From: Phycicoccus sp.
Lineage (GTDB): Bacteria; Actinomycetota; Actinomycetes; Actinomycetales; Dermatophilaceae
DNA length: 64,000 nucleotides
Direction of reading: 5' to 3'
Assembly: GCA_017993715.1 (NCBI GenBank)
Contig: JAGOME010000001.1
Location: 62,001 to 126,000, forward strand
The notes beneath the pieces were generated by a model. The model was given only the letters and a program-made list of their open reading frames with translations, did no database searches and had not been told where the DNA came from. Within the stretch, counting starts at the first letter, position 1. Each line of letters begins with the position of its first letter. Position numbers and translations under genes: made by a program. Positions 1-64,000 of the stretch are shown here, piece after piece.

Positions 1-406
1 AGGTGGTGAGGGCGTAGTGCAGCAGCCCGATGACGATCGACACGACGGCGAAAGCCTGCAGGACACCGGTGATGCGCAGGGTATCCACGCTGAGTTGGCC
101 GGTGACGACGAAGGACTCGTGCAGGTTATAGAGCAGCCCGAGGACGACCAGGATGACGAACCGGTTGAGTGTGGACCCCAAGCGCACCCCGCCCGCGGAG
201 GCAAACCCCAGGCCGATACCGCTCACGGCGATGAAGAACGGGAAGACGAGGTCCTGGCCGTGGACGCCCTCCCAGGCGGCGTGGTCCCACCATGCCGGCA
301 TCGTGTACCAGGCATCGACCGACAGGATGAACACACACATCATGCCGCGGACGACGTCGAGGCTTAGTCGTCGAGGCTTAGCTGCGGACGGGGATTCGGC
401 TCGCAC
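1..406 (-). CDS. Membrane acyltransferase-like protein, N-terminal part (runs off left edge)
   Basis: The reverse strand stays open from the left edge to a GTG at 404-406. The product opens with RRLSLDVVRGMMCVFILSVD, followed by PAWWDHAAW and DLVFPFFIAVSG, then two more hydrophobic stretches. This is the start of the heparan-alpha-glucosaminide N-acetyltransferase/DUF1624-type multi-membrane acyltransferase family, whose members begin with an R-L-x-S-L-D-V-x-R-G motif and a W-W-x-H-A-x-W segment. Only about 135 residues are inside the window, so catalytic details cannot be judged. The start is uncertain because the frame stays open further upstream and a 14-bp tandem duplication lies within the first codons. 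Family call is by motif memory; the exact acceptor is unknown. Confidence 0.55.
   Translation of the reverse strand, partial: MRAESPSAAKPRRLSLDVVRGMMCVFILSVDAWYTMPAWWDHAAWEGVHGQDLVFPFFIAVSGIGLGFASAGGVRLGSTLNRFVILVVLGLLYNLHESFVVTGQLSVDTLRITGVLQAFAVVSIVIGLLHYALTT
355..381. repeat. 14-bp-period tandem duplication
   Basis: The 13-mer CGTCGAGGCTTAG occurs at 355-367 and again at 369-381. The period is not a multiple of three and the repeat sits within the first codons of the left-edge acyltransferase gene, so the duplication changes the frame that would link upstream codons to the conserved body. Confidence 0.8.
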
Positions 407-609
407 AGGCCGTGTCGTCGCCCGGTTCTCGCGAGGCGCCAACTCTCCCGGCCCGGCCCCAAGGTCTGGCTCGGGCGACGTGCCCTCGAAGGACGAGCCG
501 GTCGCGCCGAGCGGCGCAGTCCCCGGCCATGCCGCGGACTCTGGTGCGGAGTGGGGATGCTGCGGCGTCCCCTTGGCCCACTCGCCCGCCTGCACCTGGG
601 CATCGTACG

Positions 610-649
610 GCGCGCAGACCCAGGCTGCATCAGCCTGGGGTCTGCGCGC
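610..649 (-). terminator. Hairpin terminator overlapping the DUF2461 stop codon
   Basis: The arms 610-625 and 633-649 are complementary over 16 pairs with one bulged base, around a loop of about seven bases. The stop codon of the leftward DUF2461 gene (630-632) lies in the loop. No U-tract is evident, as is common in high-GC actinobacteria. Confidence 0.65.
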
Positions 650-1283
650 GGGACTCCCCCACGTGCTGGGTCAGCCAGTCCACCAGGGGGCGCACCTGAC
701 GCCATAGCCCAGCCACGTGATCGGTGACGTCCGGCGTGGATAACCACGACGGCTCACCCAGCGCTCGGACGGCGATGAGGGTCCGATAGCGCAGGAGCTC
801 CAGGCGCGGGTGGTCGGCGGGGACGCCGCGCGGCCTGGTGGCGACGGGGTCGGCGCCGAGCTCAAACCCCTGGGCGACCAGCGCATCGGCAATAGCCGCC
901 AGCGCCAGCCCGGTCTCCGGGGCATCGATCGCGGCCCGCTGCCGGACGAGCTGGTCCTTGCCCGTCGGGTAGTACCCGCCGCCGATCCGCAGGCCGTCAG
1001 CCGACAGCTGCACGTAGTAGCCCATCCCGGGGGCGGTCAGACACAGGGCACCCTGATGGTCCTTATAGGGCCGCTTGTCGGGGCTGAATCGCACGTCGCG
1101 ATGCGGACGGAACAGGTGCGGGGTCCCGAACTCGTCGGCCAGTTCCTCCAGGAGCGAGGTGAGGGGCGTGCGCACCGAGGCGGCATACCGATCCTTGTTC
1201 GCCTGCCACCAGGTCCGGGAGTTGTCCGCTCCCAGATCCTCGTAGAAGTCGATCGCGTCGATCGGGATCCCAGTAACCGTCAT
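630..1283 (-). CDS. DUF2461 family protein
   Basis: This 217-residue cytoplasmic protein matches the DUF2461/TIGR02453 family. It has an N-terminal FYEDL..N.RTWWQANKDRY segment, a central RDVRFSPDKRPYKDHQ motif and a GYYVQLSADGLRIGGGYY strand region, all characteristic of the family. Length is normal. No biochemical role is established for the family. Its start overlaps the end of the upstream Bcr/CflA exporter gene by four bases (ATGA), so the two are translationally coupled, and a hairpin overlaps its stop codon. Co-occurrence with a drug exporter does not by itself define a function. Confidence 0.85.
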   Translation of the reverse strand: MTVTGIPIDAIDFYEDLGADNSRTWWQANKDRYAASVRTPLTSLLEELADEFGTPHLFRPHRDVRFSPDKRPYKDHQGALCLTAPGMGYYVQLSADGLRIGGGYYPTGKDQLVRQRAAIDAPETGLALAAIADALVAQGFELGADPVATRPRGVPADHPRLELLRYRTLIAVRALGEPSWLSTPDVTDHVAGLWRQVRPLVDWLTQHVGESRAQTPG

Positions 1284-2674
1284 GCCTCGGCAGTCTGCCG
1301 CACGGGTTCGGGTCGAGACACCCGTTCGGGCCGGGCCACCCGGTCGAATGCCGCGAGCGCCTCCGCGGACATCGGCCGTGGGCGGGAGACGACGTAGCCG
1401 ACAACGATCATCAGCGCCGAGACCGCGAGCACCTGGGCCAGCGAGCGGGCGGGGTCACCCTCGGCCAGGCCTGCGGCCGCGGAGGCCAAGCCACCGAGGG
1501 CGAACTGGACAAACCCGAGCAGGGCGGACGCCGTGCCCGACGCCCGAGGGACCGACGTGATGGCGGTCGCCGCGACATTGCCCTGGGAGAGCCCGAACCC
1601 GAGGAGCATCACGGGCAGCGCCGCCGCGACAACGCGCGTTTGCGCACCGGTGAGGGCGGCCAGGACCATCGTGGCCATGGCGAGGACGACGATGCTCAGA
1701 CCGACCGTCACCATCGTGCGCGGACCGGTGCGGCCGACCAGGCGGGCGGACACATAGGTGGCGCCGACAAGAGCTATCGAGTTCCCCGCGAAGGCGAGCC
1801 CGAACTGGGCCTGACTCAGCCCGAGGGCGTTCTGGTACAGGAACGGCGACACCGACACATAGGCCATGATCGCGGCGAACGAGAAGGACGCGATCATCGC
1901 GTTGCCGATGAACGTGCCCGACACCAGATCGCGCAGTGGCGAGCCCGCGCGGGTCCGGCTGGCGGCGATGACGGCACGTCGACGCAGCGTGAGGGTCTCG
2001 GGGATGCGGAGGGCGACGGCTAGGGCCACGACGGTGAGCCCGACGACGATGCCGAGAAGTCCCCGCCAGCCGAGTGGGGAGGCGAGCAGCCCGCCGAGGA
2101 CGGGGGCGACGATCGGAGCGACGCCGGTGATGGTCATGAGCAGGCCCATGGCTCGGGCGGCCTTGGCCCCGGAGGAGATGTCGGCGATGATCGCCCGACC
2201 GATGACCATGCCGGCCGCGCCGGCCGCTCCCTGCACGAACCGGGCACCGACGAGCATGGGCAGGGTGGGGGCAAGGACGGTGACGATGCTCGCGATCGCG
2301 GCGACGGCCGCGCCGCTGACGAGGGGCAGCCGACGGCCGATCCGGTCGCTGAGCGGGCCGAGGGCCAACTGTCCGAACGCCACCCCGACGAGGAATGCCG
2401 TGAGGGTCAGTTGAGCGCCCGAGGTCGTCGTGCCGAGGTCGAGGGCCAGCTGGGGCAGGCCAGCGAGGTAGAGGTCGGTCGCGAAGGGCGAGACGGCAGT
2501 CAAGGTCGCGAGGCCGATGAGCAGGCGGGTCGGCACCGTGGCCGAGTCGACGGATGACCCGCCGCTCGGTCGGGGCCTCGATGCCGTCACAGGCGGTGCG
2601 TCGGTCGAGGCGGTAGCGGGGAGGGCAGTCGTGCTGTCGGTGATGTCCAGGGTGGACATGGGGGCAAACTCCAT
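1280..2674 (-). CDS. Bcr/CflA-type multidrug efflux MFS transporter
   Basis: This is a 464-residue, 12-helix major facilitator drug:proton antiporter. After a Thr/Ser/Pro-rich cytoplasmic tail of about 45 residues come the first helix (LLIGLATLTAVSPFATDLYL) and the loop 2-3 signature LGPLSDRIGRRLPL. The Bcr/CflA hallmark FATDLYLAGLP is present. The family expels bicyclomycin, chloramphenicol and sulfonamide-type compounds; the substrate here is unknown. Met6 is an alternative start. The long tail is unusual but may reflect start choice. It is followed by the overlapping DUF2461 gene. The 274-bp region upstream is a divergent promoter region shared with the hydrolase gene on the other strand. 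Confidence 0.9.
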   Translation of the reverse strand: MEFAPMSTLDITDSTTALPATASTDAPPVTASRPRPSGGSSVDSATVPTRLLIGLATLTAVSPFATDLYLAGLPQLALDLGTTTSGAQLTLTAFLVGVAFGQLALGPLSDRIGRRLPLVSGAAVAAIASIVTVLAPTLPMLVGARFVQGAAGAAGMVIGRAIIADISSGAKAARAMGLLMTITGVAPIVAPVLGGLLASPLGWRGLLGIVVGLTVVALAVALRIPETLTLRRRAVIAASRTRAGSPLRDLVSGTFIGNAMIASFSFAAIMAYVSVSPFLYQNALGLSQAQFGLAFAGNSIALVGATYVSARLVGRTGPRTMVTVGLSIVVLAMATMVLAALTGAQTRVVAAALPVMLLGFGLSQGNVAATAITSVPRASGTASALLGFVQFALGGLASAAAGLAEGDPARSLAQVLAVSALMIVVGYVVSRPRPMSAEALAAFDRVARPERVSRPEPVRQTAEA

Positions 2675-2954
2675 ACATCTGCCGGGCAGATCGTGCCCAG
2701 GCGGTCGTCAATCAGGTGCGGTGGTCCCAAGAGGGAAAGGAGCGGGTGACTCCGTCGTCACACCTCTTGGCGGCCTCGGCGGCTGATCCCGGATCGGCGG
2801 GGCGCGGGCACAAAGACCATAGGGTGAAAGCCTACGGTGGCGGCGGCATTCCCCGACGCCCCGGTCGCGTTCCGCGATCTCAGCCCTCGGACACGTCACG
2901 CAGCCGGTCGGGCTCAGCGCGACGACATACGGAGAGACCAGGAGGCGGGTGGCC

Positions 2955-3695
2955 GTGACGGATCTGGCCTCCTGGGTGCGCACGAGTCATACCGACGAGG
3001 GCATCACGCACGACGTCTACCGCAAGGGCCGCGGGCCTGGTGTCGTGATCATCCACGAGTTACCCGGGCTGACCCGTGAGGTCTTTGCCTTTGCCGAGGA
3101 GGTCGTGGCGGCCGGCTTCACGGTCGCCCTCCCGCATCTGTTCGGCGCGGTGGCCGGGGTGGACTCCCGAGTCGTCTCGGCCCAGGCCTTTCGCCAGGTA
3201 TGTGTGAGTGGGGAGTTCACCAAGATCGCCCTCGGGGTGACCGCGCCGCTCACGTCCTGGCTGCAGAGCCTGGCGCGAGCGGTGCACGCCGAGGCAGCAG
3301 GTCCAGGAGTCGGCGCGCTGGGGATGTGTTTCACGGGAGGGTTCGCCCTCGCCATGATGCTCGACGAGAGCGTGGTCGCTCCTGTGCTGGCTCAGCCGGC
3401 CGTTCCTTTCCCGATCGATCGCGCTCGCCGCGCCGACGTCAATCTCAGCGAAGGTGACCTGGCACGGGTGGCGGACCGCGTCCGGGCCGGCTGCCCCGTC
3501 CTCGCGCTCGCCTACCCTGGCGATCCCGCGGTGGGGACCCGGTTCGAGACGTTGCGCACCGCGTTGGGGGAGAACTTCATCGAGGTCCCGCTGACCGGTA
3601 AGGGACATGCCACTCTCACCCGCGATCGCAGTCAGGTGGCCGTCGACGCCGTCCTCTCCTTCTTCGCGCAACGGCTGCAGCCCCAGCCGGACTGA
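2955..3695 (+). CDS. Dienelactone hydrolase family protein
   Basis: This alpha/beta hydrolase of about 246 residues belongs to the dienelactone hydrolase family. An oxyanion region (VIIHELPGLT) is near residue 32, the nucleophile elbow GMCFTGG places the catalytic cysteine near residue 125, and GKGHATLT near the C-terminus supplies the histidine. Family members open lactones such as dienelactone in chlorocatechol or hydroxyquinol pathways, but many homologues act on unrelated esters, so the substrate is unassigned. GGAGG at 2941-2945 sits nine bases before GTG 2955 and only three before GTG 2949, so 2955 is preferred. The gene is divergent from the exporter and is followed after 32 bases by the GNAT gene. 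Confidence 0.8.
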   Translation: MTDLASWVRTSHTDEGITHDVYRKGRGPGVVIIHELPGLTREVFAFAEEVVAAGFTVALPHLFGAVAGVDSRVVSAQAFRQVCVSGEFTKIALGVTAPLTSWLQSLARAVHAEAAGPGVGALGMCFTGGFALAMMLDESVVAPVLAQPAVPFPIDRARRADVNLSEGDLARVADRVRAGCPVLALAYPGDPAVGTRFETLRTALGENFIEVPLTGKGHATLTRDRSQVAVDAVLSFFAQRLQPQPD

Positions 3696-3727
3696 CGCGC
3701 GTCAGCGCGATGCGTCATCGTGGTCCC

Positions 3728-4357
3728 ATGCACACCACCCCGTCTGCCCGGGTCGCGACCCTGCATGACCTGCCCGGTCTCTACCGCGTCTGCCGCCTCA
3801 CCGGCGCTGCGGGAGCCGACGCGAGCGGCGCCCATGCTGATCCCGACCTGCTCGGGCATGTCTGGGTCGGGGCGTATGCCGTAGCCCCCGATGCTGTGGC
3901 CCTCGTCGTCCAGGACGAGGGCGGGATCGCCGGCTACTGCGTGGGGTCACCAGACACCATTGCCTTCGAGTCGTGGCTCGAGCAGCAGTGGCTTCCCCCT
4001 CTGCGGCAAAGGTATCCACTGCAATCAGCCGCCGCCTCGGACGCACGCCTTGTCGAGCGGATCCACGCGTGGCCGCGCACCGACGCCGCGCTGGCGCAGT
4101 CCCAGCCGGCCCATCTCCACATTGATCTCCTCCCCCGCCTGCAAGGGCAGGGGTGGGGGCGTCGCCTGATCACCGACATGGCGATCCGACTCCACGCTGC
4201 TGGCGCCCGCGGTCTACATCTGGGGGTCAGCCCGGACAACACCCGGGCCCTGGCCGCCTATGAGCGGTGGGGGTTCTCGATGCTGAGCCGTCGTCCTGAC
4301 GTGGTCCTGCTCGGTATCGGCCTGGGACCGGCAGGCATGCTGCGGCCTCCTGCCTGA
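3728..4357 (+). CDS. GNAT family N-acetyltransferase
   Basis: This protein of about 209 residues carries the acetyl-CoA pyrophosphate-binding motif A as RLQGQGWGRRLITDMAIRL and the following LHLGVSPDNTRALAAYERWGF segment typical of GNAT motif B. The N-terminus (RVATLHDLPGLYRVCRLTG) is the usual first strand and helix, with an insertion between strands 3 and 4. It acetylates an unknown amine or protein. ATG 3728 is preferred because it starts directly before the conserved strand; ATG 3710 would add six residues. Neither has a clear Shine-Dalgarno sequence. It is probably co-transcribed with the preceding hydrolase and ends before a bidirectional hairpin. Confidence 0.8.
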   Translation: MHTTPSARVATLHDLPGLYRVCRLTGAAGADASGAHADPDLLGHVWVGAYAVAPDAVALVVQDEGGIAGYCVGSPDTIAFESWLEQQWLPPLRQRYPLQSAAASDARLVERIHAWPRTDAALAQSQPAHLHIDLLPRLQGQGWGRRLITDMAIRLHAAGARGLHLGVSPDNTRALAAYERWGFSMLSRRPDVVLLGIGLGPAGMLRPPA

Positions 4358-4430
4358 GTTCGTCGGCGTCGGCACCTCGAACACGACCGAGCCCCAATAC
4401 GGCAGAGCCTCAAGACGACGGAGCCCCACA

Positions 4431-4470
4431 CGGCGGAGCCCCCAAACGCTGAAGCGCCGGGGGCTCGGGG
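4431..4470. terminator. Bidirectional terminator hairpin between convergent genes
   Basis: Arms GAGCCCCC (4436-4443) and GGGGGCTC (4459-4466) enclose a loop that itself contains a small CGC/GCG stem. The element sits between the GNAT gene and the convergent LEA-like gene. Two further GGAGCCCC-like copies lie just upstream (4388-4430), so the region is a short degenerate repeat. Confidence 0.6.
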
Positions 4471-4484
4471 ACACCGTGACGGGG

Positions 4485-4820
4485 TCAGCTGGTGGCGTCC
4501 TCGACCTGGGCCTTCGCGTCCGCCGCGGCGTCCTCAACGACAGCTTTGGCGTCGTCGGCAGCATCCTTGGCGCTGTCCGCGGCATCGCCCGCCGCATCCT
4601 TGACATCGCTGGCGGCGTCCTTCGCGCTGTCCACCGCGTCCGAAGCCGCGTCCTTGGCGTCGTCACCGGCGCCGTCGAGGGCGTCCTTGGCCTTGTCCCA
4701 GGCCCCATCAGCGGCTTCCTTGGCCGAGTCCCAGCCCTCCTTGAGCTTGTCTCCCGCTTCGTCGGCCAGCGCCTCGGCCTTGTCCTTGAACTCGTTGAAC
4801 TTGTCGCTGAATGACGACAT
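4485..4820 (-). CDS. LEA/CsbD-like Ala-Asp-Lys-rich helical protein
   Basis: This 111-residue, highly charged protein is built from imperfect 11-residue-type repeats such as DAAKDAASDAVDSAKDAASD. It has no cysteine, no signal peptide and no membrane segment. The composition predicts an extended amphipathic helix or disordered chain like group 3 late-embryogenesis-abundant or CsbD-like stress proteins, which stabilise proteins or membranes during desiccation or osmotic stress. The start MSSFSDKFNEF is supported by a GGAAGGGA ribosome-binding sequence; longer upstream frames have arginine-rich nonsense composition. It stands alone, convergent with the GNAT gene. The function is inferred from composition only. 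Confidence 0.65.
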   Translation of the reverse strand: MSSFSDKFNEFKDKAEALADEAGDKLKEGWDSAKEAADGAWDKAKDALDGAGDDAKDAASDAVDSAKDAASDVKDAAGDAADSAKDAADDAKAVVEDAAADAKAQVEDATS

Positions 4821-4996
4821 GGTGGGTCCCTTCCGGTCATGGTGACGATGCGGCCATCGCCTAGCACGGACCCTAGCCCGGTTGCCCGCTGCGTGGCAGG
4901 TGGTTCGGCGCCGCGGACACCTGCAACCTGTGAGATGGGGGACGGCCCGCTGAGACGACGGTGCCACGGCATTCCCCACGCTTCTAGCCTGCGGCA

Positions 4997-6681
<1,685 letters not shown>

Positions 6682-6685
6682 TCTG

Positions 6686-6713
6686 TGAATGCCGGGTGAG
6701 TATCCGGCATTCA
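6686..6713 (+). terminator. Terminator made from an inverted pair of GAATGCCG/CGGCATTC
   Basis: A perfect 10-bp stem (6686-6695 with 6704-6713) and eight-base loop follow glnK by four bases. Each arm contains the octamer CGGCATTC in opposite orientation, the same word that is enriched throughout the window. Confidence 0.75.
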
Positions 6714-6805
6714 CCCGGCGATTCGGGGCACAGTGAGGGCCTTGCGCCAGTCGGCCCGAGGGATGAGCCAGACTGTTTGGTGCCAGGTCGTCTCAGGGAG
6801 GCCCG

Positions 6806-7672
6806 ATGACCCCCATGCTCGAGTTTGCGTCGATTCTCGTGGTCACCGCACTGATGATGACGCTGATCCCCCTAGGAGTCCTCGCGTACTACTCCACGGG
6901 GGCGCCCGCAGCGCGACATGCTCTGTATGCGACGACGGCTTCCCAGGTGCTCGCGCTCAATGGCGGTCCGATCACGCTCGGCCAGCGCGCCCGGGGTTTC
7001 GGTTCGAGTCTGCTGCGCGGCGTTAACCCGCTGCGCTGGACGACCGTCGACTACCCCGGCTGGGCCCATGGCGTGCTCACCAGGGCTGCTCGCAGCGCGG
7101 ATGAGCAGGAGCGCACGGCCGTCTATCAGGTCCTCGCGCACGCGGCCGCGGACGCCCGCGGCGTCCCCGGGCTGACCGCACGAGAGCAACGCCTCATCGA
7201 CCGCACCCTCCGCCGGGACGAGATCATGGGGGCCACCACCTTGGAGCAGTTGCACACCCGCTTCGGCAGCCAACAACGAGGCCGCTGGGCCACCCTGGCG
7301 CGCCGCCCTCAGGACTGGGTCGACGCCGCCATCCTCGGGCCCGTCATCGGGCGCGGGCTGGACTACGTCGGTCGGGGCACCACCGTGGGCCTGCTGATCG
7401 GCGCTCTCCTCTCGACGACTAAGGACATGTCGAGCATCGTCGAGACCGTAGGCCTGACCAGCCTGCTGGGCGGGGCCCTCGGCTCGGTGCTCTTCGCCGG
7501 CTACCTCAACACGCTGCTCCCTCCCCTGACTGACGCCTCCAGCGGGCCCAGCCTGGTGGAGCGGGTCCGCGGCAAGCACCCCTACCTCACCGCCGCTGTC
7601 CTGCCCGTCGCTGTGACCGTGCTCCTGCGCGTCGTCCTCGACACCCGGATCCACTCCACGCTCACCGGCTGA
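6806..7672 (+). CDS. Membrane protein of unknown function
   Basis: This 288-residue protein is not recognised. It has one hydrophobic helix near residues 8-28, then a long basic cytoplasmic-type region (about 45-170) rich in Arg, with no cysteines. Two close hydrophobic segments follow around 185-235 and a last one near 258-276. A GGGAGG ribosome-binding site precedes ATG 6806. It is monocistronic between the glnK hairpin and the DUF2510 gene. No catalytic motif is visible and no function is proposed. Confidence 0.75.
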   Translation: MTPMLEFASILVVTALMMTLIPLGVLAYYSTGAPAARHALYATTASQVLALNGGPITLGQRARGFGSSLLRGVNPLRWTTVDYPGWAHGVLTRAARSADEQERTAVYQVLAHAAADARGVPGLTAREQRLIDRTLRRDEIMGATTLEQLHTRFGSQQRGRWATLARRPQDWVDAAILGPVIGRGLDYVGRGTTVGLLIGALLSTTKDMSSIVETVGLTSLLGGALGSVLFAGYLNTLLPPLTDASSGPSLVERVRGKHPYLTAAVLPVAVTVLLRVVLDTRIHSTLTG

Positions 7673-7768
7673 ACCCTGCGAGCGGGCGCGACGACGCGCG
7701 CCGGCCGATGGGCTAGGTTTCCTGGTGTCGCGGATCTCGCGCACTGACGTCACCGGAGGACGAACGCC

Positions 7769-8749
7769 ATGAGTGCACCCGCTGGTTGGTACCCCACTCC
7801 CGAGGGTCACGAGCGCTATTGGGATGGGTCGGCGTGGACCGAGCAAGTGCGGTCGGCCGACCCCGGACCGGCCGACCCCGGACCGGCGGACGCCGGGTCC
7901 GCGGAGACCAGGGTGCTGCCCCAGCAGGGCGGGGGGTCCGACTCCTCGTACGGCGGGTCCAGCCAGGGCTCCTCCTCCAGCGGAGGTCAGGGCTACGCGC
8001 CGGCCAGCGGTCTGGGACCCGGGACGGCCGCCGGCGGGTCCCAGGACAGCGGTTACAGCGCCCCCGGCTACGGCGGCTCGGGCTATGGCGACCAGCAGGG
8101 CTACGGCCAGCCGGGTTACGGCCAGCAGGGCTACAACACCCCGGGCTCGGCCCCGGCGGGATACGGCGCCGCCGGCTACAGCGCCCCCGGCGGCCAGGGC
8201 TACGGCACTCCCGGCTACGGCGCTCCTGGCATCGTGGCCGAGCCCAAGAAGGGCAAGGGCTGCCTGATCGCCGGCATTATCGCTGCCGTTGTCGTGGTGA
8301 TCCTGGCCATCTTGGCGATCTGGGGCATCCGGGCCTTCAGCAAGAAGGCCGACGAGGTCGTGGCGTCCCTCTCCTCGGCGGCGTCAGAAGCAACCAGCCT
8401 GCCCACGGACCTGGCAACCCCATCGACCGATACCCCCAGCCCGGCCAACACGGCGCCCGTAACGGGCACGATCTACAACATCGGTGACGGGTTCACGGTC
8501 GGCGACGTCTCCGTGGCGTCCGGATGGACGATGGAGACCGACCCCACCTTGGACTGGACCACGATCGAGGGCATGACGGTGACCTCCGGCGGCACATCGA
8601 CCTGGTGGGTGCGGGCAGTCGATGCCGGTGGGATCCAGCTCGACGAGACGTTCTGCACCTCGATCGAGAACGACCCCGAGGCGGCCTGCGCGCCGTTCTT
8701 CGAGGATGTCACCGGCGCGGTCGGAGTCACCGTCGAGTCGGCCTTCTGA
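7769..8749 (+). CDS. DUF2510 domain membrane protein with Gly/Tyr/Gln repeat region
   Basis: This 326-residue protein starts with a DUF2510 module (PAGWYPTPEGHERYWDGSAW). Next comes a low-complexity region of about 130 residues built on GYG/PGYG/QQGY repeats. A single transmembrane helix lies near residues 168-190 (CLIAGIIAAVVVVILAILAI), then a Ser/Thr/Pro linker and a C-terminal extracytoplasmic domain with two cysteines. DUF2510 domains occur in actinobacterial envelope proteins, usually cytoplasmic and N-terminal to a membrane helix. The prion-like repeats may allow self-association, which is an inference. The strong GGAGGACG site upstream supports ATG 7769. The function is unknown. Confidence 0.8.
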   Translation: MSAPAGWYPTPEGHERYWDGSAWTEQVRSADPGPADPGPADAGSAETRVLPQQGGGSDSSYGGSSQGSSSSGGQGYAPASGLGPGTAAGGSQDSGYSAPGYGGSGYGDQQGYGQPGYGQQGYNTPGSAPAGYGAAGYSAPGGQGYGTPGYGAPGIVAEPKKGKGCLIAGIIAAVVVVILAILAIWGIRAFSKKADEVVASLSSAASEATSLPTDLATPSTDTPSPANTAPVTGTIYNIGDGFTVGDVSVASGWTMETDPTLDWTTIEGMTVTSGGTSTWWVRAVDAGGIQLDETFCTSIENDPEAACAPFFEDVTGAVGVTVESAF

Positions 8750-8764
8750 CCGACCGGTGGCCCT

Positions 8765-10111
8765 TTAGTCGGCCGAGCCTGCTCCGGCGACCAAGGGGAC
8801 GACACGCAGGTCGTCGCCCGCGAGTCCGGGAGAGAAACCGAGCCGCACCACGACCAGTTCCTGGGACGGCACCACGTACATCCGCTGTCCGTCGTGGCCT
8901 TGGGCCCAGTAGGCGTCTGCGGGTAACCGCGGTTCTACGGGTGAGCCGTCCAGGCGCGTGTTGACCCGCCAGCCGGCGGCATACGCCTCCTCATCGGAGG
9001 ACGTGACGGGCTTGAGCGCCAAGGACTCTGCCATCCAGTTGGCCGGCAGGAGCTGTTGACCGTCCCACTGCCCGTCCTGGAGGGCGAACTGTCCGATGGC
9101 GGCCCAGTCACGCGGCGTCGCCCACAGATACGAACTGCACACCGGGTTGCCCACGGCATCGGTCTCGAGCACCGCAGACCCCAGGCCGAGCGGGCGGAAC
9201 ATCAGCTCGGACCCCAGCATCGAGGGCTGGATCCCGGACTGACTGGCCAGGACCGAGCAGAGCAGGGTTGTGCTGCCGCTGCTGTACAACTGCACCTCGC
9301 CCGGGATGGCGACCGAGGGTTGGTTCGCGACGAACGCCGGCATGTCTGGCTCCAGATAGAGCATGGTCGTGATGGGCGTCCCGAGGTCATAGGTCTCGTC
9401 CCACTGCAGGCCGCTGGTCATCCGCATGAGCTCGTCCATGGTGATCTGGGCACGGTCACCGGTCCAGCCGGGCCAGAGTTGCGTCGCCGCGATGTCGGTG
9501 CCGCGCGTCTGCACGGCGAGGCCGACGAGCAGGTTGGTCACGCTCTTGGTCATCGACCACCCGAGCTGGCGTGTGGTGGGCTCGAACCCAGGCGCGTAGC
9601 GCTCGGCGACGATCTGGCCGCCCTTGAGCACGACGATCGCCCGCGTTCCCAAGGCCTGACGATCCGCCTCATTCAAATCCGCCCCGAATGCCGTGTCGAG
9701 CAGGGCCTCAAGCGCCGGATCCGGGGCGGGAGTCGGCGCGGCGGCATACGGATTGGGCGTCGTGTCGATCGGCAGCGGGAAGCTCGCTTCGGCCGGGGCC
9801 TCATCGGAGAGGATGCACCCGTTGGGCGTCGCCCAGGCCTTCTGGGTCGCCAGGAGCCCCAAGACGCTGGACTGCGAACTTCCGTCGCCGGTCGCCGTCG
9901 TGCGCAAGTAGGGCACCAGCGGATTGGGCGGCAGGTCGGTTTCGGCATTCGCCCGACCCGCGAGGGCGCCCACGGCGCAGGCATTGTGGGCGGCATACCC
10001 CGTGCCGGTGAGGAGGAGGGGGCGGGCATACCAATAGCCACCGACGAGTGCCAGCACGACAAGCACGAGCAGTCCGGCGAGGACCCGCCGCGCGATCACG
10101 ACCCAACGCAT
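8765..10111 (-). CDS. Membrane-anchored serine hydrolase (beta-lactamase/class C-like)
   Basis: This 448-residue protein has an N-terminal membrane anchor (residues 7-28) and a class C beta-lactamase-like fold outside the membrane. The catalytic S-x-x-K is S186-M-T-K189 in LGWSMTKSVTN, the second motif is LYSSGSTTLL, and a HDG near the C-terminus takes the KTG position. Family members are esterases, D-aminopeptidases or nylon-oligomer-type hydrolases rather than true beta-lactamases. The ATG at 10109-10111 directly precedes the membrane anchor. The gene is divergent from the methyltransferase gene, with only 23 bases between start codons, so the promoters must overlap or one gene is nearly leaderless. 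Confidence 0.85.
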   Translation of the reverse strand: MRWVVIARRVLAGLLVLVVLALVGGYWYARPLLLTGTGYAAHNACAVGALAGRANAETDLPPNPLVPYLRTTATGDGSSQSSVLGLLATQKAWATPNGCILSDEAPAEASFPLPIDTTPNPYAAAPTPAPDPALEALLDTAFGADLNEADRQALGTRAIVVLKGGQIVAERYAPGFEPTTRQLGWSMTKSVTNLLVGLAVQTRGTDIAATQLWPGWTGDRAQITMDELMRMTSGLQWDETYDLGTPITTMLYLEPDMPAFVANQPSVAIPGEVQLYSSGSTTLLCSVLASQSGIQPSMLGSELMFRPLGLGSAVLETDAVGNPVCSSYLWATPRDWAAIGQFALQDGQWDGQQLLPANWMAESLALKPVTSSDEEAYAAGWRVNTRLDGSPVEPRLPADAYWAQGHDGQRMYVVPSQELVVVRLGFSPGLAGDDLRVVPLVAGAGSAD

Positions 10112-10134
10112 AGGGCGAAACGTATCGTGACGGC

Positions 10135-10821
10135 ATGACCGAGCGGGGACGCGCGCACTGGAACGCGAGGTATGCCGCCGGCCACGACCTGTGGTCACGT
10201 GGTCCCCATCCGGCCGTGACGGCGCTCGTTCCCGGTCTCCCGATACCCCTTGACGGCGCTCGCCGAGCCGTCGACCTCGGGGCAGGCGAGGGCCGTCACG
10301 CGGTGTGGTTAGCGAACCAGGGCTGGCAGGTCGAGGCAGTGGACTTCGCCGAGGAGGCCGTCCAACGGGGCCAGGCCTACAGCCGAGCGGCCGGGGCGGA
10401 GGTCGCCTGGCATGTGGCCGCTGCCGAGGAGTGGCAGCCACTAGCTCCGGTCGACCTGCTCCTGCTCTGCTATTTCCATCTCGAGCCGGACGCCTTCCGC
10501 CGGTCCTTGACGTGGCTCCGGCCGAGCGGACACGTCCTGGTCATCTCCCACGCCGACGACCCGACCGCTGACAGCACCGACGATGGGGCTGACGGCGGCA
10601 TTCCTCGCCGTGGCCCACGCAATCGGCGATTCCGACACTCGCCGCAATCGCTGCGCGGGATGGCCACCGGCCTCGACATCCATTTCTGCGACCACTGGCC
10701 ACCCGCGGGGGTCGGCACGAGCCGGGCCGCCGGCTCTGCCATGGCGGGCTCACGGTCAGACGTCGTGTTGTTCGCACGAGTCCAGGCCGTCCCGGTCGAG
10801 GGGTCCGGACCGCGCCGGTGA
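10135..10821 (+). CDS. Class I SAM-dependent methyltransferase (TehB-like)
   Basis: This 228-residue Rossmann methyltransferase has motif I as AVDLGAGEGRHAVWLA near residues 45-60 and the acidic post-I strand VEAVDF. LLLLCYFHLEPD follows at the motif IV position, then WLRPSGHVLVISH. N-terminal HWNARYAAGHDLWSRGPHP is typical of TehB/thiopurine-type small-molecule methyltransferases found in many actinobacteria. The middle (residues 145-170) is unusually polar but stays in frame, resuming with HSPQSLRGMATGLDI. The substrate is unknown. It is divergent from the serine hydrolase and ends 11 bases before the convergent acyl-CoA dehydrogenase stop. Confidence 0.8.
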   Translation: MTERGRAHWNARYAAGHDLWSRGPHPAVTALVPGLPIPLDGARRAVDLGAGEGRHAVWLANQGWQVEAVDFAEEAVQRGQAYSRAAGAEVAWHVAAAEEWQPLAPVDLLLLCYFHLEPDAFRRSLTWLRPSGHVLVISHADDPTADSTDDGADGGIPRRGPRNRRFRHSPQSLRGMATGLDIHFCDHWPPAGVGTSRAAGSAMAGSRSDVVLFARVQAVPVEGSGPRR

Positions 10822-10832
10822 GACTCCCGGCC

Positions 10833-12626
10833 TCAGTCGAGGTCCGCGGGATTCAGGTCGAGGGTGGTGCGGTCCTTGCTCCCGAGGAGGTCGAACGTGG
10901 GAGCGGTCTTGGGCAGCTCATACCGATAGAAGTAGCGCACGGCGGCCCGCTTGCCCCGCGCGAAGGCATCGTCGCCAGCCACCGCGAGCAACTGATCTAG
11001 CCACAACCACGCCACGACGGTGTGCCCCACCGCTTCGAGGTAGAGCGTCGCATTGGCCAGTGCAACCTCAGCGTCTCGGTCGGCCCACAGGGTCGCCGTG
11101 ACGTCCGCGATCCGGCCCAGGGACAACGCGAGTTGCTCGGCGTAGGTCGCCGCATCGCCGCCGGCCACCCGTGCCTGCTGGACGGTCTCCTGCATCGTCG
11201 CCAGGAGCAAGGCCAGCCCGGCGCCGCCGTGAGCGGTCACCTTGCGGCCGAGCAAATCCAGTCCCTGAATGCCGACCGTTCCCTCATGAATCGGGTTGAG
11301 TCGGTTGTCGCGATAAAACTGTTCGAGAGGGTAGTCGCGGGTGTATCCGTAGCCACCGAGCACCTGGATGGCCATGGCGTTGCCCTCCAGGCACCACTGC
11401 GACGGCCACGACTTCGCGATCGGCGTGAGCATGTCCAGCAGCTCTGTGGCGCGCCGCTTGGCGGCCTCATCACCACTGCGCTGCTCATCGACCAGTCGGG
11501 CGCAGTAGAGGCTGAGGGCTAGCCCTCCCTCGGCATATGCCTTCTGCGCCAGGAGCATCCGCCGGACGTCGGGGTGCTCGATGATCGGCACCATCGGCGT
11601 CTGAGGATCACGGTCCGCCAGTGGACGGCCTTGGGTGCGCTCGCGGGCGTAGGCGAGCGAATGCAGGTAACCCGTGTTGCCCAGGGCCACCGCTCCGAGG
11701 CCGACCCCGATCCGGGCCTCATTCATCATGTGGAACATCGCCGCGAGGCCTTGGCCGACCTCACCGACCAGCTCGCCGACGGCCCCAGGGGCGCCACCGG
11801 GGGTCCAGCGGCCCTCACCGAAGGAGAGCAGCGTGTTGGTGGTGCCTCGGCACCCCATCTTGTGGTTGAGCCCGACAAGCGTGACGTCGTTGCGCTCACC
11901 GAGGCTCCCGTCCGGCTCTACGAGCACCTTGGGCACGACGAAGAGCGACAGGCCTTTGACACCAGCGGGACCATCAGGGGTGCGGGCCAGAACGAGGTGA
12001 ATGATGTTGTCCGACAACGATTGATCGCCACCGGAGATCCACATCTTGGTGCCGAATACCCGCCAGGTACCGTCATCCTGAGGGACGGCGCGCGTCGTCA
12101 AGTCGCCGAGGGATGACCCCACGTCGGGCTCGGACAGGCACATGGTCCCGTACCAGCGGCCCTCGACCACCGGCACGGCAAAGCGGGTGATCTGTTCCGG
12201 TGAGCCATAGGCATAGAGCAGGGCGGCATTCCCGGCGCCCAACATCGGATAGCCGGCGGCGCCCATGCTGGCCGCGTGCAGATGCACGAAGACCGCCTGG
12301 ACGACGCTGAACGGCAGGAGCATGCCGCCCAACTCGGGAGGGAAGGCCGCGCTGGGCAACCCGCTGTCGGTGTAGGCGGCCAGGGCCTGCTTGAGCCCGT
12401 CGGGATGGAGCACCGTGCCGTCGTCGGCCATGGTGGGCTCCTGGGCATCCAGGAGCTGGTTGATCGGCGCGAACTGCTCTTGGGCGATCTGGGCCCCGAG
12501 GTCGATGACCGAGGTCACCGTGTCCCGGTCATGGTCCTCATAGAGGGGGCGTGCGAGCAGGTCGTCCAGCCGCAACCAGTCGAACAGCAGGAAGTCGATG
12601 TTGCGCCGGGAGACCAGCTTGGACAC
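10833..12626 (-). CDS. Acyl-CoA dehydrogenase, FadE5/AidB-like long form
   Basis: This 597-residue FAD-dependent acyl-CoA dehydrogenase belongs to the long actinobacterial subgroup with an extra C-terminal domain. Visible motifs are CLSEPDVGSSLGDL, the substrate/FAD segment GTKMWISGGDQ, and GGYGYTRDYPLEQFYRDNRLNPIHEGT, where the glutamate of HEGT is the catalytic base. It introduces the 2,3 double bond into acyl-CoA. The GTG at 12624-12626 follows an AGGAGG site and lies one base after the stop of the MaoC gene. Together with MaoC and thiolase it forms a short beta-oxidation operon transcribed leftward from the TetR operator near 14380. Confidence 0.9.
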   Translation of the reverse strand: MSKLVSRRNIDFLLFDWLRLDDLLARPLYEDHDRDTVTSVIDLGAQIAQEQFAPINQLLDAQEPTMADDGTVLHPDGLKQALAAYTDSGLPSAAFPPELGGMLLPFSVVQAVFVHLHAASMGAAGYPMLGAGNAALLYAYGSPEQITRFAVPVVEGRWYGTMCLSEPDVGSSLGDLTTRAVPQDDGTWRVFGTKMWISGGDQSLSDNIIHLVLARTPDGPAGVKGLSLFVVPKVLVEPDGSLGERNDVTLVGLNHKMGCRGTTNTLLSFGEGRWTPGGAPGAVGELVGEVGQGLAAMFHMMNEARIGVGLGAVALGNTGYLHSLAYARERTQGRPLADRDPQTPMVPIIEHPDVRRMLLAQKAYAEGGLALSLYCARLVDEQRSGDEAAKRRATELLDMLTPIAKSWPSQWCLEGNAMAIQVLGGYGYTRDYPLEQFYRDNRLNPIHEGTVGIQGLDLLGRKVTAHGGAGLALLLATMQETVQQARVAGGDAATYAEQLALSLGRIADVTATLWADRDAEVALANATLYLEAVGHTVVAWLWLDQLLAVAGDDAFARGKRAAVRYFYRYELPKTAPTFDLLGSKDRTTLDLNPADLD

Positions 12627-12627
12627 G

Positions 12628-13101
12628 TCAGTCCTCCTGACCCGTGACGAGCAGCGCAAGGGTCTGGGCCACGCAGGCAGGACGTTCGCTGCCCTCGATC
12701 TCGATGATCGACTGGAAACTGGCGAGGTGCATGCCCGGCCCGGTCTGGGTGACGTCGGTGAGCTCGAAGCCCCCGCGGATGCGGCTGCCCACCGGCACCG
12801 GCGCGGTGAAGCGCACCTTGTTGCTGCCGTAGTTCATGGCCATGGCCATGCCGTCGAAGGCGATCACCTCGCCCATGAGGATCGGGAAGAGCGACATCGT
12901 CAGGTAGCCGTGGGCGATGGTGCCGCCGAACGGACCCTGCGCAGCGCGCTCCTGATCGACATGGATCCACTGGAAGTCGCCGGTCGCTGCCGCGAAACGG
13001 TCGACGCGATCCTGCTCGATGGTCAGCCAGTCGGAGTAGCCCAGATGGGTGCCAACGGCCGCGCGGACCGCGTCGATGCCGTCAAGTCGGGTGGGTGCCA
13101 T
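12628..13101 (-). CDS. MaoC-like (R)-specific enoyl-CoA hydratase
   Basis: This 157-residue single hot-dog domain protein has the hydratase-2 signature in ATGDFQWIHVD and GPFGGTIAHGYLTMSL, with the catalytic Asp and His. It hydrates 2-enoyl-CoA. The start MAPTRLDGI at 13099-13101 gives the normal length; upstream codons in this frame are arginine-rich and not conserved. It lies between thiolase and acyl-CoA dehydrogenase genes, 29 bases after the thiolase stop and one base before the next start. The hydratase and thiolase leave the 3-hydroxyacyl-CoA dehydrogenase step to be encoded elsewhere. Confidence 0.88.
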   Translation of the reverse strand: MAPTRLDGIDAVRAAVGTHLGYSDWLTIEQDRVDRFAAATGDFQWIHVDQERAAQGPFGGTIAHGYLTMSLFPILMGEVIAFDGMAMAMNYGSNKVRFTAPVPVGSRIRGGFELTDVTQTGPGMHLASFQSIIEIEGSERPACVAQTLALLVTGQED

Positions 13102-13130
13102 GGGGAGTCCTCGGGGTCTGGTCGGGCCGG

Positions 13131-14348
13131 TCAGGACAGGCGCTCGATGATCATGGCCATACCCTGCCCGCCACCCACGCACATCGTGACCAGCCCCGTC
13201 TGGCGGTCGGTCTCCTGGAGGGCATGGATCAAGGTGGTCGTGATGCGGGCACCGGTCATCCCGAAGGGGTGGCCGACGGCGATGGCGCCACCGAAGATGT
13301 TGAGGCGGTCCTCGTCAATGCCGAGCTGACGCGCCGAGGGGATCACCTGGGCGGCGAACGCCTCGTTGATCTCGACCAGGTCGAGGTCCCCTATGGTCAT
13401 CCCGGCGCGCGCCAGGGCCTGTCGGGTCGCTTCCACCGGGCCGAGGCCCATAATTTCCGGCGACAGACCCGTCACGCCGGTGGAGACGATTCGGGCCAAC
13501 GGAGTGATGCCGAGCTCGGCAGCCTTGGTGTCGGACATGACGACCAGGGCGGCGGCGCCGTCGTTGAGCGGGCAGGCGTTGCCCGCGGTCACGGTCCCGT
13601 CGGGGCGGAACACCGGCTGGAGGGTGGCCAAGGCCTCGACCGTCGTCCCCGCGCGGGGGCCGTCGTCGGCCATGACGACCGCTCCGTCGGGCGTGGTCAC
13701 AGGGGTGATGTCGCGGCCCCAGAAGCCACTGGCGATCGCGGCCTCGGCCCGGTTCTGCGAGCGCGCAGCAAAGGCATCCTGTTCCTCGCGCGTGACTCCG
13801 GTGAAGGCGGCGACATTCTCGGCGGTGTGGCCCATGGCGATGTAGGCGTCGGGCAACAGGCCTTCCTGACGCGGGTCGGTCCAGGGAATGCCGCCCTCCG
13901 CCAGCCGGGCGGTGCGCGCGGTTGCCTCCGCGAAGCGCGGGTTCTCGGCGCCCGGGACGTCGGCGAAGCTGTTGTTGCGGAATCGACTCACCGTCTCGAC
14001 CCCGCCGGAGATGAAGATGTCGCCCTCGCCGGCGCGGATCGCGTGCATCGCCATCCGGGTCGACTGCACGCTCGAGGAGCAGTAGCGGTTGACGGTGACG
14101 CCGGGCAGGTGGTCCATGCCCAACTGCACGGCGACGGACCGCGCCATGTTGAACCCGGCCTCGCCCGCGGGCTGGCCGTTGCCGAGGATGAAATCGTCGA
14201 TCGTGGCCGGATCGAGCTGCGGCACCTGGGCCAGGGCCGCCCGGACCATCTGCGCGGCGAGGTCATCCGGGCGCAGATCCACCAGTGATCCCTTGTTGGC
14301 GCGACCGATCGGCGAGCGGGCGGTGGCGACGATGACAGCCTCAGGCAT
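13131..14348 (-). CDS. Acetyl-CoA acyltransferase (thiolase)
   Basis: This 405-residue thiolase has the nucleophilic cysteine at about residue 90 in VNRYCSSSVQ, the histidine in VGHPFGMTGAR and the second active cysteine in MCVGGGQGMAM. It cleaves 3-ketoacyl-CoA, probably in fatty-acid breakdown. ATG 14348 begins MPEAVIVATARSPIG, the standard thiolase N-terminus, and follows a GAGGAGC-type site. It is the first gene of the thiolase-MaoC-dehydrogenase operon and is divergent from the tetR gene, with a palindromic operator in between. Confidence 0.93.
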   Translation of the reverse strand: MPEAVIVATARSPIGRANKGSLVDLRPDDLAAQMVRAALAQVPQLDPATIDDFILGNGQPAGEAGFNMARSVAVQLGMDHLPGVTVNRYCSSSVQSTRMAMHAIRAGEGDIFISGGVETVSRFRNNSFADVPGAENPRFAEATARTARLAEGGIPWTDPRQEGLLPDAYIAMGHTAENVAAFTGVTREEQDAFAARSQNRAEAAIASGFWGRDITPVTTPDGAVVMADDGPRAGTTVEALATLQPVFRPDGTVTAGNACPLNDGAAALVVMSDTKAAELGITPLARIVSTGVTGLSPEIMGLGPVEATRQALARAGMTIGDLDLVEINEAFAAQVIPSARQLGIDEDRLNIFGGAIAVGHPFGMTGARITTTLIHALQETDRQTGLVTMCVGGGQGMAMIIERLS

Positions 14349-14371
14349 GGGGGGCTCCTCGGAAGGTTCGA

Positions 14372-14389
14372 TAACTAATTGATCAGTTA
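14372..14389. promoter_or_regulatory. Candidate TetR operator in divergent promoter
   Basis: TAACTAATTGATCAGTTA is an 18-bp imperfect palindrome (14 of 18 positions symmetric, TAACT/AGTTA ends). It lies between the divergent thiolase operon and tetR gene, in an AT-rich patch of an otherwise GC-rich region. This is the expected place for autoregulation by the adjacent TetR protein. Confidence 0.6.
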
Positions 14390-14452
14390 CCAAAGTATGC
14401 TGACCCGATCCACGAATCGTCAACCATGCGTCCAGAGAGGAAGGTCACCCTC

Positions 14453-15052
14453 GTGGCTCGGCCCAAGGACCCCGACCGCACCGACGCGACCCGTGCCCAG
14501 CTGCGCAGCGGGGCGATCACGGCATTCGGGGAGCGCGGGTTCCACGGCGCGACGATCAAGGACATCGCGACCGAGGCCGGCCTGTCGACGGCCGCGATCT
14601 ATCTGCACCACCCGACCAAAGAGGACGTGCTCTACCAGATCTCCTGGGATGGGCACCGGGCCACCGTCGATGTCATCCGCGCCGCCCTGGCCCGGCGCGG
14701 CGAGCCGGCCGATCAACTCGACGAGGTCGTGCACGACTTCACGCTGTTCCACGCGCGAGGACATCAGATGTCCCGGATCATCAACTACGAGCTCGGAGGT
14801 TTGAGCGCACCACATCGGGCCGAGATCCTCGCGATGCGGCACGAGATCGAGCAACTGATCGAAGACCTCGTGCGCCGCGGCGCGGCCGCGGGCGTGTTCG
14901 AGGTCAGCGATCCGCGGCTGACGGCCACCGCGCTGCTCTCCCTCGGGGTCGACATTGGCCGGTGGTACCACCCCGGGGGTGGCTGGTCACCCGAGGAGCT
15001 GGCCCGCCACTACGCCGGCCTCGCCCGACGCATCGTCGGGCTCCGCGACTAA
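14453..15052 (+). CDS. TetR family transcriptional regulator of the beta-oxidation operon
   Basis: This TetR repressor of about 199 residues has the helix-turn-helix as GATIKDIATEAGLSTAAIYL near the N-terminus and an alpha-helical ligand domain ending LARHYAGLARRIVGLRD. The layout resembles acyl-CoA-responsive regulators such as KstR2 or FadR-type TetR proteins. The ligand is inferred from the neighbouring thiolase operon. GGAAGG eight bases before GTG 14453 supports this start; ATG 14426 is an alternative that would add nine residues. A hairpin follows the stop. Confidence 0.88.
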   Translation: MARPKDPDRTDATRAQLRSGAITAFGERGFHGATIKDIATEAGLSTAAIYLHHPTKEDVLYQISWDGHRATVDVIRAALARRGEPADQLDEVVHDFTLFHARGHQMSRIINYELGGLSAPHRAEILAMRHEIEQLIEDLVRRGAAAGVFEVSDPRLTATALLSLGVDIGRWYHPGGGWSPEELARHYAGLARRIVGLRD

Positions 15053-15064
15053 CCAGACCAGCGT

Positions 15065-15087
15065 CGAATGCCGTGGCGCGGCATTCG
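15065..15087. terminator. Bidirectional terminator from inverted CGAATGCCG/CGGCATTCG
   Basis: A perfect 9-bp stem (15065-15073 with 15079-15087) and five-base loop lie between the convergent tetR and DUF808 genes. As at 6686-6713, both arms are the enriched octamer in inverted orientation. Confidence 0.75.
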
Positions 15088-15093
15088 GGCTCG

Positions 15094-16050
15094 TCAGTGC
15101 GCGGCCGCCGTCGACCGGCGCGGGATCACATGCATGATCGCGACGACCACGGCTCCGACGATGAGGCCGAGCACCGCCGAGGCGGCAGTGTTGGCGAGCC
15201 AGGCGAGCAGTCCTCCCACGCCCGCGACATCGGAAACCAGCCCCTCGAGGCTGTGAACCCAGCCGTAGAGCGTGTGCCAGCCCAGATCATCGGTGCCGAC
15301 CAGGAGGATGTGGCCGCCGACCCACAGCATGGCGATGATCCCGACGAACGAGAGTGTGGCGAGGATCCGGGGCATGAGGCGCACGAGGAACCTGCCGAAG
15401 CGCTGCGCGCTCTCGGAGTCCCGCTGGGCGAAGGACAGGCCGATGTCGTCGAGCTTGACGATCAGCGCGACGACGCCGTAGACGAGCGCGGTAATGAGGA
15501 AGGAGACCAGGACCAGGATGACCGCGCGGGACACGAACCCTTGGTCAGCCACCTCGTTGAGGGCGATGACGATGATCTCGGCGGAGAGGATGAAGTCGGT
15601 GCGGATGGCGCCGGCGGCCATCTGACTCTCCTGCTCCGGGCCCGACGCCACGGCGGGGGCCGCCTCCTGCACCTCATCCCCGTGCTCGTCCTTGTGCGCG
15701 ATCAGCTCCCAGACCTTCTCAGCGCCCTCGAAACATAGGTACGTGCCCCCCACCATGAGCAGCGGCGTGAGCGCCCACGGGAGGAACTGGCTGAGCAGCA
15801 GGGCCGCCGGCACGATGAAGAGCAGCTTGTTGCGCAGCGACCCGAGGGCGATCTTTTTGATCAGCGGCAGCTCTCGGTCCGCCGTAAATCCCTGGACATA
15901 CCGGGGCGTCACCGCGGTGTCGTCGACGACCACCCCGGCCGCCTTGGCACTGGCGCGCCCCGCTGCGGCGCCCACGTCATCGATCGATGCCGCCGCCAGC
16001 TTGGCCAAGGCGGCGATGTCGTCGAGGAGTGCGGCCAATCCGCCGGCCAT
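15094..16050 (-). CDS. DUF808 family membrane protein (YedI-like)
   Basis: This 318-residue integral membrane protein matches the DUF808/YedI family. The conserved N-terminus is AGGLAALLDDIAALAKLAA and DDVGAAAGRASAKAAGVVVDD, followed by VTPRYVQGF and RELPLIKKIALGSLRNKL. About seven hydrophobic segments follow. The family is widespread but uncharacterised. The start MAGGL at 16050 is the family consensus. It is monocistronic, convergent with tetR across the CGGCATTC hairpin. Confidence 0.9.
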   Translation of the reverse strand: MAGGLAALLDDIAALAKLAAASIDDVGAAAGRASAKAAGVVVDDTAVTPRYVQGFTADRELPLIKKIALGSLRNKLLFIVPAALLLSQFLPWALTPLLMVGGTYLCFEGAEKVWELIAHKDEHGDEVQEAAPAVASGPEQESQMAAGAIRTDFILSAEIIVIALNEVADQGFVSRAVILVLVSFLITALVYGVVALIVKLDDIGLSFAQRDSESAQRFGRFLVRLMPRILATLSFVGIIAMLWVGGHILLVGTDDLGWHTLYGWVHSLEGLVSDVAGVGGLLAWLANTAASAVLGLIVGAVVVAIMHVIPRRSTAAAH

Positions 16051-16323
16051 GTCGGCTCCCTGCAGGTCGAGGATGTCGGCCCGAGTCTAGGGCGAGCATC
16101 GCCGACGGCCCGAATGCCGTCCGCTGCCTTCCCGGGGCCGTGATCCTCCCACGCCCACGGCATTCCACCCCGTTCATCTCCCCACGCAATCGGGAGCGGT
16201 CAGGTTTTGCGACCCCGACGAGGCATGACCTCCACCACGCAGGTCGCGGCGCGGCGCCTCACCGCTGGGCCCGTGACGTCGCGGTACTGTCGGATCGAGT
16301 GTCGGCACGAGGGAGGAGAAACC

Positions 16324-16380
16324 ATGATCACGCACGGACGCATCGCCGTTCTCTGGGTCTTCAGCCTGTTCGGCTTCTGA
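16324..16380 (+). CDS. Candidate 18-residue microprotein
   Basis: A very short frame encodes MITHGRIAVLWVFSLFGF. It is preceded at a suitable distance by GGGAGGAGAAACC, one of the strongest ribosome-binding sequences in the window, and followed 16 bases after the stop by a strong hairpin. The peptide has a polar N-terminus and a hydrophobic tail that could lie in the membrane. It may be a stand-alone small protein or a translated leader. No cognate downstream gene on this strand begins until 16944. Expression is inferred from signals only. Confidence 0.45.
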   Translation: MITHGRIAVLWVFSLFGF

Positions 16381-16396
16381 CCCAGCCAGCATCTGT

Positions 16397-16428
16397 GGTG
16401 CTCGCGCAGCGGATCGTGGGCGAGCACC
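16397..16428 (+). terminator. Hairpin after the 18-residue frame
   Basis: Arms GGTGCTCGC (16397-16405) and GCGAGCACC (16420-16428) form a perfect 9-bp stem with a 14-base loop. It isolates the small frame at 16324-16380 from downstream sequence. Confidence 0.6.
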
Positions 16429-16521
16429 GCAGGCGCCAACCGAGGGCTGCGGACACCGGCTGACTCGTCGAAAGAGCGGCCACCCGTCCCACTCTCCGCC
16501 CGGCTGAAGCGACCGGGCGAC

Positions 16522-16597
16522 AAAACCCGACTCCAGTCGGACTTTCACCCCGCCTGCCCCGCCCGCGGGTGACACAACCCGACACCCGTCGGACTTT
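16522..16597. repeat. Pair of GTCGGACTTTC hairpins, 52-bp spacing
   Basis: Two near-identical units read ACCCGACTCCAGTCGGACTT and ACCCGACACCCGTCGGACTT, starting about 52 bases apart (near 16525 and 16577). Each folds into a hairpin of about 10 bp with some wobble pairs. The same GAAAGTCCG-type arms recur as a pair 51 bp apart at 45871-45955, suggesting a dispersed paired-palindrome family. Confidence 0.6.
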
Positions 16598-16640
16598 CGC
16601 GGCCCACCTCCCCGACCTCGCCAGTCCCGGAAAGCGCGAC

Positions 16641-16678
16641 GTCCCCGGTTCCCACTGGGTCACAGCGGAACCGGGGAC
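16641..16678. terminator. 12-bp perfect hairpin
   Basis: Arms 16641-16652 and 16667-16678 are perfectly complementary (GTCCCCGGTTCC/GGAACCGGGGAC) around a 14-base loop. It lies just beyond the partial copy of the desaturase 3' end, where a leftward terminator would be expected for the original gene. Confidence 0.65.
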
Positions 16679-16685
16679 GACAGGC

Positions 16686-16788
16686 CACCCGCGAGCGGGC
16701 GGCATTCACACAGTGGACGCGATCAGCGGCCCAGCTTGCGCTTGCGCTGCGCCTTCTTGATCTCCAGGCGGATGATGTCGCGGCGGCG
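16686..16788 (-). repeat. 103-bp direct repeat, copy A (fragment of desaturase 3' end)
   Basis: This segment matches 17438-17540 at 102 of 103 bases. On the reverse strand 16723-16788 encodes the last 21 residues and stop of the fatty-acid desaturase, here detached from the gene. The remaining 37 bases are its downstream flank, including one CGGCATTC word. Confidence 0.9.
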
Positions 16789-16898
16789 GCCTGTCCGTCA
16801 GATGTCCATGCCATCACCTTCGGTGGCAACCGGCTGCGAAAGGTACCGCTCAATGAACCACTGCATTGATCAGTCCAGGCACTTGGCTGTTCTCGACC

Positions 16899-16914
16899 TC
16901 CAAGGAACCTTGGA
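16899..16914. promoter_or_regulatory. Palindrome upstream of YbjN-like gene
   Basis: TCCAAGGAACCTTGGA is a perfect inverted repeat of 7-bp arms with a two-base spacer, 29 bases before the start codon. It could be an operator or part of the 5' leader; no regulator is identified. Confidence 0.4.
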
Positions 16915-16943
16915 CGCACGCCCAAACCCTCAGGAGGCGTGAC

Positions 16944-17357
16944 ATGGCGACCTGGGACTCGGTGGTCACGTACATGCGCTCGAACTATCGAATCCAGGAG
17001 GAGATCCGAGATCGGGCCGGCGTCCTGACGGGTCTGCGTCTGACGTTCGGCTTGGATGACCTTCGCTCGCAGGTGGTGTTCCTCTTCCACAACCAACTGC
17101 GCGGCGGCGAGGAGTCCTGGGTCAACATCAGTTCGCCCTTCGGCATGGCGGCCGGGCTCGACCTCACCGCCGTCCTCGACGAGGTCGGGAACTACGTGTG
17201 CGGTGGGCTCGGCAAGGTCGGCGACCTGATTGTCCTGCAACACGCCGCACCGTTGCTCAACCTCGACATCAACGAGCTGGAACGTCCAATGTCGCTCATC
17301 GTGAACAGCGCTGATGACCTCGAGCGTCGATTCGGCTCGGCGGGGGACAACTTCTAG
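16944..17357 (+). CDS. Small YbjN/CesT-chaperone-like hypothetical protein
   Basis: This 137-residue soluble protein has the sequence character of YbjN/type III secretion chaperone-like folds: an N-terminal helix (WDSVVTYMRSNYRI), alternating strands with W-V-x-I-S-S-P-F-G, then NELERPMSLIVNSADDLERR at the end. An AGGAGG site lies seven bases before ATG 16944. The gene, with its own hairpin, sits exactly between two 103-bp copies of the desaturase 3' end, so it looks inserted next to that gene. The fold assignment is tentative and the function unknown. Confidence 0.7.
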   Translation: MATWDSVVTYMRSNYRIQEEIRDRAGVLTGLRLTFGLDDLRSQVVFLFHNQLRGGEESWVNISSPFGMAAGLDLTAVLDEVGNYVCGGLGKVGDLIVLQHAAPLLNLDINELERPMSLIVNSADDLERRFGSAGDNF

Positions 17358-17390
17358 CACGCCGCTGCGGTGGGCGCGGAGCAACGCGAT

Positions 17391-17429
17391 GGCCCCGGTT
17401 TTCGTTGCGTCGCAACGAGGACCGGGGCC
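17391..17429 (+). terminator. Nested hairpin after YbjN-like gene
   Basis: The outer arms GGCCCCGGT/ACCGGGGCC (17391-17399, 17421-17429) enclose a perfect inner 7-bp stem at 17403-17417. It lies between the convergent YbjN-like and desaturase genes and can act in both directions. Confidence 0.65.
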
Positions 17430-17437
17430 GTCGATGT

Positions 17438-17540
17438 CACCCGCGAGCGGGCGGCATTCACACAGTGGACGCGATCAGCGGCCCAGCTTGCGCTTGCGCT
17501 GCGCCTTCTTGATTTCCAGGCGGATGATGTCGCGGCGGCG
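17438..17540 (-). repeat. 103-bp direct repeat, copy B (intact desaturase 3' end)
   Basis: This is the partner of 16686-16788, at 752-bp distance, with one mismatch (T versus C near 17515). It contains the last 21 codons and stop of the intact desaturase plus 37 bases of downstream flank. Confidence 0.9.
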
Positions 17541-18836
17541 CCGGCCTTCGACCTTGTTGGGCAGCGAGAGCTGCACGACCTTCCAGTAGACCGAGGCCGC
17601 CTGCTTCCACAGCGGGCCCGTCACATATGGCAGGTCGTAGCGGTCCATGAGGTCGCGGATTCGCGGCGCGATCTCGGCATACCGGTTGCTCGGCATGTCC
17701 GGGTACAGGTGGTGCTCGATCTGGTGGGACAGGTTGCCGGTCAGGACGTGCATCGCCTTGGAGCCGGAGATGTTGCCCGAGCCGAGCATCTGGCGGACGT
17801 ACCACTCACCGCGGGTCTCGCCCTCGATCGACTGCTTCTCGAAGGTGGCGATCCCGGGCGGGAAGTGCCCGCAGATGATGACCGTGTTGGTCCACAGGTT
17901 GCGCACGAGGTTGGCGACGATGTTGGCAGTCAGGGTGCCGCGGACCGCACGCGTGCCGCCGACGACCGACAGCGCCGGGGCCACGAGATAGTCCTTGGTG
18001 GCCTGTTGCTTGATCTTCTGAACGACCTCTTGAGCGTTGGCGCGGAACTCCGCCTTGTCCTCTTCGCTCATCCGCTTCTTCTTGGCCATGTAGCCGCCGA
18101 GCTCGAGATCGTAGGCGGCGATGGAGTACTCGAAGACCAACGCGTTGCCCACGTGCCAGATCGGCTGGAACAGCGCGAAGAGCGACCACTTCTGGTCCTC
18201 GTCGACCCGCAGAATGCCGTAGCCGAGGTCGTTGTCGCGGCCCAGCACATTGGTGAAGGTGTGGTGGATCTGGTTGTGGGAGTGCTTCCACTGGCTCGAT
18301 GGGGAGGCGTTGTCCCACTCCCAGGCGGTCGAGTGGATCTTGGGGTCACGCATCCAGTCCCACTGGCCGTGCATGACGTTGTGGCCGATCTCCATGTTTT
18401 CTAGGATCTTGGCGATCGACAGGCCGGCCGTGCCGATCCACCAGGCCGGGCGAATGCCGCGGACCTTGACTCCCGAGAACAGCAGGACGGCGCGGCTGCC
18501 CAGCTCCAGCCCCCGCTGGATCTTGATGACCCGACGGATGTAGGCGGCGTCGCGCTCGCCGCGGCTGGCCATGACCTCGTCGCGGATCTCTTCGCACTCG
18601 CGGCCAATGGCCTCGATGTCCTCGGGGCTGAGGTGATAGGCCGGGTTGGGGCGCCCGGACCTCTTGAACTCCGGCCGCTGCGGACGCGGGTCGGCACTGG
18701 TCAGCGCCAGGCGCGAGTTGATGTCGTGGTGGGGGACGGCCGTGTGCACCGTGCCCTCTTTGTGGGGCTCGGTCGGGGAGATCTCCCGGCGCGGGTGCGG
18801 GGAGAGGCTCGTGGCGCGGTCGGGGGCGAGGGTCAT
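17475..18836 (-). CDS. DesA3-type membrane fatty-acid (acyl-CoA) desaturase
   Basis: This 453-residue membrane di-iron desaturase has three histidine boxes: HNVMHGQWDW, HSHNQIHHTFTNVLG and HQIEHHLYPDMPSNRY. These and the surrounding segments (MRDPKIHSTAWEWD, LGYGILRV) match the mycobacterial DesA3 linoleoyl/stearoyl-CoA delta-9 desaturase family. The start MTLAPDRATSL at 18836 is preceded by AAGGAG. Electrons should come from the oxidoreductase encoded just upstream in the same leftward operon. The terminal 21 codons are duplicated at 16686-16788. The C-terminus is rich in basic residues. Confidence 0.92.
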   Translation of the reverse strand: MTLAPDRATSLSPHPRREISPTEPHKEGTVHTAVPHHDINSRLALTSADPRPQRPEFKRSGRPNPAYHLSPEDIEAIGRECEEIRDEVMASRGERDAAYIRRVIKIQRGLELGSRAVLLFSGVKVRGIRPAWWIGTAGLSIAKILENMEIGHNVMHGQWDWMRDPKIHSTAWEWDNASPSSQWKHSHNQIHHTFTNVLGRDNDLGYGILRVDEDQKWSLFALFQPIWHVGNALVFEYSIAAYDLELGGYMAKKKRMSEEDKAEFRANAQEVVQKIKQQATKDYLVAPALSVVGGTRAVRGTLTANIVANLVRNLWTNTVIICGHFPPGIATFEKQSIEGETRGEWYVRQMLGSGNISGSKAMHVLTGNLSHQIEHHLYPDMPSNRYAEIAPRIRDLMDRYDLPYVTGPLWKQAASVYWKVVQLSLPNKVEGRRRRDIIRLEIKKAQRKRKLGR

Positions 18837-18933
18837 GGTCTCGTCACTCCTTGGGTGTCGCGATTCCGGTCGATGGTCAGGTGCTGAGGTGCTTGGGGAA
18901 CAGCCTGCGGTATGCCGGGTGCTCCCGGGAAGG

Positions 18934-20106
18934 TCACAGGTCGAGATCGCAACTGCCGGCGACGGCATTCACGCAGGTCTGGATGGGGAGCTCGTCGCCC
19001 GGCTCGGCGATGGTGATCTCTCCGGTGCGCAGGTCGCGGACCGCGCCCTGGTGCAAGGTGACCACGCAGCCCATGCAGATCCCCATGCGGCAGCCGCTCG
19101 GCATGAGGACGCCGGCGTCCTCCCCGGCGTCCAGGATCGTCGTCGAGCCGTCGGCGTCGATGGTGACGTCACTGGCCAGGAAGGTGATCTCGCCGCCTTC
19201 GCCGCCCTCGATCAGGGTCGGGCGGAAGCGCTCGACGTGCAGGGCGTCGGCGAGGTCGGCGTCGGCCCAGTAGCTCTCGGCAGCATTGAGCAGGCCGGTT
19301 GGGCCACAGACCCACGCCCGGCGCTCGCGCCAGTCCGGGACGACCTGATCGAGTGTCGCCAGGTCGAAAATGCCGGACTCGTCGTCGAGGTGCTGGACCA
19401 GTCGCAGGCGACCCGAGGCGGCATACGAGCGCAGTTCGTCGGCGAAGATGACGTCCTTGGCGCTGGGCGCCAGGTGCACGTGGACGACGTCGGATAGGTC
19501 GGACAAGCGGCTGCGCAGCATGCCCATGACGGGGGTGAGCCCCGAGCCGGCCGTGATGAAGAGAATCTTGGCCGGCGGGGTGCTCGGCAGGACGAAGTCC
19601 CCAGTCGCCTGGTCGAGGTGGACCAGGATGTCGGCGGGCGCCCGCCGGACGAGGTAGTTGGACACCAGCCCGTCCGGGATCGCCTTGCTCGTGATGGAGA
19701 TGAGCCCATCGGCGCGGCGCACATCGTGGGTCAGCGAATAGGCCCGCCAGTACCGCACACCGTCGATGTCGACGCCGATCCGGATGTACTGCCCTGGCGT
19801 GTGACCCGCCCAGTCCTTGCCGGGCTGGATCGTGATCGTCGCGGCATCCGCGGTCTCGGCGGTGATCGACACGACCTTGCCGCGCAGGTCGGCGCCGGCG
19901 CGCAGGGGATCGAACAGGTCGAGATAGTCATCGGGCACGCGGGGGGTGCTCATCGCGCTGGCGATCCGCTTAACCACGCTGGTCAGGCCAAAGCCCCCAG
20001 TCGGGGCGGCCCAGCGGCTCTGTGCTTGGCGCACGGCGTGGGCCCGTTTGGGCCTTCTGCTGGCAGGGTCGCTGGAGCGGTCCTGGGTCGTCGTCACACG
20101 GGCCAC
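18934..20106 (-). CDS. Ferredoxin-NAD(P)H oxidoreductase, desaturase partner (Rv3230c-like)
   Basis: This 390-residue flavo-iron-sulfur protein has an FAD domain (GQYIRIGVDIDGVRYWRAYS), an NAD(P) domain (ITAGSGLTPVMGMLRS, WVCGPTGLL) and a C-terminal plant-type 2Fe-2S domain with CRMGICMGC and a final cysteine in PIQTCVNAV. It passes electrons from NAD(P)H to the desaturase encoded 97 bases downstream, as Rv3230c does for DesA3. A GTG at 20106 or 20097 starts it. Twin TACG...CGTA operators lie only eight bases upstream of the first GTG, so the mRNA is likely near-leaderless and tightly controlled. Confidence 0.92.
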   Translation of the reverse strand: MARVTTTQDRSSDPASRRPKRAHAVRQAQSRWAAPTGGFGLTSVVKRIASAMSTPRVPDDYLDLFDPLRAGADLRGKVVSITAETADAATITIQPGKDWAGHTPGQYIRIGVDIDGVRYWRAYSLTHDVRRADGLISITSKAIPDGLVSNYLVRRAPADILVHLDQATGDFVLPSTPPAKILFITAGSGLTPVMGMLRSRLSDLSDVVHVHLAPSAKDVIFADELRSYAASGRLRLVQHLDDESGIFDLATLDQVVPDWRERRAWVCGPTGLLNAAESYWADADLADALHVERFRPTLIEGGEGGEITFLASDVTIDADGSTTILDAGEDAGVLMPSGCRMGICMGCVVTLHQGAVRDLRTGEITIAEPGDELPIQTCVNAVAGSCDLDL

Positions 20107-20113
20107 CCTAACC

Positions 20114-20140
20114 TACGGTCCCGTAACCTACGAAACCGTA
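20114..20140. promoter_or_regulatory. Twin palindromic operators of the desaturase operon
   Basis: Two 12-bp palindromes, TACGGTCCCGTA (20114-20125) and TACGAAACCGTA (20129-20140), lie in tandem directly upstream of the reductase start. TACG/CGTA half-sites and 15-bp centre spacing suggest cooperative binding by a TetR-type, acyl-CoA-responsive repressor such as those controlling mycobacterial desaturases. The regulator itself is not in the window. Confidence 0.6.
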
Positions 20141-20219
20141 AGTTGAGGCCTCTGCTCCGATTGAGCGCGCACCATGGGGCCTGCGCGCCGCCGCCCACAC
20201 CGGGAGCCCCGACCGATCC

Positions 20220-20741
20220 TCAGCAGGTGATGGTGATCAGCGCGAGGAGCTCCGCGGGGACACCCTCGGACGCGTAGTCGGACCGGCAGAGCGTGTTGGG
20301 GAACTGAATGTGACGCTCCCAGGTCGCCCCCGACGCCTGATAGATCGCGCTCCCGTCCCCGGGGACGCCCGGGTCGTAAAGGGCCCACGTGCCGTCACAG
20401 AACCGGATGGTGGGGGGCGCCATGGCATCGGCGTGAATGCCGAGGGCTTCGGTCGTGCACGGCGCCTCCCCCGCCGCTGGGGTCGCGGGTGCCGACGTGG
20501 GCTGAGCGCCTGAGGTCGAGGCTGGCGGCGTCGCGCTCGCCGAGGACGAGGCGGACCCGCTCGCCGAGGACGAGGACGACGCTGAGGTGCTTGCGGAGGT
20601 GCTGTCCGAGGCACTGGACGACGCCGTCGATGTGTCGTCGCCGCTGCATCCCGCGAAAAGCCCGCCACCGCCAAGCACCAGGGCCGGAATGGCCAGCCAG
20701 AGCCAGCGCGCGCGGGGGGCTCCACGGCGGGCTGCGGTCAC
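20220..20741 (-). CDS. Putative lipoprotein with Ser/Thr/Ala linker
   Basis: This secreted protein of about 173 residues has a basic N-terminus, a hydrophobic core (LWLAIPALVLGGGGLF) and a lipobox LFAGC, so it should be a lipid-anchored envelope protein. A 60-residue Ser/Thr/Ala linker is followed by a small C-terminal domain with four cysteines, probably two disulfides, including FCDGTWALYDPG. The GTG at 20739-20741 is chosen because it places the signal peptide near the N-terminus; an ATG at 20786 would add 15 residues. The domain resembles others found in actinobacterial lipoproteins but no function is known. Confidence 0.7.
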   Translation of the reverse strand: MTAARRGAPRARWLWLAIPALVLGGGGLFAGCSGDDTSTASSSASDSTSASTSASSSSSASGSASSSASATPPASTSGAQPTSAPATPAAGEAPCTTEALGIHADAMAPPTIRFCDGTWALYDPGVPGDGSAIYQASGATWERHIQFPNTLCRSDYASEGVPAELLALITITC

Positions 20742-20880
20742 GTGGCGATCAGCCCGACGCGAGGGCGGGGGGACTTCGGCTGGCACCTTTCGTATGCTGC
20801 CACGCCCGTCGGCCCGGCTCCGGGATCCGACGTGGCGAGTTGGGTGCGGGCGGCGGGGTTGGGGGCGGGCCCCAGCACGG

Positions 20881-21741
20881 TCAACGCGGGATGGCGCGAC
20901 CGATCACGTCGAGTGCGTCGGCCGCCAGGGCCAGCCCGTCGTCGTACGGCGTGCGCCAGATGGCCAACTTGTCAGCCGGTGGCTGCGCCAGGACACTGCG
21001 CGAGAACGCCTCGATACCCCAGCGGCCGGCGTAGCCGTCGGCCAGCGCGCCCGCAACAAGGCTCGCAATGTCGACCGAGCCGGACCCCAGCCGCCCGCGC
21101 CCGGACTGCCCGAGCTCCAGGTAGGCCAACTTGGGCAGCGCCTGCCGGATCGCCGCAGACAGGTCGGCTTCCTCGACGGCCATGTGGAAGGTGTCCAGGT
21201 GAATGCGCAGGTGCGATGAACCGCTGCTCTCCACGAAGGCCATCGCCTGGGCGGCCGTGTTGATCGCCGAGGTCTCGTAGCGGTTGAGCACCTCGAAGGT
21301 CATGACGATGCCCTGCTCGTGGGCATGGTCGGCCACCCGGCCCACCGCCGCCGCGGCGCGCGCGAACGCGGCCGGGGACGTGGGCGCGGTCGGATGGCCG
21401 AACAGACCGTAGGGAACACCGTTCATCTGATCGCCACCCAGGGCCGCGGTCAGCGCGACCATGGATCGCAGGAACGCCTCTCCCGCCGCGCTTTCCGCCG
21501 GATCAGCGGAGGAGACGTCGGCGCCGGGAGCCTGGCCGGCGATGGTGATCGGGGCCAGGCCACGGTCGGCGAACTGAGCACGCAGCGTGGCAACATCGGT
21601 GGCCGCCGGGTCGAGCGGCGGCAGGACGACCCGGCGATAGCCGAGAGCCGCGATTCCATCGAGCGCGTCGAGGTAGCCGGGAGGCGTGAGGTCAGGGCAC
21701 ACCACATTGAGGTGGCAGGCCAGGTCCAAAGTGGTCGTCAT
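20881..21741 (-). CDS. Sugar phosphate isomerase/epimerase family protein (TIM barrel)
   Basis: This 286-residue xylose-isomerase-like TIM barrel has a metal-site strand VMTFEVLNRYETS, HLDTFHMAVEEADL near residue 190 and a C-terminal WGIEAFSRS, the E-D-H-E ligand pattern of D-tagatose/psicose 3-epimerases and hydroxypyruvate isomerases. It interconverts keto-sugars or sugar acids. It is the last gene of the operon tktN-tktC-adh-rbsA-rbsC-rbsB-SDR-epimerase, 12 bases after the SDR stop, so it likely acts on the imported sugar or an oxidation product. The exact substrate cannot be read from sequence. Confidence 0.8.
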   Translation of the reverse strand: MTTTLDLACHLNVVCPDLTPPGYLDALDGIAALGYRRVVLPPLDPAATDVATLRAQFADRGLAPITIAGQAPGADVSSADPAESAAGEAFLRSMVALTAALGGDQMNGVPYGLFGHPTAPTSPAAFARAAAAVGRVADHAHEQGIVMTFEVLNRYETSAINTAAQAMAFVESSGSSHLRIHLDTFHMAVEEADLSAAIRQALPKLAYLELGQSGRGRLGSGSVDIASLVAGALADGYAGRWGIEAFSRSVLAQPPADKLAIWRTPYDDGLALAADALDVIGRAIPR

Positions 21742-21753
21742 CGGGAGCCGTCC

Positions 21754-22533
21754 TTAAAAGACCGGCAGGTCGAGTCGCTGCTTGAACACGGAGTAGCCGT
21801 CGTCCAGATGGACCACCGTCCCGTTGATGACGTTGGCCTCGTCCGAGGCGAGGAAGGCGACCGCGTTGGCGATCTCCTCCGGCTGGGTCATGACTCCGCG
21901 CAGCTGCTCGGCGGCGAAGGTGCTCTTGAGCTCCTCGGAGAACTGGTTGATGATCGGCGTGCCAACCCGTCCAGGCGTGACCGCGACCGCCCGAATGCCG
22001 TACTGGGCCAGCTCGTAGGCCGCGGAGCGGGTGAACGAGATCACCGCCGCCTTGGCCGCGCTGTACGTGAAGGACAACTCGGCCGCCTGCTCGCCGTAGA
22101 TCGACGACGTGCTGATGATGACGCCACCGGTCCCCTGGGCGCGGAACTGCCGACCGGCGGCGAGGATTCCGTAGTAGACGCCGTCCTGGTCCACGCGAAT
22201 CATCGGCTGGTAGTCGACGTCGGGGTCGTGCTCCAGCAGGGGCTTACCCCCGGCGATGCCGGCATTGTTGAAGATAACGTCGAGGTGACCGAACTCGGCG
22301 ACGGTTGCCGCGACGGCGGCCTCGACCTGCGCAAAGACCGACACATCCACGCCGACCGCCGCGGTGGCGCCCGGGGTGCGCGTGTTGAGTTCGCCGGAGA
22401 CGGACCGGGCCCGCTCGAGGTCGATGTCCGCAATCATCACCTTGGCGCCCTCGGCGATGAACTTCTCCACCGTGGCCAGCCCGATCCCACTCGCGCCGCC
22501 GGTGATCAGGGCGACCTTGTTGTGCAACCGCAT
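21754..22533 (-). CDS. Short-chain dehydrogenase/reductase (SDR copy 1)
   Basis: This 259-residue classical SDR has the cofactor motif TGGASGIG at residues 12-19, NNAGIAGG, a catalytic Ser in STSSIYGE and YSAAK as the Tyr-Lys pair. A late AVTPGRVGTPII segment and the C-terminal GYSVFKQRLDLPVF are shared with SDR copy 2 at 43257-44030, so the two are paralogues in the same regulon. It follows rbsB after a hairpin and precedes the epimerase gene. It probably oxidises a polyol or sugar with NAD; the substrate is inferred from context. Confidence 0.85.
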   Translation of the reverse strand: MRLHNKVALITGGASGIGLATVEKFIAEGAKVMIADIDLERARSVSGELNTRTPGATAAVGVDVSVFAQVEAAVAATVAEFGHLDVIFNNAGIAGGKPLLEHDPDVDYQPMIRVDQDGVYYGILAAGRQFRAQGTGGVIISTSSIYGEQAAELSFTYSAAKAAVISFTRSAAYELAQYGIRAVAVTPGRVGTPIINQFSEELKSTFAAEQLRGVMTQPEEIANAVAFLASDEANVINGTVVHLDDGYSVFKQRLDLPVF

Positions 22534-22565
22534 GTTCTCGTTCCTCTCCTTACATCCACACCGGG

Positions 22566-22601
22566 GATCGGCGGGGGCACGCCAGGGCGCCCCCGCCGAT
22601 C
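22566..22601 (-). terminator. Intra-operon hairpin between rbsB and SDR
   Basis: A perfect 13-bp stem (22566-22578 with 22589-22601) and 10-base loop follow the rbsB stop by four bases. In ABC operons such hairpins commonly stabilise the binding-protein mRNA or partly terminate, giving more binding protein than downstream enzymes. Confidence 0.65.
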
Positions 22602-22605
22602 GAGG

Positions 22606-23616
22606 TCAGTTGCCGAGCTTGTCCGACGGGGTGATGTCGGCGGCATTCGCCTTGGTCACCAGCGTGGTGTTCACCGTGTCGAAGGCCTGGGTCGGGAGCG
22701 TGCCCGACTTCTGGAACTCGACCATGGCCGCGATGACCGAGTCGTTGATCGTCGGCCACGGCTGGTCGATGGTGGCGAGCATCTGCCCGTCCTGAATCGC
22801 CGCGATGGACTCACTCACCGCGTCGACTCCGGTGACGGGGACGGTGGCGCCGGCCTCCTTGACGGCCTGCGCAGCGCCCAGGGCGGCGTCATCCCACCCG
22901 ACCCAGATGGCATCCAGCCCACCGGGGTGGGCGGTGAGGTAATCAGCCACCAGGTTCAGCGCCTCGGTGCGGCCGGTGGCCGGGGACTTGACCTGCTGGA
23001 TGGCCCCGCCGGCGATAACCGCACCGGCGTCCTGGAACGCCGTGAGCGCCAGGTTCGAGCGCATCCGGATACCCGGGTGCGGGTCGTGCCCGATGACCAT
23101 GATGTTCTTGCCCTTGAGTCCGCCGAGCTCGGTCTCGATGGCCCCGACCGTCTGGTCGACGATGCCCTGCTGGTTGGTCGTGATGTTCAGCTTGAAGGCA
23201 TCGGTCTCCTCGGTGCCGGCGTCGATGGCGAAGATCGGAATGCCGGCATCCTTGGCTGCCGTGGTGATCGAGGAGATCGCGGCATAGTCGGTGTACCCGT
23301 CGAACACTGCGTCGGCACCCTGGCCGATGGCGCTCTCGACCTGCGGGTTCATCTTCTGGAAGTCGAAGTCACCTTGGATCATCGTGAGGTCCCAGCCCAG
23401 CTCGGTGGCCTTGGCCTGGACCGCTTTGACCCACCAGCCACCGACGGGGGTCTGGTTCCCCGAGGTGAAGGCAACGACCTTGAAGGGCTTGGCGGCATCG
23501 CCGCTGCCGGCCGAGCTGGACGAACCCGACGTGTCTGACGACCCGCTCGAGCAGCCCGCCAGGGCGACGACGGCAGCGACCGCGACGGCTGCCGCCGTCC
23601 TGAAGGTTGCACGCAT
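22606..23616 (-). CDS. Sugar ABC transporter substrate-binding lipoprotein (RbsB-like)
   Basis: This 336-residue periplasmic-binding-protein type 1 family lipoprotein has signal peptide MRATFRTAAAVAVAAVVALA with lipobox ALAGC, then a Ser/Gly linker and the two-lobed sugar-binding fold (VKAVQAKATELGWDLTMIQGD, IPIFAIDAGTEETDAF, VPVTGVDAVSES). It captures the sugar for the RbsC/RbsA transporter encoded upstream. AAAGGAG before ATG 23616 supports the start. It belongs to the eight-gene leftward operon. The bound sugar is not assignable; ribose-type binding proteins of this cluster bind many pentoses, hexoses and polyols. Confidence 0.9.
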   Translation of the reverse strand: MRATFRTAAAVAVAAVVALAGCSSGSSDTSGSSSSAGSGDAAKPFKVVAFTSGNQTPVGGWWVKAVQAKATELGWDLTMIQGDFDFQKMNPQVESAIGQGADAVFDGYTDYAAISSITTAAKDAGIPIFAIDAGTEETDAFKLNITTNQQGIVDQTVGAIETELGGLKGKNIMVIGHDPHPGIRMRSNLALTAFQDAGAVIAGGAIQQVKSPATGRTEALNLVADYLTAHPGGLDAIWVGWDDAALGAAQAVKEAGATVPVTGVDAVSESIAAIQDGQMLATIDQPWPTINDSVIAAMVEFQKSGTLPTQAFDTVNTTLVTKANAADITPSDKLGN

Positions 23617-23739
23617 TTCGTACTCCTTTGTCTCATTGCGTTGGCGAAAAATGGTGACTGGGATTGCCTGCGGCACAGCGGTTATGCGGGGCGCAGGAGA
23701 ATTGGCGGACAAGGCTGACCCGCCAGATGGGCTGGTGCC

Positions 23740-24720
23740 CTACCTCTCTCGCTTGCGCAGCGAGGAGAGCATGACGGCGGCGACGATGATCAGGCCGGTG
23801 ATGACCTGCTGCACATACGCATTGACGCCGAGAATGTTCAGTCCGTTGGCCAGGACCCCGATGATCATCACGCCGATCATGGTTCCGCCGAGATTGGCGA
23901 CGCCGGACTTGGCCACGGTCATCCCGAGGAAGACCGCGGCGACGGCGAACATCATGTTGTTGCCGTCCTGGACCGCGCTGGCACTGCCGAGCCGGGCGGC
24001 CAAGAGAATGCCGCCGAGCGCCGAGACGAACCCGGCGACGACGAAGGCAAGCATCCGGGACTTGCGAACATTCACGCCGGACAGGCGAGAGACTTCATGG
24101 TTCCCGCCGACGGCATACCAACGTCGTCCGATCGTGGTATAGCGCAACACGAACCAGGTGACCAGCGCGACCAGGACGGCGAAGTACACCGGGAGCGGGA
24201 CACCCAGCAGCCGACCCTGGCCCAGATTCTGGAAACTCTGAGGCAGCCGGAACAAGGTGGTGCCGCCGGTGACCAAGTAGGAGATGCCGATGACCGAGGT
24301 CATCGAGGCCAGGGTCGCGACGAAGGCCGACACCTTCATGTAGGCCACGAGGTAGCCGTTGAACACCCCGATCAGGGTGCCGACAACGAGGCCGGCGAGG
24401 ATGGCGACGGGAATCGACGTCCCGCCGAGCATGAGGGAAGCCGCAGTGGCTCCGGCCAGGCTGGAGTTGGCCCCGACCGACAGGTCGAAGTCTCCGACGA
24501 CCATGACGCAGGTCTGGGCAGCCGCGATGATCGCCAGGATCGACACCTGGAAGAGGATGTTCCGCACGTTGGTGAAGGTGAGGAACACATCGGGGCGCAT
24601 GAGGAAGAAGAACAGGATCAGGGCAATCAGGGCAACGACTGTCCCGCCCTGGATCATCGTGCTGCCGAGCGCCTTGGCGCGGCCGGCGGCAGGCAACGTA
24701 CTGGGTGCCGTATCAGTCAT
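23740..24720 (-). CDS. Sugar ABC transporter permease (RbsC-like)
   Basis: This 326-residue BPD_transp_2 permease has about ten hydrophobic segments and the family signatures VMVVGDFDLSVGANSSLAGA, VGTLIGVFNGYLVAYMKVSAFVATLA and NHEVSRLSGVNV (cytoplasmic EAA-like loop). Its start overlaps the end of the rbsA-like gene by eight bases, showing operon structure. It forms the membrane channel of the importer encoded with the adjacent ATPase and binding protein. Confidence 0.92.
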   Translation of the reverse strand: MTDTAPSTLPAAGRAKALGSTMIQGGTVVALIALILFFFLMRPDVFLTFTNVRNILFQVSILAIIAAAQTCVMVVGDFDLSVGANSSLAGATAASLMLGGTSIPVAILAGLVVGTLIGVFNGYLVAYMKVSAFVATLASMTSVIGISYLVTGGTTLFRLPQSFQNLGQGRLLGVPLPVYFAVLVALVTWFVLRYTTIGRRWYAVGGNHEVSRLSGVNVRKSRMLAFVVAGFVSALGGILLAARLGSASAVQDGNNMMFAVAAVFLGMTVAKSGVANLGGTMIGVMIIGVLANGLNILGVNAYVQQVITGLIIVAAVMLSSLRKRER

Positions 24721-26224
24721 GGCGTACCTCGGACTTTCCGTAGCAGTAGGCGAGCAGGGTTTCTTCGTCCGCGTCCGCGGCCGCGATTTCGCCGGAGACC
24801 CAGCCCTCGTGGAGGATCATGATGCGGTCGCTCATCCCAATGAGTTCGGGCAGTTCTGAGCTGACGACGACGATGGCCGTGCCGTCCTCGGCGAGCCGGC
24901 GGATCAACCGATAGATCTCGGCCTTCGTCCCGACGTCGATCCCGCGCGTGGGCTCGTCCATGAGCAACACGTGCGGTGTCCGGGCGAGCATCTTGGCCAA
25001 GACGACCTTTTGCTGATTGCCACCGGAGAGTTCTTCGACGTGCTGGCGGGAGCTGCGGGCCTTGATCTGCAACTCGGCGATGCCGCGCTTGGCCAGCTCG
25101 ACGACCCGGCCACCGGCGACCACTCCCGAAGAGCTGACCGCTCCCAGGTTGGCGATGGCGATGTTGTCCTGGATGGAGGCCTTGAGCATGACGCCCTGGC
25201 TGCGGCGCTCCTCCGGCACCAACGCCACACCGGCCTCCAGGGCCCGCTCGACACCGGGCGATGCCGGGAGGGTGCGGTCGCCGACCGTGATCGACCCCGT
25301 CGTATGCCGTTGCGCCCCAGCCAGAATGCGCAGCAGTTCGCTACGCCCGGCTCCGGCCAGGCCACCGATGCCGAGAACCTCCCCGGCGCGCACGCTCAGG
25401 GACACGTCGCGGACCTTGTGCCCGGATAGTCCCTCGGCGGTCAGGGCCGTGTCAGCCACGGCCGTGGCACGTGGGGGAAACAGCTCGGACGCGGACCGCC
25501 CGACCATCAACGAGATGACCTCGTCGACGTGCGAGTCGGCCACATCCTTGGTGACGATGGTTTCGCCGTTGCGCATGATGGTCAGCCGGTCACACAGCTC
25601 GAAGACTTCCTCGAGGCGGTGGGACACATAGACGATGGCGACCCCGCGATCCCGCAACGACCGCAGCACCGCGAACACGTCGACGATCTCCGTGTCGGTC
25701 AGGGAGGCGGTTGGCTCATCGAGGATGAGCACCCGCGCGTCGGTGGCCAGGGCCCGCGCGAACGCCACCATCGTCTGCTGCACCGGGGACAGGTCAGCGC
25801 CGAGCCGACCCAGCGGGATGTTCTCGTTGAGGATCTCCAACTGGGTGCGCGCCTGTCGGCGCACGTCCTTCCATCGCACGATTCCTCGCCGGGCCGGCAG
25901 GTGCTCGCCGAGGACGATGTTCTCGGCGACGCTGATCGTCGGGATGATCGAGAGCTCCTGGTAGAGCGCCACGACCCCCGCCTGCTTGGCCTGGGCCACG
26001 TTGCCGAACTCGATGTCGGCGCCGGCGACGCGGATGGTTCCGGAGTCCGGGGCGTGCAGGCCGGTGAGGATCTTGATCAGGGTCGACTTGCCCGCGCCGT
26101 TCTCGCCCAGGAGCGCGTGGATCTCGCCGGGGCGCACGTCCAACCGGGCCCGGTTCAGCGCGTGAACTCCTTCGAACCGTTTGATGACATCGACGGCCTC
26201 GAGGGCGTAAGGCGCCGAGGTCAT
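24713..26224 (-). CDS. Sugar ABC transporter ATP-binding protein, two ATPase domains (RbsA-like)
   Basis: This 503-residue tandem ATPase has a first domain with Walker A GENGAGKST near residue 41, a modified signature LSPVQQT and Walker B LILDEPTAS. The second domain has the degenerate Walker A GLAGAGRSE, a canonical LSGGNQQK signature and LLMDEPTRGID. This asymmetry is normal for the RbsA/XylG/MglA family. The ATG overlaps the stop of the zinc alcohol dehydrogenase (ATGA, 26221-26224). A decayed second copy of this gene survives at 33654-34072. Confidence 0.93.
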   Translation of the reverse strand: MTSAPYALEAVDVIKRFEGVHALNRARLDVRPGEIHALLGENGAGKSTLIKILTGLHAPDSGTIRVAGADIEFGNVAQAKQAGVVALYQELSIIPTISVAENIVLGEHLPARRGIVRWKDVRRQARTQLEILNENIPLGRLGADLSPVQQTMVAFARALATDARVLILDEPTASLTDTEIVDVFAVLRSLRDRGVAIVYVSHRLEEVFELCDRLTIMRNGETIVTKDVADSHVDEVISLMVGRSASELFPPRATAVADTALTAEGLSGHKVRDVSLSVRAGEVLGIGGLAGAGRSELLRILAGAQRHTTGSITVGDRTLPASPGVERALEAGVALVPEERRSQGVMLKASIQDNIAIANLGAVSSSGVVAGGRVVELAKRGIAELQIKARSSRQHVEELSGGNQQKVVLAKMLARTPHVLLMDEPTRGIDVGTKAEIYRLIRRLAEDGTAIVVVSSELPELIGMSDRIMILHEGWVSGEIAAADADEETLLAYCYGKSEVRHD

Positions 26225-27294
26225 GACGAGGCCACCGGGTCCGGCACGTCGTTGCATCGGATGATGACTTTGGGGTGGGTGCCGCTGAGGTGCATTCGGA
26301 ATGCGTTGGCGGCATCTTCGAGGTCGAAGATGGCGGTGGTTAACTCGTCGACGTGGAGGTGGGGCAGGACCGCCAGGGCGCGGGGGAACGCGTAGGGGGA
26401 GATGAAGACCCCCGAGAGCGTGAGTTCTTTGAGGTAGAGGTAGTCGGAGAGGTTCAGGGGCATTTGGTAGGTCGCGGGGTACATGGCGCCATAGATCACG
26501 GTGGCGCCCTTGGCCGCCAGATCGAGCAGGCCCGCGACCGCCCGGGTCGAGCCGGAGGCGTCGATGACCACGTCGAAGCCTCGACCGTGGGTGAGGTCGT
26601 CCACCACGGCCTGCTGGTCTTGGGCGATCGGGTCGATGACGTGCTGGGCGCCGTGACGCAGCGCCAGGTCGCGCCGCTCCGCGATCGGTTCGATCATCGT
26701 CAGTGAGGTCGCGCCGTAGCGCTTCATCACCTGCAGGACCAGCTGCCCGATGGGGCCTCCCCCGCACACCAGCACGGTGTCACCGACCTTGATCCCGGTC
26801 TTGTCGGCGATGCGCACCGCGACCGAGGTGGGCTCCAGCAGGCAGCCCTTGAGGAGGGAGACGTCGTCGGGGAGCCGGTAGACCTGTGATTCGTGCCAGG
26901 TCACTCGCTGGGCCATCCCGGGCCGGTTGTAGTCCTGGATGAACTCGCAGAACTGCTGCGTGCCGGCTTGGCAGGCCCGGCAGGTCCCACAGAACCGAAT
27001 GAAGTTCCCGGCAACCCGATCACCGACGGCCAGGCCGTTGCGCTGGGCCCGCTCCCCGAGGGCCTCGACGACCCCCGAGATCTCGTGCCCGAGCCCGATG
27101 GGGACCTCGGTGCGGAAATAGCCCTCCGCGACATGCGGATCCGAGCCGCAGATGGCCGCGTACGCGACCTTGATCCGCACGTCCTCCGGGCCGAGCTCGT
27201 GCTCGGGGAAGTCAACGACCCCGATGGCGCCACGTTCACTCTCGTCCGTGGCGCGCAGGTTCCCCAGTTTGGTCACTGCAACAGTTCTCATCAC
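26221..27294 (-). CDS. Zinc-dependent alcohol dehydrogenase (sorbitol/threonine dehydrogenase-like), copy 1
   Basis: This 357-residue medium-chain dehydrogenase has the catalytic zinc site in CGSDPHVAEG and GLGHEISGVVEALGE, a structural zinc cluster CGTCRACQAGTQQFC and the NAD-binding VLVCGGGPIGQLVLQV. Family members oxidise polyols, threonine or sugar alcohols. The gene is identical to 34070-35137 apart from its last codons, because the 2,882-bp duplicated block begins at 26231 inside its 3' end. It lies 15 bases after the transketolase C-half gene and overlaps rbsA, so it is a core enzyme of this operon. Confidence 0.92.
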   Translation of the reverse strand: MMRTVAVTKLGNLRATDESERGAIGVVDFPEHELGPEDVRIKVAYAAICGSDPHVAEGYFRTEVPIGLGHEISGVVEALGERAQRNGLAVGDRVAGNFIRFCGTCRACQAGTQQFCEFIQDYNRPGMAQRVTWHESQVYRLPDDVSLLKGCLLEPTSVAVRIADKTGIKVGDTVLVCGGGPIGQLVLQVMKRYGATSLTMIEPIAERRDLALRHGAQHVIDPIAQDQQAVVDDLTHGRGFDVVIDASGSTRAVAGLLDLAAKGATVIYGAMYPATYQMPLNLSDYLYLKELTLSGVFISPYAFPRALAVLPHLHVDELTTAIFDLEDAANAFRMHLSGTHPKVIIRCNDVPDPVASS

Positions 27295-29112
27295 GATCCT
27301 CGATTCCGCTCAGCTGCGTGTCAGGGTGCGGCGGGCGGCGGCCAGGGTGGCGCGGTGGCCGTAGCCGTGCTTGTCGCGCAACTCCACGTCGTTGCCGAAA
27401 CCGGCGTAGACCTGGGGGATCCCCAACCGTTCGAATGCCGTGAGGCAGATGCCGTGGTCGGTCACAACGTCCGCGATCCGGGTCGCCAAGCCACCGTAGG
27501 CCAGGTGGTCCTCCAGGACCACGAAACGGCCGTGGGTCTCGGCCGCGCAGCGGACCACCAGATCCGCGTCGATCGGCTTGATGGTGAACATGTCGACCAC
27601 CCGAACCGAACAGCCTTCCTCAGCCAACTCCTCCGCGACGTCAAGGGCCTGCGCCACCGTCGTGCCATGGGTGAAGATCGTCAGGTCGTGCCCATCACGG
27701 GCCACGATGCCCTGACCGATCCGGATCTCGTGCTGGCCAGGTTCGTACAGCACCCGATCAGCCTTGCCGACCGCGAGCCGGATGTAGAGGGGGCCGTCCA
27801 TGCTCATGGACTGGCGCAGCACCTCGCCGACCATCTGCGGGTCACCGATCGAGGTGACGGTCATGTTGGTCAGCGCCCCCATGAGGGTCAGGTCCTCGAC
27901 CGCGTAATGAGTCGATCCACCGTTGCCGACCAACCCGCCATGGGTCCCGATGATCTTCACCGGCAGGTTCGGGTAACACACGTCAGTGCGGACCTGCTCC
28001 AAAGCCCGCATGCTCAGGAAGGGCAGCATGCCCGACACGACGGGAATGTTGCCGTCATACGCCAGACCAGCCGCGACCCCGACACAGACCTGCTCGGCCA
28101 GGCCGACATCCAGGAACCGATCCGGGTACTTCTCCTGGAACTCCACGAGAGTGGCCCCGATGTCCGGGGTGAGAACCCAGAGGTTGTCATGGCTCTCCCC
28201 GAGCTCGGCCAGAGTGCTCCCGATGACCGAGCGAGCAGAGAGCATCTCTCCGAACGTGAACGTGACCGGCATCAGATGCTCGCCTTCTCGCGGGTGGAAT
28301 TCAGCGCCGCCAGGGCGCGTTCGAGATCGGCGGCGCCCAGCGATCCGGCATGCCAGGCCAAGTTGTGCTCCATGAAGTCCACACCCTTGCCCTTGACCGT
28401 CTCGGCAATGATCACCGTCGGGACATCGCTGCCAGGATCGGGCAGGGCATCGAGGGCCGCGACCAGCGCCGCCATGTCATGCCCATCGCACTCCACAACA
28501 TTCCACCCGAACGCCCGCCACTTATCGGCATACGGCTCGAACGCGACACGGTCCTCCGCGAAACTCGTCATGAGTTGACGGTTCCGGTCGATGATGGCCA
28601 CCAGATTGCCCAAACGGTTGCTGCGACCGGCCATCACGCCCTCCCACACCGAACCCTCACCGGTTTCGCCGTCGCCCATCAACGTGAAAACCCGATGCCG
28701 CTCACCGCGATGCCGCGCACCCAAAGCCATACCAACCGCAAGCGGAAGCCCATGACCCAGCGACCCGGTCGAACACTCAACCCCAGGCAACTGCACCTTG
28801 CACGGGTGCATCCCATACGCGCTATCGAGCTGGCCGTATGTCGCGACGATCCCCTCATACGAAAAGAAACCACGCATCGCCATCGCGATATACATGCACA
28901 CCGCGGCGTGACCCTTACTCAGGACGAACCGGTCACGGGCCGGGTTGGCCAGGTCGGTCGGATCGACCCGCAAGCCGTAGTGGTACAACGCAGTGAAAAT
29001 GTCAGCCGCGGACAAGTCCCCACCAATATGCACCGCCCCCTCGTACGTCCCACACAACTCCAAGAGTTTGGTACGCAACTCGAACGCGCGATCCTCCAGT
29101 TCGGCGACGCTG
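26231..29112. repeat. 2,882-bp direct repeat, copy 1 (adh-tktC-tktN)
   Basis: This block is aligned to 34074-36955 with a constant offset of 7,843 bases and no indels. All encoded proteins and opposite-strand frames are identical, so the DNA appears identical. Sequences on both sides diverge but remain recognisably related (rbsA on one side, divergent promoter and aldehyde dehydrogenase on the other). Confidence 0.92.
27310..28272 (-). CDS. Transketolase C-terminal half (split enzyme), copy 1
   Basis: This 320-residue subunit carries the pyrimidine-binding and C-terminal domains of a transketolase encoded as two proteins. The cofactor-activating glutamate lies in DVGLAEQVCVGVAAGLA, and GTHGGLVGNGGSTHYAVED and FTHGTTVAQALDVAEEL are typical. 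It works with the N-half encoded by the overlapping upstream gene and thiamine diphosphate to move two-carbon ketol units. Such split transketolases are frequent in catabolic operons of actinobacteria and firmicutes and include variants for unusual sugars. The gene is identical to 35153-36115. Confidence 0.92.
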   Translation of the reverse strand: MPVTFTFGEMLSARSVIGSTLAELGESHDNLWVLTPDIGATLVEFQEKYPDRFLDVGLAEQVCVGVAAGLAYDGNIPVVSGMLPFLSMRALEQVRTDVCYPNLPVKIIGTHGGLVGNGGSTHYAVEDLTLMGALTNMTVTSIGDPQMVGEVLRQSMSMDGPLYIRLAVGKADRVLYEPGQHEIRIGQGIVARDGHDLTIFTHGTTVAQALDVAEELAEEGCSVRVVDMFTIKPIDADLVVRCAAETHGRFVVLEDHLAYGGLATRIADVVTDHGICLTAFERLGIPQVYAGFGNDVELRDKHGYGHRATLAAARRTLTRS

Positions 29113-29150
29113 GGCGATGCCCCGGTCGCCAGCCTTGGCTGGCTCATCAT
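28272..29150 (-). CDS. Transketolase N-terminal half (split enzyme), copy 1
   Basis: This 292-residue subunit contains the thiamine diphosphate-binding signature GDGETGEGSVWEG...N near residues 150-180, the conserved SKGHAAVCMYIAM and the LGHGLPLAVGMALGA segment. It overlaps the C-half gene by one base (stop/start). The N-terminal nine or so codons after MMSQP differ from those of copy 2 (36115-36993), although the rest is identical, which fixes the right border of the duplicated block at 29112. It is first in the eight-gene operon and divergent from the aldehyde dehydrogenase. Confidence 0.92.
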   Translation of the reverse strand: MMSQPRLATGASPSVAELEDRAFELRTKLLELCGTYEGAVHIGGDLSAADIFTALYHYGLRVDPTDLANPARDRFVLSKGHAAVCMYIAMAMRGFFSYEGIVATYGQLDSAYGMHPCKVQLPGVECSTGSLGHGLPLAVGMALGARHRGERHRVFTLMGDGETGEGSVWEGVMAGRSNRLGNLVAIIDRNRQLMTSFAEDRVAFEPYADKWRAFGWNVVECDGHDMAALVAALDALPDPGSDVPTVIIAETVKGKGVDFMEHNLAWHAGSLGAADLERALAALNSTREKASI

Positions 29151-29270
29151 GCCTCCTCATTGATGACACGAACGTCGCTGGGGTTCCCCTGCGCGACCCT
29201 CCCTGAAGCTCTCGAAGTCCTTGCGGCGGACGGCTTTCGCTGGAAGTGACGGTGACGCTAGCACGAAGGC

Positions 29271-29294
29271 GTTTACAAGTAAACAGGTATACCT
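29271..29294. promoter_or_regulatory. Shared operator, site 1
   Basis: GTTTACAAGTAAAC (29271-29284), a perfect palindrome around a two-base centre, is directly followed by AGGTATACCT (29285-29294), a second perfect palindrome. The pair sits between divergent tktN and aldehyde dehydrogenase genes. Near-identical elements occur at 37118-37141 and, for the first half, 44079-44092. Confidence 0.7.
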
Positions 29295-29378
29295 CTAGAC
29301 TTTCGCGTGACGCGGATCATGCGTCGTCGACGCGCATCGCGGGTATCGACTGACTCAAAACACAGAGAGGTGGTTTGT

Positions 29379-30872
29379 ATGTCTGACACGGTGACATCAA
29401 CAGGGACCCGGACGGGGCTGTACATCGGGGGCGAGGAACGGTGGACCAACGAGGTGCTCTCCGTCGCCGACCCGGCCAAGCCGGGCACCGTCGTCGGCGA
29501 GGCCAGCGCGGCATCGACTCAGGACGTCGCCGACGCGGTGGCGGCGGCCAAGGGCGCATTCCCGGCCTGGTCCGCCCTCTCGGCTGCCCAACGTGCGGAG
29601 GCCATGGCTGAGGCGATCGCCGGGATCGCCGACGATCGCGACGAGGACGCGGCGATCCTGTCTCAGGAGAACGGCAAGGTCCGGTTCGAGGCCTGGGTCG
29701 ACGCCCTCGTCTTCGAGATCAGGTGGAACCTGGCTCTGATGCTGGCCGACCAGGTTGACGCCGGCACCGTGCTTGAGCCCGCGCCCGGTATCCCGATCAC
29801 GACCCAGGTGGGCTATCAACCCCTCGGTGTTGTCACCGTGATCGTGCCGTTCAACTGGCCGATCGCCATCCTCGGCGCAGCTCTCCCCCACGCCCTGCTG
29901 GCCGGCAACACCGTCATCGTCAAGCCCCCGCCGTCGGCGCCCCTCGCGACCGCCCGCGTGGTGCAGCGGGTCGCGGCCAAGCTGCCCCCCGGCGTGCTCA
30001 ACGTCGTCACCGGCGCCGACGCCAACATGGCCGGACTGATCGAGAGCCCCGACATCGCCAAGGTCTGCTTCACCGGCAGCGTCAACGGCGGCAAGCGCAT
30101 CATGGAGATGGCCAGCAAGAACCTGACCCGGGTCACGCTCGAACTCGGCGGCAACGATGCGGCAGTGTTCCTGCAGGACGCTCAGGTCGACGACGTCCAC
30201 CTCGACCGGCTCTATTCCGCCATCTTCGACACCACGGGCCAGATCTGCATGAACGCCAAGCGGGTGTTTGTCCACCGGTCGCGGATGGACGAGGTGGTCG
30301 CTGGGATCGCGGCTCGCCTCGACCAGGCGGTGCTGGGATACGGCCTGGACCAAGGCACGACCATGGGGCCGCTCCACCAAGTCGCCCAGAAGGCCTTCGT
30401 CGAGGATCTCATCGCCGAGGCCAAGGCCGCTGGTGCGGATGTCCGGGAGTTCGGCACCCTGCCCGAGGGGGAGTTGGCCGGCGGCAACTTCGTCCGCCCG
30501 GCCATCATCGTGGACCCGGATCTGTCCCTTCGGGTGGTGACCCAGGAGCAGTTCGGCCCGGTGATCCCGGTCATCCCGTTCGACACCGAGCAGGAGGCCA
30601 TCACCTTGGCCAACGACACCTGGGGTGGTCTGTGCGGCTCGGTCTGGACCGCCGATCCCGACGCCGCCCAACGGGTCGGGTCCCAACTCGAGTGTGGCTA
30701 CGTCTGGGTCAACGACCACGGCGCCACCCGGTTGGACCTGCGCGCCCCGTTCGGTGGCATGAAGCAGTCCGGCTTCGGCCGCGAACAGGGCATTCAGGGC
30801 GTGCGGGCGTTCCAGGACACCCGTTCCATCGCCACCATCGACCCGGAGGCGCTGGCCGCGATGGCCCACTGA
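29379..30872 (+). CDS. NAD(P)-dependent aldehyde dehydrogenase (copy 1)
   Basis: This 497-residue aldehyde dehydrogenase has VTVIVPFNWPIAILG for cofactor and transition-state binding, the general base in LTRVTLELGGNDAAV and the nucleophilic cysteine in GQICMNAKRV. FGGMKQSGFGREQG is near the end. It oxidises an aldehyde to the acid. GAGAGG upstream supports ATG 29379; a longer upstream frame is not conserved with the paralogue. Paralogues are the intact gene at 44184-45659 and the remnant at 37200-37575. It faces the transketolase operon across the shared operator and ends at a strong hairpin. Confidence 0.92.
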   Translation: MSDTVTSTGTRTGLYIGGEERWTNEVLSVADPAKPGTVVGEASAASTQDVADAVAAAKGAFPAWSALSAAQRAEAMAEAIAGIADDRDEDAAILSQENGKVRFEAWVDALVFEIRWNLALMLADQVDAGTVLEPAPGIPITTQVGYQPLGVVTVIVPFNWPIAILGAALPHALLAGNTVIVKPPPSAPLATARVVQRVAAKLPPGVLNVVTGADANMAGLIESPDIAKVCFTGSVNGGKRIMEMASKNLTRVTLELGGNDAAVFLQDAQVDDVHLDRLYSAIFDTTGQICMNAKRVFVHRSRMDEVVAGIAARLDQAVLGYGLDQGTTMGPLHQVAQKAFVEDLIAEAKAAGADVREFGTLPEGELAGGNFVRPAIIVDPDLSLRVVTQEQFGPVIPVIPFDTEQEAITLANDTWGGLCGSVWTADPDAAQRVGSQLECGYVWVNDHGATRLDLRAPFGGMKQSGFGREQGIQGVRAFQDTRSIATIDPEALAAMAH

Positions 30873-30886
30873 AGGCGCAGCCACCG

Positions 30887-30918
30887 ATGGGCCCGTTTCC
30901 GAGTCGGAACGGGCCCAT
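30887..30918 (+). terminator. Terminator after aldehyde dehydrogenase
   Basis: A 14-bp stem with one bulge (ATGGGCCCGTT.../...AACGGGCCCAT) and a three-base loop starts 14 bases after the stop codon. The marR gene follows on the same strand with its own ribosome-binding site. Confidence 0.75.
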
Positions 30919-30983
30919 TGGTCTGCGAACATGGGCCAACTGGAACGAGCATCAGCCCTGCCTGGGCCACTGAAGGAGATCGC

Positions 30984-31541
30984 ATGGCCGATGACGGCAC
31001 CCCGGGACCCGAGACCACGGCCCAGATTCCCGACCTCGTGACCGAGCCGTTGAACCCGGTCATCGACCCTGACAACTTCACGCCCCGGCTGCTGTCCCTG
31101 CTCTCCAACGCCCTGGTGTGGCGCGAGTCGGCAGAGTTGCGCCGCCGGTTCGGCCTCGGCACGAACGACTGGCGGGTGATCTCCGTGCTGGCTCTCAAGC
31201 CGGGCGCCTCGGCGACCGAGGTGTCGGAATTCATCGACGTCAACAAGGCCATCGTCTCCAAGAGCATGACCGTCCTGGTCAAACGCCAACTCATCACCCT
31301 GCTCGACGGGCCCCGCGGGTCGCGGCCGATGTATCTGACTCAGGCCGGAGCCGCGATGCACGCACAGATGATGCCCATCTCCCTGAGGGGGCAGGAAATC
31401 ATCCTGGCGCACCTCTCCCCCAAGGACATCACCCGCCTGAACAACCTTCTCAGGCGCATGCTCGAGGAGACCAGGGCCATGCGGAGCACGGAGATGCAGG
31501 AGGCGGCCCGCGACCGCGACCAGTCGGCGGACGCGCACTGA
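30984..31541 (+). CDS. MarR family transcriptional regulator
   Basis: This 185-residue winged-helix regulator has the DNA-recognition region GASATEVSEFIDVNKAIVSKSM and wing RQLITLLDGPRGSRPMYLTQAG. An N-terminal tail of about 35 residues is acidic. AAGGAG before ATG 30984 sets the start. MarR proteins often sense phenolic compounds, and this gene lies between aldehyde dehydrogenase copy 1 and the LigAB-type ring-cleavage dioxygenase, making it the best local candidate to bind the shared GTTTRYAWGTAAAC operators or to control the dioxygenase. That link is inference. Confidence 0.88.
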   Translation: MADDGTPGPETTAQIPDLVTEPLNPVIDPDNFTPRLLSLLSNALVWRESAELRRRFGLGTNDWRVISVLALKPGASATEVSEFIDVNKAIVSKSMTVLVKRQLITLLDGPRGSRPMYLTQAGAAMHAQMMPISLRGQEIILAHLSPKDITRLNNLLRRMLEETRAMRSTEMQEAARDRDQSADAH

Positions 31542-31565
31542 CGCACCCGAGGGGGCAACCCAAAA

Positions 31566-31617
31566 CGAGCTGAGTGCGCTGACACGCGCCCTGGGCCTTC
31601 CGCGCGCACTCGACTCG
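31566..31617 (+). terminator. Hairpin after marR
   Basis: Arms 31566-31579 and 31604-31617 pair at 12 of 14 positions with a 24-base loop. The arm sequence (GAGTGCGC/GCGCACTC, then GACTCG) resembles the terminator at 62415-62470, so the two may be members of one repeat family. Confidence 0.6.
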
Positions 31618-31808
31618 GATCCCGGCGGCGGCATCGGCGGATTGTCCTGGTCAATGCCGTCCGCATGGCGCATGACAGCGGGACGCCCTCGACGGAGCAT
31701 TGCCTCAGGTGGAGGCCGGGCGGACGCGCAGCCCAGGCCGGCAGGCCCTCAAGGTGGACATTGCGACCCGGCTCTACTGGCTGCACACCCATCTGACAGG
31801 AGCACGCG

Positions 31809-33140
31809 ATGAGTCTGGACAAGACCTACCAGAAGGTCCCAGGAACCACGATCTTCGACGCCGAACAGTCGGCCAAGGGATACCACCTCAACCAGTTCTG
31901 TATGTCGTTCATGAGTCCGGAGAACCGGGAGCGCTACAAGGCCGACCCCGAGGCTTACATGGCCGAGTGGCCGATGACCGAGCCGCAGAAGCAGGCGCTG
32001 CGGGACCTGGACCTCAACGCCGCCATGCGCGAAGGCGGCAACATCTACTTCCTTGCCAAGTTCGGCTCGGCGCTGGGGTATTCGTTCCAGCAGTTGGCCG
32101 GCTCCATGACGGGCATGAGCGACGAGGAATACCGCGACATGATGGTCAGCGGTGGTCGCACCCCCGAGGGCAACCGCCTGGCCGACATCGTGGCCCAGGC
32201 CGAGTTGGCGACCCAGGTCGAGGACGCCGCCCTGGAGGAGGACGCTCCCGCCACTCCGGCCAAGATCACCGGCGCGGTCTTCACCTCACACGTGCCGGCC
32301 ATCGGCGCGGCCTGGGACCTCGGCAAGGCTGAAGAGCCGTACTGGCAGAAGGTCTTCGCCGGTTACGAGTTCTCCAAGAAGTGGGAGAAGGAGAACCTCC
32401 CGGACGTGATCTTCCTGGTCTACAACGACCACGCCACGAACTTTGACCTGAGCCTGATCCCGACCTTCGCACTCGGCACCGGTCCGGCATTCGCCACGGC
32501 CGACGAGGGCTACGGACCGCGGCCGGTCCCCGGCATCGAGGGTGACCCCGAGCTGGCCGCCCACATCGCCCACAGCCTGATCCGCGAGGACTTCGACCTG
32601 ACGCTCGCCAACGAGATGATCGTCGACCATGGGCTGACCGTGCCCCTGACGGCGATGTTCGGCGACCCCGGCGACGCCTGGCCGTGCAAGGTCATCCCGT
32701 TCCACGTCAACGTCGTGCAATACCCCATCCCGTCCGGTGAGCGCTGCTTCAAGCTCGGCCAGGCCTTGCGGCGGGCCATCGAGAGCTACGACAAGCCCCT
32801 CAACGTCCAGGTCTGGGGCACCGGAGGCATGAGCCACCAGCTGCAGGGACCCCGGGCGGGCCTGATCAACCGTGAGTGGGACAACGCCTTCCTGGACCGG
32901 CTCATCGCCGACCCGGCCGGCCTGGCCGAAGTGCCGCACCTGGAGTACGTCGATGAGGCCGGATCCGAGGGCATCGAGCTCGTCATGTGGCTGATCGCGC
33001 GTGGCGCGATGAGTGACATCGACGGGACCGGCGACGTGGAGGTCGTGCACCGCTTCTACCACGTCCCGGCGTCCAACACCGCTGTCGGACACCTGATCCT
33101 GGCCAATCACCCGAACGAATCCGCCGACGCGGAGGCGTGA
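31809..33140 (+). CDS. Single-chain LigA-LigB extradiol dioxygenase (protocatechuate 4,5-/gallate dioxygenase family)
   Basis: This 443-residue protein fuses two domains. Residues about 20-120 match LigA, the small subunit of protocatechuate 4,5-dioxygenase (GYHLNQFCMSFMSPENRERY, GGNIYFLAKF, MTGMSDEEYRDMMVSGGR). Residues about 150-430 match the catalytic LigB subunit, with iron ligands in VFTSHVPAIGAAWD and LVYNDHATNFDLS and a later EAGSEGIELVMWL, and the acid-base histidine in WGTGGMSHQL. These class III extradiol enzymes use Fe(II) to open catecholic acids. The domain order LigA-LigB is opposite to the gallate dioxygenase DesB as I recall it. A GACAGGAGC site precedes ATG 31809. The substrate could be protocatechuate, gallate or 3-O-methylgallate. 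Confidence 0.88.
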   Translation: MSLDKTYQKVPGTTIFDAEQSAKGYHLNQFCMSFMSPENRERYKADPEAYMAEWPMTEPQKQALRDLDLNAAMREGGNIYFLAKFGSALGYSFQQLAGSMTGMSDEEYRDMMVSGGRTPEGNRLADIVAQAELATQVEDAALEEDAPATPAKITGAVFTSHVPAIGAAWDLGKAEEPYWQKVFAGYEFSKKWEKENLPDVIFLVYNDHATNFDLSLIPTFALGTGPAFATADEGYGPRPVPGIEGDPELAAHIAHSLIREDFDLTLANEMIVDHGLTVPLTAMFGDPGDAWPCKVIPFHVNVVQYPIPSGERCFKLGQALRRAIESYDKPLNVQVWGTGGMSHQLQGPRAGLINREWDNAFLDRLIADPAGLAEVPHLEYVDEAGSEGIELVMWLIARGAMSDIDGTGDVEVVHRFYHVPASNTAVGHLILANHPNESADAEA

Positions 33141-33344
33141 GACGACCGAGCAGCCCGTGCAGGATGTCCGTGCGCCGCGGTCTCGATGGACGGGATCGAG
33201 CTGCGGGATTAGGAGTTCGTGATCTCGATCCGTGCGGGGCATGAGGCCCGATGCCGTGATCGCCTCGGTCATGCCGTGCGACGCACCCCTTCGAGCAATG
33301 CAGGAGCAACTCGTGGTATTCGGCGGTCGGTGACTCTGCCTTCG

Positions 33345-33653
33345 GGTATGCCGCAGCGGCCGGATATGCCGTCGCTGCGGCTCGGGGGGCGCCCCCCACC
33401 GGCCTTGGTTGCATGGATCTCAGCCATGTCTCGTACCCGCTGCCATCCGGATCACCGGCGAAGGCGGTGCTGCGCAGTGCGCTGGACCCCGGGATCGCGC
33501 ACTTCGACACCGCCCGCGCTGTCCAGCCAGGGCGCTGAGGAGGAACTCGTCGGCCGAGTCTTGGCCCACCGTCGTGGCGAGTTCTTCCTCGCCAGCACGT
33601 GCGGTCGCGCCCCGGCGCTGGTCCGCAAGCGGGATATCTCCGAAGGCTTGCGT
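33345..33653 (+). pseudogene. Aldo/keto reductase remnant, frameshifted
   Basis: Broken frames encode pieces of an aldo/keto reductase N-terminus: MPSLRLG, TGLGCMDLSHVSYPLPS, then DPGIAHFDTAR and, in another frame, GAEEELVGRVLAHRRGEFFLAS. At least two frameshifts separate them and everything after about 85 residues is missing. The fragment abuts the rbsA remnant, so a deletion fused two decaying genes. Confidence 0.75.
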
Positions 33654-34072
33654 CCCACCATGAGTGAGATGACCTCGTCGACGTGCGAGTCAACCACATC
33701 CTTGGAGACGATGGTTCAGCACCGCGAACACGTCGACGATCTCGGTGTCGGTCAGGGAGGCGGTCGGCTCATCGAGGATGAGGACGCGCGCGTCAGTGGC
33801 CATCGTTCGGGCAAAGGCAAACATCGTCCGCTGGACCGGCGAGTGGTCCGCCCCGACCGTGCCGAGAGGGATGTCCTCGTTGAGCGCAGCGAGTCCGGAG
33901 CGCGGACGGCACCGAGCCCCTTGATCAGTGTGACTTGCCCACCGTTCTCGCCCAGGAGCGCGTGGATCTCGCCGGAACGCACCGACAACCGCGATCCCTT
34001 ACGGGCAGGCAGACCCTCGCGAGCTCTTGACGAGGCTGATCGCCTCCAGGGCTGCCGATTCCCCGGTGGTCA
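33654..34072 (-). pseudogene. Decayed second copy of the rbsA-like ATPase gene
   Basis: On the reverse strand this stretch is clearly homologous to the rbsA-like gene at 24713-26224: the segment coding EISLMVG, a VLILDEPTAS region and the N-terminal GEIHALLGEN piece are in the right order but with internal deletions and frameshifts. The Walker A motif is destroyed. It sits where rbsA would follow the adh gene in copy 2 of the operon. Divergence is much greater than in the adjoining identical 2,882-bp block. Confidence 0.85.
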
Positions 34073-35137
34073 TGCCACCGGGTCCGGCACGTCGTTGCAT
34101 CGGATGATGACTTTGGGGTGGGTGCCGCTGAGGTGCATTCGGAATGCGTTGGCGGCATCTTCGAGGTCGAAGATGGCGGTGGTTAACTCGTCGACGTGGA
34201 GGTGGGGCAGGACCGCCAGGGCGCGGGGGAACGCGTAGGGGGAGATGAAGACCCCCGAGAGCGTGAGTTCTTTGAGGTAGAGGTAGTCGGAGAGGTTCAG
34301 GGGCATTTGGTAGGTCGCGGGGTACATGGCGCCATAGATCACGGTGGCGCCCTTGGCCGCCAGATCGAGCAGGCCCGCGACCGCCCGGGTCGAGCCGGAG
34401 GCGTCGATGACCACGTCGAAGCCTCGACCGTGGGTGAGGTCGTCCACCACGGCCTGCTGGTCTTGGGCGATCGGGTCGATGACGTGCTGGGCGCCGTGAC
34501 GCAGCGCCAGGTCGCGCCGCTCCGCGATCGGTTCGATCATCGTCAGTGAGGTCGCGCCGTAGCGCTTCATCACCTGCAGGACCAGCTGCCCGATGGGGCC
34601 TCCCCCGCACACCAGCACGGTGTCACCGACCTTGATCCCGGTCTTGTCGGCGATGCGCACCGCGACCGAGGTGGGCTCCAGCAGGCAGCCCTTGAGGAGG
34701 GAGACGTCGTCGGGGAGCCGGTAGACCTGTGATTCGTGCCAGGTCACTCGCTGGGCCATCCCGGGCCGGTTGTAGTCCTGGATGAACTCGCAGAACTGCT
34801 GCGTGCCGGCTTGGCAGGCCCGGCAGGTCCCACAGAACCGAATGAAGTTCCCGGCAACCCGATCACCGACGGCCAGGCCGTTGCGCTGGGCCCGCTCCCC
34901 GAGGGCCTCGACGACCCCCGAGATCTCGTGCCCGAGCCCGATGGGGACCTCGGTGCGGAAATAGCCCTCCGCGACATGCGGATCCGAGCCGCAGATGGCC
35001 GCGTACGCGACCTTGATCCGCACGTCCTCCGGGCCGAGCTCGTGCTCGGGGAAGTCAACGACCCCGATGGCGCCACGTTCACTCTCGTCCGTGGCGCGCA
35101 GGTTCCCCAGTTTGGTCACTGCAACAGTTCTCATCAC
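34070..35137 (-). CDS. Zinc-dependent alcohol dehydrogenase, copy 2
   Basis: This 355-residue medium-chain zinc dehydrogenase is identical to the product of 26221-27294 except that it ends two residues earlier (PDPVA). Zinc ligands and the NAD motif are all intact, so the copy should be active although its transporter partner genes are lost. It is the last intact gene of operon copy 2. Confidence 0.92.
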   Translation of the reverse strand: MMRTVAVTKLGNLRATDESERGAIGVVDFPEHELGPEDVRIKVAYAAICGSDPHVAEGYFRTEVPIGLGHEISGVVEALGERAQRNGLAVGDRVAGNFIRFCGTCRACQAGTQQFCEFIQDYNRPGMAQRVTWHESQVYRLPDDVSLLKGCLLEPTSVAVRIADKTGIKVGDTVLVCGGGPIGQLVLQVMKRYGATSLTMIEPIAERRDLALRHGAQHVIDPIAQDQQAVVDDLTHGRGFDVVIDASGSTRAVAGLLDLAAKGATVIYGAMYPATYQMPLNLSDYLYLKELTLSGVFISPYAFPRALAVLPHLHVDELTTAIFDLEDAANAFRMHLSGTHPKVIIRCNDVPDPVA

Positions 35138-36955
35138 GATCCTCGATTCCGCTCAGCTGCGTGTCAGGGTGCGGCGGGCGGCGGCCAGGGTGGCGCGGTG
35201 GCCGTAGCCGTGCTTGTCGCGCAACTCCACGTCGTTGCCGAAACCGGCGTAGACCTGGGGGATCCCCAACCGTTCGAATGCCGTGAGGCAGATGCCGTGG
35301 TCGGTCACAACGTCCGCGATCCGGGTCGCCAAGCCACCGTAGGCCAGGTGGTCCTCCAGGACCACGAAACGGCCGTGGGTCTCGGCCGCGCAGCGGACCA
35401 CCAGATCCGCGTCGATCGGCTTGATGGTGAACATGTCGACCACCCGAACCGAACAGCCTTCCTCAGCCAACTCCTCCGCGACGTCAAGGGCCTGCGCCAC
35501 CGTCGTGCCATGGGTGAAGATCGTCAGGTCGTGCCCATCACGGGCCACGATGCCCTGACCGATCCGGATCTCGTGCTGGCCAGGTTCGTACAGCACCCGA
35601 TCAGCCTTGCCGACCGCGAGCCGGATGTAGAGGGGGCCGTCCATGCTCATGGACTGGCGCAGCACCTCGCCGACCATCTGCGGGTCACCGATCGAGGTGA
35701 CGGTCATGTTGGTCAGCGCCCCCATGAGGGTCAGGTCCTCGACCGCGTAATGAGTCGATCCACCGTTGCCGACCAACCCGCCATGGGTCCCGATGATCTT
35801 CACCGGCAGGTTCGGGTAACACACGTCAGTGCGGACCTGCTCCAAAGCCCGCATGCTCAGGAAGGGCAGCATGCCCGACACGACGGGAATGTTGCCGTCA
35901 TACGCCAGACCAGCCGCGACCCCGACACAGACCTGCTCGGCCAGGCCGACATCCAGGAACCGATCCGGGTACTTCTCCTGGAACTCCACGAGAGTGGCCC
36001 CGATGTCCGGGGTGAGAACCCAGAGGTTGTCATGGCTCTCCCCGAGCTCGGCCAGAGTGCTCCCGATGACCGAGCGAGCAGAGAGCATCTCTCCGAACGT
36101 GAACGTGACCGGCATCAGATGCTCGCCTTCTCGCGGGTGGAATTCAGCGCCGCCAGGGCGCGTTCGAGATCGGCGGCGCCCAGCGATCCGGCATGCCAGG
36201 CCAAGTTGTGCTCCATGAAGTCCACACCCTTGCCCTTGACCGTCTCGGCAATGATCACCGTCGGGACATCGCTGCCAGGATCGGGCAGGGCATCGAGGGC
36301 CGCGACCAGCGCCGCCATGTCATGCCCATCGCACTCCACAACATTCCACCCGAACGCCCGCCACTTATCGGCATACGGCTCGAACGCGACACGGTCCTCC
36401 GCGAAACTCGTCATGAGTTGACGGTTCCGGTCGATGATGGCCACCAGATTGCCCAAACGGTTGCTGCGACCGGCCATCACGCCCTCCCACACCGAACCCT
36501 CACCGGTTTCGCCGTCGCCCATCAACGTGAAAACCCGATGCCGCTCACCGCGATGCCGCGCACCCAAAGCCATACCAACCGCAAGCGGAAGCCCATGACC
36601 CAGCGACCCGGTCGAACACTCAACCCCAGGCAACTGCACCTTGCACGGGTGCATCCCATACGCGCTATCGAGCTGGCCGTATGTCGCGACGATCCCCTCA
36701 TACGAAAAGAAACCACGCATCGCCATCGCGATATACATGCACACCGCGGCGTGACCCTTACTCAGGACGAACCGGTCACGGGCCGGGTTGGCCAGGTCGG
36801 TCGGATCGACCCGCAAGCCGTAGTGGTACAACGCAGTGAAAATGTCAGCCGCGGACAAGTCCCCACCAATATGCACCGCCCCCTCGTACGTCCCACACAA
36901 CTCCAAGAGTTTGGTACGCAACTCGAACGCGCGATCCTCCAGTTCGGCGACGCTG
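34074..36955. repeat. 2,882-bp direct repeat, copy 2 (adh-tktC-tktN)
   Basis: This is the partner of 26231-29112. Its flanks are the decayed rbsA gene on the left and a related but diverged tktN N-terminus, promoter and aldehyde dehydrogenase remnant on the right. Confidence 0.92.
35153..36115 (-). CDS. Transketolase C-terminal half (split enzyme), copy 2
   Basis: This 320-residue protein is identical to the one encoded at 27310-28272. All cofactor residues are intact. It overlaps the N-half gene by one base and lies 15 bases before adh copy 2. With no importer, SDR or epimerase following, this copy supplies extra dose of the core enzymes only. Confidence 0.92.
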   Translation of the reverse strand: MPVTFTFGEMLSARSVIGSTLAELGESHDNLWVLTPDIGATLVEFQEKYPDRFLDVGLAEQVCVGVAAGLAYDGNIPVVSGMLPFLSMRALEQVRTDVCYPNLPVKIIGTHGGLVGNGGSTHYAVEDLTLMGALTNMTVTSIGDPQMVGEVLRQSMSMDGPLYIRLAVGKADRVLYEPGQHEIRIGQGIVARDGHDLTIFTHGTTVAQALDVAEELAEEGCSVRVVDMFTIKPIDADLVVRCAAETHGRFVVLEDHLAYGGLATRIADVVTDHGICLTAFERLGIPQVYAGFGNDVELRDKHGYGHRATLAAARRTLTRS

Positions 36956-36993
36956 ACCTTCTGGCCATGGGCCCGATGTGGCTGGCTCATCAT
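36115..36993 (-). CDS. Transketolase N-terminal half (split enzyme), copy 2
   Basis: This 292-residue protein is identical to copy 1 (28272-29150) from residue about 14 onward, but its first residues read MMSQPHRAHGQKV rather than MMSQPRLATGASP. The thiamine diphosphate motif is intact. It is transcribed leftward from a promoter region that keeps the shared operator at 37118-37141. Confidence 0.92.
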   Translation of the reverse strand: MMSQPHRAHGQKVSVAELEDRAFELRTKLLELCGTYEGAVHIGGDLSAADIFTALYHYGLRVDPTDLANPARDRFVLSKGHAAVCMYIAMAMRGFFSYEGIVATYGQLDSAYGMHPCKVQLPGVECSTGSLGHGLPLAVGMALGARHRGERHRVFTLMGDGETGEGSVWEGVMAGRSNRLGNLVAIIDRNRQLMTSFAEDRVAFEPYADKWRAFGWNVVECDGHDMAALVAALDALPDPGSDVPTVIIAETVKGKGVDFMEHNLAWHAGSLGAADLERALAALNSTREKASI

Positions 36994-37117
36994 GTCCTCC
37001 CTATTGATGACACGAAGCCGCTGCCGTTACCCGAGGCGGAACAGTTCCGAGCCCCTGCCGTGCGAGCGGCCGTCCGGCTGCTTTGGCCGGAAGTGAGGCC
37101 GACCGTAGCACGATGAC
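36994..37117. other. Diverged promoter region of operon copy 2
   Basis: This gene-free stretch upstream of tktN copy 2 resembles the copy 1 region (29151-29270) only in short blocks (ATTGATGACACGAA near 37003, GGAAGTGA near 37090). It holds no coding signal. Confidence 0.6.
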
Positions 37118-37141
37118 GTTTATAAGTAAACAGGTATACCT
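37118..37141. promoter_or_regulatory. Shared operator, site 2
   Basis: GTTTATAAGTAAAC (37118-37131) followed directly by AGGTATACCT (37132-37141) matches site 1 (29271-29294) at 23 of 24 positions. It persists although the neighbouring region is only weakly conserved, and it still lies upstream of tktN copy 2. Confidence 0.7.
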
Positions 37142-37199
37142 CTATACTCTGTGAGGGCCGGTCGGGAGATGCTTGAGCTCTTCGGGCATGGGACACGGA

Positions 37200-37575
37200 C
37201 GCAAAACACCACAGAGATGGTGGGTGACGTCCACGATGGGTGCCTACCGGCCTGTTCGTGGAGGTCGTGAGCGATTCACCGATGATGTTCTGGCAGTTGC
37301 TGATCCGGGCGACGCAGCGATCCTGTGACAGGAGAACAGCAAGATTCGGTTCGAGGCCTGGAACGACGCCCTCGTCTTCGAGATCCGCCGGAATCTGGCC
37401 TGGCCGTCGCCGACGGGGTCGACACGGGAAGGACCCTCGAGCCCGCCCCGGCATACCGGTTGCCACCCAGGCGTCCTACCAGCCCCCGAAGGGGTGACGG
37501 TCATCGGGCCGGTCAACTGGCTGATCGCCACACTCGGCGTCGCATTGCCGCATGTCTCGCTCAGGCGGGCCTGCG
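37200..37575 (+). pseudogene. Aldehyde dehydrogenase remnant (copy 2)
   Basis: Fragments of the aldehyde dehydrogenase gene at 29379 are visible in order: the start-proximal CAAAACACCACAGAG, the segment coding KIRFEAWNDALVFEIR, then stretches matching the PAPGIP and VIGPVNWLIATLG regions. They contain deletions, a stop codon and frameshifts, and the 3' two-thirds is missing. The position, divergent from tktN copy 2, mirrors copy 1. Confidence 0.85.
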
Positions 37576-37756
37576 GCGAGGTCCTTGCCGAATGTCACCG
37601 GTGGTTCTGCCGGAGTGGCGCCATAGTTTGCGTCGATGGCTGCGGAAGGTAGTCGGGGTCTTCCAGGCGTGGCCCATAGGCCGCAGGCTGAGGTCACCGC
37701 AAGGGCGCGGACACAAGCGTCTCTGGCCCAGCGCAGGACCTGACGAGGAGCTCGCC

Positions 37757-38773
37757 ATGATGACAGCACACCTTTCCCGGCGTACGGCACTGACTGCGGC
37801 GCTGGCCACCCTTGGACTCGCGGCGACAGCCTGCACCTCCGACGACCCCGGGGGTGCGTCGGCCTCAGGTACAGCCTCCGGCGGGGCCGACCTGATCCCG
37901 GTGACCATCGGCGCGGTGTTCACCACCGCGGCGGTGCCGTTCTGGGTGGCTCAGGACCAGGGCATCTTCGCCAAAAACGGCCTGGCCGCCACGATCACCC
38001 AGGCGCCAAACTTCGCCGCTTCCGCACCGTCGCTGCTCAATGGGCAGATGCAATTCGCCAACGCGGCCACCGCGCCGATCATCACGGCGATCGCCCAGGA
38101 CATGCCCATCCAGATCGTCGCCGGCGTGCAGGCGGAACCCAAGGACACCAATGAGGGTGACGAAGGGGTGATGGTCCCGACGGACAGTCCGATCAAGCGT
38201 CCCAAAGACCTGCAGGGCAAGATCGTCGCAACCAGCGCGATCGGCTCGGGCCCCTACGTCGGCGTCATGGCGAACTACCTCGCGGATGGCGGAGCCCCCG
38301 ACGGGATCAACTGGGTGGTCATCACCCTGAGCGAGCAGATTGCCGCCCTCGAGAAGGGCCAAGTCGACGCGATCATTGCCTCCGAACCATTCACCGCAGC
38401 TGCGCGCAAGGCGGGCTTCATCTCAGCCTTCGCGGCCTATCGCCCCGATGGGCTCGATGTGATTCCCGCTGGTTTTCCCGATGCCGTTCTCGTGGCGAGC
38501 GCGGCATACCTCAAGGACAACCACGACACCGCCGCCAAGATGCGCCAGGCGATGATCGAAGCGAACGACTACGCACAGAACAACCCAGATGCGGTGCGCA
38601 AACTGCTGGTCGACAAGCTCAGCATGGACCCTGCCATCGTGCAGGACGTCCGCCTGCCGGCCTTCATCGGTGAGGTCACGGCAGCCGCGGTCCAGCCCAT
38701 GGTCGATGCCATGGCCCAGATCGGCCTGATCGACCGGGAATTGGATGCGACGTCAATGGTGTGGATGCCGTGA
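37757..38773 (+). CDS. NMT1/SsuA/TauA-type ABC transporter substrate-binding lipoprotein
   Basis: This 338-residue periplasmic-binding-protein type 2 lipoprotein has a twin-arginine-like SRRTALTAALATLGLAATAC with the lipobox cysteine near residue 30. The fold of nitrate/sulfonate/taurine/thiamine-precursor binding proteins follows (GAVFTTAAVPFWVAQDQGIFAKNGL, LNGQMQFANAATAPIITAIAQ, RPKDLQGKIVATSAIGSGP). GAGGAG six bases before ATG 37757 sets the start. It heads a five-gene rightward operon: binding protein, two permeases, ATPase and hydrolase. In this context the cargo may be an aromatic acid, but sulfonates or pyrimidines are equally possible. Confidence 0.88.
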   Translation: MMTAHLSRRTALTAALATLGLAATACTSDDPGGASASGTASGGADLIPVTIGAVFTTAAVPFWVAQDQGIFAKNGLAATITQAPNFAASAPSLLNGQMQFANAATAPIITAIAQDMPIQIVAGVQAEPKDTNEGDEGVMVPTDSPIKRPKDLQGKIVATSAIGSGPYVGVMANYLADGGAPDGINWVVITLSEQIAALEKGQVDAIIASEPFTAAARKAGFISAFAAYRPDGLDVIPAGFPDAVLVASAAYLKDNHDTAAKMRQAMIEANDYAQNNPDAVRKLLVDKLSMDPAIVQDVRLPAFIGEVTAAAVQPMVDAMAQIGLIDRELDATSMVWMP

Positions 38774-39666
38774 GCGGGGCGTCGGGAAGGCCGCCCGGGG
38801 GAGGCACGACCGCGCCGGTTGCACCCACAGCGCCTGACCTGCAGGTCGACCGTCAATCGTCCCCGGAGGCGACCGGCCCCTCGGTGGGGTTGTCCGCCCG
38901 CCGCGAGCTCCTGCTCGGCGCCTTGGGACTGGTCACGATCCTGCTCGTCTGGCAGATCGCCAGCTCCACCGGGGCACTATCGGCCAATGCTGTGCCGCCG
39001 CCGGCAACGGTCCTGTTGACTTTCGCGGGCTTGATGATCAACACCACCTTCTGGAGCGCCGTCTTCGCCACCATGTCCGTGGCGATTCTCGGGATCGTCG
39101 TCGTCATTCTGATCGCCGTCCCGATGTCGATGGCAATTCACCGGTCCTTCGCGGTGCGTGAGTCGACCTGGTTCATCGTCGAGTTCCTCAAGCCGATCCC
39201 CCCCGTTGCCCTGATCCCGTTGACGATCCTGCTCTGGGGCCCCACCAAGTCGGTCGAACTCTTCCTCGTTGTCTTCGCTGCGCTCTGGCCGATGCTGACT
39301 CAGCTGGGGTATGGGTTGCGCGAGATCTCCGGAACCGCCTTGGACGTCGCGCGGGTATATCGGTTCACTCGGGCTCAGCGCACTGTCCGAATCGTTGTGC
39401 CGAGCCTGACACCCTTCGCGATGACCGGTCTGCGAATTTCGGTGACCATGGCCCTCGTCGTGGCGATCGTCACGGAGTACATCATCGGCATACCGGGCCT
39501 CGGGGCCATGCTCTCGACGAGTCAGGCGGCCGGGCGGCTCGATCGGATGTACGCCTTGATCGTCGTCATGGGGCTGCTTGGCTTGGCGCTCAACGGCCTG
39601 CTCTCCCTCGCAAACAGGCCGCTGTTGTTCTGGCACCCCTCTCAGCGTGAGAGGGCGGGATCATGA
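38770..39666 (+). CDS. SsuC/TauC-type ABC transporter permease 1
   Basis: This protein of about 298 residues starts with a 45-residue polar Pro/Thr-rich tail and then has six helices of the BPD_transp_1 family, with the cytoplasmic EAA loop LREISGTALDVARVYRFTRAQR. GTG 38770 overlaps the preceding stop (GTGA); GTG 38761 is an alternative. It forms a heterodimeric channel with the permease encoded immediately downstream, which is less common than the single permease of ssu and tau systems. Confidence 0.88.
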   Translation: MSGASGRPPGGGTTAPVAPTAPDLQVDRQSSPEATGPSVGLSARRELLLGALGLVTILLVWQIASSTGALSANAVPPPATVLLTFAGLMINTTFWSAVFATMSVAILGIVVVILIAVPMSMAIHRSFAVRESTWFIVEFLKPIPPVALIPLTILLWGPTKSVELFLVVFAALWPMLTQLGYGLREISGTALDVARVYRFTRAQRTVRIVVPSLTPFAMTGLRISVTMALVVAIVTEYIIGIPGLGAMLSTSQAAGRLDRMYALIVVMGLLGLALNGLLSLANRPLLFWHPSQRERAGS

Positions 39667-40454
39667 CGCGTTCAGCAACCGAGATGCTGCGACTCCTGCT
39701 GTGGCGGCTGTGGCTCCCCGCCCTCATTGTCGGGCTCTGGTGGATCACCAGCACGACCAACTCCTCGCTGTACTACCCGCCGCTCCCGAATATCCTCAGC
39801 GAGATCGTTGACGACTGGATCCTCGGACCGCGCCTGACTCGGGACCTGCTTCCCACCCTGCAGAACTTCTTCAAGGGTTTGTCCATCGCCCTCATCGGCG
39901 GAACCGTCGTCGGTGTCGTGCTCGGCCGCAGCTCCCTGCTCCGAGCGTTGCTTGCGCCCATCATCAACTTCCTTCGGTCGCTGCCCTCCCCGGCCCTGAT
40001 CCCGATTGTGCTGGTGATCTTCGGCATCGGGAACTCGATGAGCGTCGCGCTGATTGCGATCGGTGCCTTCTGGCCGACGCTGCTGAACACCATGGACGGG
40101 GTCCGCAGCGTTGATCCGCAAGTGCGGGACATGGTGCGTTCCTATCGGCTCTCCCCGTGGCAGAACATCTGGCGCGTCGTCCTGCCCAGCGCCATGCCGC
40201 AGATCGTCGCCGGATATCGCATCTCCCTGCAGATCTCCATCATCCTCATCGTGGTCAGCGAGATGGTCGGTTCGGCCCGCGGCCTCGGCTACTTCGTCCT
40301 GGAGTCCCAGCAACTGTTCCGAGTGACGTCCACCTGGGCAGGCACCATCATGCTCGGCGTCCTCGGCTATCTCCTCACCTCGATCTTCGTGGTCATCGAG
40401 CGCCGCGTCCTGAGCTGGCAGATCCGGATGCGGGCGGCCACCGGGGCTGCGTGA
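39663..40454 (+). CDS. SsuC/TauC-type ABC transporter permease 2
   Basis: This 263-residue six-helix permease has the EAA loop VRSVDPQVRDMVRSYRLSPW. The ATG overlaps the stop of permease 1 (ATGA). Two permeases in tandem occur in pyrimidine-precursor (Thi/Riboflavin-like) and some aromatic importers. Its own ribosome-binding site is part of the upstream coding sequence. Confidence 0.9.
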   Translation: MTRSATEMLRLLLWRLWLPALIVGLWWITSTTNSSLYYPPLPNILSEIVDDWILGPRLTRDLLPTLQNFFKGLSIALIGGTVVGVVLGRSSLLRALLAPIINFLRSLPSPALIPIVLVIFGIGNSMSVALIAIGAFWPTLLNTMDGVRSVDPQVRDMVRSYRLSPWQNIWRVVLPSAMPQIVAGYRISLQISIILIVVSEMVGSARGLGYFVLESQQLFRVTSTWAGTIMLGVLGYLLTSIFVVIERRVLSWQIRMRAATGAA

Positions 40455-40486
40455 GCCCCCCTTACCGAGAACAGAAGGTGTTCTGT

Positions 40487-41296
40487 ATGACTTCACACAT
40501 CCTCGCGGTGCAGGACCTTGGCAAAGTGTTCGTCACCGATGATCGCGTTGCTCAGATCCTCGACGGGGTCGACTTCGCGGTCGATCCCGGCCAGTTCGTC
40601 TGCGTTGTCGGCCCCTCAGGATCGGGCAAGACCACGCTGCTCAAGTGCATTGCGGGGCTCTCGAGCCCCACGGCTGGCCAGGTGGTCTTCGAAGGGGAAC
40701 GGGTGAGCGAGCCTCCGGCCAAGCTCGCCGTCATCTTCCAGGACTACTCGCGCAGCCTGCTCCCCTGGTTGACCATCGCCAAGAACGTCGAGCTGCCGTT
40801 GCACAAGGCGAAGTTCCCTAAGGCCGATCGACCGGCGTTGGTCGCCGAGGCACTGGCCAATGTCGGCCTGGCCGGCAGGGGGGAGCTGTACCCCTGGGAG
40901 ATGTCCGGTGGGATGCAGCAACGTGCCGCGATCGCCCGCGGCCTGGCGTATCAGCCAGACGTTCTGCTCATGGACGAACCGTTCGCGTCGGTCGATGCCC
41001 AGACGCGCATCGAACTCGAGGACCTGGTCCTGAACATGAGCCAACGCCTCGGGATGACCGTGCTCTTCGTCACCCACGACATTGACGAGGCTGTCTACCT
41101 GGGTAACCGGGTTGTGGTGTTGTCCGGCGCGCCGGCCAAGGTGGCGCGGGACATCGTCGTCGATCTGCCGACCGAGCGACATCAAGTGCAGACCAAGAAC
41201 CTGCCTCGGTTCGGGGAGCTGCGTGCCGAGGTCTTCGATCTCATCCAAAAGGCGAAACAGCCCGACGTGGCCGCCGCTGCGCCGGTCCAAGCATGA
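40487..41296 (+). CDS. SsuB/TauB-type ABC transporter ATP-binding protein
   Basis: This 269-residue ATPase has Walker A GPSGSGKTT near residue 42, Q-loop VIFQDYSRSLLPWLT, signature MSGGMQQR, Walker B VLLMDEPFASVD and the switch histidine in FVTHDIDEA. This sequence type belongs to nitrate/sulfonate/taurine importers. AGAAGG precedes ATG 40487, 32 bases after the permease stop. The stop overlaps the start of the hydrolase gene. Confidence 0.92.
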   Translation: MTSHILAVQDLGKVFVTDDRVAQILDGVDFAVDPGQFVCVVGPSGSGKTTLLKCIAGLSSPTAGQVVFEGERVSEPPAKLAVIFQDYSRSLLPWLTIAKNVELPLHKAKFPKADRPALVAEALANVGLAGRGELYPWEMSGGMQQRAAIARGLAYQPDVLLMDEPFASVDAQTRIELEDLVLNMSQRLGMTVLFVTHDIDEAVYLGNRVVVLSGAPAKVARDIVVDLPTERHQVQTKNLPRFGELRAEVFDLIQKAKQPDVAAAAPVQA

Positions 41297-42291
41297 ACAC
41301 GAAGCCGCACGTCATCACGCTCGGAACTGCGGGCGGACCGGTATGGAGCAGTGACGGTCGCCGTGCCGGAATCGCCACGGCGATCGTGGTCGGTGACCGG
41401 ACCTACTTGGTTGATGCCGGCTCAGGGGTAGGGCGGCAACTGCGACGCGCCGGGCGTGAATTCGACAGCCTGCGGGCGGTCTTCATCACGCATCTGCACT
41501 CCGATCACATCGTCGATCTTGCGGCGCTCATGGTCTTTGGGATCATGCGCATGCCGATTCCACCAACGCATCGGATCCCGGTGCTGGGTCCCGGCCCGCG
41601 CGGTATGTTGCCTTCGCTCAGCCCCCGGGCGAACGGACCCATGGATCCGGTGTTCCCGGAGAACCCCACCCCGGGGATCAGCGACACGATCGACCTGCAA
41701 TTGCGGGGTTTCGCCACGGACCTGAACGACCGCCGCTTCGACTCACTCAAGCCGATGCCCATGGACTGGTTCTGCGCGCAGGAGATCTCCATTGCGGATT
41801 CGGTCGGCTTCCACCCCAACGATAATCCGACACCAATGATGGACCCCTTCCCGGTTTTCGAGGACGACGCGGTGCGGGTGTCCGCCATGTTGGTCAAGCA
41901 CGCACCGATGGCGCCTGCGTTCGGTTATCGCATCGAGACCGAGGGTGGGGTGGTGGCCATCTCCGGGGACACCGGCCCGACACCCAACATGGTCCGGCTG
42001 GCCGCGGATGCTGACGTGCTCCTTCACGAGGCGCTGGACTCGGGCTGGGTGGAAGAACAGTACGCCCGGACCCGGGACGATTCAGCCCGTGCGGTCCGAG
42101 ACCACCACTACGCCTCGCACACCACGCCCGCAGAGGCGATCAGGATCGCTCAAGAGGCCGGCGCACGGCAGCTCGCCTTGCACCACTTGGTGCCCAGAGC
42201 GGCGGCCCCGGAGGTCTGGACGGCACAAGCGTCGGGCTTCGCTGGTCGGTTCATCGTGCCTGAGGACCTTCAGGTCATTCCGCTCAGCTGA
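41293..42291 (+). CDS. Metallo-beta-lactamase-fold hydrolase
   Basis: This 332-residue metallohydrolase has the H-x-H-x-D-H zinc motif as THLHSDHIVDLAAL, a later VKHAPMAPAFGYRI, the bridging aspartate in VVAISGDTGP and the final histidine in LALHHLVPR. The layout resembles ribonuclease Z/arylsulfatase-type MBL enzymes. ATGA overlap with the ATPase gene makes it part of the importer operon, so it probably hydrolyses the imported compound (ester, sulfate or lactone; not resolvable). Its last 22 bases overlap the end of the convergent lysR gene. Confidence 0.85.
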   Translation: MNTKPHVITLGTAGGPVWSSDGRRAGIATAIVVGDRTYLVDAGSGVGRQLRRAGREFDSLRAVFITHLHSDHIVDLAALMVFGIMRMPIPPTHRIPVLGPGPRGMLPSLSPRANGPMDPVFPENPTPGISDTIDLQLRGFATDLNDRRFDSLKPMPMDWFCAQEISIADSVGFHPNDNPTPMMDPFPVFEDDAVRVSAMLVKHAPMAPAFGYRIETEGGVVAISGDTGPTPNMVRLAADADVLLHEALDSGWVEEQYARTRDDSARAVRDHHYASHTTPAEAIRIAQEAGARQLALHHLVPRAAAPEVWTAQASGFAGRFIVPEDLQVIPLS

Positions 42292-43247
42292 GGCTGGTCC
42301 GGTGTTGGTCGCGACGTTGTGCGCTGCGGGGCTGGGTCGTCCGGGCGCAGGATCGCCCCCGCGACCTCGATGAAGTGACCGATGGTGGGTGTGGCGTGGC
42401 CAGCGCGTCTCAACAGTGAGACGTCCAGCGGGGCGGGGCCGTCGACGATGTGCCGCAGCACCAGATCCGGTGACTGGATCGCCGGTCGCATCGCCTCGGG
42501 GATGATGGCGACCGCCAGCCCGGCCATCGCCAGCGGAATGGCTTCGAACAGTGAGGGGACGTCGCGCACTTGGGGGGTGGGCAGCCCTGCCTGGTCGAAT
42601 GCCGCGAGCATGCCCGAGCGTAGGCCGAACGTCCGCGTCGATTGTGGTGGGATGGTGATGGCCTCGTGAGCGAAGGCCTCGAGGCAGATCGGATCCGGAC
42701 TGTCGGCATATCGTCGCGGCAGAGCGGCGATCAGTTCGACCGATCCCATGGCTTCCACGACGAGTTTGCCCCGGTGCAAGTCGCGCAGATGAGCGCTCGA
42801 GGTGGTCGCGACCAACCCGACGTCCAGGTCGCCGGCCAGGACAAGGTCAATCACGTCCGAGGCGTTGGCCTCGCGCAGGGCGACCTCGGCGTGGGGCCAC
42901 AGGTGGATGAACTCGCGCATGATCGCGGGCGCGACCTGCCAGGCAAGGACGGGGACGATGCCGAAGCTGACCGCTCCCTGTGCTCCCGAAGCCATCGACC
43001 GTGCGGTGTCGCGTAGCTCGTCGACGCTACGCAGCACCCGAGCAGCCTGGCGGACGACATACGCGCCGGCAGCGGTGGGAGTCACACCTCGAGAGCTCCG
43101 TTCGAAGATGCGAATCCCGAGTTCGCTTTCCAGTTGTGCGATCGCGGTGCTCAGTGACGGCTGGGCCAGGTGCAGTTCGGCCGCCGCGCGCGAGAAGGAC
43201 CCTTCTTGGGCCGTGAGCACGACGTACCTCAGCTGACGGAGCTCCAC
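42270..43247 (-). CDS. LysR family transcriptional regulator
   Basis: This 325-residue regulator has the N-terminal winged helix MELRQLRYVVLTAQEGSFSR and AELHLAQPSLSTAIAQLESE, then a periplasmic-binding-like effector domain. LysR proteins commonly activate aromatic catabolism genes with a pathway intermediate as inducer. Here it lies nine bases after the SDR copy 2 gene on the same strand and is convergent with the hydrolase, overlapping it by 22 bases. Its targets may include the SDR gene and aldehyde dehydrogenase copy 2, which is inference. Confidence 0.9.
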   Translation of the reverse strand: MELRQLRYVVLTAQEGSFSRAAAELHLAQPSLSTAIAQLESELGIRIFERSSRGVTPTAAGAYVVRQAARVLRSVDELRDTARSMASGAQGAVSFGIVPVLAWQVAPAIMREFIHLWPHAEVALREANASDVIDLVLAGDLDVGLVATTSSAHLRDLHRGKLVVEAMGSVELIAALPRRYADSPDPICLEAFAHEAITIPPQSTRTFGLRSGMLAAFDQAGLPTPQVRDVPSLFEAIPLAMAGLAVAIIPEAMRPAIQSPDLVLRHIVDGPAPLDVSLLRRAGHATPTIGHFIEVAGAILRPDDPAPQRTTSRPTPDQPQLSGMT

Positions 43248-43256
43248 CGTGGTCCC

Positions 43257-44030
43257 CTAGTCGAAGCGAGGGGGCTCGAAGCGCTGCTTGAAGGCCGAAT
43301 AGCCGTCATCGACATGGACGACGGTTCCGTTGATCGCGGAAGCGTCATCGCTGGCAAGAAAGGCGACGGTGCGGGCGATCTCTTCGGGCTCGGTGAGCCT
43401 CCCGCTTGCCTGCTGCTCGGCGAACATCCGACCTAGTTCGGGTCCGAGTCGCTGAATCATGGGGGTGTTGACCCGCCCAGGGGTGATCGCGACGGCGCGG
43501 ATGCCGAGGGGACCGAGCTCGAAGGCAGCCGAGCGGGTGAAGGAGATGACGGCGGCCTTGGCCGCGCCGTAGGCGAAAGCGTTCGGGGCGGCCGATTCTC
43601 CGTAGATGGAAGAGGTGCTGATGATGACGCCGGGGGAGCGCTGAGCGACGAACTGCCGGGCGGCGGCAAGGATGCCGAAGTAGACGCTGTCCTGATCGAC
43701 CCGAATCATGGGGAAGTAGTCCCTCTCCGGGTCGTGCTCCAACAAGGGGCGTCCTCCGGCGATGCCCGCGTTATTGAACATGACATCAAGTCGCCCGTAC
43801 GTCATGACGGCGCGAGCGACGAGTTCCTCGATCTGGGAGTGGGAGGCCACATCCACCTGATGAGCCATCGCGTGGCTCGCGCCGACCTCATCGACAACTC
43901 GCTGAGCGGCGTCGAGGTCACGGTCGGCGACAACGACTCGGGCACCGTCCCGCACCAGCTGGGCGACCGTTGCTCGTCCGATCCCGCCGGCGCCGCCGGT
44001 CACGATGCACACCCTGTCCTTCAACCTCAT
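43257..44030 (-). CDS. Short-chain dehydrogenase/reductase (SDR copy 2)
   Basis: This 257-residue classical SDR has TGGAGGIG, NNAGIAGGRPLLEHD, a catalytic Ser in STSSIYGE and AYGAAK as the Tyr-Lys pair. The C-terminus GYSAFKQRFEPPRFD is clearly paralogous to SDR copy 1 (21754-22533). It is divergent from aldehyde dehydrogenase copy 2 across the third shared operator and followed by lysR. Together the pair probably oxidises an alcohol to an acid through the aldehyde. Confidence 0.88.
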   Translation of the reverse strand: MRLKDRVCIVTGGAGGIGRATVAQLVRDGARVVVADRDLDAAQRVVDEVGASHAMAHQVDVASHSQIEELVARAVMTYGRLDVMFNNAGIAGGRPLLEHDPERDYFPMIRVDQDSVYFGILAAARQFVAQRSPGVIISTSSIYGESAAPNAFAYGAAKAAVISFTRSAAFELGPLGIRAVAITPGRVNTPMIQRLGPELGRMFAEQQASGRLTEPEEIARTVAFLASDDASAINGTVVHVDDGYSAFKQRFEPPRFD

Positions 44031-44078
44031 CGGCTTCCCCTGTGATCGATGTTGGCATTTTCGCTGTCGCTGATTGCG

Positions 44079-44092
44079 GTTTGCATGTAAAC
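44079..44092. promoter_or_regulatory. Shared operator, site 3
   Basis: GTTTGCATGTAAAC matches the palindromic half of sites 1 and 2 (GTTTRYAWGTAAAC) and lies between the divergent SDR copy 2 and aldehyde dehydrogenase copy 2 genes. It is followed by TAGTTTAAGTTATTGATCAA, an AT-rich stretch, instead of the AGGTATACCT box. Confidence 0.6.
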
Positions 44093-44183
44093 TAGTTTAA
44101 GTTATTGATCAATCTACGCGACGCGCGCCGCCCGCGCAATGCTCGGTGGTCCACGTGGATAGGCGGCCGGCGGAGGGAGAATC

Positions 44184-45659
44184 ATGATGCGAGGCGCAAG
44201 AGAGACGGTGTCTACCCAGCTCTACATCGGCGGGGAGTGCCGCAGCACGAGTGGGCGGTTGAGCATCACTGACCCGGCCATGCCCGCAACCGTTGTCGGG
44301 ACCGCTGCTGCGGCGACCGAGCGGGACGTCACCGATGCGGTGACGGCAGGGGTGGCAGCCTTCGCGGCGTGGTCCGCTCTCAGCGTGCGGGAGCGCGCGC
44401 ATCGGCTCGCTGCCGCGGTCCGATCCGACGTCGATGACCTCGCCATGGACGCCCGAATCCTCACCCGGGAGAACGGCAAGGTGCTCGCTGAGAGCGAGCG
44501 CGACGTCTCAATGCTGCAACGACGGACGATGGCCATGCTTTCGCTCGCTGAGGACGTCGAGTCATCCCGGACCTTGGCGGCGACACCCGAGATACCCGCG
44601 ACCACGTGGATCGGCCACCAGCCCCTCGGCCTGGTCACCATCATCGTCCCGTTCAACTGGCCGATCGGGATCTTGTCCAATGCCTTGCCGTATGCCCTGC
44701 TCGCCGGCAACACCGTGATCGTCAAGCCTCCACCGTCCGCGCCGCTGGCCACCACGCGCATCGCTACCCGGATGGCCCAGGCCCTCCCACCGGGTGTGCT
44801 CAATGTGGTGACTGGTCCGGACGAGGCAATGACCGATCTGATTCAAGGGCCGCAGATTGCCAAGGTGTGCTTCACCGGTTCAGTCAGCGGCGGCAGCCGC
44901 ATTATGGCCGCCGCCGCTCGTTCGCTCACCCGGGTCACGTTGGAGCTCGGCGGCAATGATGCTGCGCTCATCCTGGACGATGCCCCATTGGACCGCGCAC
45001 ACCTGGATCGGCTGTTCTCCGCCGTGTTCTCATCCAGCGGGCAGGTCTGTATGAACGCCAAGCGAATCTACGTTCACCGGTCGCGTATGAGTGAGGTCGT
45101 CGAGGGCCTCTCGGAACGACTGGAACGCGTCGTGCTGGGTCACGGGCTGGCGCCGGAGACGACCATGGGACCGCTGCACACCTCGAGACAGCGTGACTTC
45201 GTCGCCGATCTGATCGCAGACGCGGCCTCGCGTGGCGCCCAGGTCCAAGCCTTTGGGGACCTACCGAGCGCACCCGCGATGCGTGAGGGCTACTTCCTTC
45301 GACCCACGCTGGTGATCGATCCGCCGATTGATGCCACGGTGGTCACCGAGGAGCCGTTCGGGCCGGTCGTGCCGATCGTCGGCGTCGACAATGCGGAGCA
45401 GGCGGTTGCCCTGGCTAACGACAACTGGGCCGGGCTGAGCGGATCGGTCTGGTCCACCGACCTCGACCGGGCGCGGCAGGTCGCCCAGCAGTTGGTGTGC
45501 GGCTATGTCTGGATCAACGATCACGGGGCGCCGCGCCTGGATCTGCGGGCGCCCTTCGGCGGCATGAAGCAGTCGGGCATGGGGCGCGAACAGGGCATCG
45601 AAGGAATCCGCTCCTTCCAGGACACTCGGGCGATCAGCATCACGGCACCCGCGAACTAG
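44184..45659 (+). CDS. NAD(P)-dependent aldehyde dehydrogenase (copy 2)
   Basis: This 491-residue aldehyde dehydrogenase is paralogous to 29379-30872 through its whole length, sharing VTIIVPFNWPIGIL, VTLELGGNDAAL, GQVCMNAKRIYVHRS and GGMKQSGMGREQGIEG. The active cysteine and glutamate are intact. A GGAGGGAG site precedes ATG 44184. It is divergent from SDR copy 2. A small IS630-type transposase remnant overlaps its stop codon on the other strand. Confidence 0.92.
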   Translation: MMRGARETVSTQLYIGGECRSTSGRLSITDPAMPATVVGTAAAATERDVTDAVTAGVAAFAAWSALSVRERAHRLAAAVRSDVDDLAMDARILTRENGKVLAESERDVSMLQRRTMAMLSLAEDVESSRTLAATPEIPATTWIGHQPLGLVTIIVPFNWPIGILSNALPYALLAGNTVIVKPPPSAPLATTRIATRMAQALPPGVLNVVTGPDEAMTDLIQGPQIAKVCFTGSVSGGSRIMAAAARSLTRVTLELGGNDAALILDDAPLDRAHLDRLFSAVFSSSGQVCMNAKRIYVHRSRMSEVVEGLSERLERVVLGHGLAPETTMGPLHTSRQRDFVADLIADAASRGAQVQAFGDLPSAPAMREGYFLRPTLVIDPPIDATVVTEEPFGPVVPIVGVDNAEQAVALANDNWAGLSGSVWSTDLDRARQVAQQLVCGYVWINDHGAPRLDLRAPFGGMKQSGMGREQGIEGIRSFQDTRAISITAPAN

Positions 45660-45745
45660 TTGAGCCCTTTGACGGATCGGAAGGTCCCGCGGTGGATGGC
45701 TTGGCGTTCGATGATCCCAAACCACATCTCGACCAGGTTCAGCCA
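45656..45745 (-). pseudogene. IS630-family transposase C-terminal remnant
   Basis: The reverse strand encodes WLNLVEMWFGIIERQAIH then RGTFRSVKGLN and stop, 29 residues that match the DDE-domain C-terminus of IS630/Tc1-type transposases (WLNxVExWF and RGxFxSV motifs). The rest of the element is missing. It marks past IS activity at the border between the catabolic island and the LIV importer. Confidence 0.7.
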
Positions 45746-45870
45746 TCACCCTGAGGTTGGGGTGAAGTGAACCTGGTCGCGGGGGTCGCAGCGAGCCGGT
45801 CACGGACGAGGCACCAGCCCGATGCCCCGCCCGGCACCGCCATCGGCTTGGCCGACCCCCGGGCGGTTGG

Positions 45871-45955
45871 GTCACGAAAGTTCGCCAGTTGGCGGAGTTT
45901 GGCGCCGGCTGGGCCTCCCGAGTCGCGAAAGTCCGCCAGCTGGCGGACTTTCGCG
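45871..45955. repeat. Paired palindromes, 51-bp spacing, one 32 bp perfect
   Basis: Two related units start at 45871 and 45922 (GTCRCGAAAGTYCGCCAGYT and on). The second contains a perfect 32-bp palindrome at 45924-45955; the first is a degenerate version. The arms share GAAAGTCCG with the paired hairpins at 16522-16597. They lie in the 442-bp gene-free stretch between the convergent aldehyde dehydrogenase and livK-type genes, so they can serve as a strong terminator. Confidence 0.75.
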
Positions 45956-46101
45956 TTGACGAATGCCGCCCGCTCGCCTGCCGACCCACCGCAGACAGAC
46001 CGGTGGCCCGGTCGGGGGGAAGTCCTCCCGACCGGGCCACACGTGGTGATGATGCGAGCCGACAGCGTCAGGGTGCGTAGCCGCACCCCGACGTCACCGG
46101 A

Positions 46102-47364
46102 TCAGCTGTCGTACGAGGTGGCGGGGGCGAACCCGGTGCCGTTGTACTTGATGACCGACACCGACGAGACGGCGGGGCTGCCGTCCTTGGTTGTGTCGAC
46201 GACGCTGCCGGCGACCTGGAGCGGCGCCTGGTAGTCCGAGATCGACCGCAGTTGCGTCATGAAGTCGTCCCTCGTCGGGTTCGTCATCTTCATGAAGGCC
46301 TGCTCGAGCGTCGCCCCGACCATGTAGCTCCACATGCAGTGCGGGAACTGGGGCGGACCCTCCACCCCGGCATACTGCGAGAGGTCGGCGAGGAACTGCT
46401 TGACGTCAGCGTCTTCGGCGACGGCCGGGCTCGCCGGGTTCTTGGAGAACGACACCGAGAAGACACCGGGGAACGCTTCGGCACCGGCCGGCTGGAGGAT
46501 CGCCGTCGGGCTCGAGGTGTTCGAGGGCTGGAACCAACTCGGGAGCCACTGCAGCTCCTGCGCCTTCTTCATCGCCGAGACGACCAGCGGCGTCAGCGAC
46601 ATCGCGTTGACGATGACATCGGCCTGCGTGGAGGCCAGTTCGGTGATCTGGGCGTCGACCGAGGTGTCGCTCGCCTCGTAGGTGAGCTCCTTGACGACCT
46701 GGATGTTGGGGTTGTCCTTGATCGCGTCCTTGAAGCCCTCGACATAACCCTCGCCGAAGTCGTCGTTCTGCGCCAGGATGGCCACCTTGTGCGGCGTGGC
46801 CGACTCGGCGAGCAGGGCACCGAAGGCCTCCCCCTCGTTTGCGTAGATCGGGACGAAGCCCAACTGCCACGGGCTCTGCTCCTGGTCGGAGAAGATCTTG
46901 TCACCGGTCATCACCAACACCTGGGGCACCTTGTCCGCGATCGCGGCCTCGCGCCAGGCACGGTTGGTCGGCGTCCCCAGCCCGGAGGTCATCGCGAAGA
47001 CCTTGCCCTTGAGTTGGTCGTAGTTCGCTGCCGCCTTCTGCGGGTCGTAGGCGTCGTCGAGGGCTTCGATCTTGACCGTCCGGGTCTTGCCGTCGCCGAA
47101 CTTGATGCCGCCGGCGGCATTCTTGGCCTCCATGTAGGCCTTGAGCCCATCGACGGTGCACTTACCGGGGCCGGCAGTGGTCCCGCTCAGCGGTGTGGTG
47201 ACACCGAGGGTGAGCGTGGTGTCGGTGATGCCCGGGCTCGCCGCGGCGCTGTCGCCCGCGCGGGTCTCCCCCTCGCGGGACGCGCAGCCGGACGCGACCA
47301 GCGCGAGGGCGCTCAGTCCGGCAACCAGGAGGCTCGCCCTGGAGCCCTTGCGCACAATGTTCAT
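46102..47364 (-). CDS. LIV-type ABC transporter substrate-binding lipoprotein
   Basis: This 420-residue Peripla_BP_6 family lipoprotein has signal peptide MNIVRKGSRASLLVAGLSAL with lipobox VASGC, then ITDTTLTLGVTTPLSGTTAG, the typical start of branched-chain-amino-acid-type binding proteins. It is last in a leftward operon with livM-, livH-, livF- and livG-type genes, three bases after livM. In soil actinobacteria this family also binds benzoate derivatives and other aromatic acids; the adjacent O-demethylase gene suggests vanillate- or syringate-like cargo, which is inference. Confidence 0.9.
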   Translation of the reverse strand: MNIVRKGSRASLLVAGLSALALVASGCASREGETRAGDSAAASPGITDTTLTLGVTTPLSGTTAGPGKCTVDGLKAYMEAKNAAGGIKFGDGKTRTVKIEALDDAYDPQKAAANYDQLKGKVFAMTSGLGTPTNRAWREAAIADKVPQVLVMTGDKIFSDQEQSPWQLGFVPIYANEGEAFGALLAESATPHKVAILAQNDDFGEGYVEGFKDAIKDNPNIQVVKELTYEASDTSVDAQITELASTQADVIVNAMSLTPLVVSAMKKAQELQWLPSWFQPSNTSSPTAILQPAGAEAFPGVFSVSFSKNPASPAVAEDADVKQFLADLSQYAGVEGPPQFPHCMWSYMVGATLEQAFMKMTNPTRDDFMTQLRSISDYQAPLQVAGSVVDTTKDGSPAVSSVSVIKYNGTGFAPATSYDS

Positions 47365-47367
47365 CAG

Positions 47368-48411
47368 TTACTTCTCCTCAGGTGACGTGGATATCTCGGT
47401 GGAGGCCGACTCGGCATCAGGGGCCGCGAGCGTGGCGGACGGGGGGCGCGACCGGGATCGACGCCCAATGCCGAGGCGGTGCGGCAGGGAGGCCAAGCCT
47501 CGGGGGAGCACAAAGAGGACGATGAGCAGGATCAGACCTTGCAGCAACGCCGTCAGGTTGGGGTTGATCACGTTGGTCGCCTGCGGGATCAGGACGTAGT
47601 AGATCCCGCCGAGGAGGGAGCCGATGATGCTGCCCGCACCGCCCACGACCATGGCGGACAACAGCGCAATCGAGTGACCGAAATGGAGCGTCTCGGGGGA
47701 CGTGTATTGGATGACGACCATGTAGAGGAAGCCACTCACGCCGCCGATCAGCGAGGCAATCGTGAACGCCAACACCTTGTAGGCGTACGGCGAGGCGCCC
47801 ATGGATCCGGCGACGGCCTCGTTGTTCTTGACGATGGCGAAGGCCCGCCCGAACTTGCCCCGCACCAGGTTGCGGGTCAGGACGAACGTCAGCCCGCCGA
47901 TGATGATGACGAGGTAGAGGCGCCATTGATCGTCATAAAGCCGACTCCAGTCGGGCGCGCTGCTGAAGCGCGCCGAGACCCCCTGGGAGCCACCGGTCAG
48001 GCCCGAGAGCCGCTTGGCCAGGGGCACACCGACGATCGGCAGGGCGATGGTGATCATGGCGATTGCCAGACCTCCCATCCGCGCCGCGGCCAGCGCAATG
48101 ACCAGGCCGACCAGGGCCGGGATCAGGCACGTCAGGATGAACGTCAGGACGATATTCCAGTCGTGGGTGACGCCGTAGGACGTGACGTAGGCACCCAGTC
48201 CGAGGAAGAAGATCTGACCCAGCGAGACCTGGCCGGTGTAGCCCATGACCACGTTGAGGCCGAGGATCGCGACGGCATACACGCCGATGCGGGCCAGAGA
48301 GGAGTTGATCGGCTCGGAGAAGAGCTGGGGCAGTGCGAGCAGGACAATGACGACGAATGCCGTCACGCCCATCCGCATTCCGCGTCGCTGCATGAGGGGC
48401 TGCTCGCTCAT
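47368..48411 (-). CDS. LIV-type ABC transporter permease (LivM-like)
   Basis: This 347-residue BPD_transp_2 permease has about ten helices, LNVVMGYTGQVSLGQIFFLGLGAY near residue 50 and the loop FAIVKNNEAVAGSMGASPYAYK. The charged tail after residue 315 is extended. Its ATG overlaps the livH stop by one base. It pairs with the LivH-like protein encoded upstream. Confidence 0.92.
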   Translation of the reverse strand: MSEQPLMQRRGMRMGVTAFVVIVLLALPQLFSEPINSSLARIGVYAVAILGLNVVMGYTGQVSLGQIFFLGLGAYVTSYGVTHDWNIVLTFILTCLIPALVGLVIALAAARMGGLAIAMITIALPIVGVPLAKRLSGLTGGSQGVSARFSSAPDWSRLYDDQWRLYLVIIIGGLTFVLTRNLVRGKFGRAFAIVKNNEAVAGSMGASPYAYKVLAFTIASLIGGVSGFLYMVVIQYTSPETLHFGHSIALLSAMVVGGAGSIIGSLLGGIYYVLIPQATNVINPNLTALLQGLILLIVLFVLPRGLASLPHRLGIGRRSRSRPPSATLAAPDAESASTEISTSPEEK

Positions 48412-49292
48412 CAGACGCGCACCACTTCGCGCCGACCGAACAGACCTTGCGGCCGCACGATGAGGACGATGAAGATCAACATGAAGGGCACCGCGATCTT
48501 CAGGTCATAGCCGATGAACGGCACGTAGACCGCGGCAAGGTTCTCCAGGACCCCGATCAGCCAGGCCGCGACGACGACGCCGAGGGGGCTGGACACCCCG
48601 CCGAGAATGACCGCCGCAAGCGCGTAGACCAGTGGGCCGTCCATCATCCCGGGGGTGAGCGACAGGCTGGGCGCCACGAGGGCGGCACCGACGGCGCCCA
48701 GCCCGGCAGCCAGACCCCAACCGACCATGAGCAGGCGGCCCACGGGCATCCCAGACAGGGATGCGGAGTAGGGGTTGATGGACACTGCTCGCAAGGCCAG
48801 GCCGAGCTTGGTGCGCAAGAACAACACCTGAAGCACGAGCATGGTCGCGACGATGACCAGGGTTGTGCCGATCGAGCGGATGCTGAGGACTGCGCCGCCG
48901 ACCGACACCGTAGAGAGGGGAAACAGCGAGGGGAAGATCCGGTTGTCGTAGGTCCACAGCCAGGCACAGATCCCCGTGATGAGGGTGAGCATGGCGATGG
49001 TCACGACCACCGCCGTATCGGGGTCTCCCTGCTCGAAGCGCCGCATCACGTAGCGCTCGATGAGGGCACCGAGGGCGAAGGAGGCTGCCACGGAAATCAG
49101 GATCGCCACGAGCAGCGGGAGTCCCGCCTGATACATCACGAAGGTCAGGTAGGCCGAGAAGACGGCCATCGCCCCTTGGGCGAAGTTGATCAGTCCGGTC
49201 GAGCGGCTAACGAGCACGATCGCCAGCCCGAGGGCGGCATAGATCGAGCCGGTCGACAGGCCGTCGACGACGAGCTGGATGAAGGTTCCCAC
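48411..49292 (-). CDS. LIV-type ABC transporter permease (LivH-like)
   Basis: This 293-residue permease begins GTFIQLVVDGLSTGSIYAAL, the conserved LivH N-terminus, with SRSTGLINFAQGAMAVFSAY and ALRAVSINPYSASLSGMPV. GTG 49292 lies one base after the livF stop, so it is translated by coupling. Upstream frames in this phase are arginine/serine-rich and belong to livF in another frame. Confidence 0.92.
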   Translation of the reverse strand: MGTFIQLVVDGLSTGSIYAALGLAIVLVSRSTGLINFAQGAMAVFSAYLTFVMYQAGLPLLVAILISVAASFALGALIERYVMRRFEQGDPDTAVVVTIAMLTLITGICAWLWTYDNRIFPSLFPLSTVSVGGAVLSIRSIGTTLVIVATMLVLQVLFLRTKLGLALRAVSINPYSASLSGMPVGRLLMVGWGLAAGLGAVGAALVAPSLSLTPGMMDGPLVYALAAVILGGVSSPLGVVVAAWLIGVLENLAAVYVPFIGYDLKIAVPFMLIFIVLIVRPQGLFGRREVVRV

Positions 49293-49293
49293 G

Positions 49294-50004
49294 TCAGTCT
49301 CCCAAGTAGGCGCGTCGGATCTCGTCCATGCCGCGCAGCTGCGCGGTCGGACCGGACAGGACACTGCGTCCCGTCTCCAGGACCGTGGCGGAGTCGACGA
49401 GGCTGAAGGCCAGGTTGGCGTTCTGCTCGACGACGAGCATCGCGATGCCGGACTGTTCCCGCAGTCGGCCGATCGCGGAGTAGACCGACTTGGCCGTGGA
49501 GGGCGCCAGCCCCAGGGAGGCTTCGTCGAGCATGAGCAGGCGGGGCTTGGACATGACGGCGCGCGCCACGGCGAGCATCTGCTGCTCACCACCAGAGAGG
49601 GCCGAGCCGTTGGAGGCGATCCGGTCCTTGAGGTTGGGAAACAGGTCGAGAAGGAGGTCGAGGTCCTCCGAGATGCCCTTGCGGTCCTTGCGCAGATAGG
49701 CGCCGACCATGAGGTTCTCCATCACGGTCAGGTCGCCGAGGGTGCCGCGCCCCTCCGGGACGTGGGCGATGCCCAGGGCCGCCACCTGCTCCGGGCGTTT
49801 GCCGCGGATGTCCTTGCCGTCGAACACGATCGACCCTTTGGTGGTGACGGTGCCGCTGATCGCCCGCAACGTGGTGGTCTTGCCTGCGCCGTTGGCGCCG
49901 AGGATTCCGACGGCGCCCCGGTCGGGCACCGAGAGCGAGACCCCTTCGAGCACTTCGACGGGCCCGTATGAGGCCCGGACGTCCTCCAACTCAAGAAGCG
50001 ACAT
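49294..50004 (-). CDS. LIV-type ABC transporter ATP-binding protein (LivF-like)
   Basis: This 236-residue ATPase has Walker A GANGAGKTT near residue 35, signature LSGGEQQM, Walker B LLMLDEASLGLAP and the IAMLVVEQNANLA switch region typical of LivF. It overlaps the end of livG by 14 bases. It forms the ATPase heterodimer with LivG. Confidence 0.94.
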   Translation of the reverse strand: MSLLELEDVRASYGPVEVLEGVSLSVPDRGAVGILGANGAGKTTTLRAISGTVTTKGSIVFDGKDIRGKRPEQVAALGIAHVPEGRGTLGDLTVMENLMVGAYLRKDRKGISEDLDLLLDLFPNLKDRIASNGSALSGGEQQMLAVARAVMSKPRLLMLDEASLGLAPSTAKSVYSAIGRLREQSGIAMLVVEQNANLAFSLVDSATVLETGRSVLSGPTAQLRGMDEIRRAYLGD

Positions 50005-50773
50005 CGTCTTGCTTCCCGATGTAGGCCTCGATGACCCGCGGGTCGGACTGGGCCTGGGCGGCCGTGCCCTCCATCAGCTTGCTGCCGTGGTCCAGGACCA
50101 CGACCGCGTCGGTCAGGGCGGCGATCAGGCCCATGTGGTGCTCGACGACGATGACGGTGACGTCATAGCGGTCTCGGACACCGATGATCGTCTCGATGAG
50201 CCCCTCGACTTCGGCGTGGGGGAGGCCGGCGGCCGGCTCGTCCAGCAGCAGCAACTTGGGCTGGGCGAGCAGGGCCCGACAGAGTTCAACGCCTTTGTGC
50301 AGCCCGTGCGATAACTCGTCGGCCCGCATGTGCGCCGCCCAGCCCAGACCGATGTCCTCCAGGAGCGCCATCGCCTCGTCGCGGCATTCCCGTTCGGCGC
50401 GAACGGTGAACGGCAGTCGCAGCGCCCACTCCAGTGGCCCCCCGGGCAGCCGCGTGTGGGCTCCCAGGAGGACGTTCTCCAGAACGCTGGCTTCCAGCTG
50501 GAGGGCGGGATGCTGGAACGTGCGGGCCAGGTGGTAGCGGCTGGCCATCACCGACGGGCGGACCTTGGAGATCTCGGCGTTGTCGAGGGTGATCGACCCG
50601 CTCGTGGGTGTGTAGTGCCCACTGATGCAGTTGAACAGGGACGTCTTCCCGGCCCCGTTGGGCCCGACGAGCCCGAAGATCTGCCCAGGCTCGACCTCGA
50701 AGGACACCTTGTCCAGGACCCGCACTCCGCCAAAGCTGAGGCTGACTTCGACTAGTTTCAGGCGGGCAGCCAT
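49991..50773 (-). CDS. LIV-type ABC transporter ATP-binding protein (LivG-like)
   Basis: This 260-residue ATPase has Walker A GPNGAGKTS near residue 37, the long LivG-type insertion after RTFQHPALQLEASVLENVLLG, an altered signature LSHGLHKGVEL, Walker B LLLLDEPAAGL and VIVVEHHMGLI. It follows the LigM-like gene by 150 bases on the same strand and is first of the five importer genes. Confidence 0.93.
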   Translation of the reverse strand: MAARLKLVEVSLSFGGVRVLDKVSFEVEPGQIFGLVGPNGAGKTSLFNCISGHYTPTSGSITLDNAEISKVRPSVMASRYHLARTFQHPALQLEASVLENVLLGAHTRLPGGPLEWALRLPFTVRAERECRDEAMALLEDIGLGWAAHMRADELSHGLHKGVELCRALLAQPKLLLLDEPAAGLPHAEVEGLIETIIGVRDRYDVTVIVVEHHMGLIAALTDAVVVLDHGSKLMEGTAAQAQSDPRVIEAYIGKQDDVAS

Positions 50774-50923
50774 GGCTCACCCCTCTCTTGATCGGCTGGC
50801 GTCACTTGCCAGCTGCGAACCGGCTAGCAAACTGCTGGACGGTGTGTGCTCCCCCGCCCAGTGGGTGCCCGGACATCACCAACGATCCGAACACCCACCG
50901 GTGCCTCACGTGGCCCAGACGGG

Positions 50924-52408
<1,485 letters not shown>

Positions 52409-52527
52409 TCACGCTAGGAATGCCGCCGTTGCCGCACCACAGCCCAATGGCGCGGCCACCCTGCGTCAAATGACGTATGCGGCAGACATACCGCCGCCGC
52501 CCAGCCTTCCTCCCCCGTAGGGACCGG

Positions 52528-54681
52528 CTACGAGGTTAGTCGAGGATGGCGGATCCGGCTGTGGGAGAACCTCTCCAGCACCGCCAGACCGTTTGTCGTG
52601 AGAATCGACTCGGGATGCCACTGCAACCCTTCGATGTGGGGGTGGCGTCGATGACGCACCCCCATGAGCTCGCCGTCGGCGGCCCATGAGGTCGCGACCA
52701 GGTCGGGAGGCAGCCTGCCCGGGTCGACCGAGAGAGAGTGGTAGCGGGCCACGACCGGTCGGTCCGGGAGCGCGGCCAGGACTCCGAGGCCGTCATGCGT
52801 GATCGGCTCGGCCCGACCGTGCACGATCCGCTGTGCGGCAACGATCGAGCCACCGAATGCCGCGCCGATGATCTGGTGACCCAAGCACACCCCGAGGATC
52901 GGGGTGCGCGGCCCCAACTCTCGGACGAGCGCGATGCCGATGCCCGCATCGGCCGGCGCGGCCGGCCCCGGGGACAGCAGCAGGTGCGTGAGATCGTGTG
53001 CGTCCCGCAAGGCCTGCACATCGTGAAGGGTCAGCGCGTCGTGGCGCACCGCCACCGCGCTCGCCCCGACCTGTCGGAGATAGTCCACGATGTTGTGGAC
53101 GAACGAGTCGTAGTTGTCGACGACCAGGATGCGCGCAGCGTCCGCTGCACCCGACCGCAGCGCCCGCCGGACCTGTCGCACACTCTGGCGCGGCGGCACC
53201 CGGCTCCCCCGGACGACCACATGCGGGGAGCCCTGCGGCGTCGGTCGACGCCTGGCCCCCTGGGAGCGGGACCCTGCCGAGTCGGTGCCGAGCGAGTTGG
53301 CCCACCGGCCCCCGATGGCTGCGAGGAGCGGCTCGGCCTTGTCGCGGCATTCCCGGACTTCGGCGGCCGGGTCCGAGAGGGTCGTGATCCCGCCACCGAC
53401 CCCGAGCCAGACCCGTCCAGGCGCGTGCTCGAACGTTCGGATCGCCACGGACAGTTCCAGATCCGCCGCGGGGCTGACATAGCCGATGGCTCCGGTATAA
53501 AGCTCTCGCGCGGTGGGCTCCAGGTCGTTGATCAGCCGGAGGGCGGCCACCTTGGGCGCCCCGGTCACCGAACCTGGCGGGAAGGTCTCCCGCAGGATCT
53601 GGCCGTCCCCGACCCCAGCCCGCAGCTGGCCGATCACATCGGAGACCAGGTGCCGCACCGCATGGTCTTCCACGCGGCCCAAGGCCGGGACGGTCACCGA
53701 CCCTGGCTCGCAGACGCGGGCCAGGTCGTTGCGCATGAGGTCGACGATCATGACGTTCTCGGCCAGGTCCTTGACCGAGTCCACCAGGACCTGGGTCGGC
53801 GCCGCCAGCGGAGTGGTCCCTTTGATCGGCGAGGTGAGGACGGTGCGACCGCGGCGGCGGAGGAACAGCTCCGGGGAGAAGCTGGCCACCTCCGCTCCCG
53901 GCCATCCGAGATACGCCCCGTACGCCGGCCGGAGCGCCCGATAACCCTGGAGAAACACGTCGAGGGGGTCTCCGGCAAAGGTCGCATCCAGCCGCAGAGT
54001 GAGGTTGGCCTGGAACAGATCCCCGTCGGCGATGGCCGAGCGCACCCCCGCGACACCATCGGCGTGCGCGTCCTCGCTGGGCGTGCTGGTGAACGCGCCC
54101 AGGGCGAAGGCTCCGGGCGCCGGTGGCCGCAACCGGCTCACGGTCTGCAGCATCCGCGCGGCGCGGGCGGCCTCCACGTGCGGGTCGAGCAGGCCGGTCA
54201 GCTGCTCGAGCCACCACTGCCCGTCCCGCCGGAGCAGGACCTGGTCATAGAAGGCCAGGCGGTGAGCCGGCAGCGGGGCAGGTCGCGGTGGCGCGATGCC
54301 GGGATCCTCGACCAGGGTGCCGAGCTGATAGCCGAGCGCGCCGATCCAGCCGCCACCGAATCCACCACCGCGCCCGGGCGGCGCCCAGTGAGCCATGGCA
54401 TCGAAGGCCGCGAACGGGTCCTGGTCGGCATCCAGCAACTCCAGGGGGTCCCACGCCAGGACCGGAGCGCCGCTGTGCCAGTTGCCGATCAGGGCGACGA
54501 GGTAGCGTTGTCCCCGCAGGCTGGCCAGCACCTCGAGGGGGTCGTCCGGGGCATCCACGCGACACCGGACGACCCCAAGTGCCCGGCCTTCGACGCCGAG
54601 CCCGACAACGCCCAGCCGGCTCGCGGCATTCGGAATGTCGACTCGATTACCCTGCACTACGTTGTCGCGCAACGTGATCAA
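52528..54681 (-). CDS. Aminodeoxychorismate synthase, PabB-PabA fusion
   Basis: This protein of about 717 residues has an N-terminal chorismate-binding PabB domain to about residue 455 (GDLFQANLTLRLDA, SPELFLRRRGRTVLTSPIKG, DLAENVMIVDLMRNDL, ETFPPGSVTGAPK) and a C-terminal class I glutamine amidotransferase. The latter has ILVVDNYDSFVHNIVDYL, nucleophile GVCLGHQ and the His-Glu pair in LQWHPES. The order PabB-PabA is the reverse of the amidotransferase-first PabAB fusion common in actinobacteria and plants. It makes 4-amino-4-deoxychorismate for folate, which fits the folate-dependent demethylases on either side. The start is uncertain: TTG 54681 or GTG 54657, neither with a clear ribosome-binding site. 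Confidence 0.85.
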   Translation of the reverse strand: MITLRDNVVQGNRVDIPNAASRLGVVGLGVEGRALGVVRCRVDAPDDPLEVLASLRGQRYLVALIGNWHSGAPVLAWDPLELLDADQDPFAAFDAMAHWAPPGRGGGFGGGWIGALGYQLGTLVEDPGIAPPRPAPLPAHRLAFYDQVLLRRDGQWWLEQLTGLLDPHVEAARAARMLQTVSRLRPPAPGAFALGAFTSTPSEDAHADGVAGVRSAIADGDLFQANLTLRLDATFAGDPLDVFLQGYRALRPAYGAYLGWPGAEVASFSPELFLRRRGRTVLTSPIKGTTPLAAPTQVLVDSVKDLAENVMIVDLMRNDLARVCEPGSVTVPALGRVEDHAVRHLVSDVIGQLRAGVGDGQILRETFPPGSVTGAPKVAALRLINDLEPTARELYTGAIGYVSPAADLELSVAIRTFEHAPGRVWLGVGGGITTLSDPAAEVRECRDKAEPLLAAIGGRWANSLGTDSAGSRSQGARRRPTPQGSPHVVVRGSRVPPRQSVRQVRRALRSGAADAARILVVDNYDSFVHNIVDYLRQVGASAVAVRHDALTLHDVQALRDAHDLTHLLLSPGPAAPADAGIGIALVRELGPRTPILGVCLGHQIIGAAFGGSIVAAQRIVHGRAEPITHDGLGVLAALPDRPVVARYHSLSVDPGRLPPDLVATSWAADGELMGVRHRRHPHIEGLQWHPESILTTNGLAVLERFSHSRIRHPRLTS

Positions 54682-54690
54682 CCACGAACG

Positions 54691-55398
54691 TTAATTGCGG
54701 GCCAGTCCATCGAGGAGCGTGGCGAGCTCCTGTGGCGCAGTCACCATGACCTCGTGGCCGGTCGGGATTTCGTGCACGTCCCAGCCGAGCTGTCGGGCCC
54801 GCTCGCCGTACGGCTGGAAGACTCGCATCCAGCTGACTCCCTCGATGAAGGTCCCGGGCACGTCGGCCTCGGCGCCCGTGAGCGAGACAGGCTCGGTGTA
54901 GGTCAGCCACGGATGGGGCGTCAGGCGCGGCGTCAGCCAGTCCAGGTCCTCCTGGTCCGTCACCCCGAGGACCTCGAGCGACCGTGGCGGAATCAGCCAG
55001 CCGAAGCCGGGGCCGGCGACCGACTCACGGTAGTGGTGGGCCACGGTCTCGGGAAGCAGGTCAATGCCGGCCTCACCGTCCTCCGGGAGGAAGGCGTCCA
55101 GATAGACCCGGCGGCCAATGCGCTGCGGCAGCGCGCAGGCGACCCCGCTGACGATCAGTCCCGCATAACTGTGTCCGACGAGGACGACGTCGCGCAGGTC
55201 CTCGGCCTCGATGAGCCGCACGATGTCCTCGATGTGGGTGCTCAGCCCGACCGCGGGCGACAGCAGGTGGGCCCGGTCGGACAGGCCGGTCAGCGTCGGC
55301 GCGAACACCTGGTGTCCTTGGCGCTCGAGCGTGGACCGGACCCGCCCCCAGCACCACCCGCCGTGCCAGGCTCCGTGGATGAGGACGAATGTGCTCAT
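54691..55398 (-). CDS. Alpha/beta hydrolase (HNL/salicylate-esterase-like)
   Basis: This 235-residue hydrolase has the oxyanion segment LIHGAWHGGWCWGRV, nucleophile elbow VLVGHSYAGLI near residue 73 and the final histidine in EIPTGHEVMVTAP. This short type with HGAWHGGW is found in plant hydroxynitrile-lyase/methylsalicylate-esterase relatives and bacterial ester hydrolases such as pyrethroid or polyaromatic-ester hydrolases. ATG 55398 gives the conserved N-terminus MSTFVLIHG. It could release aromatic acids from esters, in line with the locus; this is inference. It lies nine bases before the pabBA frame begins. Confidence 0.85.
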   Translation of the reverse strand: MSTFVLIHGAWHGGWCWGRVRSTLERQGHQVFAPTLTGLSDRAHLLSPAVGLSTHIEDIVRLIEAEDLRDVVLVGHSYAGLIVSGVACALPQRIGRRVYLDAFLPEDGEAGIDLLPETVAHHYRESVAGPGFGWLIPPRSLEVLGVTDQEDLDWLTPRLTPHPWLTYTEPVSLTGAEADVPGTFIEGVSWMRVFQPYGERARQLGWDVHEIPTGHEVMVTAPQELATLLDGLARN

Positions 55399-55591
55399 GG
55401 GGACAACCCTTCTGCCGGAACAGGATTGGCCGAATGCCGTGCGGCCCCGGGGTGCGCCCTCGGTCACCGACATGGCCGTGTCGATCGATTTCGCGTCGAC
55501 TCTAGGCCGGTCTGCACGACGGCCGGATCGGTGCGATGTCCGTGGCCCTCGGCGGAGTGGCCGGGCCGGATTACGTCATCTGTCGCGCCGC

Positions 55592-56269
55592 TCAGCGCGC
55601 CGTCAGGCCCTCTTCGACGGCGAACAGCGCCGCCTGCGTGCGCGATTGGAAACCGAGTTTGGCCAGGATGTTGCTGACGTGCGTGCGGGCCGTGCGTTCG
55701 CTGATGTGCAGGTCGGTGGCGATCTGCCGGTTGGTCATGCCTTGCGCGACCAAGGCCAGCACCGCCGTCTCGCGCTCGGTCAGGGTCTCGATGCCGCTGC
55801 GGGGGGCGACCATTTCACGGGTCAGGGCCCGCGCCACCGCAGGGTCGATGAAGACCTCATCGTTGGCGGCCGCCCGGACCGCCGCGGCGACCTCGGTGGG
55901 GCCGGCGTCCTTGAGCAGATAGCCACGGGCGCCGGCCTCGAGCGCGGCGTGGACACGCCGGGTCTCCCCGAAACTGGTCATCATGACAACCGCCACCTCG
56001 GGGTAGCGCTGGGTGATCTCGGTCAGCGCCTCGAGGCCGTCCATGCGCGGCATAACAAGGTCCATGAGGACGACATCGGGCGTCGTCGTGTAGACGGCCA
56101 ACGCGGCCAACTTGTCGAGGGCTTGGCGCCCATCGGCCGCCTCACCGACCATCTCGATGTCGTCGAGGAACTCGAAGTAGGCCGAGATCCCGCGCCGGAC
56201 GACGGCATGGTCGTCGACGACGAGGACGGTGAGGGGTCGGACGCTGGGCTCGGGGGGTGTCGCGCTCAA
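55592..56269 (-). CDS. NarL/LuxR-type response regulator
   Basis: This 225-residue two-domain regulator has a receiver domain with acidic pocket VVDDH, phosphoacceptor aspartate in VLMDLVMPRMDG and K in YLLKDAGP, followed by a LuxR helix-turn-helix (LTERETAVLALVAQGMTNRQ, ISERTARTHVSNILAKLG). Its ATG overlaps the stop of the sensor kinase gene (ATGA), so the two make one two-component system. Targets are unknown; the position between pabBA/hydrolase and the folate operon suggests local control. Confidence 0.92.
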   Translation of the reverse strand: MSATPPEPSVRPLTVLVVDDHAVVRRGISAYFEFLDDIEMVGEAADGRQALDKLAALAVYTTTPDVVLMDLVMPRMDGLEALTEITQRYPEVAVVMMTSFGETRRVHAALEAGARGYLLKDAGPTEVAAAVRAAANDEVFIDPAVARALTREMVAPRSGIETLTERETAVLALVAQGMTNRQIATDLHISERTARTHVSNILAKLGFQSRTQAALFAVEEGLTAR

Positions 56270-57846
56270 TGAGGGGGCTCCGTTCGCGCGAGGCCGGTCG
56301 AAGTGAGGGGAACGAATATGGCCACGCGCGTGCCCTGCGTGGGATCTGAGTGGACAGTCACGGTGCCGCCCCAGTGCTCGGCCCGTTCGTGCATGCTGGT
56401 CAGGCCGTAGCCGCCGGCGCCGCGTTGGCGCAGTGACGCGAAGCCGCCCCCGTCGTCGATGACGACGACCCGGACCCAGGCTGCGTCCGGGTCATGGGTG
56501 GCCTCGATGGTCAAAGTCGTGCCGCCCGCGTGTTTGATCGCGTTGTGGACGGCTTCGGCGATGATGAAGTAGAGGTCCACCGCGAGTGCGGAGTCGAGGC
56601 TGTCGATCGAGTCCGGGACCCTCACAGTCGTCGTGACCCCGGTCCGGCGCTGGGTCGTTTCGGCGAGCTTGGTCAGCGCCGTGGGCAGGCCCTCGGGGGT
56701 GGGGGACGCCGGATGCAGTTGGGCCACCACGTGGCGCAGGTCCGCCACCACTGATTGGGTCATCGACTGCAGTTCCTGCGCGACGCACCGGACCCGCTCC
56801 CAGTTCCGCTCGTCAGGACGATGGGCGAGGAGCTTGATCGCCTCGGTCTGCATCCCCAGCGAGAAGAGTTGCTGAATGATCGAGTCGTGCAACTCGCGGG
56901 CGAGGCGTTGACGCTCAGCGCGACCGGCGTCGTGGCGTTGCTGGGCAAGTAACTCGGCGTAGTCGATCGCCAGGGCAGCCTGGTCGGCCATGTTCTGCAA
57001 GAACCCCAACGAGTCCTCGTCGACCTGCTGGCCCGGGGTGAAGAAGGCATTGAGGACGCCGATTCGGCGCCCGTTGGCCGTCAACGGGACGGAGGCGAAC
57101 GAGTCCCACGGGGGGTGCCGCATGATTGGGAGCAACGGGAGCCAAGCCGGGTCGGTCATGATCCTCTCGTAGCGATGATGGACCACGACAGGCCGCTGGC
57201 TCTGAAAGGCCTGGAGCATCCGCAACTCGGCGCCGCGGGCGCGGCATTCCATCAAGAGTTCGAAGAACCTCGGCGAGGCCGGGAAGCCGGCCGTGCCCAT
57301 GATCCGCAGCCCCTTGTCGGTGGCGCGGTCGACCACGATCCCCTCGTCGGAGGCCCGGCCCGCGACCAGGATCTGGACGCCGGCCAGACCGTCGGCGCGC
57401 ACAATTTCACGAGACATCGCGTTGAGCGACAACACCAGGGAGCGTTCCGAGACCACGCTGGCCGCGGCGCTCGCGATCGCCGCAACTCGGCGCTCCCGCT
57501 GCTGACGTTTGGTGACGTCCCAAAAGGCAAGGATGGCGCCATCAGGGGTGGTCGACATGCGGCAGCCGAGCACGCGGGTGCGCCCATCGACCTGGAACAT
57601 GACGGGCGACTCGCGCTCCCCGTCGTTCGCACGCTGCGCGAAGGCCTGCGCCAGCACCACATGCGGGTCGGTGAAGGCGAGGAGCTCCCGTCCGAACTCG
57701 TTGATCTCCCCGAGGGTGCCGTCATCGTGGATGCGCGCCAACCCCACCGGGGCACAGTCCCAGGGGTCGACCATGCAGATGGCTCCATCACGCTGCACGC
57801 GGTCGTCCTGCGCCGCACGTGACCACTGTGCGCGTTGTTCACTCAC
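56266..57846 (-). CDS. PAS-GAF sensor histidine kinase (HisKA_3)
   Basis: This 526-residue kinase appears cytoplasmic because it has no membrane segment. It has an N-terminal PAS-like domain (residues 25-115), a GAF domain (about 130-300; VSERSLVLSLNAMSREIVRA, ASVPLTANGRRIGVLNAFF), the phosphoacceptor His in RLARELHDSIIQQLFSLGMQ and an HATPase domain (EAVHNAIKHAG, GYGLTSMHERAE, GTRVAIFVP). A GAF domain lets it bind a soluble small molecule, possibly an aromatic compound here. GTG 57846 is the start. It pairs with the overlapping response regulator. Confidence 0.92.
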   Translation of the reverse strand: MSEQRAQWSRAAQDDRVQRDGAICMVDPWDCAPVGLARIHDDGTLGEINEFGRELLAFTDPHVVLAQAFAQRANDGERESPVMFQVDGRTRVLGCRMSTTPDGAILAFWDVTKRQQRERRVAAIASAAASVVSERSLVLSLNAMSREIVRADGLAGVQILVAGRASDEGIVVDRATDKGLRIMGTAGFPASPRFFELLMECRARGAELRMLQAFQSQRPVVVHHRYERIMTDPAWLPLLPIMRHPPWDSFASVPLTANGRRIGVLNAFFTPGQQVDEDSLGFLQNMADQAALAIDYAELLAQQRHDAGRAERQRLARELHDSIIQQLFSLGMQTEAIKLLAHRPDERNWERVRCVAQELQSMTQSVVADLRHVVAQLHPASPTPEGLPTALTKLAETTQRRTGVTTTVRVPDSIDSLDSALAVDLYFIIAEAVHNAIKHAGGTTLTIEATHDPDAAWVRVVVIDDGGGFASLRQRGAGGYGLTSMHERAEHWGGTVTVHSDPTQGTRVAIFVPLTSTGLARTEPPH

Positions 57847-57933
57847 GACATCGCTACCTTCCCCTTAGGGGCGCGAGCCTGCTGGAGTGCCAGGATACGT
57901 GGGCAGGGGTGCCCTGGGCGAGAATCGGCCAGG

Positions 57934-58209
57934 TCACCGTTCCTGCGGGTGCGTCGCCAAGGGTTCGACTGTCGCCGAGAACCAGGCGAAGGTCGGCAGG
58001 GAGGTGAGCGCGTCATGCAGCGCAGTGGCGTCCGGCGCCTCCCACAGGCCAATCACCGCGCGGGTACCGGGGACGCGCCACAGCCGTTTGAGGATGCCGG
58101 CCGCCCGCAGCTCGCCGGCCCGCTGACGCTCCAGTGTGCGGACCTGCTCCCGTTCCTCCGTGGTGATGCCAGCGGGCGGTTGGGCTTCGAAGCGGACGAG
58201 AAACTCCAT
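57934..58209 (-). CDS. Muconolactone delta-isomerase family protein
   Basis: This 91-residue ferredoxin-like-fold protein aligns with muconolactone isomerase (CatC, PF02426): MEFLVRFEAQPPAG, LERQRAGELRAAGILKRLWR, GLWEAPDATALHDALTSLPT and the C-terminal VEPLATHP follow the CatC pattern. Length is normal (CatC about 92-96). CatC moves a double bond in muconolactone in the catechol branch of the beta-ketoadipate pathway, but some family members are of other function. The ATG overlaps the folD stop (TGATG), so it is the last gene of the demethylase-folate operon and may act on a downstream ring-cleavage lactone. Confidence 0.8.
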   Translation of the reverse strand: MEFLVRFEAQPPAGITTEEREQVRTLERQRAGELRAAGILKRLWRVPGTRAVIGLWEAPDATALHDALTSLPTFAWFSATVEPLATHPQER

Positions 58210-59078
58210 CAGTGCACCTCCAGGGTCGCGGACCGCTCCGCCTCGTCGTCGAATGCCGCGTCGACGGTTTGCCGAAGCAGGGTGGCAATGGTCATGGGGC
58301 CGACCCCACCGGGCACCGGGGTGATCAACGACGCGCGTTGCGCCGCGGCGCCATACTCGACGTCGCCGACGTTGCCCTCGTTGTAGCCCGCGTCGATGAC
58401 CACGGCACCGGGCTTGATCCACTCGCCGCGGATGAGCTCGGCCCGGCCGACGGCCGCCACCACAATATCGGCCTGCGCCACCTGGGCGGCCAGGTCCTTG
58501 GTCCGGGAGTGGCAGAACGTCACCGTGGCGTCCTTGGCCAACAGCAGCATGCCGACGGGACGACCCAGAATGGCGCTGCGCCCGATGACGACGGCGTGCT
58601 GGCCTCGCAGCGGCACGGCATACGCCTCCAGGAGGGCCATGATCCCGCCCGGCGTGGCCGACGAGAAGCCGCCCTCGTCGAACGACATCATCGCGAAGGA
58701 GGTGCGCGTTACCCCGTCGACGTCCTTGCCCGGAGCGATCGCCTCAAAGGCGGCCCGCTCGTCGATCTGAGCCGGGACGGGATGCTGAAGCAGGATCCCG
58801 TCGATCTCGGGGTCCTCCGACAGGGCGGAGATGACCGCGACCGCCTCCTGCGTGGTCGTGTCCTCCGGCAACTCAATGCGCCGCGACAACAGGCCGGCCC
58901 GTGCGCAACGGTTGGCCTTCATCCGCACATAGGTGTGTGACGCCGGGTCGTCACCGATGAGCACGGTCGCCAGTTGCGGCGGCCGGCCGTACTGCTCCGT
59001 GAAGGCGGCGGCGCGCTGTGCGACCTCGTCGTACAGGGCTTCCGCGGTGGCGGTGCCATCCATGATCTGCGCCGGCAT
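58209..59078 (-). CDS. folD: Methylenetetrahydrofolate dehydrogenase/cyclohydrolase FolD
   Basis: This bifunctional enzyme of about 289 residues has the catalytic lysine in SHTYVRMKANRC, the GILLQHPVPAQI loop, PGKDVDGV and the NADP motif VVIGRSAILGRPVGMLLL, ending TPVPGGVGPMTIATLLRQT. It oxidises 5,10-methylene-THF to methenyl-THF and hydrolyses that to 10-formyl-THF. AAGGAGG eight bases before ATG 59078 supports this start over GTG 59084. It lies between purU and the muconolactone isomerase-like gene and carries on the oxidation of the methyl group taken from the aromatic ring. Confidence 0.95.
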   Translation of the reverse strand: MPAQIMDGTATAEALYDEVAQRAAAFTEQYGRPPQLATVLIGDDPASHTYVRMKANRCARAGLLSRRIELPEDTTTQEAVAVISALSEDPEIDGILLQHPVPAQIDERAAFEAIAPGKDVDGVTRTSFAMMSFDEGGFSSATPGGIMALLEAYAVPLRGQHAVVIGRSAILGRPVGMLLLAKDATVTFCHSRTKDLAAQVAQADIVVAAVGRAELIRGEWIKPGAVVIDAGYNEGNVGDVEYGAAAQRASLITPVPGGVGPMTIATLLRQTVDAAFDDEAERSATLEVH

Positions 59079-59111
59079 CGGCACGTCCTCCTTGCTGTCG
59101 TGGCGGGCCTT

Positions 59112-59984
59112 TTAGAAGATGACGGTCGCGTTGCCGTCCCGGATGACCCGGTCCTCGCAGTGCCACGTCACGGCGCGCGAGAGCACCTGACGCTCCACGT
59201 GGGCGCCCCGCAGCCTCAGCTCGAGAGCGGTGTCCTGGTGGGTCACCCGCGCCACGTCCTGCTCGATGATCGGCCCCTCGTCCAAGTCCGTCGTCACGTA
59301 GTGCGCGGTCGCCCCGATGAGCTTGACCCCGCGTTCCTTGGCCCGCTGATACGGGTTGGCACCGATGAAGGCCGGGAGGAACGAGTGGTGGATGTTGATG
59401 ACCGGGCAACCGATCTGCGTGAGGAAGTCCTCCGAGAGCACCTGCATGTAGCGAGCGAGCACCACCAGGTCGACGTTGCCCTTGAGCAGGTCCAGGTGCT
59501 GACGCTCGACCTGGGCCTTGGTGTCGGCCGTGATCGGGGTGTGCACGAACGGGATGCCGAGGTAGCGCACGTGGTCACCGAGGTCGGAGTGGTTGCCGAT
59601 GACCATCGGGATCGTCATGTTGATCTCGCCACGTCGCTGCCGACCGATGAGGTCGAGCACGTTGTGATCGGACTTGGAGATCAAGATCGCGACCCGCTTG
59701 GGCTTGGCCGCTTCGACCAGGCGCCAACTCAGCCCGAGTTGGCCACTCAGGCGGGTATCGAGCGCGGCGCTCAGGTCGTCCCGCCGAATGTTGAGGTCCG
59801 GTAGGTGAAAGACCGAACGCTGATAGAAACGGCCCTTCTCGGAAGAGTGCTGGGCCATCGAGACAATGTTCGCTCCTGCGCTGGCGAGCAATTCGGAGAC
59901 GGTAGCGATGATGCCGGGGTGATCGTCCCCTTGGACCAGCAGGCGGCCCTCATCGGCAGCGGGGGTGGGTACGGCGGTGGTCAT
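59112..59984 (-). CDS. purU: Formyltetrahydrofolate deformylase PurU
   Basis: This 290-residue enzyme has an N-terminal ACT domain (GDDHPGIIATVSELLASAGA) and a C-terminal formyltransferase-type hydrolase domain. Catalytic residues are the Asn in PMVIGNHSDL, the His in INIHHSFLPAFIG and the Asp in DEGPIIEQDV. It splits 10-formyl-THF into formate and THF. In this operon it would complete recycling of THF after demethylation and release the C1 unit as formate. It lies 33 bases before folD and 20 after metF. Confidence 0.94.
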   Translation of the reverse strand: MTTAVPTPAADEGRLLVQGDDHPGIIATVSELLASAGANIVSMAQHSSEKGRFYQRSVFHLPDLNIRRDDLSAALDTRLSGQLGLSWRLVEAAKPKRVAILISKSDHNVLDLIGRQRRGEINMTIPMVIGNHSDLGDHVRYLGIPFVHTPITADTKAQVERQHLDLLKGNVDLVVLARYMQVLSEDFLTQIGCPVINIHHSFLPAFIGANPYQRAKERGVKLIGATAHYVTTDLDEGPIIEQDVARVTHQDTALELRLRGAHVERQVLSRAVTWHCEDRVIRDGNATVIF

Positions 59985-60004
59985 GGGTCAACTCCTCACG
60001 TCGT

Positions 60005-60922
60005 TTAGTCAAGGCCGACTTGCGAACGAAGCCGCAGGCGCCACTTCTCGGTGCCCTCGATCTCGTTAAAGGTGAAGATGTGCAGGCCGAACAAGTTGCC
60101 CTGGGATCGGGCGGCCTCGGTGGCCAGACGCCGCACCAGGCGTGTGGGGTTGTACGCGCCGGGGAGGAAGAAGCGCCACAGGCCCTGCTGCTTTTGCAGG
60201 AACCGCGCGGACTGACCCAAGCCGATGCCCGCGCTGATCCGGATCAGCTTCTGCCGGTTGACCGGACCGGGCATGCCGACATAGATCGGCAGGGTCACGT
60301 TGTCGCGCATGAGGCCCTCGCCCCAGGCCCCGATCGTGCCGGCGTCGAAACAGATCTGGGTGACGATGTGCGAGGCCAGGGGGGCCTTGTCGCGGATGGC
60401 CTGCGCCATCGCCGGGCCGGGGATGGTGCCATGCCCCTCGGGGTAGCCACCGATCCCGACGGTGTTCAGCGTGCTCCCGGCCGCGTTGAGGTCACGGAGC
60501 ACACCGAGCGCGTCGACGTAGGCCCCGGCCGGCTCGGGCGGGTCGCCGCCGATGACGAAGGCCTTGGTGATGCCCGCGGCCGTGAGCCGCTGCATGATCT
60601 CGGTCAGCTCGGTGCGACCGGTGATTTGCCGGGCGGCCAAGTGCGGTGCCACTTCGTAGCCGCGGGCGGTGAGCCGCTCCGCAAGGTCCACCGTCGCCGC
60701 AACGCCCTTAGCCGCGGTGGTGGTCACCGTCAGGGGCACATCGGTGGGGACGAAGCGCGCGACGGACTCCTCGGCGGCCTTGAACGGCATCACCTCGTAG
60801 CCGATGTTGGACACGAGGTGCCGCAGCATCGCAGCGGCGTCCCCACGCTCACCGGCCTGCGCGGTTGTCGGGGCTGCGGTCGGGCGTCCTGGTTCGTTGG
60901 TGGCGTTCACCTCGGCACTCAC
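60005..60922 (-). CDS. metF: Methylenetetrahydrofolate reductase-family protein (MetF-like)
   Basis: This 305-residue TIM-barrel flavoprotein has the family segments VAPHLAARQITGRTELTEIM, AFVIGGDPPEPAGAYVDAL, ICFDAGTIGAWGEGLM and the C-terminal LHIFTFNEIEGTEKWR. GTG 60922 overlaps the stop of the O-demethylase gene (GTGA), fixing the start and the tight link. In ordinary metabolism MetF makes 5-methyl-THF; here, fed by a demethylase, it should run toward 5,10-methylene-THF, as proposed for the ligM-metF operon of Sphingobium. A housekeeping MetF is expected elsewhere in the genome. Confidence 0.88.
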   Translation of the reverse strand: MSAEVNATNEPGRPTAAPTTAQAGERGDAAAMLRHLVSNIGYEVMPFKAAEESVARFVPTDVPLTVTTTAAKGVAATVDLAERLTARGYEVAPHLAARQITGRTELTEIMQRLTAAGITKAFVIGGDPPEPAGAYVDALGVLRDLNAAGSTLNTVGIGGYPEGHGTIPGPAMAQAIRDKAPLASHIVTQICFDAGTIGAWGEGLMRDNVTLPIYVGMPGPVNRQKLIRISAGIGLGQSARFLQKQQGLWRFFLPGAYNPTRLVRRLATEAARSQGNLFGLHIFTFNEIEGTEKWRLRLRSQVGLD

Positions 60923-62277
60923 GACTTGCGGTAGGTCTCGCGGGCGGCGGCCGAGTATGGCGCCTGGGCGACCGTCGCGCGGATCTGCACCTGACGGTGC
61001 TCCTCCACGGCAGGCTTGGTGGTGTTCGGGCTCTCGCCCCAGACCACGACGACCTCCGTGCCGGGCACCGCGCTGTCGGCATCGACGCAGGCAAGCGAGA
61101 TGTAGGCATGCTCGTTCGCGATGTAGCCGAGGTCCAGGGAGATCCCGACCTGTGCGCCGTCGCGCAGCACCTGGTCCGCCTGGTGCAGGGCGTAACGGGA
61201 CTTGGGCATCTCGATGTACTTCGCGGGCGTCCCGGGCTCGGCCAGCGACTGGATCGCCGCTGCCCAGTCCTCGGGGTTCCACACCAGCGTCACCTTGGTG
61301 CGGTGCGGGCCGTCGGCCATCTCCTCGAGGGCCTGGCGGCCGTAGAAGTCATGGTCGAACTTGACGCTGGGGCCGTAGCCGATGTCGTAGGGCGTGAGGT
61401 AGGTGTCGCTGATGTCGCCCGTGTCCTGGCTACCCCCGAACGAGCCGACCTCCCTGAGCGGCAACCATTCCCGGTAGGCCTGCATGTCGTCACCGAAGAT
61501 CGCCGGCGGCGGGGACGGCACCCAGGCGGATTCGAGGTTGGCGGTCGAGTAGGCCTTGGCACCGACCCGCACCAGGCCATGATCGGCACCGACCTCGAGG
61601 ATCGCGGCGAGCACATCGGCGCCGTCCTCCCAGGGGCCGAACAGCTCGAAGCCGGGCTGGCCGGCCATGCCGTGACGCAGCCCGAAGACGGTGTGCCCGG
61701 CGATGCTGAACTCCACCATGTGGAAGAACTTGACCTCGGGCACGGGGGCTCCGGTCAGGAGTTCCATGATCGCCGGGGAGGTCGGGCCCTGCAGCTCGTA
61801 GCGGTAGAACTTCGGCGGCCGGCCGGGGGCGCGGTCGAAGGAGTTCTCGTCGCGCTCGATGGTGACGTCGTAGTTGCCGACCTCGGCGTTGTACTGCAGC
61901 CAGTTATGCGTGGTGGGGTGCCCGACAAGGTCAAAGATGCCCCCGGGCAGGTGGAACAGGATGGCGTCCCCGATGAGGTAGCCGTCGGCGTTGACCGCGA
62001 CATACTGCTTGGCGCGGTACGCGACGAAGTTCTTGAAGGTGTTCACGCCGAAGTCGCTGAACAACTTGAGGGCATCGGGACCGCTGATGATCAGGTCAGT
62101 CATGTGATGGCTCTGATCCAGCAGGGCGCACGTCGTGCGCCAGGACGCCTGCTCTGAGCGCCAGTTGGTGAACTCTGGCGCGACCGGGAAGGTGTGGGGC
62201 CGAATGGTGGAGTTGCGCAGCAACTCCGTGGGACTCCCGACCTGGTCGATCGCTTCCTGAAGGCTCTGCGTGCTCAT
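60919..62277 (-). CDS. Tetrahydrofolate-dependent O-demethylase, LigM/DesA family (paralogue 2)
   Basis: This 452-residue GcvT-fold enzyme is paralogous to 50924-52315: LLRNSTIRPHTFPVAPEFTN, ALLDQSHHMTDLIISGPDAL, FGLRHGMAGQPGFELFGPWE, AYSTANLESAWVPSPPPAIF, AYREWLPLREVGSFGGS and VKFDHDFYGRQALEEM. It is less like LigM than paralogue 1 is, and lacks its SPSRP segment, having DRAPGRPPKFYRY at that place, so it may use another methoxy compound (for example syringate or a non-carboxylated guaiacyl compound). It is first in the operon with metF, purU, folD and the muconolactone isomerase-like gene. Confidence 0.87.
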   Translation of the reverse strand: MSTQSLQEAIDQVGSPTELLRNSTIRPHTFPVAPEFTNWRSEQASWRTTCALLDQSHHMTDLIISGPDALKLFSDFGVNTFKNFVAYRAKQYVAVNADGYLIGDAILFHLPGGIFDLVGHPTTHNWLQYNAEVGNYDVTIERDENSFDRAPGRPPKFYRYELQGPTSPAIMELLTGAPVPEVKFFHMVEFSIAGHTVFGLRHGMAGQPGFELFGPWEDGADVLAAILEVGADHGLVRVGAKAYSTANLESAWVPSPPPAIFGDDMQAYREWLPLREVGSFGGSQDTGDISDTYLTPYDIGYGPSVKFDHDFYGRQALEEMADGPHRTKVTLVWNPEDWAAAIQSLAEPGTPAKYIEMPKSRYALHQADQVLRDGAQVGISLDLGYIANEHAYISLACVDADSAVPGTEVVVVWGESPNTTKPAVEEHRQVQIRATVAQAPYSAAARETYRKS

Positions 62278-62414
62278 GGCATCCCTCTCGACATCGTGAT
62301 TGGCCGCCGTTGGCCTGGGTGCTCATGTCAGTCAACCCAGCCTTCGGCGACACCACGACCGGCATCCCGCCGAGCCCGACCGAGACAAATGGCGTGGCTC
62401 AGCCACCCGCACGA

Positions 62415-62470
62415 CACGAGTCGAGTGCGCTCGGCGGGGCCAGGGGCCCTCCGAGCACACTCGACTCGTG
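62415..62470 (-). terminator. 20-bp-stem terminator after ABC ATPase gene
   Basis: Arms 62415-62434 and 62451-62470 pair at 19 of 20 positions (the exception is a G-T wobble), with a 16-base loop. It starts eight bases after the stop of the leftward ABC gene. The arm core GAGTGCGC resembles the terminator at 31566-31617. Confidence 0.8.
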
Positions 62471-62478
62471 GAAAGGAG

Positions 62479-64000
62479 CTAGTGGTCGCCGGCCATCAAG
62501 CGGCCGATCTCCGTCCGGTCGGCGTCGGCTGCGGGCATCTGGGCCACGACCTTGCCGGCGTGGATCACGGCGATCCGGTCCGCGAGCGAGAGAACCTCCT
62601 CGAGCTCCGCCGACACCAGGAGCACCCCGGCCCCGGCGTCGCGGGCCTCGACGATCCGCCGGTGGATGAACTCGATCGACCCCACGTCGACCCCACGGGT
62701 CGGCTGGGCGGCCATGAGCAGCTTGGGCTTGGTCGACATCTCGCGGGCGACGACGACCTTCTGCTTGTTGCCACCGGACAGCGACCCGGCCGACTGCCAC
62801 ACGCCGGCGGAGCGGATGTCGAACTCGGTCCGCAACGCCTCGGCATTCTCGCGGACCGCGTCGAACTGCCGCACCCCGCTCTTGGCGAACGGTTCCTGGT
62901 CGAACTCATTGAGCACGAGGTTGTCCGCGATCGAGTAGGCCGCGACGAGTCCGTGCTTCTCACGGTCCTCCGGGATGTGGCCCATCCCGGCGTGGTGGGT
63001 CTCGTAGGGGTTGGCCTTGGTCAGGTCGAGGTCACCGAGCGACATCGACCCGGACACGACCTTGCGCATCCCGGCGAGCGCCTCGACCAGCTCGCGCTGA
63101 CCGTTGCCCTCGACGCCCGCGACTCCGACGATTTCGCCGGCGCGCACCTGCAGGGAGAAGCCGTCGACGGCCATGAGGTTGCGGTCGTCGCGCACCCGCA
63201 GGTTGTCGACCTGGAGGACGACCTCGCCCGGCGTCGCGTCTTGCTTGTCCACGCGCAGCACGACCTCGCGGCCGACCATCATCGTCGCGAGCCCGCGCGC
63301 GTCGGTGTCCTTGGTCGCGACCTCGCCGACCACGGCGCCTTGGCGCAACACATAGACCCGGTCAGCGACGGCGAGGACTTCGCGCAGTTTGTGGGTGATG
63401 AAGACGATCGACGTGCCCGAGTCGGCCAGCTCCCGCATGACCTCGAGCAGCTCGTCGGTCTCCTGCGGAGTCAACACTGCGGTCGGCTCGTCGAGGATGA
63501 GCAGATCGACCGAGCGCGACAGCGCCTTGAGGATCTCGACGCGCTGCTGGGCGCCAACCGGCAGATCCTCGATCGGCACGTCGGGGTCGACCTTGAGGCC
63601 GTGCTTGCGCGAGAGCTCCACGACCATCGCGCGCGCTGACGCCAGGTCGAGCAGCGCACCCTTGGTCGGCTCGTGCCCGAGGATCATGTTTTCCGCGACG
63701 GTCATGACGGGTACGAGCTGGAAGTGCTGGTGCACCATCCCGATGCCACGCGCGATGGCGTCCTTGGGGTCCTTGATGGCGGTGGCGTCACCCTTGATCG
63801 TCACGGTGCCGGTGTCGGGGGTGATGAGCCCGAAGATCTGGTTGACCAGCGTGGACTTGCCAGCGCCGTTCTCGCCGAGCAGTGCGACGATCTCCCCGCG
63901 GTTGATGTGCAAGGTGATGTCCCGGTTGGCCTTGACCGTCCCGAACGTCTTGGACAAGCCGACGATGTCGAGGAGGACCTCATCGGTGTCGAATGCCGGG
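62479..64000 (-). CDS. Nucleoside/sugar ABC transporter ATP-binding protein, two domains (runs off right edge)
   Basis: The reverse strand is open past the right edge; at least 506 residues are inside the window. The first ATPase domain has Walker A GENGAGKST, MVHQHFQLVPVMTVAEN, signature LPVGAQQRVEIL and DEPTAVLTP. The second has a degenerate Walker A GVEGNGQRE, signature LSGGNKQK and AAQPTRGVDVGS in the Walker B place. QHF and AxxPTRGVD mark the YufO/NupO-like family that works with Bmp-family binding proteins for nucleosides and related compounds. The start lies beyond base 64000. Permease and binding-protein genes should follow outside the window. Confidence 0.9.
   Translation of the reverse strand, partial: PAFDTDEVLLDIVGLSKTFGTVKANRDITLHINRGEIVALLGENGAGKSTLVNQIFGLITPDTGTVTIKGDATAIKDPKDAIARGIGMVHQHFQLVPVMTVAENMILGHEPTKGALLDLASARAMVVELSRKHGLKVDPDVPIEDLPVGAQQRVEILKALSRSVDLLILDEPTAVLTPQETDELLEVMRELADSGTSIVFITHKLREVLAVADRVYVLRQGAVVGEVATKDTDARGLATMMVGREVVLRVDKQDATPGEVVLQVDNLRVRDDRNLMAVDGFSLQVRAGEIVGVAGVEGNGQRELVEALAGMRKVVSGSMSLGDLDLTKANPYETHHAGMGHIPEDREKHGLVAAYSIADNLVLNEFDQEPFAKSGVRQFDAVRENAEALRTEFDIRSAGVWQSAGSLSGGNKQKVVVAREMSTKPKLLMAAQPTRGVDVGSIEFIHRRIVEARDAGAGVLLVSAELEEVLSLADRIAVIHAGKVVAQMPAADADRTEIGRLMAGDH

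Follow-up and report, generated by a model that had tools for sequence, protein, structure and literature searches.

How did a single orphan gene come to lie between two copies of the 3′ end of a desaturase gene in Phycicoccus sp., with the desaturase itself left whole? The locus lies in the window, by which we mean the whole 64,000-nucleotide stretch of contig JAGOME010000001.1 that was analysed. A repeat search of the window returned a direct repeat of 103 nt with 99% identity and a spacing of 752 (Table 1). The preliminary description had reported this repeat with one mismatch, and alignment and BLAST of the window against itself confirm it; the aligned block has an E value of 2.9e-49, which excludes a chance origin. 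The sole mismatch (C at 16762, T at 17514) is silent as read from the sequence, since both copies have a Glu codon there (GAG in the far one, GAA in the desaturase gene). Set against the desaturase ORF, the doubled segment comprises 21 sense codons, the stop and 37 downstream bases, just as described, and the ORF is complete as claimed (497 aa, PF00487 with E 5e-25). With one silent mismatch and an intact desaturase, the earlier proposal of a recent insertion that left its target gene whole is supported. A looser alignment stretches 50 bp to the left of both copies because each abuts a CCCCGG...CCGGGG hairpin. Since this left stretch is much more diverged than the 103 bp, we leave it out of the duplication; the hairpin stretches left of the two copies are probably two unrelated terminators.

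Table 1. Features of the desaturase locus, in window positions.
Feature	Position	Strand	Basis or remark
Strong hairpin just beyond the far copy	16636..16685	.	z −4.6
Far (truncated) copy of the desaturase 3′ end	16686..16788	−	Repeat search and alignment
Unique insert	16789..17437	.	649 bp, between the copies
Orphan-gene leader	16789..16943	+	155 bp; weak hairpin in 16895-16925
Orphan gene	16944..17357	+	137 aa; type III secretion chaperone/YbjN-like predicted fold
Strong hairpin	17383..17437	.	z −8.3
Near copy, functional desaturase 3′ end	17438..17540	−	Repeat search and alignment
Complete fatty acid desaturase, insertion target	17475..18968	−	ORF list, PF00487

The insert has a GC content of 0.629, compared to 0.675 for the window, and carries one gene, convergent with the desaturase. 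A consensus scan of its leader returned no sigma-70-like promoter. Neither a recombinase nor a transposase was found among the ORFs of the 752-bp unit, whether in the ORF list or with Pfam, in agreement with the earlier statement that the unit holds no integrase. The unit thus lacks the integrase of an integrase-driven island and the transposase of a transposon or insertion sequence. What it does present is foreign DNA bounded by two direct copies of a portion of a resident gene, without a recombinase, as expected for a single crossover with an end-joined donor. Two hairpins had been placed between the copies. One strong hairpin is indeed there, between the orphan gene and the desaturase (−44.6 kcal/mol), and is probably a terminator shared by the two genes; the second one inside, however, is weak (z −1.4), and the other strong one lies outside, left of the far copy, where by analogy with the Luteipulveratus loci described below it probably served as the desaturase terminator before the insertion. 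Hairpins that resemble terminators and have conserved stems (of the GAATGCCGCCCGC and CGGACTTTC types) are dispersed in intergenic regions across the genome, for example at 16514-16598 of the window. The motif GAATGCCGCCCGC, which occurs inside the repeat and has four matches within three mismatches in the window against 0.08 expected, was considered as a recombination site and dropped as a cause of the duplication because it is the stem of this genome-wide hairpin family and some of its matches seem to be coding.

The product of the orphan gene matched no sequence family in Pfam, NCBIfam, PADLOC or PHROGs, and five members of its family tested against PADLOC gave no match either. Its predicted fold resembles those of SycT (Z 8.8), DR_1245 (Z 7.8) and E. 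coli YbjN (6vu7; Z 6.3), in a low-confidence model (mean pLDDT 62.7) built on an alignment of two sequences, the window protein and its relative at locus L073. Chaperones of the type III/YbjN fold occupy the top rows of the structural comparisons with this model, although the best E value in Foldseek is 5.6e-3. Weak family matches appear among nine relatives, TY-Chap1 (E 0.025) in two and CesT (E 0.033) in one, and the window protein has none. The label YbjN-like is therefore reasonable for the predicted fold, which resembles that of YbjN, DR1245 and the type III secretion chaperones, but not for family membership, as there is no sequence match to these proteins at threshold.

An initial search of named genomes, with the orphan protein alone as query, gave no match. 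Of the 186 genomes of the family, 4 have a homologue, and sampling gave 4 of 396 genomes for the order and 4 of 394 for the class. Each tally counts the window's own genome, and there are 11 loci overall; no relatives were found on plasmids, phages or viral contigs. This rare and patchy distribution (4/186 in the family) suggests that the gene was probably gained by transfer. Flanking repeats are present at two of the 11 loci and eight have none that count. The remaining locus (in genome G237) has a diverged tandem copy of a DUF4191 gene end alongside (L078, 9353-9565; 82% identical), which adjoins the orphan homologue upstream of a glnA-like gene. We considered a link between the orphan gene and the repeats; in the two flanked loci its orientation and position are opposite, so that the gene is probably cargo. 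Small cysteine-rich ORFs adjoin the orphan homologue at two loci (L070 in G140 and L069 in G087) and are possibly a conserved partner of the gene that is absent from the window.

The closest parallel, a second and independent case, comes from Luteipulveratus sp. YIM 133296 (G087), where a 43% identical orphan gene lies within a 4.65-kb insert that also holds histidine kinase-like and response regulator genes by Pfam. On either side of this insert stands a copy of the end of a DUF3017-type gene, comprising its last 16 codons and the stop; the copies are identical over 50 bp and align over 58 bp at 97%. In the sister genome G089, nothing is inserted between mdh and the DUF3017-type gene, which supplies for the G087 insert the empty site expected of an integrase island. 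Moreover, the terminator by the stop in G089 is similar to the sequence that flanks the far copy in G087, and the flank of the near copy in G087 is new. Because the far copy retains the ancestral downstream sequence, the gene end was either carried in or doubled by the incoming DNA, and together with the empty site this marks the event as an insertion that duplicated the end of the host gene. A further relative, G088, has another insert at that position, and no repeat accompanies it. A desaturase match was present in 135 genomes, and we read the desaturase loci of 30 of them, the window's own included. None of the 29 others has the repeat, two of these having under 1.1 kb of downstream sequence. 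Relatives that share the arrangement with diverged repeats, which would have marked it as ancestral, were thus looked for and not seen at these loci; the window's genus is represented by one genome in the set.

We surveyed 1.95 Mb (806 kb of the window's genome, G000, and 381 kb each of G140, G089 and G105) for direct repeats of 40-300 bp that are at least 85% identical and 300-10,000 bp apart. Dispersed palindromes, tandem arrays and paralogous stretches were set aside by eye, a few rows on their stem, spacing and flank columns alone. Besides the desaturase, two more single-gene inserts at gene ends emerged. In the window's genome, the end of an AraC-type gene is repeated (contig C84, 42730-42789 and 43773-43832; 60 bp, 90%) with one DUF2510/DUF4328 gene between. 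In G089, a ClpB-like gene end plus terminator is repeated over 109 bp at 95%, around one gene without a Pfam match; this repeat is mainly terminator and includes no more than three sense codons and the stop. In all three single-gene cases the new gene converges on an intact target. The pieces of G140 and G105 yielded no small single-gene insert of this kind; G140 has a 56-bp tRNA-end repeat around 4.3 kb. A 99-bp, 98% repeat around 4.4 kb of AAA/TPR genes on contig C56 of the window's genome does not coincide cleanly with a gene end. The AraC-type and G237 repeats, both diverged, could be old paralogue remnants. With the DUF3017-type case, the architecture is present at four unrelated gene ends, the window's included, and the cargo is unrelated save for the orphan gene common to two. 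The inner repeat ends fall at differing places in these unrelated genes, as end-joining junctions would be expected to do. The names mdh, folD, glnA, serS, ClpB-like, DUF3017, Xer and RIT-like are those we presume to apply to the sequences concerned.

Other repeats in the window's genome were recorded in passing. The regions 25499-30793 and 33654-37539 of the window hold two long direct copies (26072-29301 and 33920-37148) that are 96.6% identical over 3.2 kb and lie about 7.8 kb apart, with weaker blocks flanking them; each copy has at least three ORFs, and the duplicated module looks catabolic. Five copies of an imperfect palindrome of about 60 bp, REP-like in appearance, occur within 7 kb of contig C9 (36883, 37984, 38392, 41559 and 43672). 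On contig C76 (L136, 73110-73343), a tRNA gene 3′ end starts a 107-bp unit that runs in tandem up to a run of N, and this may be an array of att-like sites in tandem or else a fault of the assembly.

The reading that we favour, and hold at somewhat less than even confidence, is that the 752-bp unit is a recent single-gene insert acquired without a recombinase, from an end-joined donor by one homologous crossover. A fragment carrying the orphan gene beside a desaturase 3′ end would have come from a near-identical strain, its ends would have been joined to form a circle, and one homologous crossover within the short gene end would have integrated that circle. The product would have the order far copy, new gene and intact desaturase, with the last 103 bp of the target duplicated, and selection may have kept only those events that left the desaturase whole. 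The circle, the single crossover, the donor and the selection for an intact gene are the parts of this model that we infer. Ku (PF02735), which the window's genome encodes, is present in all five family genomes tested, compared to one of 14 controls. In PMC3240628, 56 of 60 clones from E. coli conjugation with one-sided homology carried an insertion in which part of the homologous gene end was duplicated (109-950 bp in the 14 clones that were sequenced), explained there by a single crossover with recircularised donor. This product has the architecture seen at the desaturase, foreign DNA between direct copies of a gene end without a recombinase, and is the reason why we favour recombinase-free capture; the E. 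coli events arose under laboratory selection with a plasmid, whereas the window has a natural single gene with no donor identified. Among the family, order and class genomes searched, none had the orphan gene next to a desaturase in the absence of the repeat, as a donor strain would. The Vibrio T6SS arrays described in PMC5361080 likewise have small genes beside the 3′ ends of a resident gene. There, in connection with homology-facilitated illegitimate recombination, effectors are replaced and the ends displaced, whereas the window has an intact resident gene whose end has been copied. Counting against recombinase-free capture, besides the donor that was not found, are the fact that no empty site was seen for the window's own species, whose genus contributes one genome to the set, the small share of orphan loci that are flanked (2/11) and an 11-mer, CGCCGCCGCGA, common to the desaturase and DUF3017 repeats.

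That 11-mer lies near the inner ends of both repeats, and only 17 of 3000 random gene-end pairs share a word of such length. It speaks for the main rival, a remnant or satellite of a site-specific element that targets gene 3′ ends, with the copies as attL and attR and the integrase lost or acting in trans, a reading we consider rather unlikely. Tyrosine integrases classically produce a direct repeat that restores the 3′ end of a gene; the desaturase locus has one, and 103 bp with one silent change would fit. The 4.3-kb unit at the tRNA end in G140 also has the textbook shape of an island. The 752-bp unit, however, holds no recombinase, and a home-made HMM built from the genome's own matches (control positive) found no tyrosine recombinase in the fetched family loci, that of G087 included. 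The genome has five PF00589 matches, two of them Xer-like, which we take to be XerC and XerD, and three adjacent on contig C72; at none of the 29 other desaturases is the gene end occupied. Islands of this class, such as SGI1 reported at trmE (PMC8409611), share with the window a repeat that restores the target 3′ end, but the window unit differs in having no integrase, one cargo gene and a length of 752 bp. Site-specific integration or trans-mobilisation, as first proposed, remains no more than a proposal, the same architecture at four unrelated gene ends fitting general repair or recombination at least as well. A close variant of the favoured capture, which we regard as improbable, has a stray fragment caught at a staggered double-strand break, with fill-in of the overhangs duplicating the target and Ku/LigD joining the ends. 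The presence of Ku, the varying repeat length and the near-identity of the copies (1/103 here, 0/50 in G087), which a host-derived duplication explains, agree with it, but overhangs of 50-109 nt would be long and no direct trace of a break is seen.

Tandem duplication with loss was also raised in the preliminary description; it would have doubled an ancestral segment with orphan gene and desaturase end, the first orphan gene then being lost. Similar hairpins stand to the left of both copies and tandem duplications exist elsewhere in the genome, the 3.2-kb pair in the window being one. Yet the hairpin stretch has diverged much further than the 103 bp, no remnant of an orphan gene is seen left of the far copy, and the far copy in Luteipulveratus keeps its ancestral flank, which leads us to disfavour this course of events as quite improbable. 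Still less probable, and in our view very much so, is an assembly artefact: the genome is a draft of 109 contigs in which the 107-bp tandem repeat on C76 (near 73110) abuts a run of N, but the joins at 16788/16789 and 17437/17438 have no common overlap able to cause a false merge, one base distinguishes the copies, and other assemblies show the same architecture.

Extending recombinase-free capture from this locus to the family, we suggest, as a doubtful generalisation for now, that its members recurrently take up single genes, usually convergent, through gene-end duplications of 50-110 bp that would arise by end joining and a short-homology crossover and leave a readable scar. The literature searched gave no description of this exact scar, a copied gene end around a single-gene insert. 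We take the observation and its reading as an insertion both to be right and the mechanism to be unproven; the result is modest for one locus and worth a systematic scan. Little is understood of how lone orphan genes get into bacterial genomes when no mobile element can be recognised. The copied gene end would make such events findable by sequence alone and datable by the divergence of the repeats, and would open capture of this kind to tests in laboratory strains that have or lack Ku/LigD or RecA.
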